DNA from: Thermoplasmata archaeon
Lineage (GTDB): Archaea; Thermoplasmatota; Thermoplasmata; Lutacidiplasmatales; SKW197
Direction of reading: 5' to 3'
NCBI GenBank assembly: GCA_038874435.1
Contig: JAVZCK010000014.1
Span: 1 to 50,081 of the forward strand
Length of the DNA: 50,081 bases
Below are positions 1-50,081 of this stretch, piece by piece. Position 1 is the first letter of the stretch, and the number at the start of each line of letters is the position of its first letter. A model generated the notes under the pieces. That model was not told where the DNA came from, did not search any database, and saw nothing but the letters and a program-made list of their open reading frames with translations. The translations under genes were made by a program, and so were the position numbers.

Positions 1-276
1 GCGGCTAGCAGAAATTCTGTCCTTATTTTCTCAGTTACAATGGCTCCATACGACGCTGCCCAGCAGAGCACTATTCGCAGTATTGCAAGCCGAGAAGTAC
101 ATCAGGAGAATGCTCCTACCAGAAAACCGAGAAACGAGTTCAACCTAAAAGATGGCGATGCGATTCTTGTGGAGGCACTGAGCGAACATCGAGAATTTAT
201 AAAGTCCCAGATTTCTGGTTACAAAGTGCTTGGTGTGAGTGCTCACTTCCCAAAAAAATTCAAGAAGGGATTTCCT
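1..276 (+). repeat. Direct repeat, copy 1 (partner at 1804-2079)
   Basis: Bases 1-276 match 1804-2079 at a constant offset of 1803 with a single difference (A at 186, G at 1989). From base 277 the two genes suddenly diverge to roughly 80 percent identity by eye. The copy may extend left of the window. The sharp boundary suggests recent gene conversion between tandem paralogues. Confidence 0.95.
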
Positions 277-606
277 GAGGGTACTGAGATAGACTGTGTT
301 TGGATAACGGATACATCGGGGTATGAAAAAGCAATCTCCTCGAGAAGAATGGAGTTCGAGGTAAGCCAGGAAATAATTTCGTTTATCAAAACCAATCGTG
401 AGAAAGCCCTAGTGTACATTGATGCAATTCCTGCGTTTCTCATTACAAACGAATTCCTCAGTGTGTTGAAGTTCATCAAGGACATTGTGGATATTGCACA
501 TGAACATAATGCAAAAGTGGTGTTCGAAGTGCCACCAGAACTTTTCAAACCATCTGAAAAAGCAATGGTCGAGCGTAGAATGGATGTGGTGTTCTCTACA
601 GAATGA
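1..606 (+). CDS. DUF835 domain protein, 3' part only (5' end outside window)
   Basis: The reading frame is open from base 1, and its first residues (AASRNSVLIFSVTM) match residues 382-395 of the next gene. This is therefore the tail of a longer gene, not a protein starting at the ATG at 40. The visible part holds the end of one DUF835-like unit and one complete DUF835 domain with its typical core (ALVYIDAIPAFLITNEF, then an amphipathic helix). DUF835 is a family of unknown function, common in Thermoplasmatota and Thermococcales and often fused to sensor or membrane domains. By analogy with the neighbour at 661, the missing N-terminus may be a multi-pass membrane sensor; that is inference. The protein ends in DVVFSTE and stops at 604-606. 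Confidence 0.8.
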   Translation, partial: AASRNSVLIFSVTMAPYDAAQQSTIRSIASREVHQENAPTRKPRNEFNLKDGDAILVEALSEHREFIKSQISGYKVLGVSAHFPKKFKKGFPEGTEIDCVWITDTSGYEKAISSRRMEFEVSQEIISFIKTNREKALVYIDAIPAFLITNEFLSVLKFIKDIVDIAHEHNAKVVFEVPPELFKPSEKAMVERRMDVVFSTE

Positions 607-630
607 GAATTTAAAACAGAATCAATAACT

Positions 631-639
631 TTTAATTAT
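631..639 (+). promoter_or_regulatory. TATA-like box for the 661 gene
   Basis: TTTAATTAT is centred about 26 bases upstream of the ATG at 661, and no ribosome site lies between them. This is the spacing expected for a leaderless archaeal mRNA. Confidence 0.5.
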
Positions 640-660
640 CCGGAGTTATCTACCAACATA

Positions 661-2409
661 ATGGAATTCAATCCGTACGCAATCCCTCCAATTCTTTCGA
701 TGGTAATCCACATATTCCTCCTGATCTATCTTATGGTTTACACTAAATCTAGAAATATAAAGAAGGCATTTGCACCCTTGTTTTTCTCGGTTGCAGTGTG
801 GGCAGGTGCAGAATCAGTGATGCGATGGTTCGTGGTTACTGAAGAAAATTACAGAACGCTTTGGTGCTACCCATATGCCCTGCTCATGGCAAAAATTATG
901 GCTCTTGGTGTGCTTGCTATTTCACTTTCAGGTGCCTACATTTCATTTATGTATCCATTGCCAAGAATTACCAAAAAGGAGGAAAAAGTGTTGAGATACA
1001 CATTCATCATTTCTTTTATGATATATATTCCAATTGTCTTGTTCACAGATGCCATGGTCGAGGACGTGCTATATTACTGGGCTGGCTATGGCACTGATTT
1101 TGGTGACCTCTTGCTGTACATCCTCCCAATCATGGTAGTTTTCCTTGCTGTCGTATTTTACAATTTTTCTTCTTCCTACATTCACGCAAAAACAAAGATT
1201 GAGAAGAAACAGATTCAGCTTATGGCAGTCGGTGCCGCACTATTTGTGTTTCCTGGGATTATTACTGGCATGCTTCCCCAGTATATGCCCAACAAACAGT
1301 TTATTGTTGCTGGTGTGCCCGCAGGCAATTTCTACATAATCTTCCTTGACATCTTCCTGCTTTATGGAGCTGCAAAATACAAATTGTTCACAGTTGAGGC
1401 AGTTGTGGAAAATGGTGTCAAGGATATGCCAATGCCAGAAACTGCGAAAACCATAGAGCCAGGCGATGTAGTGCTCGTTGTTTCACCAGATGGAAGAAAA
1501 GGGTTCGAGACCTTCAGATACCTTGCAAGCAAGATGCCAGGGCTCTGTATAACCACGAAACATCCTAAAACTGTCCGTTCTGAATTTCAATTTACTAAAC
1601 TGCCAGTAATTTGGATTTCTGAAATCACAACAAAGGAGAATGCAATTGAACCCACAAAGCTAGAATTTGAGATTTCCTATCACATCTATTCGTTCCTGCG
1701 CGAGGGAGAAAAACGGGTAGTTTACATTGACGACATTGATTACATCACCGCAGTCAACGGTTTCAAGAACATGCACGATTTCCTCAAATCTGTGGCTGAT
1801 GATGCGGCTAGCAGAAATTCTGTCCTTATTTTCTCAGTTACAATGGCTCCATACGACGCTGCCCAGCAGAGCACTATTCGCAGTATTGCAAGCCGAGAAG
1901 TACATCAGGAGAATGCTCCTACCAGAAAACCGAGAAACGAGTTCAACCTAAAAGATGGCGATGCGATTCTTGTGGAGGCACTGAGCGAGCATCGAGAATT
2001 TATAAAGTCCCAGATTTCTGGTTACAAAGTGCTTGGTGTGAGTGCTCACTTCCCAAAAAAATTCAAGAAGGGATTTCCTAATGGCACAGAGGTGGATTGT
2101 ATCTGGATTACCGATACTTCTGGCTATGAAAAAGCAATCTCATCGAGAAGAATGGAATTCGAGGCAATCCAGGAAATAATTTCGTTTATTAAAAACAATG
2201 GAGATAAGGCACTTGTGTACATTGATGCAATTCCTGCGTTTCTCATTACAAACGAATTCCTAAGTGTGTTGAAATTCATTAAGGACATAGTGGATATTGC
2301 ACATGAGTATAATGCAAAGATTGTGTTTGAGATTCCACCGGAACTTTTCAAGCCGGCGGAAAAATCACTAATTGAACGCAGAATGGATGTGGTGTTTCTT
2401 CAGTATTAA
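661..2409 (+). CDS. Seven-transmembrane protein with two tandem DUF835 domains
   Basis: Residues 1-240 contain about seven hydrophobic segments (near 8-28, 37-55, 77-97, 111-130, 148-168, 186-206 and 218-238). They resemble the N-terminal seven-TM sensor region of some archaeal histidine kinases. Two cytoplasmic DUF835 units follow (about 260-395 and 410-570), with cores RVVYIDDIDYITAVNGF and ALVYIDAIPAFLITNEF. No kinase or other catalytic motif is seen. A membrane sensor passing a signal through DUF835 is plausible but inferred. The upstream gene is a paralogue sharing 276 nearly identical bases. The ATG at 661 lies 26 bases after a TATA-like box. The gene ends nine bases before the convergent hypC gene. 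Confidence 0.85.
   Translation: MEFNPYAIPPILSMVIHIFLLIYLMVYTKSRNIKKAFAPLFFSVAVWAGAESVMRWFVVTEENYRTLWCYPYALLMAKIMALGVLAISLSGAYISFMYPLPRITKKEEKVLRYTFIISFMIYIPIVLFTDAMVEDVLYYWAGYGTDFGDLLLYILPIMVVFLAVVFYNFSSSYIHAKTKIEKKQIQLMAVGAALFVFPGIITGMLPQYMPNKQFIVAGVPAGNFYIIFLDIFLLYGAAKYKLFTVEAVVENGVKDMPMPETAKTIEPGDVVLVVSPDGRKGFETFRYLASKMPGLCITTKHPKTVRSEFQFTKLPVIWISEITTKENAIEPTKLEFEISYHIYSFLREGEKRVVYIDDIDYITAVNGFKNMHDFLKSVADDAASRNSVLIFSVTMAPYDAAQQSTIRSIASREVHQENAPTRKPRNEFNLKDGDAILVEALSEHREFIKSQISGYKVLGVSAHFPKKFKKGFPNGTEVDCIWITDTSGYEKAISSRRMEFEAIQEIISFIKNNGDKALVYIDAIPAFLITNEFLSVLKFIKDIVDIAHEYNAKIVFEIPPELFKPAEKSLIERRMDVVFLQY
1804..2079 (+). repeat. Direct repeat, copy 2 (partner at 1-276)
   Basis: Matches bases 1-276 at 275 of 276 positions. 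It lies inside the 661-2409 gene and covers the end of the first DUF835 unit and the start of the second. Confidence 0.95.
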
Positions 2410-2417
2410 AACAAAAA

Positions 2418-2630
2418 CTAATTGGACAAAATCTCTTCCCAAAGTTTAAGTGTCTCCTCTGCGGTTTCTCGGTCCATGACCTCAATTGCATACCCCGCAT
2501 GGACAATGACATAATCTCCGATTTTTGCATTTACAAGCGAGATGTCCACTTCCCTGAATACGCCGCCAAAATCCACCTTCGCCTTTTTCCCGTGAATCTC
2601 AAGCACCTTTGCAGGTACTGCTAGACACAT
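2418..2630 (-). CDS. hypC: HypC-type hydrogenase maturation chaperone
   Basis: This 70-residue protein starts MCLAVPAKVLEI, the diagnostic N-terminus of the HypC/HybG/HupF family. In that family Cys2 binds HypD and the Fe(CN)2CO precursor during [NiFe]-hydrogenase cofactor assembly. It has the usual length and beta-barrel-like pattern (KVDFGGVFREVDISL, then IGDYVIVHAGYAIE). The start codon lies directly after the stop of the upstream zinc-ribbon gene, with AGGTGTG as ribosome site, so it is the last gene of the 6708-2418 operon. No hypD, hypE, hypF or hydrogenase gene is in the window, so its placement after a membrane-stress-like operon is odd. Family assignment is secure; the partner system is unknown. 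Confidence 0.93.
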   Translation of the reverse strand: MCLAVPAKVLEIHGKKAKVDFGGVFREVDISLVNAKIGDYVIVHAGYAIEVMDRETAEETLKLWEEILSN

Positions 2631-3221
2631 TTACACACCTGGATAATACCTGTTCTGGTAATAATAGACAGGGAAATATATCAGTTTTGTGTTGTTGACA
2701 CGAAGATCATAGCGGATATCCTGCAATACACCTGGTTTTTCAGCTTCGTAGGTGAGAATGAGAAAGTCAGCAAGCTTCATTGCTTCTGCTTCTCCAATTT
2801 TCACTGCCAATTTAGGCACATTCTTATCCACCTTCAAAGCTACATTTGCCCTCGGAGGAGTAAACGTGAGCAAGTTTGACCAGTATTTGAATTCTTCAGG
2901 CGAGAATTCGATTGCAGGCACATAAATAAAGATGTTGCCAGAGCTTCCACCACCCGCGAGCAGATTTGCAAGTTTTACAAGGGCTCCTCCAGCCACCTGC
3001 ATATGATGAATTGTTACTGTAGTATAAAGCCGCCAGAATGGCATGTAATATCTCTCGCCTTGATAACTCTGTGCAAACTCCCAGAATTCATAATCGATTA
3101 TCTTGAGTTCTGGCTCTCTCACATGCATTGCCCCACAATGCTCACAGAGGAAGACTGTGTCTGTTGCCTTAGAATAAAATGGATTCTGACACTTTGGACA
3201 TTTAATATGGACAACTTTCAT
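2631..3221 (-). CDS. Zinc-ribbon protein, third paralogue of the SPFH operon
   Basis: The 196-residue protein opens with a zinc ribbon, CPKC at about 8-11 and CEHC at about 27-30. A domain follows with the motif MPFWRLYTTVTI. The same PFWRL-type motif occurs in the neighbour at 3218, where it reads LPFWRLNARAAG, and a related PVYMF occurs in the gene at 4235. There is no clear membrane segment, and the C-terminus (LIYFPVYYYQNRYYPGV) matches the tyrosine-rich LVYYPVWLVRYKYQ motif of the paralogues, so this copy lacks their two C-terminal TM helices. It overlaps the upstream gene by four bases (ATGA). Function is unknown; a role with the SPFH protein is inferred from the operon. Confidence 0.75.
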   Translation of the reverse strand: MKVVHIKCPKCQNPFYSKATDTVFLCEHCGAMHVREPELKIIDYEFWEFAQSYQGERYYMPFWRLYTTVTIHHMQVAGGALVKLANLLAGGGSSGNIFIYVPAIEFSPEEFKYWSNLLTFTPPRANVALKVDKNVPKLAVKIGEAEAMKLADFLILTYEAEKPGVLQDIRYDLRVNNTKLIYFPVYYYQNRYYPGV

Positions 3222-4225
3222 ATTTTCAATCCTCCCATAGCTGAAGAAATTTCACCAGCTTTCTTCAAACTGAAACCCTTGTATTTGGCCTCAATATCTC
3301 CTTCAACAACTTCACTACCGTGGCGGAAGAAAAGGTAACTAGCGATGAGCAAGACCACACCACCAACAATCGCAAGAATTCCTAGCTCATCTGAGATTCC
3401 CGTAAGTGCCAGATATACACCTGCTGCAGCTGCAAGTCCACCACCTACTGAGCCACCAGTCATTATCAAACTCTGATAAAGTGGGTCGCCAGGTGCTCTA
3501 CCTGCAATCACCTTTCCAAGCACCCCATCAATTGTTGCAAAGTAGACTCTCTCTTGGTACTTATACCTCACAAGCCAGACAGGGTAATAGACAAGCATGA
3601 ACTGCCTTGGAATCACATGAATTTTCTGGAATGTGATGTGCTGCACATTTGCACTCTGCAATGCCATCTGCTGCACATTTTGGATTCCCATGTTCAGGGC
3701 ATCTGTTTTAGATGTAGTCACCTCAAATGTAGGCACCTCAGTAACATTTGCAGGGATCACCTGTCCATACAAGTTCCGGAGTCGCTTCACGCCAATGTCG
3801 CCAGGGTCACAAGCGAGATAGGTCCAGTCAAAATCCCTGAATACCATCCGCTCCATGTACTCCCTTTCCACACCTGCGGGTCTCCCTTGACTATCATACT
3901 TCTGTCTCTCTCTATATCCACAAACCCATCCAGCAGCTCTTGCATTTAGGCGCCAGAAGGGGAGATAAAGTGGGAAAATTTCAGTTATAGCTCCTGCTGT
4001 TTTGAGGTCCCTTGCTTTCAACCCCTTCCGGAACCATTCCTGAACAAGCCAAATCGCCTTGTTTCTATCCACCATGTTAGCAAACATTATCGTGTGGATA
4101 CCTTCATCACCCTCAAGCCAGATAAGAGCATTGCAATAGTTGCATGAAACTGACTTTGCACCTTCCTCAACCTTCAGTGCACCACCACAAGAAGGACATG
4201 AGATTCCCAGTGAAATGTCACCCAT
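3218..4225 (-). CDS. Zinc-ribbon membrane protein, YdjG-like
   Basis: The 335-residue protein begins with a four-Cys zinc ribbon (CPSCG and CNYC, residues 10-31). A soluble domain with LPFWRLNARAAG and LVYYPVWLVRYKYQ motifs follows. Two adjacent TM helices lie near residues 258-303, and a short charged tail ends the protein. This layout, next to an SPFH/zinc-ribbon gene, resembles B. subtilis YdjG, a TFIIB-type zinc-ribbon membrane protein in the ydjFGHI operon; that equivalence is inference, without alignment. The ribosome site GAGGTGA lies five bases before the ATG at 4225. It follows the 4235 gene after nine bases and overlaps the next gene by four, so translation is probably coupled. Confidence 0.75.
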   Translation of the reverse strand: MGDISLGISCPSCGGALKVEEGAKSVSCNYCNALIWLEGDEGIHTIMFANMVDRNKAIWLVQEWFRKGLKARDLKTAGAITEIFPLYLPFWRLNARAAGWVCGYRERQKYDSQGRPAGVEREYMERMVFRDFDWTYLACDPGDIGVKRLRNLYGQVIPANVTEVPTFEVTTSKTDALNMGIQNVQQMALQSANVQHITFQKIHVIPRQFMLVYYPVWLVRYKYQERVYFATIDGVLGKVIAGRAPGDPLYQSLIMTGGSVGGGLAAAAGVYLALTGISDELGILAIVGGVVLLIASYLFFRHGSEVVEGDIEAKYKGFSLKKAGEISSAMGGLKI

Positions 4226-4234
4226 TTTTTCACC

Positions 4235-4981
4235 TCACCATTTCTTCGCTACAAGGTAACCAGTACCAAAAATAACTGGCACTGTGATTCCCATCGCAAT
4301 CAACCCGACCATCAAGTTCCACCATGCAACCAGGCCATAGATTGCATAGAGAACAAATCCTGCAACTGCAACCACCATGTATGGCGCACTGCCTCTGGTT
4401 GGAAAACGATCTGCAAAAACTTCTCCCGATGAGGCATCAATCACCACATTGTAGATCTGGCCCTGATAGTTATACTCCATGTACCATATTGGGAAATAAA
4501 CAAGCGCCTGTTCCTTTGGTTTTCCGGGTAATGAGTTGAAGTAAGCAAGCATGTCAAGCTCTGGCTGAATTACCTGAATGTGTTGAGGAATTTTATAGTG
4601 CTGGTCAAAAATTTTTATATCTCCTGGTGGAATTTTTAAACTGTGCATACCCGGTAAACTAGTGGATTTTGCTGGCTCAACATAGACCACTTCTCTTCCA
4701 TCCACATCTCTCTTGAACATGTAGACAGGGAAATACTGTGGTATGGCTTTAAATATTTTCGCCTCCTTATCAAGATTCTTTGCCATCACTGAACCAGCAG
4801 CCCAGCGTCTAAATACACCCGTGGCAGAAGTTTCGTCAAGCTTGAAATCAAGTATGTAGAAGAACCCAGCACCACTCTTGTCAATGTACATTTGAGAGTC
4901 ACAATATGTACATTTCACGAATTTAGCACCGGGCTCAATCTCAACTGGGGCACCACATTTAGTACATTTTATAGTTGCCAT
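4235..4981 (-). CDS. Zinc-ribbon membrane protein, paralogue of the 3218 gene
   Basis: The 248-residue protein has an N-terminal zinc ribbon (CTKCG at 6-10, CTYC at about 24-27). A middle domain carries the family motif ALVYFPIWYMEYNYQ and the turn DASSGEVFADRFP, matching the DGVLGKVIAGRAP turn of the neighbour. Two C-terminal TM helices occupy about residues 195-245. The gene lies 12 bases after the SPFH gene and 9 before the next zinc-ribbon gene. Shared motifs show that the three zinc-ribbon genes arose by duplication. It is probably a membrane protein with a cytosolic zinc ribbon; its activity is unknown. Confidence 0.75.
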   Translation of the reverse strand: MATIKCTKCGAPVEIEPGAKFVKCTYCDSQMYIDKSGAGFFYILDFKLDETSATGVFRRWAAGSVMAKNLDKEAKIFKAIPQYFPVYMFKRDVDGREVVYVEPAKSTSLPGMHSLKIPPGDIKIFDQHYKIPQHIQVIQPELDMLAYFNSLPGKPKEQALVYFPIWYMEYNYQGQIYNVVIDASSGEVFADRFPTRGSAPYMVVAVAGFVLYAIYGLVAWWNLMVGLIAMGITVPVIFGTGYLVAKKW

Positions 4982-4993
4982 AGGCCCATCCCC

Positions 4994-6178
4994 TTACTGC
5001 AATTTTTCGCCACAATTTGCGCAGAATTTAGCACCAGGTTGATTCTCTGCACTACACTTTGGGCACTTTACTGTAGCTTTCACTGGCTGGCCACAATTCG
5101 GACAGAATTTAGCGTTTGCACTTACTTCTGCCTTACAGTTAGGACAGTTTAGGGTCTCCTCCTGTTTTGCACCGCAACTCGGACAGAATTTAGCGCCTGG
5201 TGGAACATTGGCACCACATTTAATGCATGGTTTGCCTTGGGGCTGTGGAGTCTGTGCAGGCGTTGCCTGTCCTGGTGGTGGCTGTTGCATGCTCTGTGCC
5301 ATCGTGCCCATCATTACATAACCTGCACCGAATCCGGCACCAACGCCAACACCTGCCCCTGCGGCACCCCCTGATGGGTTCTGAGCTGCATCTCGCATTG
5401 CTTGTCCTGTCTGGTACTGCATGTAATTTACACCTAGCACTTGCATGCTCGCTCTAGCATCCACCGCTTTTTGCACTTCTTCGGGGAGATTTATATAGAG
5501 TCCAGATACCTTATTAATCTCTACACCATACATTCCAAAGTGGTCCTTTGACTTTTCCAGCACAACGTGTTCAATTGTGGTGAGGTTAGCGGCAAGGTCT
5601 GTCACACCCATTCCCTTCTCCTTCAGATGTCCAAGAGCATCGTAAACCAGCACAACCATCTGCTCCTTGATTCTCTCTTCAACCTCAGCACTCGTCTGGT
5701 AGTTGAGCGTGCCCACAAACTGATTTATGAAGTTTGCAGGGTCGTTCACTCTGTATCTGAACTCACCAAAGACCCTTAGGTTAACGAAGCCAAATTCCTT
5801 ATCTCTAAACTGGTATGGTTGTTTGCTTCCAAATTTGCCATCAAAAACCTTTTTCTGGATATAAAAAACTTCCGCCTGTTGTTTTACCCCAGACAATGCT
5901 TGAATCAAGCCGCCAAGAATCGGAGCATTCTGGCTTGTTAAGGCATACCTGTCAGGCCTATCTATGTATGCGAGAACTTTGCCATCTCTGTAAAATACGG
6001 CAATTTCATCTTCACGGACAACAATGTTGTCGTTCATCCTTATGTTTCGTGGCACCTTCCACATTATAACATTACGTTTGTAAACATCATCCCAGGCAAT
6101 TGTCATTGCCCCAACTAAACCCTCTTTATTTGTTGCAGTCACATCACTTCTTTTGTTTCCACCGAACAGAAAAACCAT
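4994..6178 (-). CDS. SPFH (band 7) protein with three C-terminal zinc ribbons, YdjI-like
   Basis: Residues 1-265 form an SPFH/band-7-like domain of the type found in bacterial YdjI (sometimes called virion-core-like). Motifs include VIMWKVPRNIRMNDNIVVRE and the VNLRVFGEFRYRVNDP strand. A Gly/Ala-rich stretch (about 277-295) and a Pro/Gln linker follow. Three double-CxxC ribbons then occupy about residues 318-394: CIKCG/CPSCG, CPNC/CPNCG and CPKC/CANCG. There is no TM segment, so it probably assembles on the cytosolic face of the membrane. The chosen start is the ATG at 6178, preceded at five bases by a perfect GGAGGTG site; a GTG at 6184 falls inside that site. In bacteria such proteins pair with PspA and zinc-ribbon membrane proteins, as the neighbours here suggest. 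Confidence 0.85.
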   Translation of the reverse strand: MVFLFGGNKRSDVTATNKEGLVGAMTIAWDDVYKRNVIMWKVPRNIRMNDNIVVREDEIAVFYRDGKVLAYIDRPDRYALTSQNAPILGGLIQALSGVKQQAEVFYIQKKVFDGKFGSKQPYQFRDKEFGFVNLRVFGEFRYRVNDPANFINQFVGTLNYQTSAEVEERIKEQMVVLVYDALGHLKEKGMGVTDLAANLTTIEHVVLEKSKDHFGMYGVEINKVSGLYINLPEEVQKAVDARASMQVLGVNYMQYQTGQAMRDAAQNPSGGAAGAGVGVGAGFGAGYVMMGTMAQSMQQPPPGQATPAQTPQPQGKPCIKCGANVPPGAKFCPSCGAKQEETLNCPNCKAEVSANAKFCPNCGQPVKATVKCPKCSAENQPGAKFCANCGEKLQ

Positions 6179-6180
6179 TT

Positions 6181-6708
6181 TCACACCTCCGTCCCAGTTA
6201 TGAACTTGATCCTCCGTTTGAAGGTTTGGTCAAAATTGTCAAGCATCTGCCTGATTTTTGATACGTTCTCGGGAATCTTTTCTGGTTGTGTGTTTACCAC
6301 TGTCTTTAGCGCATTTACCTCCTCCCTAATTCCCTCTATCAAAGTCACCATGGAATAGTCAAATTCATAGAGCTTGTTCAATTCTTCCTCCTTTATTTGA
6401 AGTGCTGGAGAAATTCCAGAGTAGCCCTGTTCTGCATGCCTTAAATCTCCCTCTATCTTTTGGAACTGTGCACTTAAACTGCCAATCTTTTCTAGATGCT
6501 TGGTTTCATAGTTTTCCACAAGCACTCTTCTGCAACCCTCCACATCCTGTCTTGCTTGCTTCAACTTATCTGCGAGCTGGATGCGCAGAAGGTTATCTGC
6601 AATTCGTATGTCTTCCCTCCTTCGATATCCTGCGTAGCCAGGTATCAGAAGTTGGATTTTCTTCAGAATCCCTCTATCTTCCTCAACCTTTTCTCTTATG
6701 TCTACCAT
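6181..6708 (-). CDS. Coiled-coil protein, first gene of the SPFH/zinc-ribbon operon
   Basis: The 175-residue protein is almost entirely helical and charged, without Cys or membrane segments. A near-N-terminal patch (GYAGYRRREDIRIADNLLR) is followed by heptad-like coiled coil (LKQARQDVEGCRRVL and later). The position, directly before an SPFH/zinc-ribbon gene, is where bacteria place PspA-type coiled-coil proteins. Direct homology to PspA cannot be claimed by eye. The ATG at 6708 is preferred over the one at 6738, because the TATA-like box at 6738-6746 overlaps the latter. The stop codon lies two bases before the SPFH start. Confidence 0.75.
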   Translation of the reverse strand: MVDIREKVEEDRGILKKIQLLIPGYAGYRRREDIRIADNLLRIQLADKLKQARQDVEGCRRVLVENYETKHLEKIGSLSAQFQKIEGDLRHAEQGYSGISPALQIKEEELNKLYEFDYSMVTLIEGIREEVNALKTVVNTQPEKIPENVSKIRQMLDNFDQTFKRRIKFITGTEV

Positions 6709-6737
6709 GTTAATCCCGTTACTTTGTATAATGTTCA

Positions 6738-6746
6738 AGTATTAAA
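6738..6746 (-). promoter_or_regulatory. TATA-like box for the SPFH/zinc-ribbon operon
   Basis: On the minus strand this reads TTTAATACT, in an AT-rich tract. It would start transcription about ten bases before the ATG at 6708. It lies just outside the left end of the miniature element at 6761, so the insertion sits close upstream of this promoter. Confidence 0.4.
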
Positions 6747-6760
6747 TTTTTTGTGTATAG

Positions 6761-7262
6761 CAGTATCTCCGAAGAAGTTGGAAAAGCTAGATACTCACTA
6801 CTACCCAAAAAACCATTAGAAAGGGAATTGATGTGGACATACTACAGGGAAACCTACTGATTTTTTCCCGGCCTACACCCCTATGGCTCCTGTGCCATAG
6901 AAGTGGCCATCAACCCTTTCCCAGTGTATTTTCATTTCACTCTCTTACTTCATAGAGAGCGAGAAGAAATTCCTTGAATCTCACCTCCTTCTCTATATAG
7001 ATCTGCCCACTTGGCGCTGGTGCCGAAAGGCGTCACCTTACGAATATAGAATCCCCGTATGTTCCTGATAGTCAGTTCAGTTGCGGGTGTTATAGGTATT
7101 CGTTTCATGAGATATCTATAAGATATCTTAAATATTTAACACTTTCGGTGCATCGGTGGAATTTTGAATGACCCGTTTGAAAATTTATAAGAAAAATGTA
7201 TCAGGAGCTTTGCATACTGGCATCAATTTTTAAATTTTAGCCAGTATCTTTCGGAGATACTG
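6761..7262. mobile_element. Miniature inverted-repeat element (502 bp) with decayed DUF2080-like gene
   Basis: CAGTATCTCCGAA at 6761-6773 is repeated as its perfect reverse complement at 7250-7262 (13 of 13). ATAG occurs directly outside both ends (6757-6760 and 7263-7266), as expected for a 4-bp target-site duplication. The interior holds no transposase, only a broken minus-strand frame of about 55 codons resembling DUF2080, a small protein family encoded beside archaeal transposases. This looks like a non-autonomous remnant of an archaeal insertion sequence. It fills most of the 6709-7506 gap between genes. The parent family was not identified. Confidence 0.7.
6937..7108 (-). pseudogene. 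Decayed DUF2080-like transposon-associated protein
   Basis: From the ATG at 7108 the minus strand reads MKRIPITPATELTIRNIRGF and then YIRKVTPFGTSAK. The KVTPFGTSAK segment matches the conserved core of DUF2080 proteins (K-V-x-P-F-G-x-S), which accompany transposases in archaeal insertion sequences. After SAK this frame runs 18 codons to a stop at 6950. Shifting by one base there gives a more family-like end (GQIYIEKEVRFKEF, stopping at 6937). One frameshift near 7010 would explain this. The identification rests on a short motif seen by eye. Confidence 0.5.
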
Positions 7263-7506
7263 ATAGTGGTGGATACTCGCGCTACCCTATATCGTTTGTT
7301 GTTGTGTTCGTAAATTAAATATTCTATTACATTATCGCAATTTTTGCAGGTCTGAGATTTTTTTATGATTTTATAATGATAAAAAAAAGATGCACTTCTA
7401 ATTACTGGTAAATATTAATGTCTAAACTGTTGCTGCGGAAATGTATATATATCTCCTCATCCATATGGTTATACAGGTTTCCTTCATGGGAAAAGGAGGT
7501 AAAAAA

Positions 7507-8229
7507 ATGCAAATATGGAAAAAAGCACTTGTGGTGCTTGTGCTGGCATCGACGGTGATGGGTTTAGCAGCGACACAGTATGCGAAACTGGGTGTCTCAG
7601 TATCTGCGAATATAAGCACGCCTACCTCTCTCATCCAGCTGATGGCTGGTGACGGGGCAGTAGTTGGAGGTGGATATATCCTCGATGGTGCTACTGGGAC
7701 ATATACTGTATCTCTAGGAACATTTGCACAAGGATTTAACAAAACTTACACGGCCGCATTTGCAATTGTAAACGCTGAAGCGAATGTGAAACTGAGAATA
7801 ACAAGGATAGATGTTACAGTGACCAGCGGACAAAATAAACTAGTTATCGCACTGCATAAGACTATGAACACAAACGTGTTTACTACACCTGCAGATGGGA
7901 TAATATATCATGACAAGGGCACGGCATATGATTATACTTCTGGAGGATATGTGCTTGCGAATGGTACAGGGACATATGACACAAGCGGAAGCAATAACCT
8001 CAAGTATGCTACTAAAGCGTCATGGCCACCAAATACTGGTGAATGGACAGAGGCATCATGGTCTAGCTCAAATGGTGTGTGGATACCAGGTGCTGTAACA
8101 GATGCTACAAATCTAGGTACAGATGGCAGCTCAGGTGCAAATTTTGTCTGGGTACAGATAACCATCGATGAAAGCATGCCGACTGGTACATTCCAAGGAA
8201 CAATCTACATTGAGGTCAAGAGCATATAA
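7507..8229 (+). CDS. Secreted fibre-like protein, possibly TasA/archaeal bundling-pilin type
   Basis: The ATG at 7507 is chosen because a perfect GGAGGT lies six bases upstream (7495-7500) and it yields a clean signal peptide (MQIWKKALVVLVLASTVMG). An earlier in-frame ATG at 7441 does not. The mature protein of about 215 residues is rich in Thr, Ser, Gly and Ala and predicted all-beta. It has the pattern YTVSLGTFAQGFNKTYTAAF followed by a hydrophobic strand with IVNAEANVKLRIT, then a final strand TFQGTIYIEV. That pattern resembles the jelly-roll of TasA/camelysin-type matrix proteins and archaeal bundling pilins; the link is a pattern-based inference. There are no cysteines, and it stands alone downstream of the transposon remnant with a T-rich terminator after it. 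Confidence 0.7.
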   Translation: MQIWKKALVVLVLASTVMGLAATQYAKLGVSVSANISTPTSLIQLMAGDGAVVGGGYILDGATGTYTVSLGTFAQGFNKTYTAAFAIVNAEANVKLRITRIDVTVTSGQNKLVIALHKTMNTNVFTTPADGIIYHDKGTAYDYTSGGYVLANGTGTYDTSGSNNLKYATKASWPPNTGEWTEASWSSSNGVWIPGAVTDATNLGTDGSSGANFVWVQITIDESMPTGTFQGTIYIEVKSI

Positions 8230-8236
8230 GCACCAA

Positions 8237-8280
8237 AACTTTTTTCCCTTTTTTGTTTTTGTTGTTTTTTGTGGTGTTTT

Positions 8281-8282
<2 letters not shown>
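8237..8282 (+). terminator. T-rich terminator after the fibre-like gene
   Basis: Several runs of five to six T (CTTTTTTCCCTTTTTTG, then GTTTTTT and GTTTTTTAT) follow the stop at 8229 and lead into the convergent radB gene. Such U-rich tracts end transcription in archaea without a hairpin. Confidence 0.6.
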
Positions 8283-11346
<3,064 letters not shown>

Positions 11347-11392
11347 GGTGTTTATTCACGGAAAACCGTTTTTGGGCCTCTTGCCATACTCT

Positions 11393-11575
11393 CTAAGAGT
11401 CGTTTATCTCTGCCATTATCTCAGATATTTCTGTCAAAACCCATTCCCGTCCGCAGGCACACTTACTCCGATATTCTTCTGGGTACTGGCCACCAACACA
11501 CTCCGATGTTATCTCTCTACCACATGGGCATCTTATCTGCATTTTGTCTGGATTTTTCGGCAATTCGTCTTTCAT
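11393..11575 (-). CDS. Small four-Cys zinc-binding protein
   Basis: This 60-residue frame contains CPCGRE (about 16-21) and CACGREW (about 39-45), a symmetrical CxC...CxC arrangement that could hold one zinc, separated by an acidic and aromatic stretch. It ends in an acidic helix (LTEISEIMAEIND). The ATG at 11575 has a GGGGGAAAAG purine tract just upstream and AT-rich sequence (AAAATATC on the minus strand) about 20 bases before it. The internal Cys symmetry argues for a real gene. Function is unknown; it is convergent with the glycerate kinase gene. Confidence 0.55.
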   Translation of the reverse strand: MKDELPKNPDKMQIRCPCGREITSECVGGQYPEEYRSKCACGREWVLTEISEIMAEINDS

Positions 11576-11793
11576 GACTTTTCCCCCGATATTTTCTTCT
11601 TGACCACAACCAGTTCATGAAATTATACAGGTCCTCTAGCATGCTCCTAACATTGTTTCATGAGCCAGAACCTTAAGACCCATATACTCTTCTTCCGTAT
11701 AAGAATTTTTATTATCCTCTTAACGGTTTCCCAGACACAGGCGAGGGTATTCAAGAAGCAACTATTATCTACCGCCAATTATTTCTCCTCTCC

Positions 11794-12930
11794 ATGAAAG
11801 TCCTTGTCCTTGGTGCAGGAATGATGGGCTCTGCAGCTGCCTATGACTTGGTGAAACACGGGAATCTGGATAAAGTGTTTGTCTGCGATGTTGATAAAGA
11901 GCGGGTTAAAACAGTGAGCCAGAAAACAGGTGCTGAACCACTGGTCGCAAATGTGGAAAATACCGAGAGTGTAAAGCGTGCATTCAAGAAAGCGGATGTT
12001 GTTTTAAGCGCCGTGCCTTACTTTTATAACCTGAAACTCACAAAAATTGCAATTTCTATGGGTAAAAGTTTATGCGACTTGGGAGGAAACATTGATGTGG
12101 TGCAGCAGCAACTGGCATTGAATGAAAAGGCAAAAGCAAAGAATGTGACAATAATTCCAGATTGTGGTCTTGCACCCGGTATGGTGAATGTTCTCGCTGC
12201 AAAATTGATTTCAATGCTGGATTTAGCAGAGGAGGTAAAATTGCGTGTGGGTGGACTTCCACAGAACCCGAAGCCACCGCTCAACTACTCGCTTGTGTTC
12301 TCAGCCCATGGCTTGATTAATGAGTATTATGAAAAGTGCATTGTACTCAGAGACGGCAAAATCCATTACAGAGAGCCGCTGGAGGACCTTGAAAAACTGG
12401 AATTCAAAGGTTTTCCAGAACTTGAGGCATTCAACACCTCGGGTGGTTCCTCAACACTTCCATTTACATTTCAAGGGAAGGTGAAGAATCTGGATTACAA
12501 AACGATAAGGTATGCTGGCCACTGCGAAAAAATCAAACTCTTGTTTGCACTTGGGCTTGCTTCAAAAGAGCCGGTGGTCGTTGATGGAAAGAAGGTCGTG
12601 CCCAGAAACCTGTTTGCGAAATTGCTTGAAACCAATTTGCCAAAGAGCAAAGACCTTGTGCTACTCCGGGTAACTGCAAAAGGTGTTTCTCAGGGCAGCA
12701 AAAAAACCATGGTTTATGAACTGGTTGATTATCAGGATGAAAAAACCGGGCATACTGCAATGATGCGCACCACTGCCTACCCTGCGAGTGTGGTTGCTAA
12801 AATGATTGCTGAAGGCAAAGTTCGGACTGGTGTCTATACAAATGAAGTCGCAGTTAATCCAGATGCTTTTGTTGACGAGCTGGACAGGAGGGGCCTGAAG
12901 CTTCAATTCAGGGAAGAAAGGAGCATGTAG
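11794..12930 (+). CDS. Saccharopine dehydrogenase-family oxidoreductase (lysine 6-dehydrogenase-like)
   Basis: The 378-residue protein begins with a Rossmann fold, VLVLGAGMMGSAAAYDL. The family pattern follows: VVLSAVPYFYN, then SLCDLGGN, then IIPDCGLAPGMVNVLA near 122-140. These are typical of saccharopine dehydrogenase-like and lysine 6-dehydrogenase (epsilon-deaminating) enzymes. The C-terminal half supplies the substrate domain. The reaction is probably NAD(P)-dependent oxidation of a lysine-like amino acid; the exact substrate cannot be told by eye. It is 29 bases upstream of pheS and may be co-transcribed with it. A TATTAT box about 27 bases before the ATG suggests a leaderless start. 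Confidence 0.82.
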   Translation: MKVLVLGAGMMGSAAAYDLVKHGNLDKVFVCDVDKERVKTVSQKTGAEPLVANVENTESVKRAFKKADVVLSAVPYFYNLKLTKIAISMGKSLCDLGGNIDVVQQQLALNEKAKAKNVTIIPDCGLAPGMVNVLAAKLISMLDLAEEVKLRVGGLPQNPKPPLNYSLVFSAHGLINEYYEKCIVLRDGKIHYREPLEDLEKLEFKGFPELEAFNTSGGSSTLPFTFQGKVKNLDYKTIRYAGHCEKIKLLFALGLASKEPVVVDGKKVVPRNLFAKLLETNLPKSKDLVLLRVTAKGVSQGSKKTMVYELVDYQDEKTGHTAMMRTTAYPASVVAKMIAEGKVRTGVYTNEVAVNPDAFVDELDRRGLKLQFREERSM

Positions 12931-12959
12931 GTAAAGAGCTACATCAGGTGGTGTGAAAG

Positions 12960-14459
12960 TTGGAGGAGCTAAGCACCCTTGAGAAAAAGTTGCTTGTTGC
13001 ACTCCGCAACTCAGATAATAGTTCAGGTGTTGAGGTTGACGCATTAATTGATGGAAAAAATTTCACAACAATCCAGGAAGTGATGAATGCTGCCTCCTGG
13101 CTGAAGACACGAGATCTTGTGGATATCAGTGAAAGTGTAGTTAGAACTGTTGCTCTGGGTGAGGAGGGAAGAAAATATTTGGATGCAGGATTACCAGAAA
13201 GGAAACTTTTCGAGATGTGCAAGGTAAAGGGAGAGCTCGGAATGGCTGAGGCAAAAGAGTTGCTGGGAGAGAGTTTCGGAATTGCGTTAATGCATCTCAA
13301 GAATATTGGCGTCGTTGTTGATGCAGGGACAATAAAGATTTCAGAACCGGAAAAAATTGAGGCGAAGCTGAGAGAAAGAGAGGAGTTTTTAAAGACGCTG
13401 AGTGAACCAAAACCTGAAACGGAACTTGACAGATCTCTCTTAGCTTATTTTCTCAAACGAAAGAATGTGCTGGTGGTGAAGGAGAGGGCTCTGAGAAAGG
13501 TGAAGATCACCGAGAAAGGTATTTCTGTCGCCTCTGGAATTTCTGAAATCGAGGAGGAAGTTTCCCAGTTAACGCCTGAAATAATCCAGACAGGAAAATG
13601 GAGAGAGGTAAAGCTGAGGAAGTATGATGTGACCAGGTTCGTCCCGAAGGTTTTCGGAGGAAGAGTGCATCCTCTGAACCAGATTGCGAATCAAGTGAGG
13701 AAAATCTTTTTAAGCATGGGTTTCACAGAAATTGACTATGGTGTTGTGCAGAATGCGTTCTGGAACATGGACGCCCTTTTTGTGCCCCAAGACCATCCTG
13801 CAAGGGATATGCAAGACACTTTTTATCTCGCTCTCCCTGAAAAAATAGGGGTGAGTGCAGAGAAATGGCTTGAGGCAGTGAAGCAAGTGCATGAAAATGG
13901 TGGAAATACTGGCTCTGAGGGTTGGGGCTATTGCTGGAGCAGGGATGAGGCTGAGAAGGCACTGCTCAGGACGCACACGACAGTAAACACAATCAGGTAT
14001 CTTGCAGAGCATCCAGATGAAGATGCTAAGGTTTTCTCAATCGCAAGGGTGTTTAGAAATGAGAATGTGGATGCCACTCATTTACCAGAGTTCATGCAGA
14101 TAGAGGGAATTATTGTGGAAGAGAAGGCCTCACTCGCAATGCTGATTGGAGTTCTGAGGGAGTTCTACAAACGCATTGGGTTCTCAAATGTCAGATTTCA
14201 TCCCTCCTATTTTCCATTTACAGAACCAAGCTTAGAGGTTTACACTGTTGTGAATGGGAGAACTTTAGAGCTAGGTGGTGCAGGGATTTTCAGGCCAGAA
14301 GTCACCCTACCCTTTGGGGTCAAGAAGAGAGTGCTCGCCTGGGGCCTCGGTTTGGAGCGCCTCGCAATGCTCAAATACGGATTCGAAAGCTTGCCAGATA
14401 TTTACACAAACAAACTTGATGTGCTCAGAAAACCCTATGCTGCAAAGTTCTGGAGGTGA
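12960..14459 (+). CDS. pheS: Phenylalanyl-tRNA synthetase alpha subunit
   Basis: PheS carries the class II catalytic core that charges tRNA-Phe as part of an alpha2beta2 enzyme. The 499-residue length is right for the archaeal type. Residues 1-190 hold winged-helix tRNA-binding domains and about 215-499 the core. Motif 2 is FRNENVDATHLPEF, followed by QIEGI, and motif 3 is LAWGLGLERLAMLKYG. The start is a TTG at 12960, with GGTGGTG as ribosome site; no in-frame ATG gives the full domain. pheT is not downstream, where it often lies; acylphosphatase is, so the beta subunit must be encoded elsewhere. Confidence 0.95.
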   Translation: MEELSTLEKKLLVALRNSDNSSGVEVDALIDGKNFTTIQEVMNAASWLKTRDLVDISESVVRTVALGEEGRKYLDAGLPERKLFEMCKVKGELGMAEAKELLGESFGIALMHLKNIGVVVDAGTIKISEPEKIEAKLREREEFLKTLSEPKPETELDRSLLAYFLKRKNVLVVKERALRKVKITEKGISVASGISEIEEEVSQLTPEIIQTGKWREVKLRKYDVTRFVPKVFGGRVHPLNQIANQVRKIFLSMGFTEIDYGVVQNAFWNMDALFVPQDHPARDMQDTFYLALPEKIGVSAEKWLEAVKQVHENGGNTGSEGWGYCWSRDEAEKALLRTHTTVNTIRYLAEHPDEDAKVFSIARVFRNENVDATHLPEFMQIEGIIVEEKASLAMLIGVLREFYKRIGFSNVRFHPSYFPFTEPSLEVYTVVNGRTLELGGAGIFRPEVTLPFGVKKRVLAWGLGLERLAMLKYGFESLPDIYTNKLDVLRKPYAAKFWR

Positions 14460-14463
14460 GAGC

Positions 14464-14742
14464 TTGCCAGTTAGAGCCATTGTAAGATTTTTCGGACTTG
14501 TGCAAGGGGTGAATTTTCGGTATTACACGAGAATGAAAGCGAGGGAGCTTGGACTGACAGGAATCGTGAGAAATGAACCAGATGGAAGTGTCTATGCGGA
14601 GTTTGAGGGAGAAAGAGAAAAAGTGATGGAGTGCATTGAATGGTGTGCCCATCATCAGCCCCATGCAGAAGTTGAGGACTATGAAGTAAAGATTGAGGAA
14701 ACGACAGAGCAAAAATACAGAAGTTTTGAGATAGTGAGGTAG
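14464..14742 (+). CDS. acyP: Acylphosphatase
   Basis: Acylphosphatase hydrolyses carboxyl-phosphate bonds. The 92-residue protein has the catalytic signature FGLVQGVNFRYYT (family G-x-V-Q-G-V-x-F-R with the active Arg) and GIVRNEPDGSVYAEFEG (with the active Asn). The start is a TTG at 14464, five bases after a perfect GGAGGTGA (14451-14458) that overlaps the end of pheS. The frame runs further upstream inside pheS but shows no family similarity there. Four bases separate it from pheS, so the two genes form an operon. Confidence 0.93.
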   Translation: MPVRAIVRFFGLVQGVNFRYYTRMKARELGLTGIVRNEPDGSVYAEFEGEREKVMECIEWCAHHQPHAEVEDYEVKIEETTEQKYRSFEIVR

Positions 14743-14764
14743 TGAATTTTCCATTTCCCAAACA

Positions 14765-14773
14765 CTTAAATAG
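14765..14773 (+). promoter_or_regulatory. TATA-like box for the phospholipase C-like gene
   Basis: CTTAAATAG is centred 26 bases before the GTG at 14795. It practically abuts the upstream ATG at 14774, which would lie before the transcription start. It therefore decides the start of the next gene. Confidence 0.55.
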
Positions 14774-14794
14774 ATGCCAGCACTTCCTTTTCCT

Positions 14795-16144
14795 GTGAAA
14801 CTAAGGTTGCTGTACATACTCGCTGTTCTTCTCATCATGCTGTGCCAGGGATTTTCAAATCTTGCCGCAGCATGGGGCAATGGCTCTGGTTCAAACCCCA
14901 CCTACCCTTATTATGGTGTGCACGATGTGATTGCAGACATGGCTTACAAAAACCTGAAAAACTACAATGCCACAATGGCTGAATGGATAACCAACTGGTA
15001 CATTCAAAACGGTGGAGATTTTCAGAGTTCTTTCAGCCAGAGTACAAATTCTCCAAATAGCCACGACAATTATCTCGCTTACACAGACGACCCAGACGCT
15101 GCCATCCAGGACTGGGACAATCATCTGTATTATGTGCATGTGGGTGGAAGTCAAGGTGCTCCAGGGAGAGTAGCACAGCTATACCAGAACCTTGTCTCCT
15201 ATCTTACTGCCTACATCAAAAACGGGAGCCAGAAATGGAGCAAGGAGGAGCATTATGCAGCTTACTATGCTGGCTTACTCACCCATTACTTTTCAGACAT
15301 CACACAGTATGGACACACTGAACATACACTGAAGGACCATTCCCACCCCTCTTACGACCCCGATGGCGAGACTTACCACGGTTACTATGAATCCGCTGAT
15401 TGGGGCACCGCAGGAATCTCCGCACTCATTTCCACCCTCAACAGCCAGAGCTACACAATAAAAAATGTGTCTGATGTTTCCGCCTTAACCGTAAATCTGG
15501 CAAAGTGGGTGAATGCACACGATGGAACCACAACCGCATTTACAGATACGGATGGAAGCAATTATGCTCTCGGCTCCACCTATGTTTACATGCTCAACCG
15601 CTTCACATCGCAGTACAATACGGGTATCACCTACAACGGGATGCGGGGCTATGATTCTATACTCTGGGATATGACAGTGCAGCATATCCATGCTGCTGTT
15701 GAAAATCTCACCTCGATTTTCTACACGGCTTACCTTACAGCTTTGGTCTCTGCGGACTCGGTGAAGCCCACAATAACCATAACCTCTCCAGCGAACCAAA
15801 GCCAGATTTCAACAAGCATAATCACTGTCTATGGAACCGCTTGGGATAACATTGGCATCCAGAAGGTAGAGATAAGCAGAGATGGGACAACATGGGTTCT
15901 CTGCAATGGCACATTTTCATGGAGCGGGAGCATCACCCTTACCGCTGGAAACAACACAATTTATGCAAGGGTGACCGATACAGCAGGTAATACAAACATC
16001 ACATGGATCGTGGTCACAGTGGTTCCACAAACTGAGAATTTTTTGTGGGGTGAGACAGGGCAGGCACTATCTCTCTGGGTTTTTACACTTGTTGTTTTAG
16101 TTATTCTTACGAGGAAAAACTTAATTAGAAAGAAGATTGTTTAA
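14795..16144 (+). CDS. Secreted zinc-dependent phospholipase C-like protein, membrane-anchored
   Basis: With the GTG at 14795 the protein begins with a signal peptide (MKLRLLYILAVLLIMLCQGF) ending AAA before Trp27. In zinc phospholipase C the mature N-terminal Trp is a zinc ligand, so this cleavage fits. The other ligands follow in order: His in YYGVHDVIADMA, Asp and His around DWDNHLYYVHVG, then HYFSD (HxxxD) with a His six residues later, and HGYYE (HxxxE). The 6-residue and HxxxE spacings match B. cereus PLC. An Ig-like or bacterial-adhesion beta domain (about 325-410) and a C-terminal TM helix with KKNLIRKK-like tail follow. Lipid substrate and physiological role are unknown; lipids with ether bonds would still carry the phosphodiester it cuts. 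Confidence 0.82.
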   Translation: MKLRLLYILAVLLIMLCQGFSNLAAAWGNGSGSNPTYPYYGVHDVIADMAYKNLKNYNATMAEWITNWYIQNGGDFQSSFSQSTNSPNSHDNYLAYTDDPDAAIQDWDNHLYYVHVGGSQGAPGRVAQLYQNLVSYLTAYIKNGSQKWSKEEHYAAYYAGLLTHYFSDITQYGHTEHTLKDHSHPSYDPDGETYHGYYESADWGTAGISALISTLNSQSYTIKNVSDVSALTVNLAKWVNAHDGTTTAFTDTDGSNYALGSTYVYMLNRFTSQYNTGITYNGMRGYDSILWDMTVQHIHAAVENLTSIFYTAYLTALVSADSVKPTITITSPANQSQISTSIITVYGTAWDNIGIQKVEISRDGTTWVLCNGTFSWSGSITLTAGNNTIYARVTDTAGNTNITWIVVTVVPQTENFLWGETGQALSLWVFTLVVLVILTRKNLIRKKIV

Positions 16145-16150
16145 CTCTGA

Positions 16151-17377
16151 ATGAAGATTGCTTTTATCACATCACTGGACAGAGGCATCCCTCTATTCCT
16201 CCTGAACGAAATCAACTATTATCTGGATCATGGGGTGAACGGCAGGGTTTTCTTTGTGATGAAACGAAAGGGAACATACATGCCTCCGCCAGATTGGACG
16301 CAGCACTACATGCACCCTCTTAAAACGCTCCTTGCTCAACTTCCAGCATTTCTGAAAAATCCTGCTCGCTACATTTCCCTCTTGCCCACGGCTCTGCGAA
16401 CCAGAACACTCTTTGAGTTCATGATTGCCTGGGAATTTGCAGAGAAAATGCACGATTGCGAAAGAATTCATGCTTTCTTTGCAGACCACAAGCTGGTCAT
16501 TGGTTATTACTGCAAACAGATTCTCGGTAGAAAACTCTCCTGTTCGGTCTATGGCTACGATGTTTATATCCCAAAGAACAGGGCGTTGATAAAGCAGATT
16601 TACAAAGAGATTGATTTCGTGGTGGCAACCAATTTGCTGTTTGCTAAGATGCTCCAGAATGAGTTTGAAGTTCCACCAGAAAAGATCGTTCTTGCAAGAA
16701 CTGTAGTTGATCTGGAAAAATATTCAAATGCAAGAAAGTACACCGCACCTCTGCAAAAAGTGAATGCAGCCATAGCATCAGCAGGAAACAAATTCAAAAT
16801 TCTTGTTGTAGCTCGGCTCGTTTACCGCAAAGGGATTCATGTGCTTATAAGGGCTGTCTCAAAGATAAATGAGAGGGCTGACATTGTGCTCTGGATTGTT
16901 GGAGATGGCGTTGAGCGTAGAAAACTAGAACAGCTTGCGGAAAAACTCGGGATTGCAAAAAATGTGGTTTTTTTCGGTAGCTTGAGTGTGGAAAATCTTC
17001 TCCCGCTCTACCAGAACTGCGACCTTTACTGCCAGCCCTCAATCACAGACCCTTCTGGAGATAAGGAGGGGCTACCTGTGGCAATGACTGAAGCAATGGC
17101 ATTTGAGAAGCCAGTGATAGCAACTGACCATGCGGACATTCCAAATGTGCTTGATGAAATTATTGTCCCAGAAAATGACGCTGATGCCCTTGCCCTTGCA
17201 ATTCGGAAAGTTATGGAGATGCCAGCGGAGAAAAGATTGGTGCTCGGAAGGAGAAACAGGGAGATTGTGGAACGGGAATTTTCAGAAAGAAATTATGAGA
17301 TTGTGCTCGAGAGGTTCCGCGAAAACCCTACCTCTTCTCTCTCACCGTCTCCCTCAAAAATTCATAGTAAAATTTGA
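16151..17377 (+). CDS. Family 4-type glycosyltransferase
   Basis: The 408-residue GT-B protein has an N-terminal acceptor domain (MKIAFITSLDRGIPLFLLNE) and a C-terminal Glycos_transf_1 domain. The latter opens with FKILVVARLVYRKGIHVL (about 215) and includes WIVGDGVERRKLEQL. It ends with the donor-binding E-x7-E motif EGLPVAMTEAMAFEKPVIA. It probably transfers a sugar from a nucleotide sugar to a cell-surface glycan or lipid. It starts six bases after the phospholipase-like gene and is probably co-transcribed with it. Its last 50 bases overlap the 3' end of the convergent GT26-type gene, where the two tails (RFRENPTSSLSPS) are low in conservation. Confidence 0.88.
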   Translation: MKIAFITSLDRGIPLFLLNEINYYLDHGVNGRVFFVMKRKGTYMPPPDWTQHYMHPLKTLLAQLPAFLKNPARYISLLPTALRTRTLFEFMIAWEFAEKMHDCERIHAFFADHKLVIGYYCKQILGRKLSCSVYGYDVYIPKNRALIKQIYKEIDFVVATNLLFAKMLQNEFEVPPEKIVLARTVVDLEKYSNARKYTAPLQKVNAAIASAGNKFKILVVARLVYRKGIHVLIRAVSKINERADIVLWIVGDGVERRKLEQLAEKLGIAKNVVFFGSLSVENLLPLYQNCDLYCQPSITDPSGDKEGLPVAMTEAMAFEKPVIATDHADIPNVLDEIIVPENDADALALAIRKVMEMPAEKRLVLGRRNREIVEREFSERNYEIVLERFRENPTSSLSPSPSKIHSKI

Positions 17378-18065
17378 GCTCTGCCAAATATCTTTGAGCC
17401 ATCTTGCCGGGATTTCCAAAGAGGCGGCCCATCCATTCTATACCCGTTTTCTGCATCCACACTGGTGCTCTTTTCTGCATTCCTGCATAAAAATCAAGCC
17501 CTGCACCAATTGAAACAAGAACATTTACCGAAAGTTTCCTGTAATTTTTCCAAATCCAGAGTTCCTGTTTCGGGCATCCAAGAGCCACAAAGAGCACATT
17601 GGGTGAGGCAGAATTAATTTGCTCTATAATTTTTTCTGATGTGTTGGCAACTTCCTCTGGCATTGGAGAGTATGTGAAAACGACTTTTGCTCCTGTCTCT
17701 TTCTGAATTCGGGTTTTTGCTTTCTCCGCACTTCCAAAACCACCAAAGATGCCAATTTTGATCCCATGCTCTGCTGCAAATGCAGGAAAATTAGCAAAAA
17801 GGTCTGCACCAGTAACTCTTTCCACAAATTCAAATTTTCGCAGCTTTACAAGATAACAAATCTGTTTGCTATCTGGTGTGTTTATGTCTGATTGCTTGAG
17901 CATTTCAAAAAGTTCCCTGTCCTTCTGTGCTTCCATCACAACTCTTATGTTCACCGGTGTGATTATCAATTTTCTATTTTCTTCAATTGCCTGCTTTATT
18001 TCCCTAAACATATGTTCCATGGTCACATTGTCTATTCTCACACCGAGCACTGTATGACTTTCCAT
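17328..18065 (-). CDS. WecG/TagA/CpsF-family (GT26) glycosyltransferase
   Basis: The 245-residue protein shows the family blocks in order: LITPVNIRVVMEAQKD (about 34), INTPDSKQ, RVTGADLF, GIFGGFGSAEKAK (about 104), and VLFVALGCPKQELWI (about 155). The RAPVWMQKTGIEWMGRL block and a terminal RYLAELK complete it. Bacterial members transfer ManNAc or Glc residues to undecaprenyl-linked intermediates. An archaeal member suggests surface-glycan or N-glycan synthesis on a dolichol carrier, which is inference. It starts five bases after purC, so it sits in that operon, and overlaps the convergent GT4 gene by 50 bases. Confidence 0.9.
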   Translation of the reverse strand: MESHTVLGVRIDNVTMEHMFREIKQAIEENRKLIITPVNIRVVMEAQKDRELFEMLKQSDINTPDSKQICYLVKLRKFEFVERVTGADLFANFPAFAAEHGIKIGIFGGFGSAEKAKTRIQKETGAKVVFTYSPMPEEVANTSEKIIEQINSASPNVLFVALGCPKQELWIWKNYRKLSVNVLVSIGAGLDFYAGMQKRAPVWMQKTGIEWMGRLFGNPGKMAQRYLAELKFYYEFLRETVREKR

Positions 18066-18070
18066 AGAAA

Positions 18071-18976
18071 TCAGAACTTTTCTCCGGTAAGCTTTTCAAA
18101 CATCTGGATATAAAGGTTTCGCACCTGCTGCACAACATCAGCTGGTAAGCCGGGAATCTCGGGTTCTTTCTGATGCAACTCTCTTGCCTTCATCAACTCA
18201 TCGTAGTAGCCAATTTTTCGATAGTACTGTCGCACGAATTCCTTACTCAACTCCACAAATTTTCCGTTTTCATACTCCTTTGCATCCCAGAATCTGTCCT
18301 CGTCGGCAGTGCCGAAAGTGTCTACGACAATTATTTCACCCTCACTATCCACACCAAACTCTTTTTTTCCATCCACATGGATGAGCCCGCCTGCTCTGGC
18401 ATTCTTTGCAATAATTTCATCAATTTTGAGAATTTTCTCCTTTATTTCCTCTAGTTCCTTTTTCCCGAGTCCTGAGATTTCCATTGCTTCATGCATGTCT
18501 ACAGGCCTATCGTGCGCTTCAAACTTTGTCGTCATCTCAAAGAAAGGTTCTGGGAGTTTGGTGCCATATTCAATGTTCTTCTTTGTAACGCCAATTGTCT
18601 CCAGCTTGATTTCTCCTTTCTTAATTCTATCGAGCAGAGAGCCAGCAACGTAATATCTTACAATGAACTCAAGAGGGATAAGATAGTTCTTTTCTCCCGG
18701 TTTTACTTTGGAGAGAATCCTAAGCCGTCTGCCTAAAAACTCTCTATTACTCCGCAGTTCTATAAAGTGGCTCTTGATGCCGTGTTTCTCTGCCTCTCTA
18801 AACCAGTGCACACTTGTTCTGCAAAGTGTCTCTCCTTTCTGGGGAATCATTGTAGGAATAATCTTGTCAAAAACTGAAATTTGGTCGGTAAAGACGAATA
18901 ACAGGCAGTCCTCATCAATCGCATATACCTCCTTTACCTTGCCCTTCCTTATCAATTCTAAATGTGTTGCTGCCAT
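18071..18976 (-). CDS. purC: SAICAR synthetase (purine biosynthesis)
   Basis: PurC joins CAIR and aspartate with ATP to give SAICAR, step 7 of IMP synthesis. The 301-residue protein opens with LIRKGKVKEVYAIDEDCLL (ATP-binding hairpin) and has SVFDKIIPTMIPQKG, LIPLEFIVRYYVAGSL and VVDTFGTADEDRFW (metal and substrate site). The length fits the long PurC form. A TATA-like sequence on the minus strand (AAATTATTTATC, about 19000) lies some 28 bases before the ATG at 18976. No other pur gene is in the window; the GT26 gene follows after five bases. Confidence 0.95.
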   Translation of the reverse strand: MAATHLELIRKGKVKEVYAIDEDCLLFVFTDQISVFDKIIPTMIPQKGETLCRTSVHWFREAEKHGIKSHFIELRSNREFLGRRLRILSKVKPGEKNYLIPLEFIVRYYVAGSLLDRIKKGEIKLETIGVTKKNIEYGTKLPEPFFEMTTKFEAHDRPVDMHEAMEISGLGKKELEEIKEKILKIDEIIAKNARAGGLIHVDGKKEFGVDSEGEIIVVDTFGTADEDRFWDAKEYENGKFVELSKEFVRQYYRKIGYYDELMKARELHQKEPEIPGLPADVVQQVRNLYIQMFEKLTGEKF

Positions 18977-19060
18977 GAAAGGAATAAAGAAATTGCTGAT
19001 AAATAATTTACGGGAGCAGATATAAAAAGTTTTAAGTGCTGTCTGTGTTATATAGGTTAC

Positions 19061-19612
19061 ATGCTGAAAGAATGTGGTGATTTTTCCATGGGTGACAAAA
19101 TTTCAGAAGAAAAAAAAATCCAGGTGAAGATTAACGATGATGTTGTCGATTTTTACCTTGGCATAAAATATTTTCTTCATACTGAAAGAATAGATGGAAC
19201 AATCCATTTTTTCCTGGCCAATAAACTTGCGGAGAAGGGTTTTGTCCCTGTGATTTTTACCCGAGAGAAAGAGGAAGTAGCAAAAACAAAATACCCCGAA
19301 AATTCAACCCTTTATTTCTTTAGCACGACTGTGAAAAAACCCAATATTTTTTCCCCAAAAAGTTTAGATTACTTGGTTAGGATAGTATATGAAACAAACC
19401 CTAGGAACTTCTTTGTGCTCTTTGATTGTCTTGACTATCTCTTCCTCTACAATGAAAAAAAGGAGGTCCTGAGGTTTGCAGAGCGCTTATTTGATGCCAT
19501 TTCTGGAAAGCAAGCGATTCTAATTTTCCTCATCTGTCTACCACTGTTTGAACCACGGGATTTGGCTCTACTTGAAAGGTTTGGCGAAGTGCTTCCTCTT
19601 GTTGAGGAGTGA
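19061..19612 (+). CDS. DUF835 domain protein (single domain)
   Basis: The 183-residue protein is a single DUF835 unit with a short N-terminal extension. A nucleoside-like fold pattern appears (LGIKYFLHTERIDGTIHFFL and FVPVIFTREKEE). The family core is FFVLFDCLDYLFLYNEKKEV, and a C-terminal helix includes EPRDLALLERFGEVLPLVEE. It has no membrane segment, so it is probably cytosolic. A TATA-like tract (TATAAAAAG, about 19020) lies about 35 bases upstream. Its last 83 bases overlap the convergent DUF835 gene at 19530. Function is unknown. Confidence 0.8.
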   Translation: MLKECGDFSMGDKISEEKKIQVKINDDVVDFYLGIKYFLHTERIDGTIHFFLANKLAEKGFVPVIFTREKEEVAKTKYPENSTLYFFSTTVKKPNIFSPKSLDYLVRIVYETNPRNFFVLFDCLDYLFLYNEKKEVLRFAERLFDAISGKQAILIFLICLPLFEPRDLALLERFGEVLPLVEE

Positions 19613-20030
19613 AATAGGGCGCAAAAATCTCATAGAGTTCCACACTTGCACCCAAAACATCTGGGTCTAGATGGATCATGACTGTGAAGTGCATGTTCGA
19701 ACTTAATTGCTCGAGTTTCTTTAGAAACTCAGAAATGTTCTGGCATCCATTGTAAAGGAGTAGGTACTCTATGCCATCAAATAGCACCTTTGCATCGTTA
19801 TGTCGCTTTGCAAATCTAGACACTATGTTTAGAACTTTTTCTAGTTCATCTGGCCTAATCGTGTTTTCTCCCTCTAACTCGGAGAGCCAGTGTAATTCAA
19901 CATTATCCATATTGTATCTTTCCCTGAGATAAACTGGATGGAAACGGGAGATACAGAGCCCACTTCCTTGTTCAGCGATTTTTCTGAATCCCTCTTTTGG
20001 TTTTTTTTCAATGATTAACATAATGCTCAT
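19530..20030 (-). CDS. DUF835 domain protein (single domain), convergent partner
   Basis: The 166-residue protein has the DUF835 core AKVLFDGIEYLLLYNG, followed by a helix and the strand HFTVMIHLDPDVL, typical of the family. Its C-terminus (about residues 139-166) lies in the 83-base overlap with the gene at 19061. A perfect GGTGAT ribosome site is five bases before the ATG at 20030, and a TATATATACTA box lies at about 20062-20072. A palindromic operator candidate is at 20076-20095, directly upstream of that box, shared with the divergent STAND regulator. Confidence 0.8.
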   Translation of the reverse strand: MSIMLIIEKKPKEGFRKIAEQGSGLCISRFHPVYLRERYNMDNVELHWLSELEGENTIRPDELEKVLNIVSRFAKRHNDAKVLFDGIEYLLLYNGCQNISEFLKKLEQLSSNMHFTVMIHLDPDVLGASVELYEIFAPYFTPQQEEALRQTFQVEPNPVVQTVVDR

Positions 20031-20075
20031 TTCCTATCACCAATTTGAAAATAGGTTTTCTTAGTATATATATTT

Positions 20076-20095
20076 AAATCGTGATTTCACGGTTT
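20076..20095. promoter_or_regulatory. Palindromic operator candidate between divergent genes
   Basis: AAATCGTGA-TT-TCACGGTTT is an inverted repeat with 8 of 9 arm positions pairing. It lies between the TATA box of the DUF835 gene (minus) and that of the STAND gene (plus). The 11-mer GTGATTTCACG inside it recurs at 22821-22831, after the STAND gene. This is the kind of site a winged-helix regulator would bind. Confidence 0.45.
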
Positions 20096-20136
20096 GAAAT
20101 TATCCTAAAAATCTATGGCTAATGCACAGGTTGAAA

Positions 20137-20145
20137 TTTTATATA
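20137..20145 (+). promoter_or_regulatory. TATA box for the STAND regulator
   Basis: TTTTATATA is centred 29 bases before the ATG at 20170, with no ribosome site between them. This indicates a leaderless mRNA. Confidence 0.55.
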
Positions 20146-20169
20146 CCTTTACTTCAATCTAGGTTTTAG

Positions 20170-22716
20170 ATGCATAAGCTTCTGATCAACCGTAGAATGG
20201 TGGTTCTCTACTATCTTCTGAAGTTTGGTAAATTTGAGTATACAGAGGGCATTGTATCTTTGAGAGACACTACACCAGAAGCAATCGCAAGAAATCTAGG
20301 TCTCAACCTCAACCATGTCAGTACATCACTTAAGGAGTTGCTAGATGCAGGACTTGTGGAACGACGAAAACTGCATGTGCCAGGTGAAAAACTAAAAAAA
20401 TATGTCTATAGAGTGACTGAAAAGGGTGCAATTGCAGGCAAGGATTTTGAAACAATAATCGGAAAAACCCGTTTTTTCTACATTGATCAAAACGAGGAAG
20501 GTACTGCAACAATCCCAGAGCTTGCTGAGAAAACAGGACTAAAGATTCTTGACATCTTGGTCTCCGCAAGAGATGATAAAATCCATCTAGAGAGGGCGAG
20601 ATTCCATGCGAGTGTGGCCCTTACCATGCCAAAATACTTCAACCTACCACTTTATGGACGTGAGAAAGAACTGAATATCTTATCTCAGTTTGAAAACGAT
20701 GCAGCAAGAATCTGCATTATCAATGGAATAGAGGGCACGGGAAAAACCAGCATTTTAAGACGTGCAATTGCGGGCTACCAGAAACGGTGTTTTATTTTTG
20801 AGGTAAAAAGACATTATTCCGCAACCCTTCAAATGTTTTTCCAGCAGTTCTACAAATTCCTAAATGATAAAAGAATAGCCGCGCGCCTACCTGATGTATG
20901 GGACCTTGAAAAGTTGAAAGCGGAGGTAATAGAGAACGCTAAAAAACTGAAAATTGTTGTTGCAGTGGACAATTTTGAGGAGGCGGAGGCACCATTGAAG
21001 GCGTTTTTGCTGCAACTTGCGGATGCTCTCATTTCACTTGATGATGGAATGAAATTGATGATTGCTTCCAGCAAAAGAGTTGCGGTGAACCCACTTACAA
21101 TTGGTCAAGGCAAAGTGGTTCTGATTGAACTTGAGCCTCTTAAATATCCAGATGCTGCGAAAATGCTGGTGAATAAGGGGTTTTCACAAGAAGATGCAAA
21201 GAAGCTCTATGAATTGACACATGGATTACCTGCGCTCCTCGAAATCGCCACGCCTGGTGATATATCTAGGCCAGAGTTGACACGTGATTACCTTGTCGAA
21301 CAGATAATTGGGAAGTTGGGAGAGGTTGGAAAAACTGTGCTAGAAGCGGGGTCGCTCTTCAACGTCCCATTTGAGCCAGAAGCTGTATTCACTGTCATCG
21401 GAAAAGAGTCGGAAATTGACTATGATTTGATAGACAATCTTCACGAGATTTTTCTGTTGAAGAAGGATATTGCAGGAAGGTACGCGGTCAACGAATTTGT
21501 GGCGTCTGTAATCAAAAGTAAAATGCCAGAACAGAAAAAAGCAGAGTTCCACATCAGAATCGGAAAATACTATGAACGCACGGGCCGCAGGGAAAAACTG
21601 CCACTTGCGCTCTACCATATGGTCTCATCCTCTAACTTAAAAGAAATTGAGGATTTCATTGTTAGAAACAGATACTTGCTCTTGAACTCACAAAATCTGG
21701 CAGCCATCGAAGAAACCATAGAAGGACTGCTGGCAAAATTGAGAGAAAGAAACATCATTTCCCAGCCCATTTTGCTGTTCTATGGAGAAGTACTTGAGGC
21801 GATGGGACTGTGGCGAAAAGCGGAACCCATCTATGAACGATTGAGTGAACATAATCCTGCTGCCTGCTTAAAACTTGCTGCTCTGCTTGTTCGTGAGAAT
21901 GCCACCATCCAGAAAACAAGGAAGTTTATTGAAAAAGCGAGGACAATGTGCAAAATGCATGAGAACCAGGAATTACTTGCTGAATATCATTACATAGAAG
22001 GACTCCATGCAGAGCATCAGAACAACCTTGCTGATGCTATGGAGCATTACAATACTACAATTGAGATTTGCAAGACGCTACATCTGCCTGTAGTAGAGAC
22101 CTATGCCTGGGTTGGTTTAACCCGTGTGAGCTTATTTGCAGGGAGAATAGGTGAAGCAATGGAATACTTAGAAAGAGCTAAAACACTCATGCTGCTAACA
22201 GATGGAAGCATCGAACGTGCCCTCCTTCAGCTGGCGATAGCAGGTGCCTATAGAATTGTTGGTGAGAACGGTAAGGATGTTGAGGAATACAAAGAGGCAT
22301 TGAAACATGCAGTAAATGCTGGAGAGAAAAGGTTGATGGCTGCAGCATACCTGGGACTGTCTGGGAGTTTGATAGGGCTTGGGGATTATCCAGCAGCAAA
22401 GGAGTATTTTTTGAAGGCTGTAGAGTTGAGAACTGAGATCAACGACTGGCACATGGAGTTCACCCTCGAGGCCCAAAGGTTATGTTTTGTAGATGGAGAG
22501 AAGGAAGCGGTAGCGTCAATTAAACAACTTGCTGATTTGTTGAAAAACCCTGTTGACCATAACTTTGCTGTGAGAATGACCCAATGGTGCATTAAGGTGC
22601 TTGAATGGAAATTCGGCGATAGAATGCCAGCTGAGGCAAAACTACTGTTTGGCTTTCTTGGTAAAAAAAATAAAAATGGGGAGAAAGGAGAAAAAATTTT
22701 CATAGGGAATATTTAA
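20170..22716 (+). CDS. STAND-type ATPase with N-terminal winged helix and C-terminal TPR-like repeats
   Basis: Residues 1-100 form a winged-helix DNA-binding domain (TPEAIARNLGLNLNHVSTSL, then YVYRVTEKG wing). A NTPase domain follows from about 165: P-loop GIEGTGKTS at 186-194 and a Walker B-like KIVVAVDNFEEAE near 262-272. An arm region and helical TPR-like repeats fill about 480-830 (for example YYIEGLHAEHQ-type and AMEYLERAKTLML). The layout is that of MalT/AfsR-type STAND regulators: ligand or partner binding on the repeats controls ATP-dependent oligomerization and DNA binding. The ligand is unknown. Two GTGATTTCACG sites flank the gene and may be its own targets. An acidic-basic tail (KKNKNGEKGEK) ends the protein. 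Confidence 0.85.
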   Translation: MHKLLINRRMVVLYYLLKFGKFEYTEGIVSLRDTTPEAIARNLGLNLNHVSTSLKELLDAGLVERRKLHVPGEKLKKYVYRVTEKGAIAGKDFETIIGKTRFFYIDQNEEGTATIPELAEKTGLKILDILVSARDDKIHLERARFHASVALTMPKYFNLPLYGREKELNILSQFENDAARICIINGIEGTGKTSILRRAIAGYQKRCFIFEVKRHYSATLQMFFQQFYKFLNDKRIAARLPDVWDLEKLKAEVIENAKKLKIVVAVDNFEEAEAPLKAFLLQLADALISLDDGMKLMIASSKRVAVNPLTIGQGKVVLIELEPLKYPDAAKMLVNKGFSQEDAKKLYELTHGLPALLEIATPGDISRPELTRDYLVEQIIGKLGEVGKTVLEAGSLFNVPFEPEAVFTVIGKESEIDYDLIDNLHEIFLLKKDIAGRYAVNEFVASVIKSKMPEQKKAEFHIRIGKYYERTGRREKLPLALYHMVSSSNLKEIEDFIVRNRYLLLNSQNLAAIEETIEGLLAKLRERNIISQPILLFYGEVLEAMGLWRKAEPIYERLSEHNPAACLKLAALLVRENATIQKTRKFIEKARTMCKMHENQELLAEYHYIEGLHAEHQNNLADAMEHYNTTIEICKTLHLPVVETYAWVGLTRVSLFAGRIGEAMEYLERAKTLMLLTDGSIERALLQLAIAGAYRIVGENGKDVEEYKEALKHAVNAGEKRLMAAAYLGLSGSLIGLGDYPAAKEYFLKAVELRTEINDWHMEFTLEAQRLCFVDGEKEAVASIKQLADLLKNPVDHNFAVRMTQWCIKVLEWKFGDRMPAEAKLLFGFLGKKNKNGEKGEKIFIGNI

Positions 22717-22724
22717 ATACTCCA

Positions 22725-22769
22725 TCAGTATCCCGGTATCCAAGGCGGTGGTGCACCTGGTCCATTCAT
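22725..22769 (-). CDS. Candidate 14-residue peptide with strong ribosome site (tentative)
   Basis: The minus strand reads MNGPGAPPPWIPGY and stops. A perfect GGAGGT (22777-22782) lies seven bases before its ATG, and a TATA-like ACATTTATG is about 40 bases upstream, next to the second GTGATTTCACG site. The Gly/Pro-rich composition is not random-looking. It could be a real micro-protein, a leader peptide, or chance. Nothing else is seen in the 203-base gap. Confidence 0.25.
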   Translation of the reverse strand: MNGPGAPPPWIPGY

Positions 22770-22820
22770 TTTGCATACCTCCCATGGACATATGTGCACC
22801 CCGTCTCATAAATGTAAAAT

Positions 22821-22831
22821 GTGATTTCACG
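22821..22831. promoter_or_regulatory. Second copy of the GTGATTTCACG operator candidate
   Basis: This 11-mer is identical to bases 20081-20091. It lies 105 bases beyond the stop of the STAND gene and upstream of the micro-ORF on the minus strand. The flanks outside the 11-mer are not conserved. Confidence 0.35.
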
Positions 22832-22919
22832 AATTAGTTTTATATAGGAGAAGAGAGGCCAGAGCTGTTATGATACTTAGAACAATTTTCAAACAAGTTT
22901 TTCCAATTTTACTAAACAC

Positions 22920-23822
22920 TTAATCTTCATATTTCAATTCAAGTGTCTCCAAGTCCTGAGGAGCAAGAGTATTTTGAAAAATCGCCTTTGCCTCTTCAAC
23001 CAACAGTCCCACATCCTTGTACCTCTGGCTGTAATGGATTAATGCCAACATCCTCGCATTGCACTTCATTGCAATTTCTGCCGCCTGTCTTGCAGTGCTA
23101 TGCCCAAATGTGTTGAGTTTCTCCTCGAGGTCTGCAGTACCTGTAGCATCGTGAATCAGCAATGAGCAATCTCTTACCATTTCAAAATCCCAATCCGGGG
23201 TGGTATCTGTACAATAAGCCACAGAAATGCCCAGTCTGGGCGGTCCCATTACCATCTCAGGAACTATCTCTCTTCCACCTATCTTTATTCTCTCCCCGTG
23301 CTGCAGTTTTCCATAGAACCTTTTTGGAATCCTAAGTTTTTCCGCTTTTTCTGGGTAGAATTTGCCTGGGCGTTCCTTTTCAATGAAAATGTAGCCGTTT
23401 GTTGGTACCTGATGGTCTAGTTTTATGGCCCTAACACTGAAATTCTCACTTGCTACAATTTCACCCGGCCTCAACTCTTTTGTTCTGACCTCAAACTCAA
23501 GACCATAGTAGCCAGTTTCAAGCATGCGCTTAATTGTTTCTTCAGTCCCAGACGGCCCATAAATCTCAAGTGGCTCAGTCCTTCCAAGCAATCCCATAGT
23601 CTGTAACAGGCCTGGCAATCCAAGAAAATGGTCACCATGAAAGTGCGTTATAAATATCTTCTTTATCTTCATGAAACTAACTGTGCTTTTCATTATCTGT
23701 TTCTGGCAACCTTCACAACAATCAAAGAGCACAACTTCGTTTCCTCGTCTCACTGCGACCGAGACAGTATTTCGCTCTGGTGTTGGCACAGTGCCTCCAG
23801 TGCCTAGGAATATTACTTCCAT
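22920..23822 (-). CDS. rnz: Ribonuclease Z (tRNA 3'-end processing)
   Basis: RNase Z cuts precursor tRNAs after the discriminator base, needed here because the two tRNA genes in the window lack CCA. The 300-residue protein begins MEVIFLGTGGTVPTPERN. It holds the beta-lactamase zinc motif ITHFHGDHFLGLPGLLQ (about 60-76), the later ligands AYCTDT and LIHDAT, HS in FGHSTARQAAEIA and IHYSQRY. The exosite segment lies around 150-175. The start is taken as the ATG at 23822 rather than the GTG one codon earlier. It follows the permease gene after 43 bases on the same strand. Confidence 0.95.
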   Translation of the reverse strand: MEVIFLGTGGTVPTPERNTVSVAVRRGNEVVLFDCCEGCQKQIMKSTVSFMKIKKIFITHFHGDHFLGLPGLLQTMGLLGRTEPLEIYGPSGTEETIKRMLETGYYGLEFEVRTKELRPGEIVASENFSVRAIKLDHQVPTNGYIFIEKERPGKFYPEKAEKLRIPKRFYGKLQHGERIKIGGREIVPEMVMGPPRLGISVAYCTDTTPDWDFEMVRDCSLLIHDATGTADLEEKLNTFGHSTARQAAEIAMKCNARMLALIHYSQRYKDVGLLVEEAKAIFQNTLAPQDLETLELKYED

Positions 23823-23868
23823 CACTCCAAAAAAGGGATGGGTCTATATTTTACTTCGCAAACTTTTC

Positions 23869-26094
23869 TTAGTGGTGCATCATTGCAATTTGCTCACCAC
23901 TCAGTTTTTCTTCCTCCTTGTACTTGTGCACGAAGAAAACACCAAACTTTGCTTTCTCAATTGAATAAACTTTTGTTCCGAGCAGATATTCAACTACATC
24001 CCAGATGTCATCAGAATTCATTATCAAGAAACCTGTGTTTATACTCTGGAGTTTGTGCTTGACTTCACTGAGCACCAGATAAGAACTTCGCACGGGGATT
24101 GACGCACGTTTGAAACTACCCTCTATACTTGCAAACATCTCCATTGCTACATCTATTCGTTTTCGTTCAGGCACCACATTCAAGATTTCCACTTCTGCAC
24201 TGTATTCTTTAGCAACTAAGTGTGCAATCTTGATGGCAATGCTCAAATCTGAACCGAGTTTATTCACAAGCGTCACTTTGTTTGGTACTTTGCCACGTGG
24301 CGGCTTGTAGATTATTGTATCTGTCTTTATTTTCTTTAGGAGCGCTGGTAGATGCGTTCCTAAAATAAAGCCCTTCTTAAATCTGCCTCTCCACCCAAGC
24401 ATCACAAGGTTTGCTTCAACCTCTTCCGCAAAATCAGCAATGGCATCTACAAAAGAGTGGGAGACACCTATAAAGTAATCTGATGAGATATCATACTTTC
24501 TAGTAATTGTCCTTAGCTTTTCAAGCTTCTTTACGGTGTCCTCTGCGTCTCTGTAACCGATGCTTTTGATTGAAACTTGCCTTGGAACCTCAATTACTGA
24601 GTAGAGAAGAACATCTCCCTTGTTGTTCCTTGCAATTTTGGAGGCCATGTGAACCATCGGCTCCACCCTGTTTTCTGGGGGCACACAGACAACGACACTG
24701 TATTTTTTCCTGTCTATCCTAATCATCTCTCCTAGCACACTCCGTTCCTCCCTCTCCTCTACCCTCTTCTGCCCGCCCCCAAAATAATGCACTATTGCTC
24801 CGATCTCAATCCAAATAATTGCGAGATACCAAGCTACCTGGCTAAAGGAGTATATCATTACCGCTATGATGAACATAGATATTATCGCAAGGATTGGAAT
24901 AAGCGGGAAAAAAGGCACCCTGAAGGGCTTTTTCACATTTGGCTCCCCGTATCTTAGCAAAATCCAGGAAATATTTGTAAGGATGAATAGCAACAAGAAC
25001 ATAATGTCCGCTGCAGCCACAATATCCCTAATTGGAAGGACAATTGCAATGAATCCTATCAGGCACGCGGAAATCAATGTAGAGATGTAAGGAGTTCGTA
25101 ATTTGGGATGCACTTTTCCGAAGAGCTTTGGGAATGTACCATCCCTTCCCATTGCGAACGAAACCCTTGCTGAGGAATAGATTGTGGCATTCAAAGTGGC
25201 AGTTGTTCCAATTAACAACCCTATAATCATTATGCCAGCACCGTATTTAGGAAGTACTTGCGAGAACCCACCAATTACAGCAAACTCACCCATTGCAGCA
25301 ATTTCATTAACAGGACTTATTGCTAGAAGTGCAAAAAGGAGCCCAACATAAAGGAGCATTACAATTCCTACCGAAAGTAAAATGGCTCTGGGAATGTTTT
25401 TCTCAGGGTTCTTTACTTCCTCTGCGGACTGGGCAATTATTTCATAACCTTCAAAGGCAATGAAGAGGACGCCCATGGCAACAAAGATGCCGTTTACATC
25501 AGGAAGAAATGGCGTGAAATGGCTCCATGCGTCGGGATTGCGAAAGAGAGCAAAAACACCCGCAACGACAAAGAAAATGATTATCGAAATCTGGGAAAGG
25601 GTGATTATAGTTTCTGTTCTACCAGTGGTTTTTGAGCCCAGAATGTTGATTGTGGTGAACACAGTTAGCACAACGAGGATGAGCAATTGTTTGAAAAACG
25701 GAAAATCAATTCCCACGCCATAAATAGTGATGAGCCAGTCAATTCCCATTGCAAAGACCACTGTGTAAAATGCGCAAGCGATTGTATGGCCAAACCATGA
25801 TATCCAGCCACTAACAAAATCAAAGGGCTTGGGTAAGCTCTTTTTAATCCAAAGGTAGCCCCCTCCTGCTTCGGGATAACTCGCACCCATTTCTGCATAG
25901 CCCAGGGCAGTAAGCAAGGTAACAAGGGCATTAAGGAAAATCACAATAATTGCAGCAGGGCCCGCCAACTCTATTGCTGTCCCTGCTAGAATAAAAATGC
26001 TTGCTCCTGTCATCGCTCCCACACCTATCATTGTTGCTTCTAGGAGCCCGAGGTCCCTACGAAAAGAAAGCTTTGGTGTGAGTTGACTTGGCAT
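23869..26094 (-). CDS. APC-family amino-acid permease with two C-terminal universal-stress domains
   Basis: Residues 1-440 form a 12-TM amino-acid/polyamine permease: LLEATMIGVGAMTGASIFIL in TM1 (with the unwound GAMTGASIF), and FIAFEGYEIIAQSAEEVKNP in the middle. Two UspA-like nucleotide-binding folds follow, beginning near 462 (YSVVVCVPPENRVEP) and near 608 (KVTLVNKLGSDLSIAI). The first contains LVMLGWRGRFKKGFILG (canonical G-x2-G-x9-G(S/T)), where a bound nucleotide may gate transport. The architecture (about 740 residues) is known in archaea. Substrate is unknown. A 9-bp perfect inverted repeat flanks the TATA-like box of its promoter (26109-26142), suggesting repression. Confidence 0.88.
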   Translation of the reverse strand: MPSQLTPKLSFRRDLGLLEATMIGVGAMTGASIFILAGTAIELAGPAAIIVIFLNALVTLLTALGYAEMGASYPEAGGGYLWIKKSLPKPFDFVSGWISWFGHTIACAFYTVVFAMGIDWLITIYGVGIDFPFFKQLLILVVLTVFTTINILGSKTTGRTETIITLSQISIIIFFVVAGVFALFRNPDAWSHFTPFLPDVNGIFVAMGVLFIAFEGYEIIAQSAEEVKNPEKNIPRAILLSVGIVMLLYVGLLFALLAISPVNEIAAMGEFAVIGGFSQVLPKYGAGIMIIGLLIGTTATLNATIYSSARVSFAMGRDGTFPKLFGKVHPKLRTPYISTLISACLIGFIAIVLPIRDIVAAADIMFLLLFILTNISWILLRYGEPNVKKPFRVPFFPLIPILAIISMFIIAVMIYSFSQVAWYLAIIWIEIGAIVHYFGGGQKRVEEREERSVLGEMIRIDRKKYSVVVCVPPENRVEPMVHMASKIARNNKGDVLLYSVIEVPRQVSIKSIGYRDAEDTVKKLEKLRTITRKYDISSDYFIGVSHSFVDAIADFAEEVEANLVMLGWRGRFKKGFILGTHLPALLKKIKTDTIIYKPPRGKVPNKVTLVNKLGSDLSIAIKIAHLVAKEYSAEVEILNVVPERKRIDVAMEMFASIEGSFKRASIPVRSSYLVLSEVKHKLQSINTGFLIMNSDDIWDVVEYLLGTKVYSIEKAKFGVFFVHKYKEEEKLSGEQIAMMHH

Positions 26095-26108
26095 CCAAGT
26101 AAAGATAG

Positions 26109-26142
26109 GATGGAGGTATTAAAATGCTGTGCAACCTCCATC
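26109..26142 (-). promoter_or_regulatory. Inverted repeat enclosing the permease TATA box
   Basis: GATGGAGGT at 26109-26117 pairs perfectly with ACCTCCATC at 26134-26142. Between them the minus strand has a TATA-like CATTTTAATA about 28 bases before the ATG at 26094. A dimeric regulator binding here would block TBP. It also lies just after the stop of dtdA, so a hairpin in that mRNA is an alternative role. Confidence 0.5.
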
Positions 26143-26147
26143 TCAGT

Positions 26148-26966
26148 TTAAATGGGTTCAAAGTCGTTGCTGGAACAACAAGGAATAGAAAATGAGCGAA
26201 GTAATTCTTCAACTTTTCGTAGGTTCTCCTTTTTCAACCCTTTTTCATGAATGTAAACATAATCTGGTTTCGGCTTTGACAGCACCCTCTCAAGTGTCTC
26301 TGTTGTAAGTGTAGGTATTGCGTATTCTGGCACCATATGGGCGAAGTTGAGCTTTTTTCCGTGAACCATTTCTGTAAATCTCGGTGCGTAATGTCCGCCA
26401 CCGAATCCCACAATCACGGGATACTTTGTCTCTTCCAGTGCAAGAACAGTTCTTGCGATAACCTCTGCAGCTTTCTGGTCTCTCCATCTCTCCTCATTAC
26501 TCCCTATTTCTATGAACATTATTGGAGTTTCCACAAATGGACCATGGTGTGTTACCTCGAGCGAAATTTTGTAGTCCATTCCAGCCCCGAGCAAAAACAG
26601 CTTTCGCAGAGCATTGCCCATAAGTTCTGGTGCTGCAGGAGCAAAATCAAAGTCCCGACCTCCAAACTCTGCCTTTGAGAAATTCCCGATAGGATGTACT
26701 GTCAATGTAGGAATTCCTGTCTCACTCTTATGCCTTGAAAGAACAATGATTTTCTCAAACTCAAGTCCAGAATTTCTGACTGCAATGTCAAACTGCTCTG
26801 CATATATGTGTAGGTTTTTCATCGTGACCAAGAAAAGGTGTTTATGCTTCCAAACGGGATTACCGTCAAATTGCTCGCCTAGAACTTCCCAGTCAACAAG
26901 GGAAAGGACTGCATCGCGAATAGTCATACTTGCTCTATCTGGTTCTGACGCTACTAGAAGAAACAT
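26148..26966 (-). CDS. dtdA: D-aminoacyl-tRNA deacylase, archaeal/plant type
   Basis: DtdA (GEK1-type) is a zinc hydrolase that frees D-amino acids from mischarged tRNAs. The 272-residue protein has ASEPDRASMTIRDAVL at the start and VLSRHKSETGIPTLTVHPIG near 75. Further blocks are EVTHHGPFVETPIMFIEIGS (about 137-156) and VGFGGGHYAPRFTEM (about 180-194), which are the family blocks with likely metal-binding His. The length is right. It is second in a two-gene operon, 17 bases after the charged protein at 26984. Confidence 0.93.
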   Translation of the reverse strand: MFLLVASEPDRASMTIRDAVLSLVDWEVLGEQFDGNPVWKHKHLFLVTMKNLHIYAEQFDIAVRNSGLEFEKIIVLSRHKSETGIPTLTVHPIGNFSKAEFGGRDFDFAPAAPELMGNALRKLFLLGAGMDYKISLEVTHHGPFVETPIMFIEIGSNEERWRDQKAAEVIARTVLALEETKYPVIVGFGGGHYAPRFTEMVHGKKLNFAHMVPEYAIPTLTTETLERVLSKPKPDYVYIHEKGLKKENLRKVEELLRSFSIPCCSSNDFEPI

Positions 26967-26983
26967 TCTCTCACAGTTCTGAA

Positions 26984-27541
26984 TTACTGCTTTTTCTTTC
27001 CATTGGCAGATTTTTTTGTTTCTGGCTTCTTTTTCTGTTTAACTGCTTTTTCTTTGGTCTTTGTGACACATTTTTCAAGCATTGCCTCAAACTCACCAGA
27101 CACATAAAGTAGGAAAAGCATTGACTTCATTAGCTTCTCAAACTCTTGCTCTAGATTTTCCTCGTCAGTTAAATCCAGAAAACCATGGTCCACTAGCTTT
27201 TCAAGGGTAACATAACCAACTGCTTCCATCAGACGAATCTCATCTGCACTCACAATGTCATCAGAGACCACTTCAATTTCTCCACCATCCACCTCACTCA
27301 TTTTCTCGTAGACTGCATTTTTGAAGTCTGAAGAAAAAAGGTCTGTCTCCATTTCTTCCGGTTGGAGAATGCCACATCTTGTAAATTTCTCAAAATGTTG
27401 CCCTATGGTGTCAATATCTGTGCCAAATTCCTCAGCCATCTCTGCCAGTTCTCTGAAAGCTTCAAATTCGCCCTCATCTTCCTTTTCAACATTCTTTTTT
27501 GTCTCCTTCTTTTTCTGCGGATTCGATGTTTTTTTCCTCAT
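26984..27541 (-). CDS. Unknown charged protein upstream of dtdA
   Basis: The 185-residue protein has Lys-rich ends (MRKKTSNPQKKKETKK and KQKKKPETKKSANGKKKQ) around an acidic, helical core of about residues 20-155, ending in a hydrophobic stretch (LMKSMLFLLYVSGEF). No known domain is recognised. The basic ends suggest binding to nucleic acid or ribosome, and the operon with dtdA would allow a role in translation quality control; both are guesses. A clear TATA box (GAATTATATAC on the minus strand, about 27565-27575) is some 28 bases before the ATG. Confidence 0.7.
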   Translation of the reverse strand: MRKKTSNPQKKKETKKNVEKEDEGEFEAFRELAEMAEEFGTDIDTIGQHFEKFTRCGILQPEEMETDLFSSDFKNAVYEKMSEVDGGEIEVVSDDIVSADEIRLMEAVGYVTLEKLVDHGFLDLTDEENLEQEFEKLMKSMLFLLYVSGEFEAMLEKCVTKTKEKAVKQKKKPETKKSANGKKKQ

Positions 27542-27684
27542 AATTGGGCAAGGAGCATGATGTATATAATTCTTTTTTTATGTGTGATGTGTGGGAGGTT
27601 GTCATATTCGCCAAGGAAGTGTACTGAATCATGTATTTGTCCGTGTGTGAAAAAGAGTCCTATTCTGATCTACTCCAACCACCT

Positions 27685-30288
27685 TCAGGTCCCTACAGTA
27701 TCACAGTTTTTCTTCTTACCTCCCTCATTCCCATCTAACTTCTGAAGTTCCTCTTCTATAATTTTTACAACCCCAACTGCACCCATCTTTCTGTAAAATT
27801 CCAGGGTGCTGCTAAAGTATTTTTTTGCCTCTTCAGCCCTACCCATTGCTGCATACAACCTCCCAAGAGTGAATTCCACATCTTTCACATAACTGGGATT
27901 TCGTAGTGAGCGATAGATCTCTATTACCTTCAGCAACAGTTTCTCGGCCTCTCCATAGTTCCTAGAAGCAAGATGCACCTCAGCTAAACACCACATTGCT
28001 TCCCCGATATTGACCTTGCTTTCTATAGATTCAGCCACTTTTAAACTTTCCTCTGCATACCAATATGCTTTATCCAGTATCTCAAGATTTGTATAGGCCT
28101 CCGCTATTCTATTCAAAATCTGCGATATATTGTTTTTGTCTCCAATTTTACTAGCAATTTCTAAGGCCTTCTCATAAAATTCAATTGCCTTTTTAAATTC
28201 CTTCTCAAAACTGTATGCCCAACCAATGTTACGGTAGGCATACATCATAATAGAAAGGTCACCAGTTCTCTGGGAAATTTCTATGTTTTTTTGATAGAGT
28301 GCCAGCGCCTTCTGGATCTCTCCCCTTTGCACATGAAGAACTGCAAGATTATTGTTAATCCTGGTAATGCCCACGAGGTCCCCAAGCTCTTCGTAAATTT
28401 TTCTAGAAGCCTCATAATACTGGAGAGTTCTCTCTATCTCTCCCATATCATGGGAAATTATCGCTAGGGCATTGTAGGCATCAGCAATTCCATTCTTGTG
28501 ATTATACTTTTCCCTAATTGCAAGCGACCTGTAAAGGTATGCTTCACCACTGTCTAACTCACCGAGATCAATGTACAGCCGCCCCATCTTGTAAAAGCAA
28601 TCACCAAGTATCTTCTCATTCCTCAATTTCTGGCAAATCTCTAAGCACTCCCTGAACCTATTCTTTGCCATCTCCAAATCGCCCATCTCATGGTAAACCC
28701 TCCCCAAACTCATCAATGCAGATGCCAAGCCCTCTATAGAACCCACACTTTCCATCATCTTCTTTGCATCTTCCAGGAGTCTGAGTGCCTTCTCGCAATG
28801 GCCAATTGCATGGCACGGTTCACCAATTTTTATGTAAAGCTCAGCTCTCTCTTCACATCTTTCTGTGTATTTCAAAGCCTCTTCGTAGTACAAAATCGCA
28901 TCTTTTAATTCCCCAAGTAGGATATGACAATCACCCTGCATTCTATATACCTTTCTAAGGGCACTTCGTTTTACCTTGTCATCATTATTCCTCTCTAGAA
29001 CTTCGAGGATTTGGTTGCAGTAAATAAGGCATTCCTTAGATGCAAAATTTTTCAGGGAGTATTCTGCTACACTCATAAGGTATTTCACGCTTTTCTCAAT
29101 CTCACCAGCAATTTTATAATGTGTTCCAATTTCTCCATGTAGTTTCACATTCTCTCCGTACCTCTTTTCTAGGATTTCGCCAGCTCGCCTATGAAGAACG
29201 CGCTTTCTTGAAGTTGTCAGTCCTGAGTAAACTATATCACGAACAGGAGTATGCAAAAATCTAAATGTTTCCTGGCTTCCAGGAATTCTTTCGAAAAAAC
29301 CCAGACGCACAAGTTTTTCAAGGAGTTGGTGCAATTTCCCTTCTTCCATGCTCAGAACTTCTTTTAACGTCAGATATTCAAAGATTCTGCCAATTACCGC
29401 TGCAGCTCCTAAAACCTTCCTTTCTTCCTCATTAAGCAATTTTATCCTAAACTCAATTATTGCCTTCATGGAGGTGGGCAACCCTATCTTTTCTAACCGG
29501 GTTGTTAAGGTCCGTGTGTTAACATCAAAAAGCTGTCGTTCCTTTATTGCTCTACCGAGTTCTTCAATAAAAAGGGGATTCCCACCAGTTTTTTCATGAA
29601 CAAATTGAACAAGCTCCAAAGGTATTTTCCATGTGCCTAAAATTGAACTAAGAATTTTTGATGTGCATTCTTCCACAAGTGGGCTGAGATGGAGGAGAGT
29701 AACCCCCTCCGCAGCTAAAATCTGCGACAGTATCTCTTCAAAATACGAATTTGGAGTTGTTTTTAAATGCTCATCTGGATATGCACACATTAGCACAATA
29801 CTTAGATTATTTACATTTCTAGCAAGATATATGAATAAGCTTAAGCTGCTGCTATCTGCCCAGTGGATATCGTCGAGGATGAACAATACTGGCTGCATCT
29901 CGGTAATTTCTCCTAATCTAGCTCTAATTACCTCCATCATCCTAATTTTTTCTCTCGCAAGGTCCGTAAGCTCAAAATACTCCTCTTCGCCGGGAATTAA
30001 GCCCAATGGCGAATATTTTGGTACATGTGTAGTTTTCGTAAAATATCCTTCAAATGCTTCTATTATTGGCAAAAAAGGAAGTGCCTTTTCATCTAGACAC
30101 TGACTGTGTAAGATGGCATAACCCATACCCTCAGCGAGTTTTGAAGATTCCCGAATCAACCTTGTTTTGCCTATACCAGTATCTCCCGAAATTAGGACCA
30201 CGCACCCTTTTTTCGTCTTTATTGTTTGCTGAAATACCTCTTTCAGAACTGCAATTTCTTTTTCCCTTCCCACAAAGGGTGTTTCCAT
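27685..30288 (-). CDS. AAA_16-type ATPase with long TPR array
   Basis: Residues 1-270 are a STAND/AAA_16 NTPase: entry motif FVGREKEIAVLKEVF, P-loop GDTGIGKTR (35-43) and Walker B FILDDIHWAD (136-145). About residues 380-850 are consecutive TPRs of 36-40 residues (for example AYNALAIISHDMGEIERTLQ and AYRNIGWAYSFEKEFKKAIE). It resembles the ATPase-TPR half of MalT-like regulators and class III adenylate cyclases, but no DNA-binding or cyclase domain is visible. It may therefore act through a partner. An AT-rich TTAATTTAATTT lies about 25 bases upstream of the ATG at 30288. A TPR-fold scaffold sensing a protein or ligand is inferred. Confidence 0.87.
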   Translation of the reverse strand: METPFVGREKEIAVLKEVFQQTIKTKKGCVVLISGDTGIGKTRLIRESSKLAEGMGYAILHSQCLDEKALPFLPIIEAFEGYFTKTTHVPKYSPLGLIPGEEEYFELTDLAREKIRMMEVIRARLGEITEMQPVLFILDDIHWADSSSLSLFIYLARNVNNLSIVLMCAYPDEHLKTTPNSYFEEILSQILAAEGVTLLHLSPLVEECTSKILSSILGTWKIPLELVQFVHEKTGGNPLFIEELGRAIKERQLFDVNTRTLTTRLEKIGLPTSMKAIIEFRIKLLNEEERKVLGAAAVIGRIFEYLTLKEVLSMEEGKLHQLLEKLVRLGFFERIPGSQETFRFLHTPVRDIVYSGLTTSRKRVLHRRAGEILEKRYGENVKLHGEIGTHYKIAGEIEKSVKYLMSVAEYSLKNFASKECLIYCNQILEVLERNNDDKVKRSALRKVYRMQGDCHILLGELKDAILYYEEALKYTERCEERAELYIKIGEPCHAIGHCEKALRLLEDAKKMMESVGSIEGLASALMSLGRVYHEMGDLEMAKNRFRECLEICQKLRNEKILGDCFYKMGRLYIDLGELDSGEAYLYRSLAIREKYNHKNGIADAYNALAIISHDMGEIERTLQYYEASRKIYEELGDLVGITRINNNLAVLHVQRGEIQKALALYQKNIEISQRTGDLSIMMYAYRNIGWAYSFEKEFKKAIEFYEKALEIASKIGDKNNISQILNRIAEAYTNLEILDKAYWYAEESLKVAESIESKVNIGEAMWCLAEVHLASRNYGEAEKLLLKVIEIYRSLRNPSYVKDVEFTLGRLYAAMGRAEEAKKYFSSTLEFYRKMGAVGVVKIIEEELQKLDGNEGGKKKNCDTVGT

Positions 30289-30444
30289 CCTTTCTCTCTA
30301 TCCCTTCCACCTAAATTAAATTAACTGTATTTCAAAAAAGTCGGCAACATCTATGAATCCGCGTGCTACCCTGGAATACAAATTCACAATACTGTAGCAT
30401 AATCTTAAATACCCGAACGCTATCCCTAGCAACAGAGGTTTACC

Positions 30445-30918
30445 ATGTTCGGAAAGAAAAGTGCCTTGATCGCAGGACTGGCAGGGATTACAGCGATACT
30501 AGGACTGAGCATGAATGCGAGCGCACAATACGAGTATCTTGGATGCATGACAGGAGCTCTATGTTTCCTACCGATTATCTGGCTGGTAATCTGGATCCTC
30601 ATTGCGATCTGGGTTTACAAGGACGCAGAGAAGAGAGGCATGAGTGGAATACTCTGGCTGATAATTGTAGTGCTTCTCGGACTTATCGGTCTGATAATTT
30701 ACATTGTGGTCAGGAAGCCAGAGCAACCACAGATGCCAGCAGCACCTCCGCCGCCACCACCCGCATACCAGCAACCCCCACCTCCGCCACCGCCCGCCTA
30801 CGGAGCACCTCCGCCACCGCCGCCAGCAGCACCAGGCATGGCACCATGCCCGTACTGCGGCACACCGAACCCAACAACAGCAACAATCTGTCAGAAATGC
30901 GGTGCAAGGCTAAGGTAA
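30445..30918 (+). CDS. Small membrane protein with proline-rich linker and C-terminal zinc ribbon
   Basis: The 157-residue protein has three hydrophobic segments (about 5-25, possibly a signal peptide ending ASA, then 40-58 and 68-89). Between the latter two lies AIWVYKDAEKRGMSGILW, a motif of PLDc_N/YqaE-like small membrane proteins. A Pro/Ala linker (about 95-133, runs of six to seven Pro) leads to a cytosolic zinc ribbon CPYCG...CQKCGARLR. It belongs to the zinc-ribbon-tailed membrane proteins of this window. A TATA-like CTTAAATA is about 40 bases before the ATG, with AGAGGT as ribosome site. Function is unknown. Confidence 0.8.
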   Translation: MFGKKSALIAGLAGITAILGLSMNASAQYEYLGCMTGALCFLPIIWLVIWILIAIWVYKDAEKRGMSGILWLIIVVLLGLIGLIIYIVVRKPEQPQMPAAPPPPPPAYQQPPPPPPPAYGAPPPPPPAAPGMAPCPYCGTPNPTTATICQKCGARLR

Positions 30919-30928
30919 ATAAAAAGAA

Positions 30929-30965
30929 ATTTTTTACCTTATTTTTTATTTTGATTCTTGTTTTG
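30929..30965 (+). terminator. T-rich terminator after the 30445 gene
   Basis: AAATTTTTTACC, TTATTTTTTATTTTG and TTGTTTTG follow the stop at 30918, between two convergent genes. A U-rich tract of this kind ends transcription in archaea. Confidence 0.45.
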
Positions 30966-30989
30966 AATTAGGATTTAAACGAATTAGGT

Positions 30990-32351
30990 TTAAACACTCT
31001 TTATTATTTCCTCAATCAGCTTTTTATTTTCTTCGCTCAACTTTTTTGCCCTCTCCATGGTTTCAGCTTCTGCATACACTCTGTAAATAGGTTCGGTGCC
31101 AGAAGGTCGCACAAGCACCCAGGCCTTGTCAAACATAATTTTTACACCATCTGTAGTGTCAACCTTCTCATCTCTGTAATATTCCACGAGCTTTTTTAAT
31201 GCTACCTCCTTTTTTGCATCAGGGCACTCAACCTTTGTCTTCACTTGAGCATACTTTGGCAAGGAATCGATGAGTTCAGAGAGTTTCATGCCTGTTTTTG
31301 CTAGCACTTCCACCATTTTTGCGGCAGCCATACCTCCATCTCTACAATACTGAAACTCTGGGAATATCATCCCCCCATTTTCCTCTCCACCAAATACTGC
31401 ATTGTGCTCTATCATTGCCCTAGCTACAATTGGTGCTCCTACCCGAGTGTACAGCACTTTGCCTCCATATGGTTTAACTGCATCTTCAAAACAGAGAGAA
31501 GTTGCCACTGGCGTAACAACAAGTCCACCGTTTCTAGCTTTCACCATTTCCCTCGCCATCAGTGCCAAGCTTTTGTCCCCATAAATGTACTGCCCTTTTT
31601 CATCAATGAATATTGTTCTATCTGCATCTCCGTCGTGCACCACTGTGAGGTCTGCACCCAATGCGGATGCAATCTTGATTGTATCTTTTAAATTATCGGG
31701 TGTTGGCTCGGACTCATGGCCCGGAAATGTACCCTGAGGATGAGAATTGAGCGAGATTACTCTGCACCCAAGTTTCTCGAGCAAGTAAGGAGAAGTAAAA
31801 CTTGAGGCCCCGTTTGAGCAATCCAATAAAACACTCAACTTTGCTTTTTTTATCGCCTCCAGATCGCATTTGCTTATAATTCCATCTATGTAGTTCTGGT
31901 TAGCACCGTTACTCGTCAAAAGTTTGCCAATTTCGTTCCAGGGTTTTGCAACAAATTTCTTTTCAAAGTAAATCTTCTCTATTGCCTCCTCCTTATCTCT
32001 CCCCAACTCTGTTCCATCTGCATCAATACATTTTATTCCGTTGAACTGGGGAGGGTTATGTGATGCTGTGATTATCACACCAAAAGTTCCGAAGCCAGTT
32101 TTCACAGCATACTGGATTGCAGGAGATGGTGCAATTCCCACATCTACTGTATCACAGCCTGTTGATAGTATACCTGAGATCAGAGCATCCTTCAGCATCT
32201 CATTTGAGGTTCGTGTGTCAGTGCCCACAACAACTTTTCCACTTCCACCGAGGAAGCTACCAACAGACCTACCAATCCCTGATGCTAACTCAATGTTCAT
32301 GTCTGCGTTTACCACGCCTCGAATTCCGTTCGTACCAAATAATCGCGGCAT
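30990..32351 (-). CDS. glmM: Phosphoglucosamine mutase / phosphomannomutase
   Basis: The enzyme interconverts hexose(amine) 6- and 1-phosphates for UDP-GlcNAc or GDP-mannose synthesis. The 453-residue protein begins RLFGTNGIRGVVN and has the phosphoserine loop ITASHNPPQFNGIK (about 95). It also has the Mg2+ loop VHDGDADRTIF (about 238), the sugar loop GGEENGGMIF (about 318) and the phosphate-binding RPSGTEPIYRVY (about 414). All four sites are intact. Archaeal GlmM and ManB overlap in sequence, so the substrate is not certain. The gene is monocistronic and convergent with the zinc-ribbon gene. It could feed the glycosyltransferases at 16151-18065. Confidence 0.92.
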   Translation of the reverse strand: MPRLFGTNGIRGVVNADMNIELASGIGRSVGSFLGGSGKVVVGTDTRTSNEMLKDALISGILSTGCDTVDVGIAPSPAIQYAVKTGFGTFGVIITASHNPPQFNGIKCIDADGTELGRDKEEAIEKIYFEKKFVAKPWNEIGKLLTSNGANQNYIDGIISKCDLEAIKKAKLSVLLDCSNGASSFTSPYLLEKLGCRVISLNSHPQGTFPGHESEPTPDNLKDTIKIASALGADLTVVHDGDADRTIFIDEKGQYIYGDKSLALMAREMVKARNGGLVVTPVATSLCFEDAVKPYGGKVLYTRVGAPIVARAMIEHNAVFGGEENGGMIFPEFQYCRDGGMAAAKMVEVLAKTGMKLSELIDSLPKYAQVKTKVECPDAKKEVALKKLVEYYRDEKVDTTDGVKIMFDKAWVLVRPSGTEPIYRVYAEAETMERAKKLSEENKKLIEEIIKSV

Positions 32352-32396
32352 TGCAATCCCTCATGCCTAACCTTTTTTCAGATTAAAAACTTTTCT

Positions 32397-33743
32397 CTAC
32401 GCTTTCTTTAACGCAAGTTCTGCAGCTATGCAAACAGGATTCCAGACATCAGAAACTGGTGGAGAGTAGCAAGTGTCCAAATGTACTAAATCACTTGCAC
32501 CTAACCCCTTATCTATTGCCAATGAAAGCAAGTTCACATAGCCAGTCGCACCCTCATTTGTAACAACTTCTCCCCCTATCAGCCTCAGATTCTCCTTTAG
32601 AAACACGAGCTTAAGTTTGATCTCGCTAGCACCAGGAAAATACTCGGCGCGTGTTTTCCAGGGGACAGCAACAGAAATTGTTTCCATCCCTATGTTTCTT
32701 GCTTGCCATTCAGTAATCCCCACAAATCCTATCTCTGTATCAAAAACCTTGCTCACCGTTGCATTCAGTGTTCCACGGTAGCACACATTTCCTCCAGCTG
32801 CGTTCACTCCTGCAACCTTCCCCTGTCTTACCGCTGCGGTGCCTAGCATTGATAGCACTGGTTTACCAGTAACCCTGTGCAGTGTTTCAACACAATCTCC
32901 GGCCGCATAGATGCCTTTCTTATTTGTTTCCATTCTCTCGTTAACTTTTATGCCTCCCGTCTCCCCAATCTCAATGCCCGCATTTTTTGCCAGTTCTACA
33001 TCAGGCTTTACTCCTGTAGCAAAGACAAGAATGTCACATGGAAACTCTTCAGTTCCCACTATTACTTTGCTCACATTTTCTTCGCCTTCTACTGCTGTAA
33101 CCTTCTTGCCTAAATGAAACTTAATTCCATGTTTCTCAATTTTTTCCTTGACAAGTTTTCCCATGTCTTCATCGAGTATGGGCTTGAGAACACTCTCGAG
33201 TAATTCTATCACACACACATTAATTCCAGCTTTCTTCAATGCATATGCAGTTTCCAGTCCTATTAAGCCAGCACCCACTACAACAGCTCTTTTCGCCTGT
33301 TTTACTCTCGCATTTATATTGATTGCATCTTCTATCGTTCGAAGTGCAAAAACCCCTTTTTTATCAATACCGGGAATTTTTGGCAGTACCGGTTTCGCAC
33401 CTGTGCAAAGAATAAGTGCATCATAATTCTCAGAATTTTCCTTTTGGCTTTCATCAATAAATATAATTTTTCTTGCCTCTGGGTCTATGCTAGTTACTCT
33501 ACATCTCAATCTCGTACTCACCTTAATGATTTTGAAAAAGTTATCCTTCTGGGTAATGAGGTTTTTTGCATCTGCAATTTCACCATCTATTGTAAATGGA
33601 AGGCCGCATCGCGAATAAGGAAGCACTTTTTCGTCTGAAAACATTGTAATCTGGATTTCACGATTTTCTTTCCTTGCATTCATGGCCGCAGAGAGAGCTG
33701 CTGCACCTCCTCCTACGATAGCTAATTTCTTGGATTGGTTCAT
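32397..33743 (-). CDS. NADH oxidase / CoA-disulfide reductase-like flavoprotein
   Basis: The 448-residue protein belongs to the pyridine nucleotide-disulfide oxidoreductases with a single redox Cys. FAD-binding KLAIVGGGAAALSAA is at the start. The active Cys is in LPYSRCGLPFTIDG (about 44), and the NAD fold is VVVGAGLIGLETAYALKK (about 150). The second FAD motif is IYAAGDCVETLH, and a dimerisation domain lies at about 330-448. Members reduce CoA disulfide, polysulfide or O2. The frame continues upstream through the tRNA-Val gene, which cannot be coding. The ATG at 33743, about 24 bases after a TTATTTA box, matches the family start. Confidence 0.9.
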   Translation of the reverse strand: MNQSKKLAIVGGGAAALSAAMNARKENREIQITMFSDEKVLPYSRCGLPFTIDGEIADAKNLITQKDNFFKIIKVSTRLRCRVTSIDPEARKIIFIDESQKENSENYDALILCTGAKPVLPKIPGIDKKGVFALRTIEDAININARVKQAKRAVVVGAGLIGLETAYALKKAGINVCVIELLESVLKPILDEDMGKLVKEKIEKHGIKFHLGKKVTAVEGEENVSKVIVGTEEFPCDILVFATGVKPDVELAKNAGIEIGETGGIKVNERMETNKKGIYAAGDCVETLHRVTGKPVLSMLGTAAVRQGKVAGVNAAGGNVCYRGTLNATVSKVFDTEIGFVGITEWQARNIGMETISVAVPWKTRAEYFPGASEIKLKLVFLKENLRLIGGEVVTNEGATGYVNLLSLAIDKGLGASDLVHLDTCYSPPVSDVWNPVCIAAELALKKA

Positions 33744-33859
33744 GAACATGAATAATGGGAGGAGGTAAATAAGGATAGTGCGGGAATGTGAAAAAGCATG
33801 AGAAGACAGGAGAAGAGAGTAAATAATAAATCTAACCAAGTATTTGGTCGTCTGCCCTC

Positions 33860-33932
33860 GGGCCGGTAGTCTAGTGGTTATGATGTCACGCTTACAACGT
33901 GGAGGTCGGCGGTTCGAATCCGCCCCGGCCCA
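33860..33932 (+). tRNA. tRNA-Val (anticodon TAC)
   Basis: The acceptor stem GGGCCGG (33860-33866) pairs with CCGGCCC (33925-33931), with discriminator A at 33932. The anticodon stem TCACG/CGTGG encloses the loop CTTACAA, with anticodon TAC. The T-stem GGCGG/CCGCC encloses TTCGAAT. No intron is seen and CCA is not encoded. An AATAATAAA-like box lies about 30 bases upstream. Confidence 0.97.
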
Positions 33933-33998
33933 CTGAAGCAAGATTTCCTGCGAAGTTTTATATAAAATGAGGTTATGATGTAGAGGAAGGTGTTGTTG

Positions 33999-35120
33999 AT
34001 GAAGGGAAAGAGAAGGAGGAAATCTAATGCAGAGAAACCAAAGGTTGCTGTGCTTGGTGCAGGACATGGTGGGCTTGCAATGGCTGCCCACATTTCAATG
34101 ATGGGTTTTGAAACAAGAATTTATACGAGAAACGAAGAAAGAATAAGGGCTATTCAGGAGCGGGGCGGAAAAATCGAACTCCAGGGAGTATTACAGGGCT
34201 TTGGAGATGTGTACGCAACGCACAATCTAAAAGAATGTCTGGAAGGTGTAGATCTGATAATGGTTGTGGTGCCTGCACCTGGTCATGCCTACTATGCAGA
34301 GCACTGTGCCCCTTTTCTTGAAGATGGGCAAATTGTTATTCTCAACCCTGGTCGAACAGGTGGTGCCCTTGAATTTGTAAACATTTTGAAGGCGAAGAAG
34401 TGCACTGCAGATGTGATTGTGGGCGAAGCTCAAACACTGATTTATGTTTCCAGGCATACAGATGTAGCACAAGCCCACATATTCCAGATTAAAAACACAG
34501 TGGCGTGTGCGACACTCCCGAGTTACAGAACACCTGAGGCATTGAGGATAATCAACAAAATTTTTCCACAATTTGTGCCATCCAGCAATGTGCTGGAGAC
34601 AAGTTTTGATAACATTGGTGCTATTTTTCATCCAGGCATCACATTACTCAATGCCTCCAGAATAGAAGATGAGAAATCTGACTTTGAGTTTTACATAGAA
34701 GGTGTAGGCCCTACAACATCCAGAATCCTTGAGGGAATGGACAACGAGAGGGTGAAGATTGCAAGGGCACTTGGAATCAGAGTCCACACCGCAAGGGAAT
34801 GGCTCTATCTTTCGTATGACAGTGCGGGAAGAACACTGTATGAGGCAATAATTGGAAATCCGGCCTACCGCGGTGTCCAAGCACCAAGAACCCTTCATCA
34901 TAGATATCTCTACGAAGATGTGCCATACAGCCTTGTGCCTATGGAGGAATTTGGAAAACTCACAGGTATTGAGACACCTGTTATCAGTGCAATGATCACC
35001 CTTGCCTCTGAACTCCTTGGCACAGATTTCAGGAAGGAGGGGAGAACACTGGAAAAGATGGGTGTTAAAAACATGAGTGTGAAAAAGATGAGAATGTACA
35101 TCACAACTGGAAGGTATTGA
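33999..35120 (+). CDS. NAD/NADP octopine (opine) dehydrogenase-family enzyme
   Basis: The 373-residue protein starts with a basic leader (KGKRRRKSNAEKPK), then the Rossmann fold VAVLGAGHGGLAMAAHISMM and DLIMVVVPAPGHAYYAEH. The helical C-terminal opine-dehydrogenase domain follows: IFHPGITLLNASRIE with the catalytic His, and ARALGIRVHTAREWL. Opine dehydrogenases reductively join a keto acid with an amino acid; homologues can have other substrates. The ATG at 33999 follows AGGTG by six bases; a GTG at 33990 is part of that purine stretch. A TTTTATATAAAA box lies at 33957-33968. It is the first gene of a three-gene operon with a cobalamin protein (one base apart) and an asparagine-synthetase-like protein. 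Confidence 0.85.
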   Translation: MKGKRRRKSNAEKPKVAVLGAGHGGLAMAAHISMMGFETRIYTRNEERIRAIQERGGKIELQGVLQGFGDVYATHNLKECLEGVDLIMVVVPAPGHAYYAEHCAPFLEDGQIVILNPGRTGGALEFVNILKAKKCTADVIVGEAQTLIYVSRHTDVAQAHIFQIKNTVACATLPSYRTPEALRIINKIFPQFVPSSNVLETSFDNIGAIFHPGITLLNASRIEDEKSDFEFYIEGVGPTTSRILEGMDNERVKIARALGIRVHTAREWLYLSYDSAGRTLYEAIIGNPAYRGVQAPRTLHHRYLYEDVPYSLVPMEEFGKLTGIETPVISAMITLASELLGTDFRKEGRTLEKMGVKNMSVKKMRMYITTGRY

Positions 35121-35121
35121 G

Positions 35122-36741
35122 ATGCGGAGAATTGTTGGTGCCACGCTTGGAAACTGCATCCATGTGATGGGCTTGCATAGGTTTCTTGAACTTGCTGCCT
35201 CGGTTGGCTATAAAACCGAGTTTCTTGGTCAGTGCATCCCTGTGGAAAAGATAATTGATTACTGTAAAAGAGAAAAGCCAGATATCGTGGCATTGAGTTA
35301 TCGTCTCACACCAGAATCTGCTGAACTAATTTTCAGGGAGATTAAGGATGCAAGGGAAAGGATGCAATTACCATGCATGTTCATTTTTGGCGGCACACCT
35401 TCAGTTGCAGAAATGGCAAAAGCATCAGGTGCATTTGATAAGGTATTTTCAAAAGAAAGCCCGATCGACATAATTGCCTTTCTTAAAGGTGTGGCTCAAG
35501 GTATGGCTAAAAAACCCAGAGCCCAGACACTCGCTGAACGAATCTCAGAGAGCTATCCCATGCCCCTTATCAGGCACCATTTTGGAAGACCCACACTTGA
35601 GGAAACTGTGGAGGGTGCTGGGAAAATTGCTGAAGCGGAGGTGCTGGACATTCTTTCAATTGGCCCAGATCAGAATGCACAGGAATTTTTCTTTGAACCA
35701 GAAAAAATGGATAAAACCCATGATGGTGCAGGCGGTGTGCCGTTGAGGAAGCCAGAGGACTTGAGTGCAATTTATGAGGCAAGCAGAAAGGGGAATTTTC
35801 CACTTGTGCGCTGTTACAGTGGAACCACACATCTTATGGACTGGGCAAAGTTGTTGAAGGAAAGAATCAATAATGCTTGGGGTGCAATTCCGATTTGCTG
35901 GTATAGCGAACTGGATGGAAGGAGTAAGAGAAGGTTGAGAGAAGCAATTGTTGAGAATATGGCTGTGATTAAGTGGCATGCTGAGAACGGAATCCCAGTT
36001 GAGGTAAACGAATCCCATCAATGGGCATTGAGGTATTGTTCTGATGTGATTGAGGTTGCAACTGGCTACATCGCAAGCTATATTGCTAAAAAGCTGGGAG
36101 TGAAGCACTATGTGATGCAATATATGTTTAACACACCACCTGGAATTTCTCCCGCTATGGATCTGGCAAAGATGCTTGCGAAGCTTGAACTTGTGGAGTC
36201 GCTTGCTGATGAGAATTTTGTAGTCTTCAGGATGGTACGCACTGGACTTGCAAGCCTTTCAGCAGATTTTGCAGTTGCCAAAGGACAAATGGCTTCCTCT
36301 GTTTTCTTTGCAATGACACTCAAGCCCCACATAGTGCATGTTGTAGGTTTCTCTGAAGGAGACCACGCAGCGATTGCAGATGAGGTTATAGAGAGTTGCA
36401 AAATTGCCAGAGGCGCGATAGAAAATGCATTGCTTGGATTACCCGACTTTAGCACTGATAGGAATGTCAAGGAGCGAAAGGAGAAGATTAAGAGTGAGGT
36501 AGCTGTGTTGCTTGATGCAATAAAAACCCTGGGTGATGGGAGCGAAGTCTCACTTACGAATCCAGATGTTATTGTAAAGGCAGTGAAGTTTGGATATCTG
36601 GATGCACCACAGTTAAAGGGAAGAGAATGTGTTCCTGGCAGGGATGTGACCAGAATAATCAATGGTGCCTGTGTTTCCGTTGACCCTGAAACAGGGGTAC
36701 CAGTTTCGGAAAGAGACAGGATTAGAAGGATTACGGGGTGA
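35122..36741 (+). CDS. Cobalamin-binding enzyme of unknown reaction
   Basis: Residues 1-130 are a B12-binding fold. The classical signature D-x-H-x2-G-x41-SxL-x28-GG is matched in spacing: H14, G17, then S59 and G90-G91. The Asp is replaced by Cys (NCIHVMG). The lower-ligand His is kept. Residues about 200-450 look like a TIM-barrel enzyme domain with motifs RCYSGTTHLMDWAKLL, PVEVNESHQW and YMFNTPPGISPAMDLAKML. This resembles barrels of B12-dependent mutases or methyltransferases, but no named family is recognised. It lies one base after the opine-type dehydrogenase, so the two probably act on one metabolite. The reaction could be a carbon-skeleton rearrangement or methyl transfer. Confidence 0.8.
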   Translation: MRRIVGATLGNCIHVMGLHRFLELAASVGYKTEFLGQCIPVEKIIDYCKREKPDIVALSYRLTPESAELIFREIKDARERMQLPCMFIFGGTPSVAEMAKASGAFDKVFSKESPIDIIAFLKGVAQGMAKKPRAQTLAERISESYPMPLIRHHFGRPTLEETVEGAGKIAEAEVLDILSIGPDQNAQEFFFEPEKMDKTHDGAGGVPLRKPEDLSAIYEASRKGNFPLVRCYSGTTHLMDWAKLLKERINNAWGAIPICWYSELDGRSKRRLREAIVENMAVIKWHAENGIPVEVNESHQWALRYCSDVIEVATGYIASYIAKKLGVKHYVMQYMFNTPPGISPAMDLAKMLAKLELVESLADENFVVFRMVRTGLASLSADFAVAKGQMASSVFFAMTLKPHIVHVVGFSEGDHAAIADEVIESCKIARGAIENALLGLPDFSTDRNVKERKEKIKSEVAVLLDAIKTLGDGSEVSLTNPDVIVKAVKFGYLDAPQLKGRECVPGRDVTRIINGACVSVDPETGVPVSERDRIRRITG

Positions 36742-36746
36742 GAAGC

Positions 36747-38129
36747 TTGACAGGCATTACTGGTGTTGTTGGCTCGCAGGATGAAGAGGTAGTTAAGGGA
36801 ATGCTGCAGAAAATTAACCACAGGGGAAAAAAACAGACGGTTTTTTCAGACAAAAACCTGGTTGTGGGTATTTGCAGGCATGAATCTGCAGATGCGCCTT
36901 TTTTTGAAAAATCTGGCATTTTGTGCGGTGTTGATGGCACCGCAAAACCAGAAGAACTTGCAATGGCTTTGAGGAATAAGTGTTTGAGGAATATTCCAGG
37001 CAGTTTTGCCGGGTTTTTTGCAGGCGAGAGATTCATTCTTTTCAGAGACCATTTTGGAGTTAAGCCAATGTATTTTGCTCTGAGCGAGGGAAAGCTATAT
37101 TTTGGTTCCGAAATAAAGTGCTTCCAGGGGCTGGACGCAGAAAGGGTTGAGTTTGTGAAGCCAGGAGAAATTATTCTCTGGGAGAACGGAAAAATCCAGA
37201 GAGAAAGGTATTATGTGCTGAGGACAGGAGAAAAGAAAATAAGTGCCGAGGAATGCATCTCTGGAATTCTGAGGTTGCTGAATGAGGGAGTCGCTTACAA
37301 TCTTTCCGAGGACACAGGAGCTTTGCTCAGTGCGGGCCTCGATTCTGCCGCAATTGTGTTTTTAGCATCTAAGCGAATAAAGAAACTCAACACATTCGTG
37401 GCTGCGTTCGAAGCTGGAAGTGAAGATGCCTTGCTCTCTGAAAAACTTGCGTCAGAACTCGGGCTTGAGCACACTGTGGTGGAATACGGGCTCAAAGAGA
37501 TGCTGGATGTGCTCCCTGAGGTAATTTATCATCTTGAATCCTTTGATTTTGCTCTCGTGAGAAGTGCAATTCCAAACTACATTGTGGTGCGGGAGGCAGC
37601 GAAGCATGTTCGAACCTTGCTTTCTGGTGAGGGCGGAGATGAACTCTTTGCTGGCTACTCCTACCTTGAGAACATTCCTGGAAACCTCAACTCTGAACTC
37701 AGGAAACTGCTTCACACTGCCCACAACAATGCCTTCCAGCGTGATGACAGGATGTTTGCTGCTCATGGTGTTGATTGCAGAGTGCCTTTCCTCCATCTCC
37801 CGCTTGTTGAATTCGCCTTTGGAATTCCATCAGAATATAAAATCCAGAATGGTGTGAGGAAATGGATTTTGAGGAGGGCGATTGAAAAAGCAGGGTTGCC
37901 AGATTACATCGTAAACAGGGAGAAACGGAAATTTTCAGATGGTGCTGGCTCAATGTTTGCAATTGAGGAGTATGTGGAAAACCAGATTTCAGACAGGGAA
38001 TTTGAGATTGCGAGAAAAGAGCTGAGATTTGTGAGAAACAAGGAGGAGCTTTTCTATTACAGGATTTTTTGCAGTCATTTTGATGGGATGGAACATCTGG
38101 TGGGAATTACTGAAAGACCAGAAAGATGA
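36747..38129 (+). CDS. Asparagine synthetase-like ligase with degenerate glutaminase domain
   Basis: The C-terminal domain has the AsnB synthetase motifs: PP-loop LLSAGLDSAAI (S-G-G-L-D-S in most relatives), LLSGEGGDELFAGY (about 295) and DCRVPFLHLPLVEFA. The N-terminal glutaminase domain is short (about 110 residues up to FRDHFGVKPMYF), and its nucleophile is lost. The TTG at 36747, five bases after GGGGTGA, gives M-TGITGVVG where AsnB has M-CGIAGVVG. Glutamine-binding N-G-E is D-G-T here. It may use ammonia or another amine, like beta-lactam synthetase. It overlaps no gene with this start; a GTG at 36738 lies within the ribosome site. It is last in the opine/B12 operon, so the substrate is probably that pathway's acid product. 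Confidence 0.85.
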   Translation: MTGITGVVGSQDEEVVKGMLQKINHRGKKQTVFSDKNLVVGICRHESADAPFFEKSGILCGVDGTAKPEELAMALRNKCLRNIPGSFAGFFAGERFILFRDHFGVKPMYFALSEGKLYFGSEIKCFQGLDAERVEFVKPGEIILWENGKIQRERYYVLRTGEKKISAEECISGILRLLNEGVAYNLSEDTGALLSAGLDSAAIVFLASKRIKKLNTFVAAFEAGSEDALLSEKLASELGLEHTVVEYGLKEMLDVLPEVIYHLESFDFALVRSAIPNYIVVREAAKHVRTLLSGEGGDELFAGYSYLENIPGNLNSELRKLLHTAHNNAFQRDDRMFAAHGVDCRVPFLHLPLVEFAFGIPSEYKIQNGVRKWILRRAIEKAGLPDYIVNREKRKFSDGAGSMFAIEEYVENQISDREFEIARKELRFVRNKEELFYYRIFCSHFDGMEHLVGITERPER

Positions 38130-38159
38130 GCACCTGAAAAATTTTTTGTTGACATTACT

Positions 38160-38169
38160 ATTATATATT
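38160..38169 (+). promoter_or_regulatory. TATA box for the P-type ATPase gene
   Basis: ATTATATATT is centred 24 bases before the ATG at 38189. A T6 run at about 38142-38147 lies upstream of it, possibly the terminator of the preceding operon. Confidence 0.5.
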
Positions 38170-38188
38170 CTAACTGATTTCAGATTTG

Positions 38189-40891
38189 ATGGCTGTACAA
38201 AAATGGTATGCGTTAAATGCAGAGACAGTTGTAAAGAGTTTAGACTCCTCTGAAAAAGGCCTCACATCGGAAGAAGTAAAGAAGAGACTAGCTAAGTTTG
38301 GTCCAAATGCACTACCAGAAGAAGAAAGGACTAGCATGTTCAAAATTTTTCTGCATCAGTTTGCAAGCCCTCTTATCTATCTCCTCCTCGTAGGGGGTGC
38401 AATCGCTCTTATTCTCTCTGAGTTTGTGGACGCTTTTGTGATTTTTCTTGTTGTAGTATTGAATGCAGTCATTGGATATATCCAGGAATCGAAGGCAGAG
38501 CAGAGCATAAGGACCTTGCAGAAAATGGTGGTTCCAAAAGCTAGAGTAATAAGAAACGGGCGAGAGATTGTGATTTCAAGCGAGGAAGTTGTTCCTGGGG
38601 ACATCGTTATCATTTCTTCTGGCAGCAAAGTTCCGGCAGATATGCGGCTGGTTGAGGCATTAGAATTGAAAATTAATGAAGCGATGCTCACTGGTGAATC
38701 CTACCCGGTGGAGAAAAAAACAGAGCCAATTATTGTAGAAAATTTAGCTCTGGGAGACCAGAAGAACATGGCCTTCATGGGCACGGTAGTGGTACATGGG
38801 AGAGGGAAGGGCGTTGTGGTCGCCACAGGGAGTGCTACGGTGCTCGGAGGCATTGCTAGAAGTTTAAAGGAGGTAAGAACTGGAGATATTCCGTTGCAGA
38901 AAAAAATCTCAGATTTTACCAAGAAGCTTGGGATCCTAGTCATGGGGGCAGTCACTATTCTCTTTGTATATGGGATTCTCACTGGGAGAACATTTAAGGA
39001 AATGCTCCTCACTTCAATTGCCACAATTGTAGCTACAATCCCTGAGGGTTTGCCTGTAGTGGTAACAATAGCTCTAGCAATAGGTGTGGCAAAGATGGCA
39101 AAAAGAAATGCAATTATCAGAAAACTTCCATCTGTGGAAACTCTCGGGAGCACTACGGTGATTTGTTCTGACAAAACAGGCACATTAACGAAAAATGAGA
39201 TGACGGTGAAAAAAGTGTATGCGGGCGGTAAAATCTATGATATCACTGGAAGCGGGTATAATCTTGAGGGAAAAATTTTGAGCGATGGGAAGAGGGTGAA
39301 TCCAGATAGCGAAGAGTACTTGAGAATCGTTTTGAAAATTGGTATACTCTGCAACGAATCAAATCTGAAGGAGGATAATGGAAACTATACAGTGGATGGA
39401 GACCCAACGGAAGGGGCGCTGTTAATCGCAGCTATGAAAGCAGGACTGAAGCTGGATGCAGAAAGACAAAAATCGCCACTGCTCTCTATAGTTCCATTTG
39501 AGTCAGAGAGAGGATACATGGCTACCCTTCATAAAGAGGAGAATGAGAATGTGATATACATCAAAGGTGCACCAGAGAAAGTGCTGGCCTTTTGTGAAAG
39601 GGATTGTAGCGGAAAGGATGTGGAGGGAGAAAAAATTGTGAGAATAACTGAGGAATTTGCAAGAAATGGATTGAGAGTGCTAGCATTCGCATATGCACAT
39701 GTACCTGGGACAGTAACGAAGATTTCAGACGAGTTGCTCAGTTCTTTACTGAGAAAGAACTTCGTGTTTGCTGGACTACAGGGAATGATCGACCCTCCAA
39801 GACCTGAAGCAATCGAGGCGGTAAAAGGATGCAGAAGAGCAGGGATTAGAGTAGTGATGATTACTGGTGACCATGCAATCACAGCCAAAGCAATTGCAGA
39901 GATGCTAGAGATTGGAGGTAAGGAGGCAAAGGTACTCACTGGGGCCGAGCTGGATAAAATGAGTGATGATGAACTGTTCAGAGTAGTAGAAGAAGTGTCA
40001 GTTTATGCAAGGGTTTCTCCACATCACAAATTGAGAATAACTGAGCAACTCAAGAAGCATGGACACATAGTGGCGATGACTGGTGATGGTGTGAATGATG
40101 CACCTGCTTTGAAAGCCGCTCATGTAGGAGTAGCTATGGGCAAATCTGGCACGGATGCTGCTAGAGAGGCAGCCGACATTGTGCTCACAGACGACAATTT
40201 TGCAACCATTTTCAATGCCGTAAGGGAGGGAAGAGTCGTGTTCGACAACATAAGAAAGGTTGTGTTTTTCCTGATTCCCACAGGCTTAGCGGCCGTGCTC
40301 TCAATCCTTTTTGCAATGATGCTTAACTTACCGATTCCTTATATTGCAGTCCAGTTAATCTGGATAAATATAGTGACAAATGGACTCCAAGATGTTGCTC
40401 TGGCTTTCGAGCCGGGGGAAAAGGATGTCGTTGAGAGACCACCCAATAATCCAAAAGAGCCAATAATGAATGATGTGCTAATTGCCAGAACGATTATTGT
40501 GGGAACCCTCATTTCAATTGGAGTTATCCTCGTGTTCCAGATTGCTTTAGCTAAGGGTGACAACATAGAGCACGCCAGAACCTTAGCAGTCACAACAATG
40601 GTATTCTTCCAGTTTTTCCAGGTGTGGAATTCACGCTCTGAGTGGGAAAGCATTTTCAGAATACCTGTATTAAGCAATAAATTCCTCTTTTTCAGTTTGA
40701 TGGGTGCTGTGATTGCTCAACTAGCACTAATCTACTTCCAACCATTTCAAGCTGTGTTCAAAACTACTGCTCTTTCGTTAAGTGATTGGCTTATTGTGTT
40801 GCTTGTCTCTTCCACTGTGATTGCAGTTGTTGAGATTGATAAAGGTATAAGAAGGATAATGAAACGTAGCAAGGTAGTAACCCTTAAATAG
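38189..40891 (+). CDS. P-type cation-transporting ATPase, type II (Ca2+-ATPase-like)
   Basis: The 900-residue protein has all P-type signatures. The actuator motif MLTGESYPVEK is near 182, the phosphorylation site ICSDKTGTLTKNEM (Asp about 330), and the hinge MTGDGVNDAPALKAAHVG near 630. TM4 has ATIPEGLPVVVTIALAIG, as in Ca2+ and Na+/K+ pumps. N-terminal cation-ATPase and C-terminal four-TM domains complete the type II architecture. TM6 reads LIWINIVTNGLQDVALAFEP, with Asn where SERCA has the calcium-binding Asp. Ion specificity is therefore uncertain (Ca2+, Na+ or H+ possible). The ATG at 38189 follows a TATA box by 24 bases; an in-frame TTG one codon earlier is less likely. Confidence 0.92.
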   Translation: MAVQKWYALNAETVVKSLDSSEKGLTSEEVKKRLAKFGPNALPEEERTSMFKIFLHQFASPLIYLLLVGGAIALILSEFVDAFVIFLVVVLNAVIGYIQESKAEQSIRTLQKMVVPKARVIRNGREIVISSEEVVPGDIVIISSGSKVPADMRLVEALELKINEAMLTGESYPVEKKTEPIIVENLALGDQKNMAFMGTVVVHGRGKGVVVATGSATVLGGIARSLKEVRTGDIPLQKKISDFTKKLGILVMGAVTILFVYGILTGRTFKEMLLTSIATIVATIPEGLPVVVTIALAIGVAKMAKRNAIIRKLPSVETLGSTTVICSDKTGTLTKNEMTVKKVYAGGKIYDITGSGYNLEGKILSDGKRVNPDSEEYLRIVLKIGILCNESNLKEDNGNYTVDGDPTEGALLIAAMKAGLKLDAERQKSPLLSIVPFESERGYMATLHKEENENVIYIKGAPEKVLAFCERDCSGKDVEGEKIVRITEEFARNGLRVLAFAYAHVPGTVTKISDELLSSLLRKNFVFAGLQGMIDPPRPEAIEAVKGCRRAGIRVVMITGDHAITAKAIAEMLEIGGKEAKVLTGAELDKMSDDELFRVVEEVSVYARVSPHHKLRITEQLKKHGHIVAMTGDGVNDAPALKAAHVGVAMGKSGTDAAREAADIVLTDDNFATIFNAVREGRVVFDNIRKVVFFLIPTGLAAVLSILFAMMLNLPIPYIAVQLIWINIVTNGLQDVALAFEPGEKDVVERPPNNPKEPIMNDVLIARTIIVGTLISIGVILVFQIALAKGDNIEHARTLAVTTMVFFQFFQVWNSRSEWESIFRIPVLSNKFLFFSLMGAVIAQLALIYFQPFQAVFKTTALSLSDWLIVLLVSSTVIAVVEIDKGIRRIMKRSKVVTLK

Positions 40892-40917
40892 AGGTTATAA
40901 ATGGGTGGTTAATTACT

Positions 40918-41535
40918 ATGGAACCAAAACAGAAAAAAGAGCTCACAATTGATGACTTTTTAATGCTGATTTACAATCCGCTCCGTAGAAAAATCTTGAG
41001 CAAAATAGTCCAAGGGAAACGTTACACTCTTCAACTTGCGAGGGAACTTGGCACAACCCAGCAAGCTGTGATGAAACACATAAAAATTCTAGAAAAGTAT
41101 GGAATTGTAGAATGCGTAGAAGAGGAGAGTCACGAAGGTCCAAGACGAAAATGTTACTTTCCAACACGTTCCTTTGTGGTATGGATATCGCTCCAGCCCA
41201 ACCTTTTTGACGAGGTTTATTTTGTGCCAGAATTGGATGAAAATGCAATCTCAGAGAAGCATAAGAAATACCTCAACCGACTTGAGAAAATTGGGCGTGA
41301 GGAGGGAGAAGAAAGCATTCGGGAGCTTCGTAAACTTATTCAAGATATTCAGGAAGAAATAAGGGAACTTCAAGAGGAAGAGAAGTCTCTCGTCGCAATT
41401 CTAAATACAGCGATGGAGATCGGAAAGAACAAGATCAAGAAGTTGCACGAAAACGAAAGCCAAAAAATGATTTTAATTTCCCTCTACTCTAACTTAAGCG
41501 GAGATGATGAAAATGATGAAATATACGAGGTTTGA
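40918..41535 (+). CDS. ArsR-family winged-helix regulator with coiled-coil tail
   Basis: The 205-residue protein has an ArsR-type HTH at about 15-85: [20 protein letters not shown], then [25 protein letters not shown] and a wing [12 protein letters not shown] charged coiled coil (about 115-180, IREELRK-like heptads with [17 protein letters not shown]) follows, probably for dimerisation. No metal-binding Cys pair is visible, so it may sense something other than a metal. TATA-like boxes at 40883-40902 precede it. It is in a run with the ATPase (26 bases upstream) and overlaps rpoK by 23 bases, so it may be co-expressed with a core RNA polymerase subunit. Confidence 0.85.
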
Positions 41536-41689
41536 AAAAGCAAGGATAATAGGGGCGAGGGCTTTGCAGATTTCAATGGGTGCACCAGTGCTGATAGATG
41601 TACCAAAAGGCGAGATAGACCCTGTAAAAATTGCAGAGGCAGAATTTGAAAAAGGCGTGATTCCGATCACAGTAAAAAGGATTATGTGA
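41513..41689 (+). CDS. rpoK: DNA-directed RNA polymerase subunit K (Rpo6)
   Basis: RpoK (eukaryotic RPB6 equivalent) is a small core subunit that stabilises the archaeal RNA polymerase clamp. The 58-residue protein has the whole signature [20 protein letters not shown], then APVLIDVP and [12 protein letters not shown]. ATGs at 41504, 41507, 41513 and 41516 are in frame; 41513 is preferred because a GGAGATGAT (one mismatch to GGAGGTGAT) starts at 41500. It begins inside the 3' end of the ArsR-type gene, and the convergent small gene ends three bases after it. Confidence 0.95.
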
Positions 41690-41692
41690 GCC

Positions 41693-41917
41693 CTATTCTA
41701 CAGTTTCGATTCTAAAATAAACTTTCTTGCCCTTCAGAGCAGTGTGAATCTTATCTGCAAACCAGAGTGAGTCCTTCACAGTGGCCTTTCTATCCCATTC
41801 GTACACAAAATCATAGTAGCCCTTAACTGGCTTGAATCCAAGACCTTCTAACAAGTCGGCTACTTCTGAAAAGGTAGCTCCATCGGAGTGAAGTTGGAGA
41901 GTTATGTATGTCCGCAT
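41693..41917 (-). CDS. Small conserved-looking protein of unknown function
   Basis: From the ATG at 41917 the protein is 74 residues: MRTYITLQLHSDGATFSEV, then LLEGLGFKPVKGYYDFVYEW, a DSLWFADKIHTALKG helix and VYFRIETVE. The beta-alpha-beta-alpha-beta pattern suggests a ferredoxin-like fold, perhaps RNA- or protein-binding. An earlier ATG at 41983 is unlikely, since a TATA-like CTTTTATTT lies at about 41956-41964. No named family is recognised. It is convergent with rpoK. Confidence 0.7.
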   Translation of the reverse strand: MRTYITLQLHSDGATFSEVADLLEGLGFKPVKGYYDFVYEWDRKATVKDSLWFADKIHTALKGKKVYFRIETVE

Positions 41918-42024
41918 CTTACCACTATTTATCCCGAATTGTGCCATACCAAATAAAAGTTTCGCTCCCGAAGAAGTTTGCAATCTCCAAAAATTTTAAG
42001 TAATTCAATTCTAAATTATAAATC

Positions 42025-42903
42025 ATGAACCCTCAATTACGAACTGCTGGTCTTTTCATACTTCTCACAGGGCTGCTCGTTGGTATTGGCTATATAGCAG
42101 GGTATTTCCTTGGTAACTCTATCGAATTTGTATTCCTATTCCTTGCTCTGGCAATCTTTATCAACCTGTTTGCCTACTTCTTCAGTGACAAAATAGTACT
42201 CTGGTCTTACGGAGCTAGAATCGTGCAAAGACATGAATATCCTAGGTTGTTTTCAATCGTTGAAGATGTGGTAAATCGTGCAGGCATCCCTATGCCCAGG
42301 GTGGCAATAGTCCCAGTTCAAACTCCAAATGCATTTGCAACCGGTAGAAACCCTAAAAACGCAACCGTGGCTGTGACAGAAGGCATTCTATATCTGTTAA
42401 ACGATAAGGAACTTGCAGGTGTGATTGCCCATGAGGTTGCCCACATCAAAAATCGAGACATTCTTGTGATGACAATTGCCTCGGTAATCGCAGCAGCAAT
42501 ATCCATTATTGCGAGGTTTGTGTTCTACTCTATGTTTTATGGGGGAAGAAGAGACAGGGAGGTAAACATAGTTGTGCTCGCCCTTGCGGTACTTGCCGCA
42601 ATCACTTTGCCAATCGCTGCTATGCTTGTCCAGCTTGCGATTTCTAGGGCTAGAGAATACAAAGCGGATGCTACAGGTGCTAAATTGATAAGAAACCCAA
42701 TTGCGTTGGCAGATGCTCTGCGAAAACTTGATAAAGGCGTTCACAGGAGACCATTGAGTACTGGAAACCCAGCAACTTCGTCACTTTTTATCGTCAATCC
42801 GTTCAGTGCTAGCACCATTGTAAACTTACTATCCACACATCCTCCAATAGAGAAAAGGATTGCTAAACTTGAGGAAATGGCAAGAAAGTATGACTATTTG
42901 TGA
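42025..42903 (+). CDS. htpX: HtpX-like M48 membrane zinc protease
   Basis: The 292-residue protein has two N-terminal TM helices (about 9-28 and 36-55). Its zinc site is VIAHEVAHIKNRD (about 131-143), and two more TM helices follow (about 150-172 and 187-210). The third ligand Glu lies in ISRAREYKADATGAKL, and the C-terminal motif is LLSTHPPIEKRIAKLEEM. HtpX degrades misfolded membrane proteins and acts in membrane quality control. AATTTTAAG about 28 bases before the ATG at 42025 fits a leaderless mRNA. The next gene follows after 33 bases with its own TATA box. Confidence 0.93.
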   Translation: MNPQLRTAGLFILLTGLLVGIGYIAGYFLGNSIEFVFLFLALAIFINLFAYFFSDKIVLWSYGARIVQRHEYPRLFSIVEDVVNRAGIPMPRVAIVPVQTPNAFATGRNPKNATVAVTEGILYLLNDKELAGVIAHEVAHIKNRDILVMTIASVIAAAISIIARFVFYSMFYGGRRDREVNIVVLALAVLAAITLPIAAMLVQLAISRAREYKADATGAKLIRNPIALADALRKLDKGVHRRPLSTGNPATSSLFIVNPFSASTIVNLLSTHPPIEKRIAKLEEMARKYDYL

Positions 42904-42936
42904 AGGGTTATATACAAGAACCCTCTAAACGCATTT

Positions 42937-43512
42937 GTGGAACCTAATTATCACTTGCTTCGCAGAGGAGTGCACATTATTGGATTACAACTCACCTTGA
43001 TTTATTATCTTATTCCATCAACACTTTTCTTCTCACCACTGGATAAAAATTATGCGATGCTCGTATCTCTCATCTGTGTTTTTGAATTTGAATACATTCG
43101 TGTGACCAGAGGTTGGGAGATTCCAGGGATTAGGCCCTATGAGAGATACAGGTTTTCTGCGGTTTTGTGGTCCGCAATCGGACTTTTCATCTGCTATGTT
43201 ATGTGTCCCTATTTTATTGGGATTCCGGTTGTGGTTGCTACTGCCTGGGTGGACCCTTTGATGGGTGAACTTAGGAGAAATAACTTCAAGTTTGTGCCTG
43301 AGATAGGATTCGTTGTGTATTTCCTCATTTTCCTTTCCTTTCTATCATACCTTTCTAATCTTTCCATGATTAACATCCTATTCATAAGCTTGGTTGCTGC
43401 AGTTGTTGGCATTCTTTGCGAAACACAAAAAAACTACTATCTAGACGATAATTTTCTCCTCTTAACGTTTCCTGCAATTGCAGCGATGTGCTTGATCACC
43501 TTCATGTTCTGA
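42937..43512 (+). CDS. Polyprenol/diacylglycerol kinase-like membrane protein (SEC59/DGK1/VTE5 type)
   Basis: The 191-residue protein is nearly all TM helix (about six segments). It has an initial LLRRGVHIIGLQ (family R-K-x2-H), a central ATAWVDPLMGELRRN (family D-x(3)G with cytidine-binding role) and a late LDDNFLLLTFPAI (family DDN(L/F)-x-(I/L)-P). These are the marks of CTP-dependent dolichol/phytol/DAG kinases, which in archaea supply polyprenyl or archaeol phosphates. The GTG at 42937 lies 26 bases after TTATATAC, so it is a leaderless start. Substrate is unproven. Confidence 0.65.
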   Translation: MEPNYHLLRRGVHIIGLQLTLIYYLIPSTLFFSPLDKNYAMLVSLICVFEFEYIRVTRGWEIPGIRPYERYRFSAVLWSAIGLFICYVMCPYFIGIPVVVATAWVDPLMGELRRNNFKFVPEIGFVVYFLIFLSFLSYLSNLSMINILFISLVAAVVGILCETQKNYYLDDNFLLLTFPAIAAMCLITFMF

Positions 43513-43519
43513 AGAAAAG

Positions 43520-43592
43520 CGCCCTGGTCGGGATTCGAACCCGAGTCCCAGGCTCGACAGGCCTAGATGATAGACCACTACACTACCAGGGC
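43520..43592 (-). tRNA. tRNA-Asp (anticodon GTC)
   Basis: On the minus strand the acceptor GCCCTGG pairs with CCAGGGC, with discriminator G at 43520. The anticodon stem TAGGC/GCCTG encloses CTGTCGA, with anticodon GTC. The T-arm CGGG-TTCGAAT-CCCG is complete. CCA is not encoded and no intron is seen. It lies eight bases after the stop of the polyprenol-kinase-like gene. Confidence 0.97.
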
Positions 43593-43651
43593 TTGAAGAG
43601 CAGAATACATGTGTGATTTTTAATTCTTTCGGAACAGATTTCAACAACCAC

Positions 43652-43660
43652 TATAAATAT
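43652..43660 (+). promoter_or_regulatory. TATA box for the 43681 dehydrogenase gene
   Basis: TATAAATAT is centred 25 bases before the ATG at 43681 and there is no ribosome site, indicating leaderless translation. Confidence 0.6.
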
Positions 43661-43680
43661 GTCCAATCTATCCGAATAAC

Positions 43681-44670
43681 ATGCGACAGATCTGCGTCAT
43701 TCCTGGGGACGGCATTGGACCCGAGGTAATGGAGGCCTGTGTTAAAGTGCTAGAAAGTGTAACCAACAAATTGAAATTTGTTCCTGCGGAGATAGGGATG
43801 AATGCTTATAGGAAATGTGGTAAATACTTACCTGAGGAAACAGTCCATCTGCTCCAGCACACAGATGCTTGCCTCTTTGGGGCCATAACTACACCTCCAA
43901 CACCCGACTATCGCTCTCCATTACTCGCCATTCGCCAGGGCCTGAAACTTTATGCAAATGTGCGTCCCGTGTGCTCATTAATTCCAGATAAACGAAAGAT
44001 AGACCTAGTAATAATAAGAGAAAACACTGAGGACTTATATGTGGGGCTTGAAGAATTTCATGGCAGTTATGCGGTGGCTGCAAAAATTGTGACAAAAGAG
44101 GCATCAGAAAGGATTGTGGACTTTGCCATGGGTTATGCTAGAAAATATGGGAGGAAAAAAATTACCTGCGTGCACAAGAGTAATGTGCTCAGGAAGACGG
44201 ATGGGCTTTTCGCAGAAATTTTCAGGACAAAAGTTCACGGTACAAATTTAGAGGCAGAGGAGGTGTATGTAGATACATGTGCCCTTAACCTTGTCACTTC
44301 TCCTGAGAACTTTGATATTATTCTCACCCTGAATCTCTACGGAGATATTCTTTCAGATCTGGCTGCTGGACTTGTTGGAGGCCTCGGCTTTGCACCTTCT
44401 GCAAACCTTGGAGAAAACTATGCCATGTTTGAACCAGTGCATGGGAGCGCTCCCTCTCTTGCTGGTAAAGATGAAGCAAACCCTACTGCTATGATACTCT
44501 CAGGGGCAATGATGCTGGATTACCTGGGAATGGAGCACGAGGCAGCACGCATCCGCAAAGCCATCAGCAATGTTTATGCCTCAGGTGTTAAAACAATGGA
44601 CATTGGTGGGAACATAGGTACTAGAGAATTTACAGAAATAGTGGTGAAAGAGATAGAAAAGGAGATTTAG
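43681..44670 (+). CDS. Isopropylmalate/homoisocitrate-type beta-decarboxylating dehydrogenase
   Basis: The 329-residue protein has the family signatures VIPGDGIGPEVMEAC at the start, SPLLAIRQGLKLYANVRPV (substrate Arg residues), VIIRENTEDLYVGLEE, the metal loop NLYGDILSDLAAGLVGGLGF and the nucleotide loop PVHGSAPSLAGKDEANPTA. The E-N-T-E-D-L-Y-V-G phrase is shared by isocitrate, homoisocitrate and archaeal isopropylmalate dehydrogenases. It could therefore serve leucine (LeuB) or homocitrate-type (AksF) pathways. The nucleotide loop looks NAD-type. No leuA, leuC or leuD gene is adjacent. Its end overlaps the convergent SPFH gene by four bases. Confidence 0.9.
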   Translation: MRQICVIPGDGIGPEVMEACVKVLESVTNKLKFVPAEIGMNAYRKCGKYLPEETVHLLQHTDACLFGAITTPPTPDYRSPLLAIRQGLKLYANVRPVCSLIPDKRKIDLVIIRENTEDLYVGLEEFHGSYAVAAKIVTKEASERIVDFAMGYARKYGRKKITCVHKSNVLRKTDGLFAEIFRTKVHGTNLEAEEVYVDTCALNLVTSPENFDIILTLNLYGDILSDLAAGLVGGLGFAPSANLGENYAMFEPVHGSAPSLAGKDEANPTAMILSGAMMLDYLGMEHEAARIRKAISNVYASGVKTMDIGGNIGTREFTEIVVKEIEKEI

Positions 44671-45806
44671 CCTACCCTTTCTTTCTTAACCACCTTTTTT
44701 TCAGTAATGTCTTCATCTGGCGTTCGGAATTTGTCAGCCCCTGTCTTGGTAAGCATATCTGTTTGCTCCGCTTCTTTCTTAAATTCCTTATCAAGTTCAC
44801 TGATTTCGCTCTCTATCTCGGAGTGCTTCGGAATTGGACCAAGAATGTCGTCAACCTTTCCAACTGTCTTCTCAATTTCCTCAACTTTGAGTGGTTCCCG
44901 TTCTGGCACCTTCCTACCCATTCCTAAATATTCTGCGGCCCCTTCCACGAGTTTTGTCACCTCAAATGGAATTATGAACTTTGTAGATGCCCCTTCACCT
45001 AGTTTCTTCACTGCCTCAAGGGAAAGCACAGTGAGGGATTTCTGGTCAAGTGGCAGAGCCCCGACAGAAAGAATGCGGAGCCGCTGGGCTTCACCCTGTG
45101 CCTCCAGAATAGTCCCAAGACGATTGCCCTCTGCAACCAGAATTCTTGACTGTCTAATACCTTCTGCCTCCAGAATTTTCGCTCTCTTCTTACCTTCAGC
45201 CACAAGAATTGCAGAGCGTTTCTCACCATCAGCACGGAGGATTGCTGCCCTTCTCTGTCGTTCTGCAGCGGTCTGCTCTTCCATTGCTGACTTCACTGGT
45301 CCAACAGGGTCAACCTCCCTGATTTCAACTGCCTCAACCTTAACGCCCCACTTGTCTGTTTCCTCATCTAAAATGTCTCTCAACCTTGCATTTATTTTTG
45401 CTCTATTGTAAAGAATTTCATCCAGCTCCATGTCTCCAATCACAGACCTAAGCGTTGTCTGGGCTAATGCAACTGTGGCAATTCTGTAGTTTGTGACTTC
45501 CATGTACGCTTTTTTCGGGTCTATTACCTTTATGTAAATTATTGCGTCCACATTTGTGGGAGAGTTATCTTTAGTAATAACTTCCTGTCTCGGAACATCT
45601 AGCACCTGGGTTCTCAAGTCCATTCGAATGACATCAGTAATAAGTGGCACAACAAAATTGACACCTGAGTGCATAATCCCACGATAAGTGCCCAGAACTA
45701 CCTTTATCCCTTGTTCATAAGGTGCAATTATTTTCACACCGCTTGCTGCAATCGCAAGCACAACCAAAATCAACACCACTGCCAGCAATATTATCAATAG
45801 GTCCAT
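44667..45806 (-). CDS. Stomatin/prohibitin-like SPFH membrane protein
   Basis: A single N-terminal TM helix (about 3-25) is followed by the SPFH domain (26-190, VVLGTYRGIMHSGVNFVVPL and VDAIIYIKVIDPKKAYMEV). A long Ala/Glu/Arg coiled coil comes next (about 185-255), with near-repeats of ILVAEGKKRAKILEAEG. An extended charged tail of some 110 residues ends the protein, longer than in typical 250-residue stomatins. Such proteins form ring or lattice microdomains and often pair with NfeD; no NfeD gene is adjacent. It is the second SPFH protein in the window, unlike the zinc-ribbon form at 4994. Confidence 0.92.
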   Translation of the reverse strand: MDLLIILLAVVLILVVLAIAASGVKIIAPYEQGIKVVLGTYRGIMHSGVNFVVPLITDVIRMDLRTQVLDVPRQEVITKDNSPTNVDAIIYIKVIDPKKAYMEVTNYRIATVALAQTTLRSVIGDMELDEILYNRAKINARLRDILDEETDKWGVKVEAVEIREVDPVGPVKSAMEEQTAAERQRRAAILRADGEKRSAILVAEGKKRAKILEAEGIRQSRILVAEGNRLGTILEAQGEAQRLRILSVGALPLDQKSLTVLSLEAVKKLGEGASTKFIIPFEVTKLVEGAAEYLGMGRKVPEREPLKVEEIEKTVGKVDDILGPIPKHSEIESEISELDKEFKKEAEQTDMLTKTGADKFRTPDEDITEKKVVKKERVG

Positions 45807-45848
45807 TTTACCATCTCCGTGTGGAAATGAGTTTGTAATATATTAACC

Positions 45849-46793
45849 TTAGCTTTGTGCTTTTTTGCTACACCTCGAAACTTGATTACAACCATTGCAT
45901 TTGCCGTCACATGGCTCAATGTGGACCATTGCATGGGTACCTGGGATTTCCCTTGCAATCTCTTTCTCAATATGGTCTGCGAGGTCATGAGCAGCCTGAA
46001 TTGTTTGGTCTTTGGCAACAACGATGTGCATATCAAGGTAAGTTTCACTCCCTGATTTTCTAGAACGGAATTTGTGGTATTCAACAAAGTTGTCTTTGTG
46101 CAAGTTGACAATCTCCATCACTTTCTTTTCCTCCGCTCTGCTCAGCCCCGTATCCATAAGCTCCTTGGATGCCTTCAAAACCAATTCTACACCTATCTTT
46201 ATGATGTAGATTGCCACCAGAATTGCAATGATGGGGTCGAGAATTACATGGCCTGTTATTCTTATCACCAAGAGCCCGAGAAAGACGCCAAGCGAGGTGT
46301 AGACATCTGCACTCAGGTGGGCTGCATCTGCTTCCAGAGCGGCCGAAGATGTCTCTCTTGCCACCTTTTTCAGGTTGAGAGAGACGAGGATATTAAGGAT
46401 TGTGGAAACAAGCATCACGCCAATGCCCAGTTCCATAAAAACTATCTCTCTCGGCAAAATAATACGGTCTATTGCCTCGTGGATTATGAAGACTGCTGCA
46501 AAAATTATGAGGGAGGCCTCAAGAAGGGCAGAGACGCTCTCTATTTTCCCGTGTCCATAAGAATGCTCTTTATCTGGAGGTTTTGATGCTTCTCTGACGG
46601 CATAGGTGGCTATCAATGCGGCCACAAGGTCATTGAGGGAGTGGAGGGCTTCTGAAATAATACTGATAGAACCAGAAAAGATTCCAACTATGAGCTTAAA
46701 GAAAGTTAAAAATGTATTTGACGCAACAGAAAGATAGGCGGCTTTTTTCTTTTTCTTGGCGTTACCAACGTTTTTAAGGGGTATCTTTTCCAC
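45849..46793 (-). CDS. Cation diffusion facilitator with Cys-rich C-terminal tail
   Basis: The 314-residue protein has the CDF six-TM domain with both HxxxD metal sites: EALHSLNDL (TM2) and EADAAHLSADVYTSLGV (TM5). A cytoplasmic domain (about 210-295, YLDMHIVVAKDQTIQAAHDL and THAMVHIEP) follows. The tail CDGKCNGCNQVSRCSKK has four Cys, rare in the family and likely metal-sensing. Substrate is probably Zn2+, Fe2+ or Mn2+. The frame is open upstream to 46925, but the region is poor; the GTG at 46793 gives the conserved KKKKKAAYLSVASN start and lies about 35 bases after a CATATAGAAAA tract. The gene is divergent from the surface protein at 46905. Confidence 0.9.
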   Translation of the reverse strand: MEKIPLKNVGNAKKKKKAAYLSVASNTFLTFFKLIVGIFSGSISIISEALHSLNDLVAALIATYAVREASKPPDKEHSYGHGKIESVSALLEASLIIFAAVFIIHEAIDRIILPREIVFMELGIGVMLVSTILNILVSLNLKKVARETSSAALEADAAHLSADVYTSLGVFLGLLVIRITGHVILDPIIAILVAIYIIKIGVELVLKASKELMDTGLSRAEEKKVMEIVNLHKDNFVEYHKFRSRKSGSETYLDMHIVVAKDQTIQAAHDLADHIEKEIAREIPGTHAMVHIEPCDGKCNGCNQVSRCSKKAQS

Positions 46794-46904
46794 AAGGGGG
46801 AATGACGCAAAGAATATTTGGGATTTTCTATATGCCAATAAACATATATATACCATTTGGATATTAGGTTTAGAGGATGACTTAATCATAAAAAGGTGAA
46901 GAAA

Positions 46905-49817
46905 ATGAATGTGAGAAAATACCAATCAGCACTTCTAATCTGCGCTCTTTTTGTAGCGAATACAATCTCGCTCCTCTCTACAGCGTGCATCTGTCCTACT
47001 TCGCTCGAAGAAAACCTATTGTCCGACTCCACCCGAGATTCCATGGTTATCCAGCCCACACCAGCAGATATGTTAGATACCTACATATCTCAATCAAACC
47101 CTACCTTAAACTACGGGATTAACAACACATTAAAAGTAAATGGAAGCAATCCAGAAAAAGTTCTTCTGAATTTCCCAATTTCAATGCCCTCTGGAAGTGT
47201 AATTACTGCTGCAACGTTGAGATTGTATTGCTATTATGCAGAAAACCCTAGCGAAACTCTTACTATAGGAGCTTACAAAATGCTCCGTTCATGGGAAGAG
47301 GGATATGGAAACGGCACTTCCTCAATTGGCGCCACATGGTATGTGAGGGACTCGAGTAATAGCTGGCAGAGTCCTGGCATGGCTGCAGGAATTGACTATG
47401 ATTCCACTGCAGTATCAACTACAAATGTAGCCGGGGGTTCCATATGGTATTCCTGGAACATCACATCAGTTTTCAGAGAATGGGTCTATGGGACCGCTCA
47501 AAATTTTGGACTGGCACTACAAACAAACTGGGGCAGCGGGAAATACTTCTATTCCTCAGATTGCGGAATCCAGCAATACTGGCCAAAGATAGAAGTGACA
47601 TACTTCATAGACACGACACCACCCGTGACGACTGCAACTGTTGTTGGTACAATGGGAGCAAATGGCTGGTACACAACAGCGGTCTCTGTCAACCTCTCTG
47701 CAACTGATTCAGGAATAGGTGTGGACAAAATATATTACAGAATCAACTCGGGAGGCTGGCAAGAATATATTGGCAACATTTCAATATCTAATGAGGGCTG
47801 GTATAACATCAGTTATTATGCTAAGGATAAGGTGGGAAATACGGAAACCGCGAAAACAGTCCAAGTTAAGGTGGACCTGGCTGCACCAAGCACTGAAGCG
47901 TATCTCACAGGAACACAAGGTGCTAACGAGTGGTATGTCTCGCCCGTGACACTTACCCTCCAAGGAGCAGATACGGCTTCTGGGGTGAACAGAACATACT
48001 ACAAACTAAACACATCACTCCAATGGCTAGTTTACACTGGACCCATAACCTACACAAACGATTCGTACTACACTGTGGAGTTTTATTCGATTGATTTTGC
48101 TGGGAGGCCAGAAACACCCAAAAGTATAACCTTTAAAATTGACAAAACCGCTCCGAATACCACATGCCAACTAACTGGCACATCTGGAGAAGGAGGCTGG
48201 TTCGTTTCTGAGGTAACTGTGAAACTCACCAGAAATGATAACAGTTCTGGTGTCTACGAAACTTACTATAGATTGAATTCCTCAGACAATTGGATGCTCT
48301 ACACCCAGGAATTCGTGGTGTCTGAGGAAGGTATCTATACCCTAGAATACTATTCAATTGACGATGCCGGTAACAACGAGGGCGTAAAACAAACGACAGT
48401 TAAAATCGATCTTACACCGCCTGAAGTCACTATAAATATCACTGGAAATCTCACATACTCCAGCTGGTACAACACAAATGCCACAGTTTCCATCACTGGT
48501 TTGGACCTTTCAGGCATCTCAGAGATCCAGTACAGTATTGATGGTGGCACCTGGGAGAACTACAGTTCTAGTGTAAAAATTTCTGCAGGGATGCACACAT
48601 TTGAATGCCGAGTGAAAAATGGAGCAGGTCTGATAACGACAAACACAACCCAGATAAATGTTGATACCCAGAAACCTCTTTCCACTGTGAGATTGACTGG
48701 CGACCTCGGAGCATACGGGTGGTACATCTCCAATGTCGTTGTGAACCTCACAGCCGAGGATGATATCTCAGGCATCAGCGAAATTGCATACAGATTCGGC
48801 GAGGGCTATGATTGGCAGGTCTACACAAATGAAATCTATTTGAGCACTGAAGGTACCACAATCCTCGAATATCGAGCGGTAGATGTTGCAGGCAACATTG
48901 AGGCTGTGCGAACCATTACCATCAAAATAGATTCTACACCCCCAACCACCCAGTACAACATCTCAGGAAAAAATGGAACAAACAACTGGTTTACTGGGAG
49001 AGTTGTTCTCAAACTCATGCCTGAGGACTATACGTCCGGCGTTACTGAGACATTTTATAGAATTGGTGCAAGTGGGGACTGGGCAAGATATGTTTCTGAA
49101 CTCTCTTTCGACGATGGTTCTTACGAAGTTTACTTCTACTCCGTTGACGTGGCTAGAAACAAGGAAACTGTGAAAAATGTATCCTTCAAAATAGACACCA
49201 TCGCTCCTGATGTAAAACATGGCCAGATTACAGAATGGCTCTACTCAGAAGAAATTCAAGTGAGTATAACGGTTTCAGAGTTTGGGAGTGGAATTGCCGA
49301 CGCACGTCTTTATTACAAAAACCCGACTTGGGGATCCTATAGGGATGTAAGAATGACAAGTTCTGATGGAAAAACCTACTCTGCCACTATCCCTAAGGAC
49401 GATGTGACTCTAGATGGAATCCAGTATTACATAGAGGTGCGAGATAATGCAGGCAATAGTGTGAGATTGCCTTCTGGTGGCAGTAATACACCTTACTTCA
49501 TCTCAACACACATAAATTACTGGTACCTTCTGTTGTTGATTCCTCTAATATTGGTAATTCTTTTTGTGGTCTTGAAATATCTAGACTACTGGGACGACTT
49601 TGTTCTCCTCTTCAAACCGAAGAAGAAGGAAAAGCCGAAACAGGAGAGGCCTCAGCCACCACCTGTTGTAAAGTGTGTAAGCTGTAACTATCCAATTCCT
49701 CATGAGGTTGTGAACCAGGCATTTGTGTGTCCCACCTGTGGTGCAGTGCTTCACCCTGCATGTGCTTCCAGGTTAACCACCTGTCCTAACTGCGGCACAA
49801 ACATCCATCCTCTGTGA
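46905..49817 (+). CDS. Large cell-surface protein: DNRLRE domain, OmpL47-type repeats, TM anchor, cytosolic zinc cluster
   Basis: The ATG at 46905 follows AGGTGA by five bases; a GTG at 46896 lies inside that site. A signal peptide (residues about 3-30, SALLICALFVANTISLL) precedes a DNRLRE domain (about 45-235, DTYISQSNPTLNYGINNTLK). About six repeats of 85-90 residues follow (236-765), each with GWY near the start, a YYRINSGGW-like centre, YYAKDKVGNTE and a final V-K-(V/I)-D. A diverged seventh beta domain comes next, then a TM helix (about 872-895) and KPKKKEKPK. A terminal cluster CVSC...CPTC...HPAC...CPNCG ends it, expected in the cytosol. It may be an S-layer-associated or adhesion protein that signals inward; that is inference. 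Confidence 0.87.
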   Translation: MNVRKYQSALLICALFVANTISLLSTACICPTSLEENLLSDSTRDSMVIQPTPADMLDTYISQSNPTLNYGINNTLKVNGSNPEKVLLNFPISMPSGSVITAATLRLYCYYAENPSETLTIGAYKMLRSWEEGYGNGTSSIGATWYVRDSSNSWQSPGMAAGIDYDSTAVSTTNVAGGSIWYSWNITSVFREWVYGTAQNFGLALQTNWGSGKYFYSSDCGIQQYWPKIEVTYFIDTTPPVTTATVVGTMGANGWYTTAVSVNLSATDSGIGVDKIYYRINSGGWQEYIGNISISNEGWYNISYYAKDKVGNTETAKTVQVKVDLAAPSTEAYLTGTQGANEWYVSPVTLTLQGADTASGVNRTYYKLNTSLQWLVYTGPITYTNDSYYTVEFYSIDFAGRPETPKSITFKIDKTAPNTTCQLTGTSGEGGWFVSEVTVKLTRNDNSSGVYETYYRLNSSDNWMLYTQEFVVSEEGIYTLEYYSIDDAGNNEGVKQTTVKIDLTPPEVTINITGNLTYSSWYNTNATVSITGLDLSGISEIQYSIDGGTWENYSSSVKISAGMHTFECRVKNGAGLITTNTTQINVDTQKPLSTVRLTGDLGAYGWYISNVVVNLTAEDDISGISEIAYRFGEGYDWQVYTNEIYLSTEGTTILEYRAVDVAGNIEAVRTITIKIDSTPPTTQYNISGKNGTNNWFTGRVVLKLMPEDYTSGVTETFYRIGASGDWARYVSELSFDDGSYEVYFYSVDVARNKETVKNVSFKIDTIAPDVKHGQITEWLYSEEIQVSITVSEFGSGIADARLYYKNPTWGSYRDVRMTSSDGKTYSATIPKDDVTLDGIQYYIEVRDNAGNSVRLPSGGSNTPYFISTHINYWYLLLLIPLILVILFVVLKYLDYWDDFVLLFKPKKKEKPKQERPQPPPVVKCVSCNYPIPHEVVNQAFVCPTCGAVLHPACASRLTTCPNCGTNIHPL
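47617..49200 (+). repeat. Six tandem ~265-bp protein-coding repeats
   Basis: Repeat units start near 47617, 47881, 48148, 48415, 48668 and 48939, with the next boundary near 49201, so the spacing is 253-271 bases. Each begins with an xxPxTTxxxTG phrase. The units differ in DNA sequence, so they are old duplications rather than recent ones. Confidence 0.8.
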
Positions 49818-50081
49818 GAAAAATAGAAGCAAAGAACAAAAAAGTTGCCGCTCTGATCGCCCATCAGTCATCGGGTCATAAAGAATAGCCATTACAAATC
49901 TTTATTTGGGAGAGGCATATAAAAACCTCCTTGGGTAGAAAGGAAGCATTCGCGGTGTGTCCCATTTGGAGCAAGATGGGACACCCTCTCTTTTCTAAGT
50001 AATGTCTCCATGCATCCATATTCCCAATTGAAGTCTCACCCAGTGCCTCAGTATAATACCTATCATGCTGATGTGTGCCAT
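49818..50081. other. Window end: promoter-like box, hairpin and possible partial minus-strand gene
   Basis: This 264-base end holds no complete gene. On the plus strand CATATAAAAACC (49916-49927) is a good TATA-like box, followed by a perfect hairpin GTGTCCCAT (49957-49965) and ATGGGACAC (49976-49984) with a ten-base loop. On the minus strand a frame is open from the window edge to a stop at 49876-49878, 67 codons, reading HDRYYTEALGETSIGNMDAW and then RHYLEKRGCP. It could be the end of a gene outside the window, perhaps of a mobile element. The two readings compete, and neither can be decided here. Confidence 0.3.

Follow-up and report, generated by a model that had tools for sequence, protein, structure and literature searches.

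What do an opine dehydrogenase, a B12 protein and a relative of asparagine synthetase make together? The three genes form one operon in a Thermoplasmata archaeon, in a stretch of 50,081 nucleotides that was analysed as a whole (the window). An initial annotation, made from the sequence alone, read them as a short pathway in which an amino acid conjugate is formed or reduced, then rearranged or methylated, and then amidated or cyclised. It knew of no described pathway with this set, and our literature searches found no published description of the three-family combination either. We favor a biosynthetic operon, with a probability of somewhat less than one half (about 0.45): an undescribed pathway in which an acidic amino acid and pyruvate would be joined as an opine, with a B12-dependent rearrangement and an amidation, to give a solute for osmotic protection.

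The operon in its host

The features are collected in Table 1. The coordinates and the spacing originally given hold up: three open reading frames on one strand, separated by 1 base (35121) and 5 bases (36742-36746), behind a single TATA box. The expected number of chance matches to TTTATATAAA in 50 kb is 0.08, and the one that is found lies some 33 bases ahead of the ATG that opens the dehydrogenase gene; it is likely the promoter of all three genes. The TTG start of the ligase agrees with the M-x-G-I start of its homologs, and an alternative GTG at 36738 gives a 4-base overlap with the B12 gene.

Table 1. Features of the operon, and ATP-grasp genes found beside the dehydrogenase/B12 pair in other loci
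Feature	Sequence	Position	Strand	Remarks
tRNA-Val (tac), directly upstream of operon	window	33860..33933	+	ARAGORN
TATA box TTTATATAAA, likely operon promoter	window	33957..33966	+	sole exact match in window
Opine dehydrogenase, predicted acidic-amino-acid / NADPH type	window	33999..35120	+	373 aa; PF02317 E=6e-49
Fused B12-binding domain + mutase TIM barrel	window	35122..36741	+	539 aa; Pfam, AF2 fold
AsnB-like amide synthetase (predicted), degenerate glutaminase domain	window	36747..38129	+	460 aa, TTG start; PF00733 E=2e-59
ATP-grasp gene	L060	4099-5013		
ATP-grasp gene	L070	9610-10515		
ATP-grasp gene	L080	9732-10760		
ATP-grasp gene	L092	2656-3654		
ATP-grasp gene	L099	5837-6850		

Synteny with a congener (genome G001; blastn against its locus L132) stops at about 33780, some 80 bases before the tRNA-Val, as if the operon region had been gained or rearranged at this tRNA. 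The G+C content of the operon is not unusual, and we found no plasmid homolog and no match to a defense system. No relative of the B12 protein appears in 60 genomes around the host, the single congener included, and among 390 genomes sampled from the host phylum there are three further full-length homologs (52-76% identity). All 4 genomes of the phylum with a full-length homolog carry the same three genes in the same order. The distribution in the host lineage is patchy, and because of this patchiness and of the synteny break it is likely that the operon was acquired. Elsewhere in the window, at 23869-26094, an amino acid permease is fused to a universal-stress-protein domain.

Recurrence of the three genes across phyla

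The B12 protein has at least 301 relatives in the GTDB genomes scanned (one genome per species), of which 80 loci were kept; gene counts are based on 83 loci in which the B12 gene was called. An opine dehydrogenase gene is present in 79 of these, nearly always as the immediate neighbor, and the AsnB-like ligase family in 36. The invariant core is therefore the dehydrogenase and the B12 protein, with the ligase as a common third member. In roughly half of the loci the pair occurs on its own, so amidation is not universal. Where the ligase is missing, five operons include a divergent ATP-grasp gene of the D-Ala-D-Ala-ligase type (Table 1), and none with the ligase does (a marginal P=0.05); an ATP-grasp enzyme may stand in for the ligase there.

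The kept loci belong to Bacteroidota, Bacillota (Thermoanaerobacter, Tepidanaerobacter, Tissierella and others), Methanoculleus and Thermoplasmatota, and further to Aminicenantes, Omnitrophota, Spirochaetota, Planctomycetota and other groups, spanning many phyla of both domains. By their genome titles, many of the hosts are anaerobic fermenters. In one Aminicenantes locus, genes of the TldD/PmbA metallopeptidase family lie directly behind the B12 gene (L094:3171-5019).

A shared pathway had been called unlikely if the three families were adjacent only in this genome. They are not. The gene order is conserved far beyond chance, and a search for co-occurrence finds the families in the same order in the host phylum and together in other phyla. 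The distance matrices of the three families are also correlated (Mantel r 0.82, 0.75 and 0.73; 0/999 permutations), as expected for genes inherited together, which is compatible both with co-evolution and with shared ancestry. Recurrence and correlation together support a shared short pathway.

Predicted chemistry of the three enzymes

Sequence profiles and predicted structures support the enzyme class given to each of the three proteins. The dehydrogenase scores 166 bits against the PF02317 cut-off of 30 and has both the Rossmann NAD(P) domain and the Octopine_DH helical domain; its closest solved structure is the Arthrobacter enzyme CENDH (1bg6, profile match E=9e-115). Among the operon dehydrogenases, the catalytic His/Asp dyad and the active-site Trp are kept (H211 in 77/77, D307 in 76/77, W268 in 77/77), and so are three specificity residues, Arg-111 (77/77), Gly-198 (76/77) and Arg-35 (77/77) in ArODH numbering, a register that we took from the profile alignment to 1bg6. 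The conserved residues of the window enzyme are R44, R119, G207, H211, W268 and D307. Six hot-spring enzymes of the ArODH-like subclass, characterized in 2024, prefer L-Asp and L-Glu with pyruvate; mutagenesis showed that Arg at 111 and Gly at 198 set this preference, and Arg at 35 is linked to NADPH acceptance as a proposed determinant (PMC10787698). Since all three residues match those of the characterized enzymes, it is well grounded to expect that the window dehydrogenase would couple L-Asp or L-Glu to pyruvate with NADPH, and the formation of a conjugate by reductive amination is supported by this comparison. One of the genomes sampled from the phylum has two tandem Octopine_DH-family genes (L126/L128) with no B12 neighbor in the fetched stretch, and these have Ser and Asn at the two positions that set the substrate preference.

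The B12 protein falls far below every family cut-off it was compared with (12.1 bits against 390 for glutamate mutase, TIGR01503), and Pfam recognizes a B12-binding domain (7e-10) and methylaspartate-mutase-E (5e-6). The AlphaFold2 model of the B12 protein (46 members, mean pLDDT 92.4) has the fold of an adenosylcobalamin (AdoCbl)-dependent mutase, a B12-binding domain and a mutase TIM barrel, and Foldseek ranks solved structures of glutamate mutase E first (E=1.6e-14, TM 0.59-0.66), followed by ornithine 4,5-aminomutase and then methylmalonyl-CoA mutase. The B12 motif at residues 12-17 reads CxHxxG for DxHxxG across the family (at least 97% of 83 members); the His and the Gly of the base-off/His-on motif are kept, and the Asp is Cys. 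Glutamate mutase interconverts 3-substituted and 2-substituted propionates, namely glutamate and 3-methylaspartate; the reaction passes via acrylate and a glycyl radical, with intermediates held by R66, R149 and E171 and by R100 and Y177 (PMC10947579). When the arginine claw (R66/R100/R149) and E171 are looked for in the B12 protein, R100 appears as Gln and E171 as Ala, in a profile alignment that is weak and unstable: the first one spanned the whole barrel, and with a larger mutase set only the C-terminal half aligned. By its predicted fold, the protein would be a new relative of the AdoCbl-dependent glutamate mutase in which the two parts are fused. Of the two activities first suggested, rearrangement is thus favored by the predicted fold, and methylation is not; we rejected a corrinoid methyltransferase, as the barrel matches mutases and only the B12 domain matches methyltransferase proteins. 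A supply of AdoCbl in the host is plausible, because it encodes a member of the CobA-type adenosyltransferase family and an AdoCbl-type ribonucleotide reductase, NrdJ; a search of the host for a PduO-type adenosyltransferase found none.

The N-terminus of the window ligase is M-T-G-I-T-G against M-C-G-I in AsnB, which puts Thr at the place of the catalytic Cys2 of the glutaminase. The earlier description of a ligase with no working glutaminase fits this protein but not all of its relatives: of 35 members, 30 have lost the Cys. The 5 that retain it group with a single Cys-less one in one supported clade, the Cys being absent elsewhere. An intact glutaminase in close relatives had also been held to speak against a shared pathway; its partial presence narrows the chemistry and does not break the pathway. 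The simplest reading of these sequences is that glutamine supply has been lost in many lineages, in which the amidating enzyme would use ammonia instead.

As to what this enzyme does, its score is below the curated asparagine-synthase cut-offs (227.6 bits of 267.1 for TIGR01536, 271.5 of 499 for PRK09431), and its AF2 model (pLDDT 93.3) fits AsnB/ASNS best (TM to query 0.87-0.89), with β-lactam and carbapenam synthetases (1mc1/1jgt) ranking lower (TM 0.71-0.80). The SGEGGDE motif has E295, as in AsnB, and not Tyr. At the positions aligned with Tyr345/Glu380 of carbapenam synthetase, which we take to be its catalytic dyad, the window ligase has Glu295 and Ala329. By sequence and by model, the ligase is AsnB-like and not β-lactam-synthetase-like. 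The AsnB-type residues, the missing Tyr/Glu dyad and the Cys kept in some members point to amidation with ammonia rather than cyclization, so that of the initial alternatives, to amidate or to cyclize, the first is favored.

A possible pathway, its alternatives and known systems

In the biosynthetic reading that we favor, the order of the steps, the mutase reaction, the exact product and the physiological role are those that we infer. The dehydrogenase would use NADPH to join pyruvate to L-Asp, L-Glu or a methylated analog of such an acidic amino acid, so that an N-(1-carboxyethyl) amino acid is formed. The B12 protein would act as an AdoCbl-dependent carbon-skeleton mutase, either on this opine or, one step earlier, on the still uncoupled amino acid. 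The AsnB-like synthetase would then activate a carboxylate with ATP and amidate it, with ammonia as the probable source in the window, given the loss of the glutaminase Cys; in other lineages this step would be absent, or an ATP-grasp ligase may serve. What results would be a small, zwitterionic and often amidated solute, with osmotic protection as its most likely use. An amidated opine would be nearer to a net-neutral zwitterion, which would suit a compatible solute.

The osmotic role comes from the neighbors of the operon in other loci. Thirteen mechanosensitive-channel-like genes are spread over 11 of 83 loci, each no more than 4 genes away from the B12 gene. Counting about 840 non-core genes across loci, opposite-strand neighbors included, such genes make up 13/446 near the B12 gene and 0/396 far from it (Fisher p=3e-4, uncorrected for shared ancestry, the loci being non-independent). 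A Na+/H+ exchanger is near the operon in L047, L065 and L076, and a two-domain trehalose-phosphate synthase/phosphatase in L058, L076 and L090. Such neighbors occur in a minority of loci, some of them from related Bacteroidota, and the window has none beside its operon. Because of these channels, exchangers and trehalose synthases, the operon suggests a product that serves osmoadaptation; a new osmolyte is predicted, from a pathway that is hypothetical. In L041, L043, L045, L046 and L063 the dehydrogenase is followed in the same operon by a small membrane protein of about 230 aa, a relative of mechanosensitive channels with a conserved terminal DLEG.

Which substrate would the mutase take? The opine itself is suggested by analogy, because it shares with 3-methylaspartate, a 2-substituted propionate, the unit CH3-CH(COOH)-X. 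The B12 protein might then be the first known opine mutase, an AdoCbl radical enzyme turning N-(1-carboxyethyl) into N-(2-carboxyethyl) Asp or Glu, to be amidated into a new class of compatible solutes of anaerobes and thermophiles. We know of no mutase of this class that moves an N-linked group in a 1,2-shift, and we hold this specific proposal to be rather unlikely. We put at the same level a fixed-order case of the favored pathway, in which the mutase comes first: a divergent glutamate mutase would convert glutamate to 3-methylaspartate, which is coupled to pyruvate and then amidated. The closest fold of the B12 protein is consistent with it, as are an AsnB-type enzyme, which works on an aspartyl carboxylate, and the taste of the characterized dehydrogenases for aspartate-like substrates (PMC10787698). 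It is disfavored by the apparent loss of the R100 and E171 equivalents, as far as the weak alignment goes, and by the 2 of 12 operon hosts searched that carry a genuine glutamate mutase E besides.

Opine dehydrogenases are reversible, and the operon could be catabolic instead, with the dehydrogenase oxidizing opines or glycated amino acids from the environment and the mutase feeding a fermentation. Fermenting hosts and the fermentative nature of the glutamate mutase pathway fit, but the dehydrogenase has the NADP(H)-type Arg, 36 loci have an amide synthetase that consumes ATP, other loci have osmotic neighbors, and no degradative neighbor recurs among the operonic neighbors surveyed; we consider catabolism improbable. 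More improbable still is a metal chelator, a tricarboxylic opine serving as an opine-type metallophore. N-carboxyethyl-aspartate is an aminopolycarboxylate, and related dehydrogenases make opine metallophores in other bacteria (PMC10787698), but amidation would lessen chelation, and the operonic neighbors include no recurrent metal transporter or regulator. Least probable, if chemically attractive, is a clavulanate-like route in which the mutase turns an N-(1-carboxyethyl) into an N-(2-carboxyethyl) amino acid, the substrate of β-lactam synthetase, and the ligase closes the β-lactam; the frequent loss of the glutaminase Cys and the related fold agree with it, and we rejected it on the absent dyad, the better match to AsnB folds and the five members that keep the Cys.

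Thermoanaerobacter and Caldanaerobacter, thermophiles that can be cultured, are among the carriers of the operon genes, which makes the chemistry of the favored biosynthetic pathway directly testable. How does it compare with known systems? β-lactam and carbapenam synthetases are likewise members of the AsnB superfamily with no working glutaminase that act on N-carboxyalkyl amino acids, but they have the catalytic Tyr/Glu dyad. Asparagine synthetase B shares the synthetase-domain fold, the SGEGxDE motif and, with some operon ligases, the N-terminal Cys; the operon ligases differ in a shrunken glutaminase domain, the mostly lost Cys and the opine/B12 setting. The characterized metagenomic opine dehydrogenases (mODH) have the same ArODH-like fold and the same R-111, G-198 and R-35, for L-Asp or L-Glu, pyruvate and NADPH, but were characterized as isolated biocatalysts, in a paper whose main text mentions no operon or gene cluster (PMC10787698); the operon would give acidic-amino-acid opine dehydrogenases a physiological role. 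Finally, glutamate mutase (GlmES/MutES) also combines a B12-binding domain with a TIM barrel, and gives the best fold match and a weak C-terminal profile similarity, whereas the B12 protein carries both parts on one chain, with an N-terminal B12 domain, CxHxxG in place of DxHxxG, and arginine-claw positions that, in the parts that align, seem not to be conserved. Only a few carbon-skeleton mutases that depend on AdoCbl are known, each with a chemistry of its own, and for this family of at least 301 GTDB relatives a near-invariant partner gene hints at the substrate.
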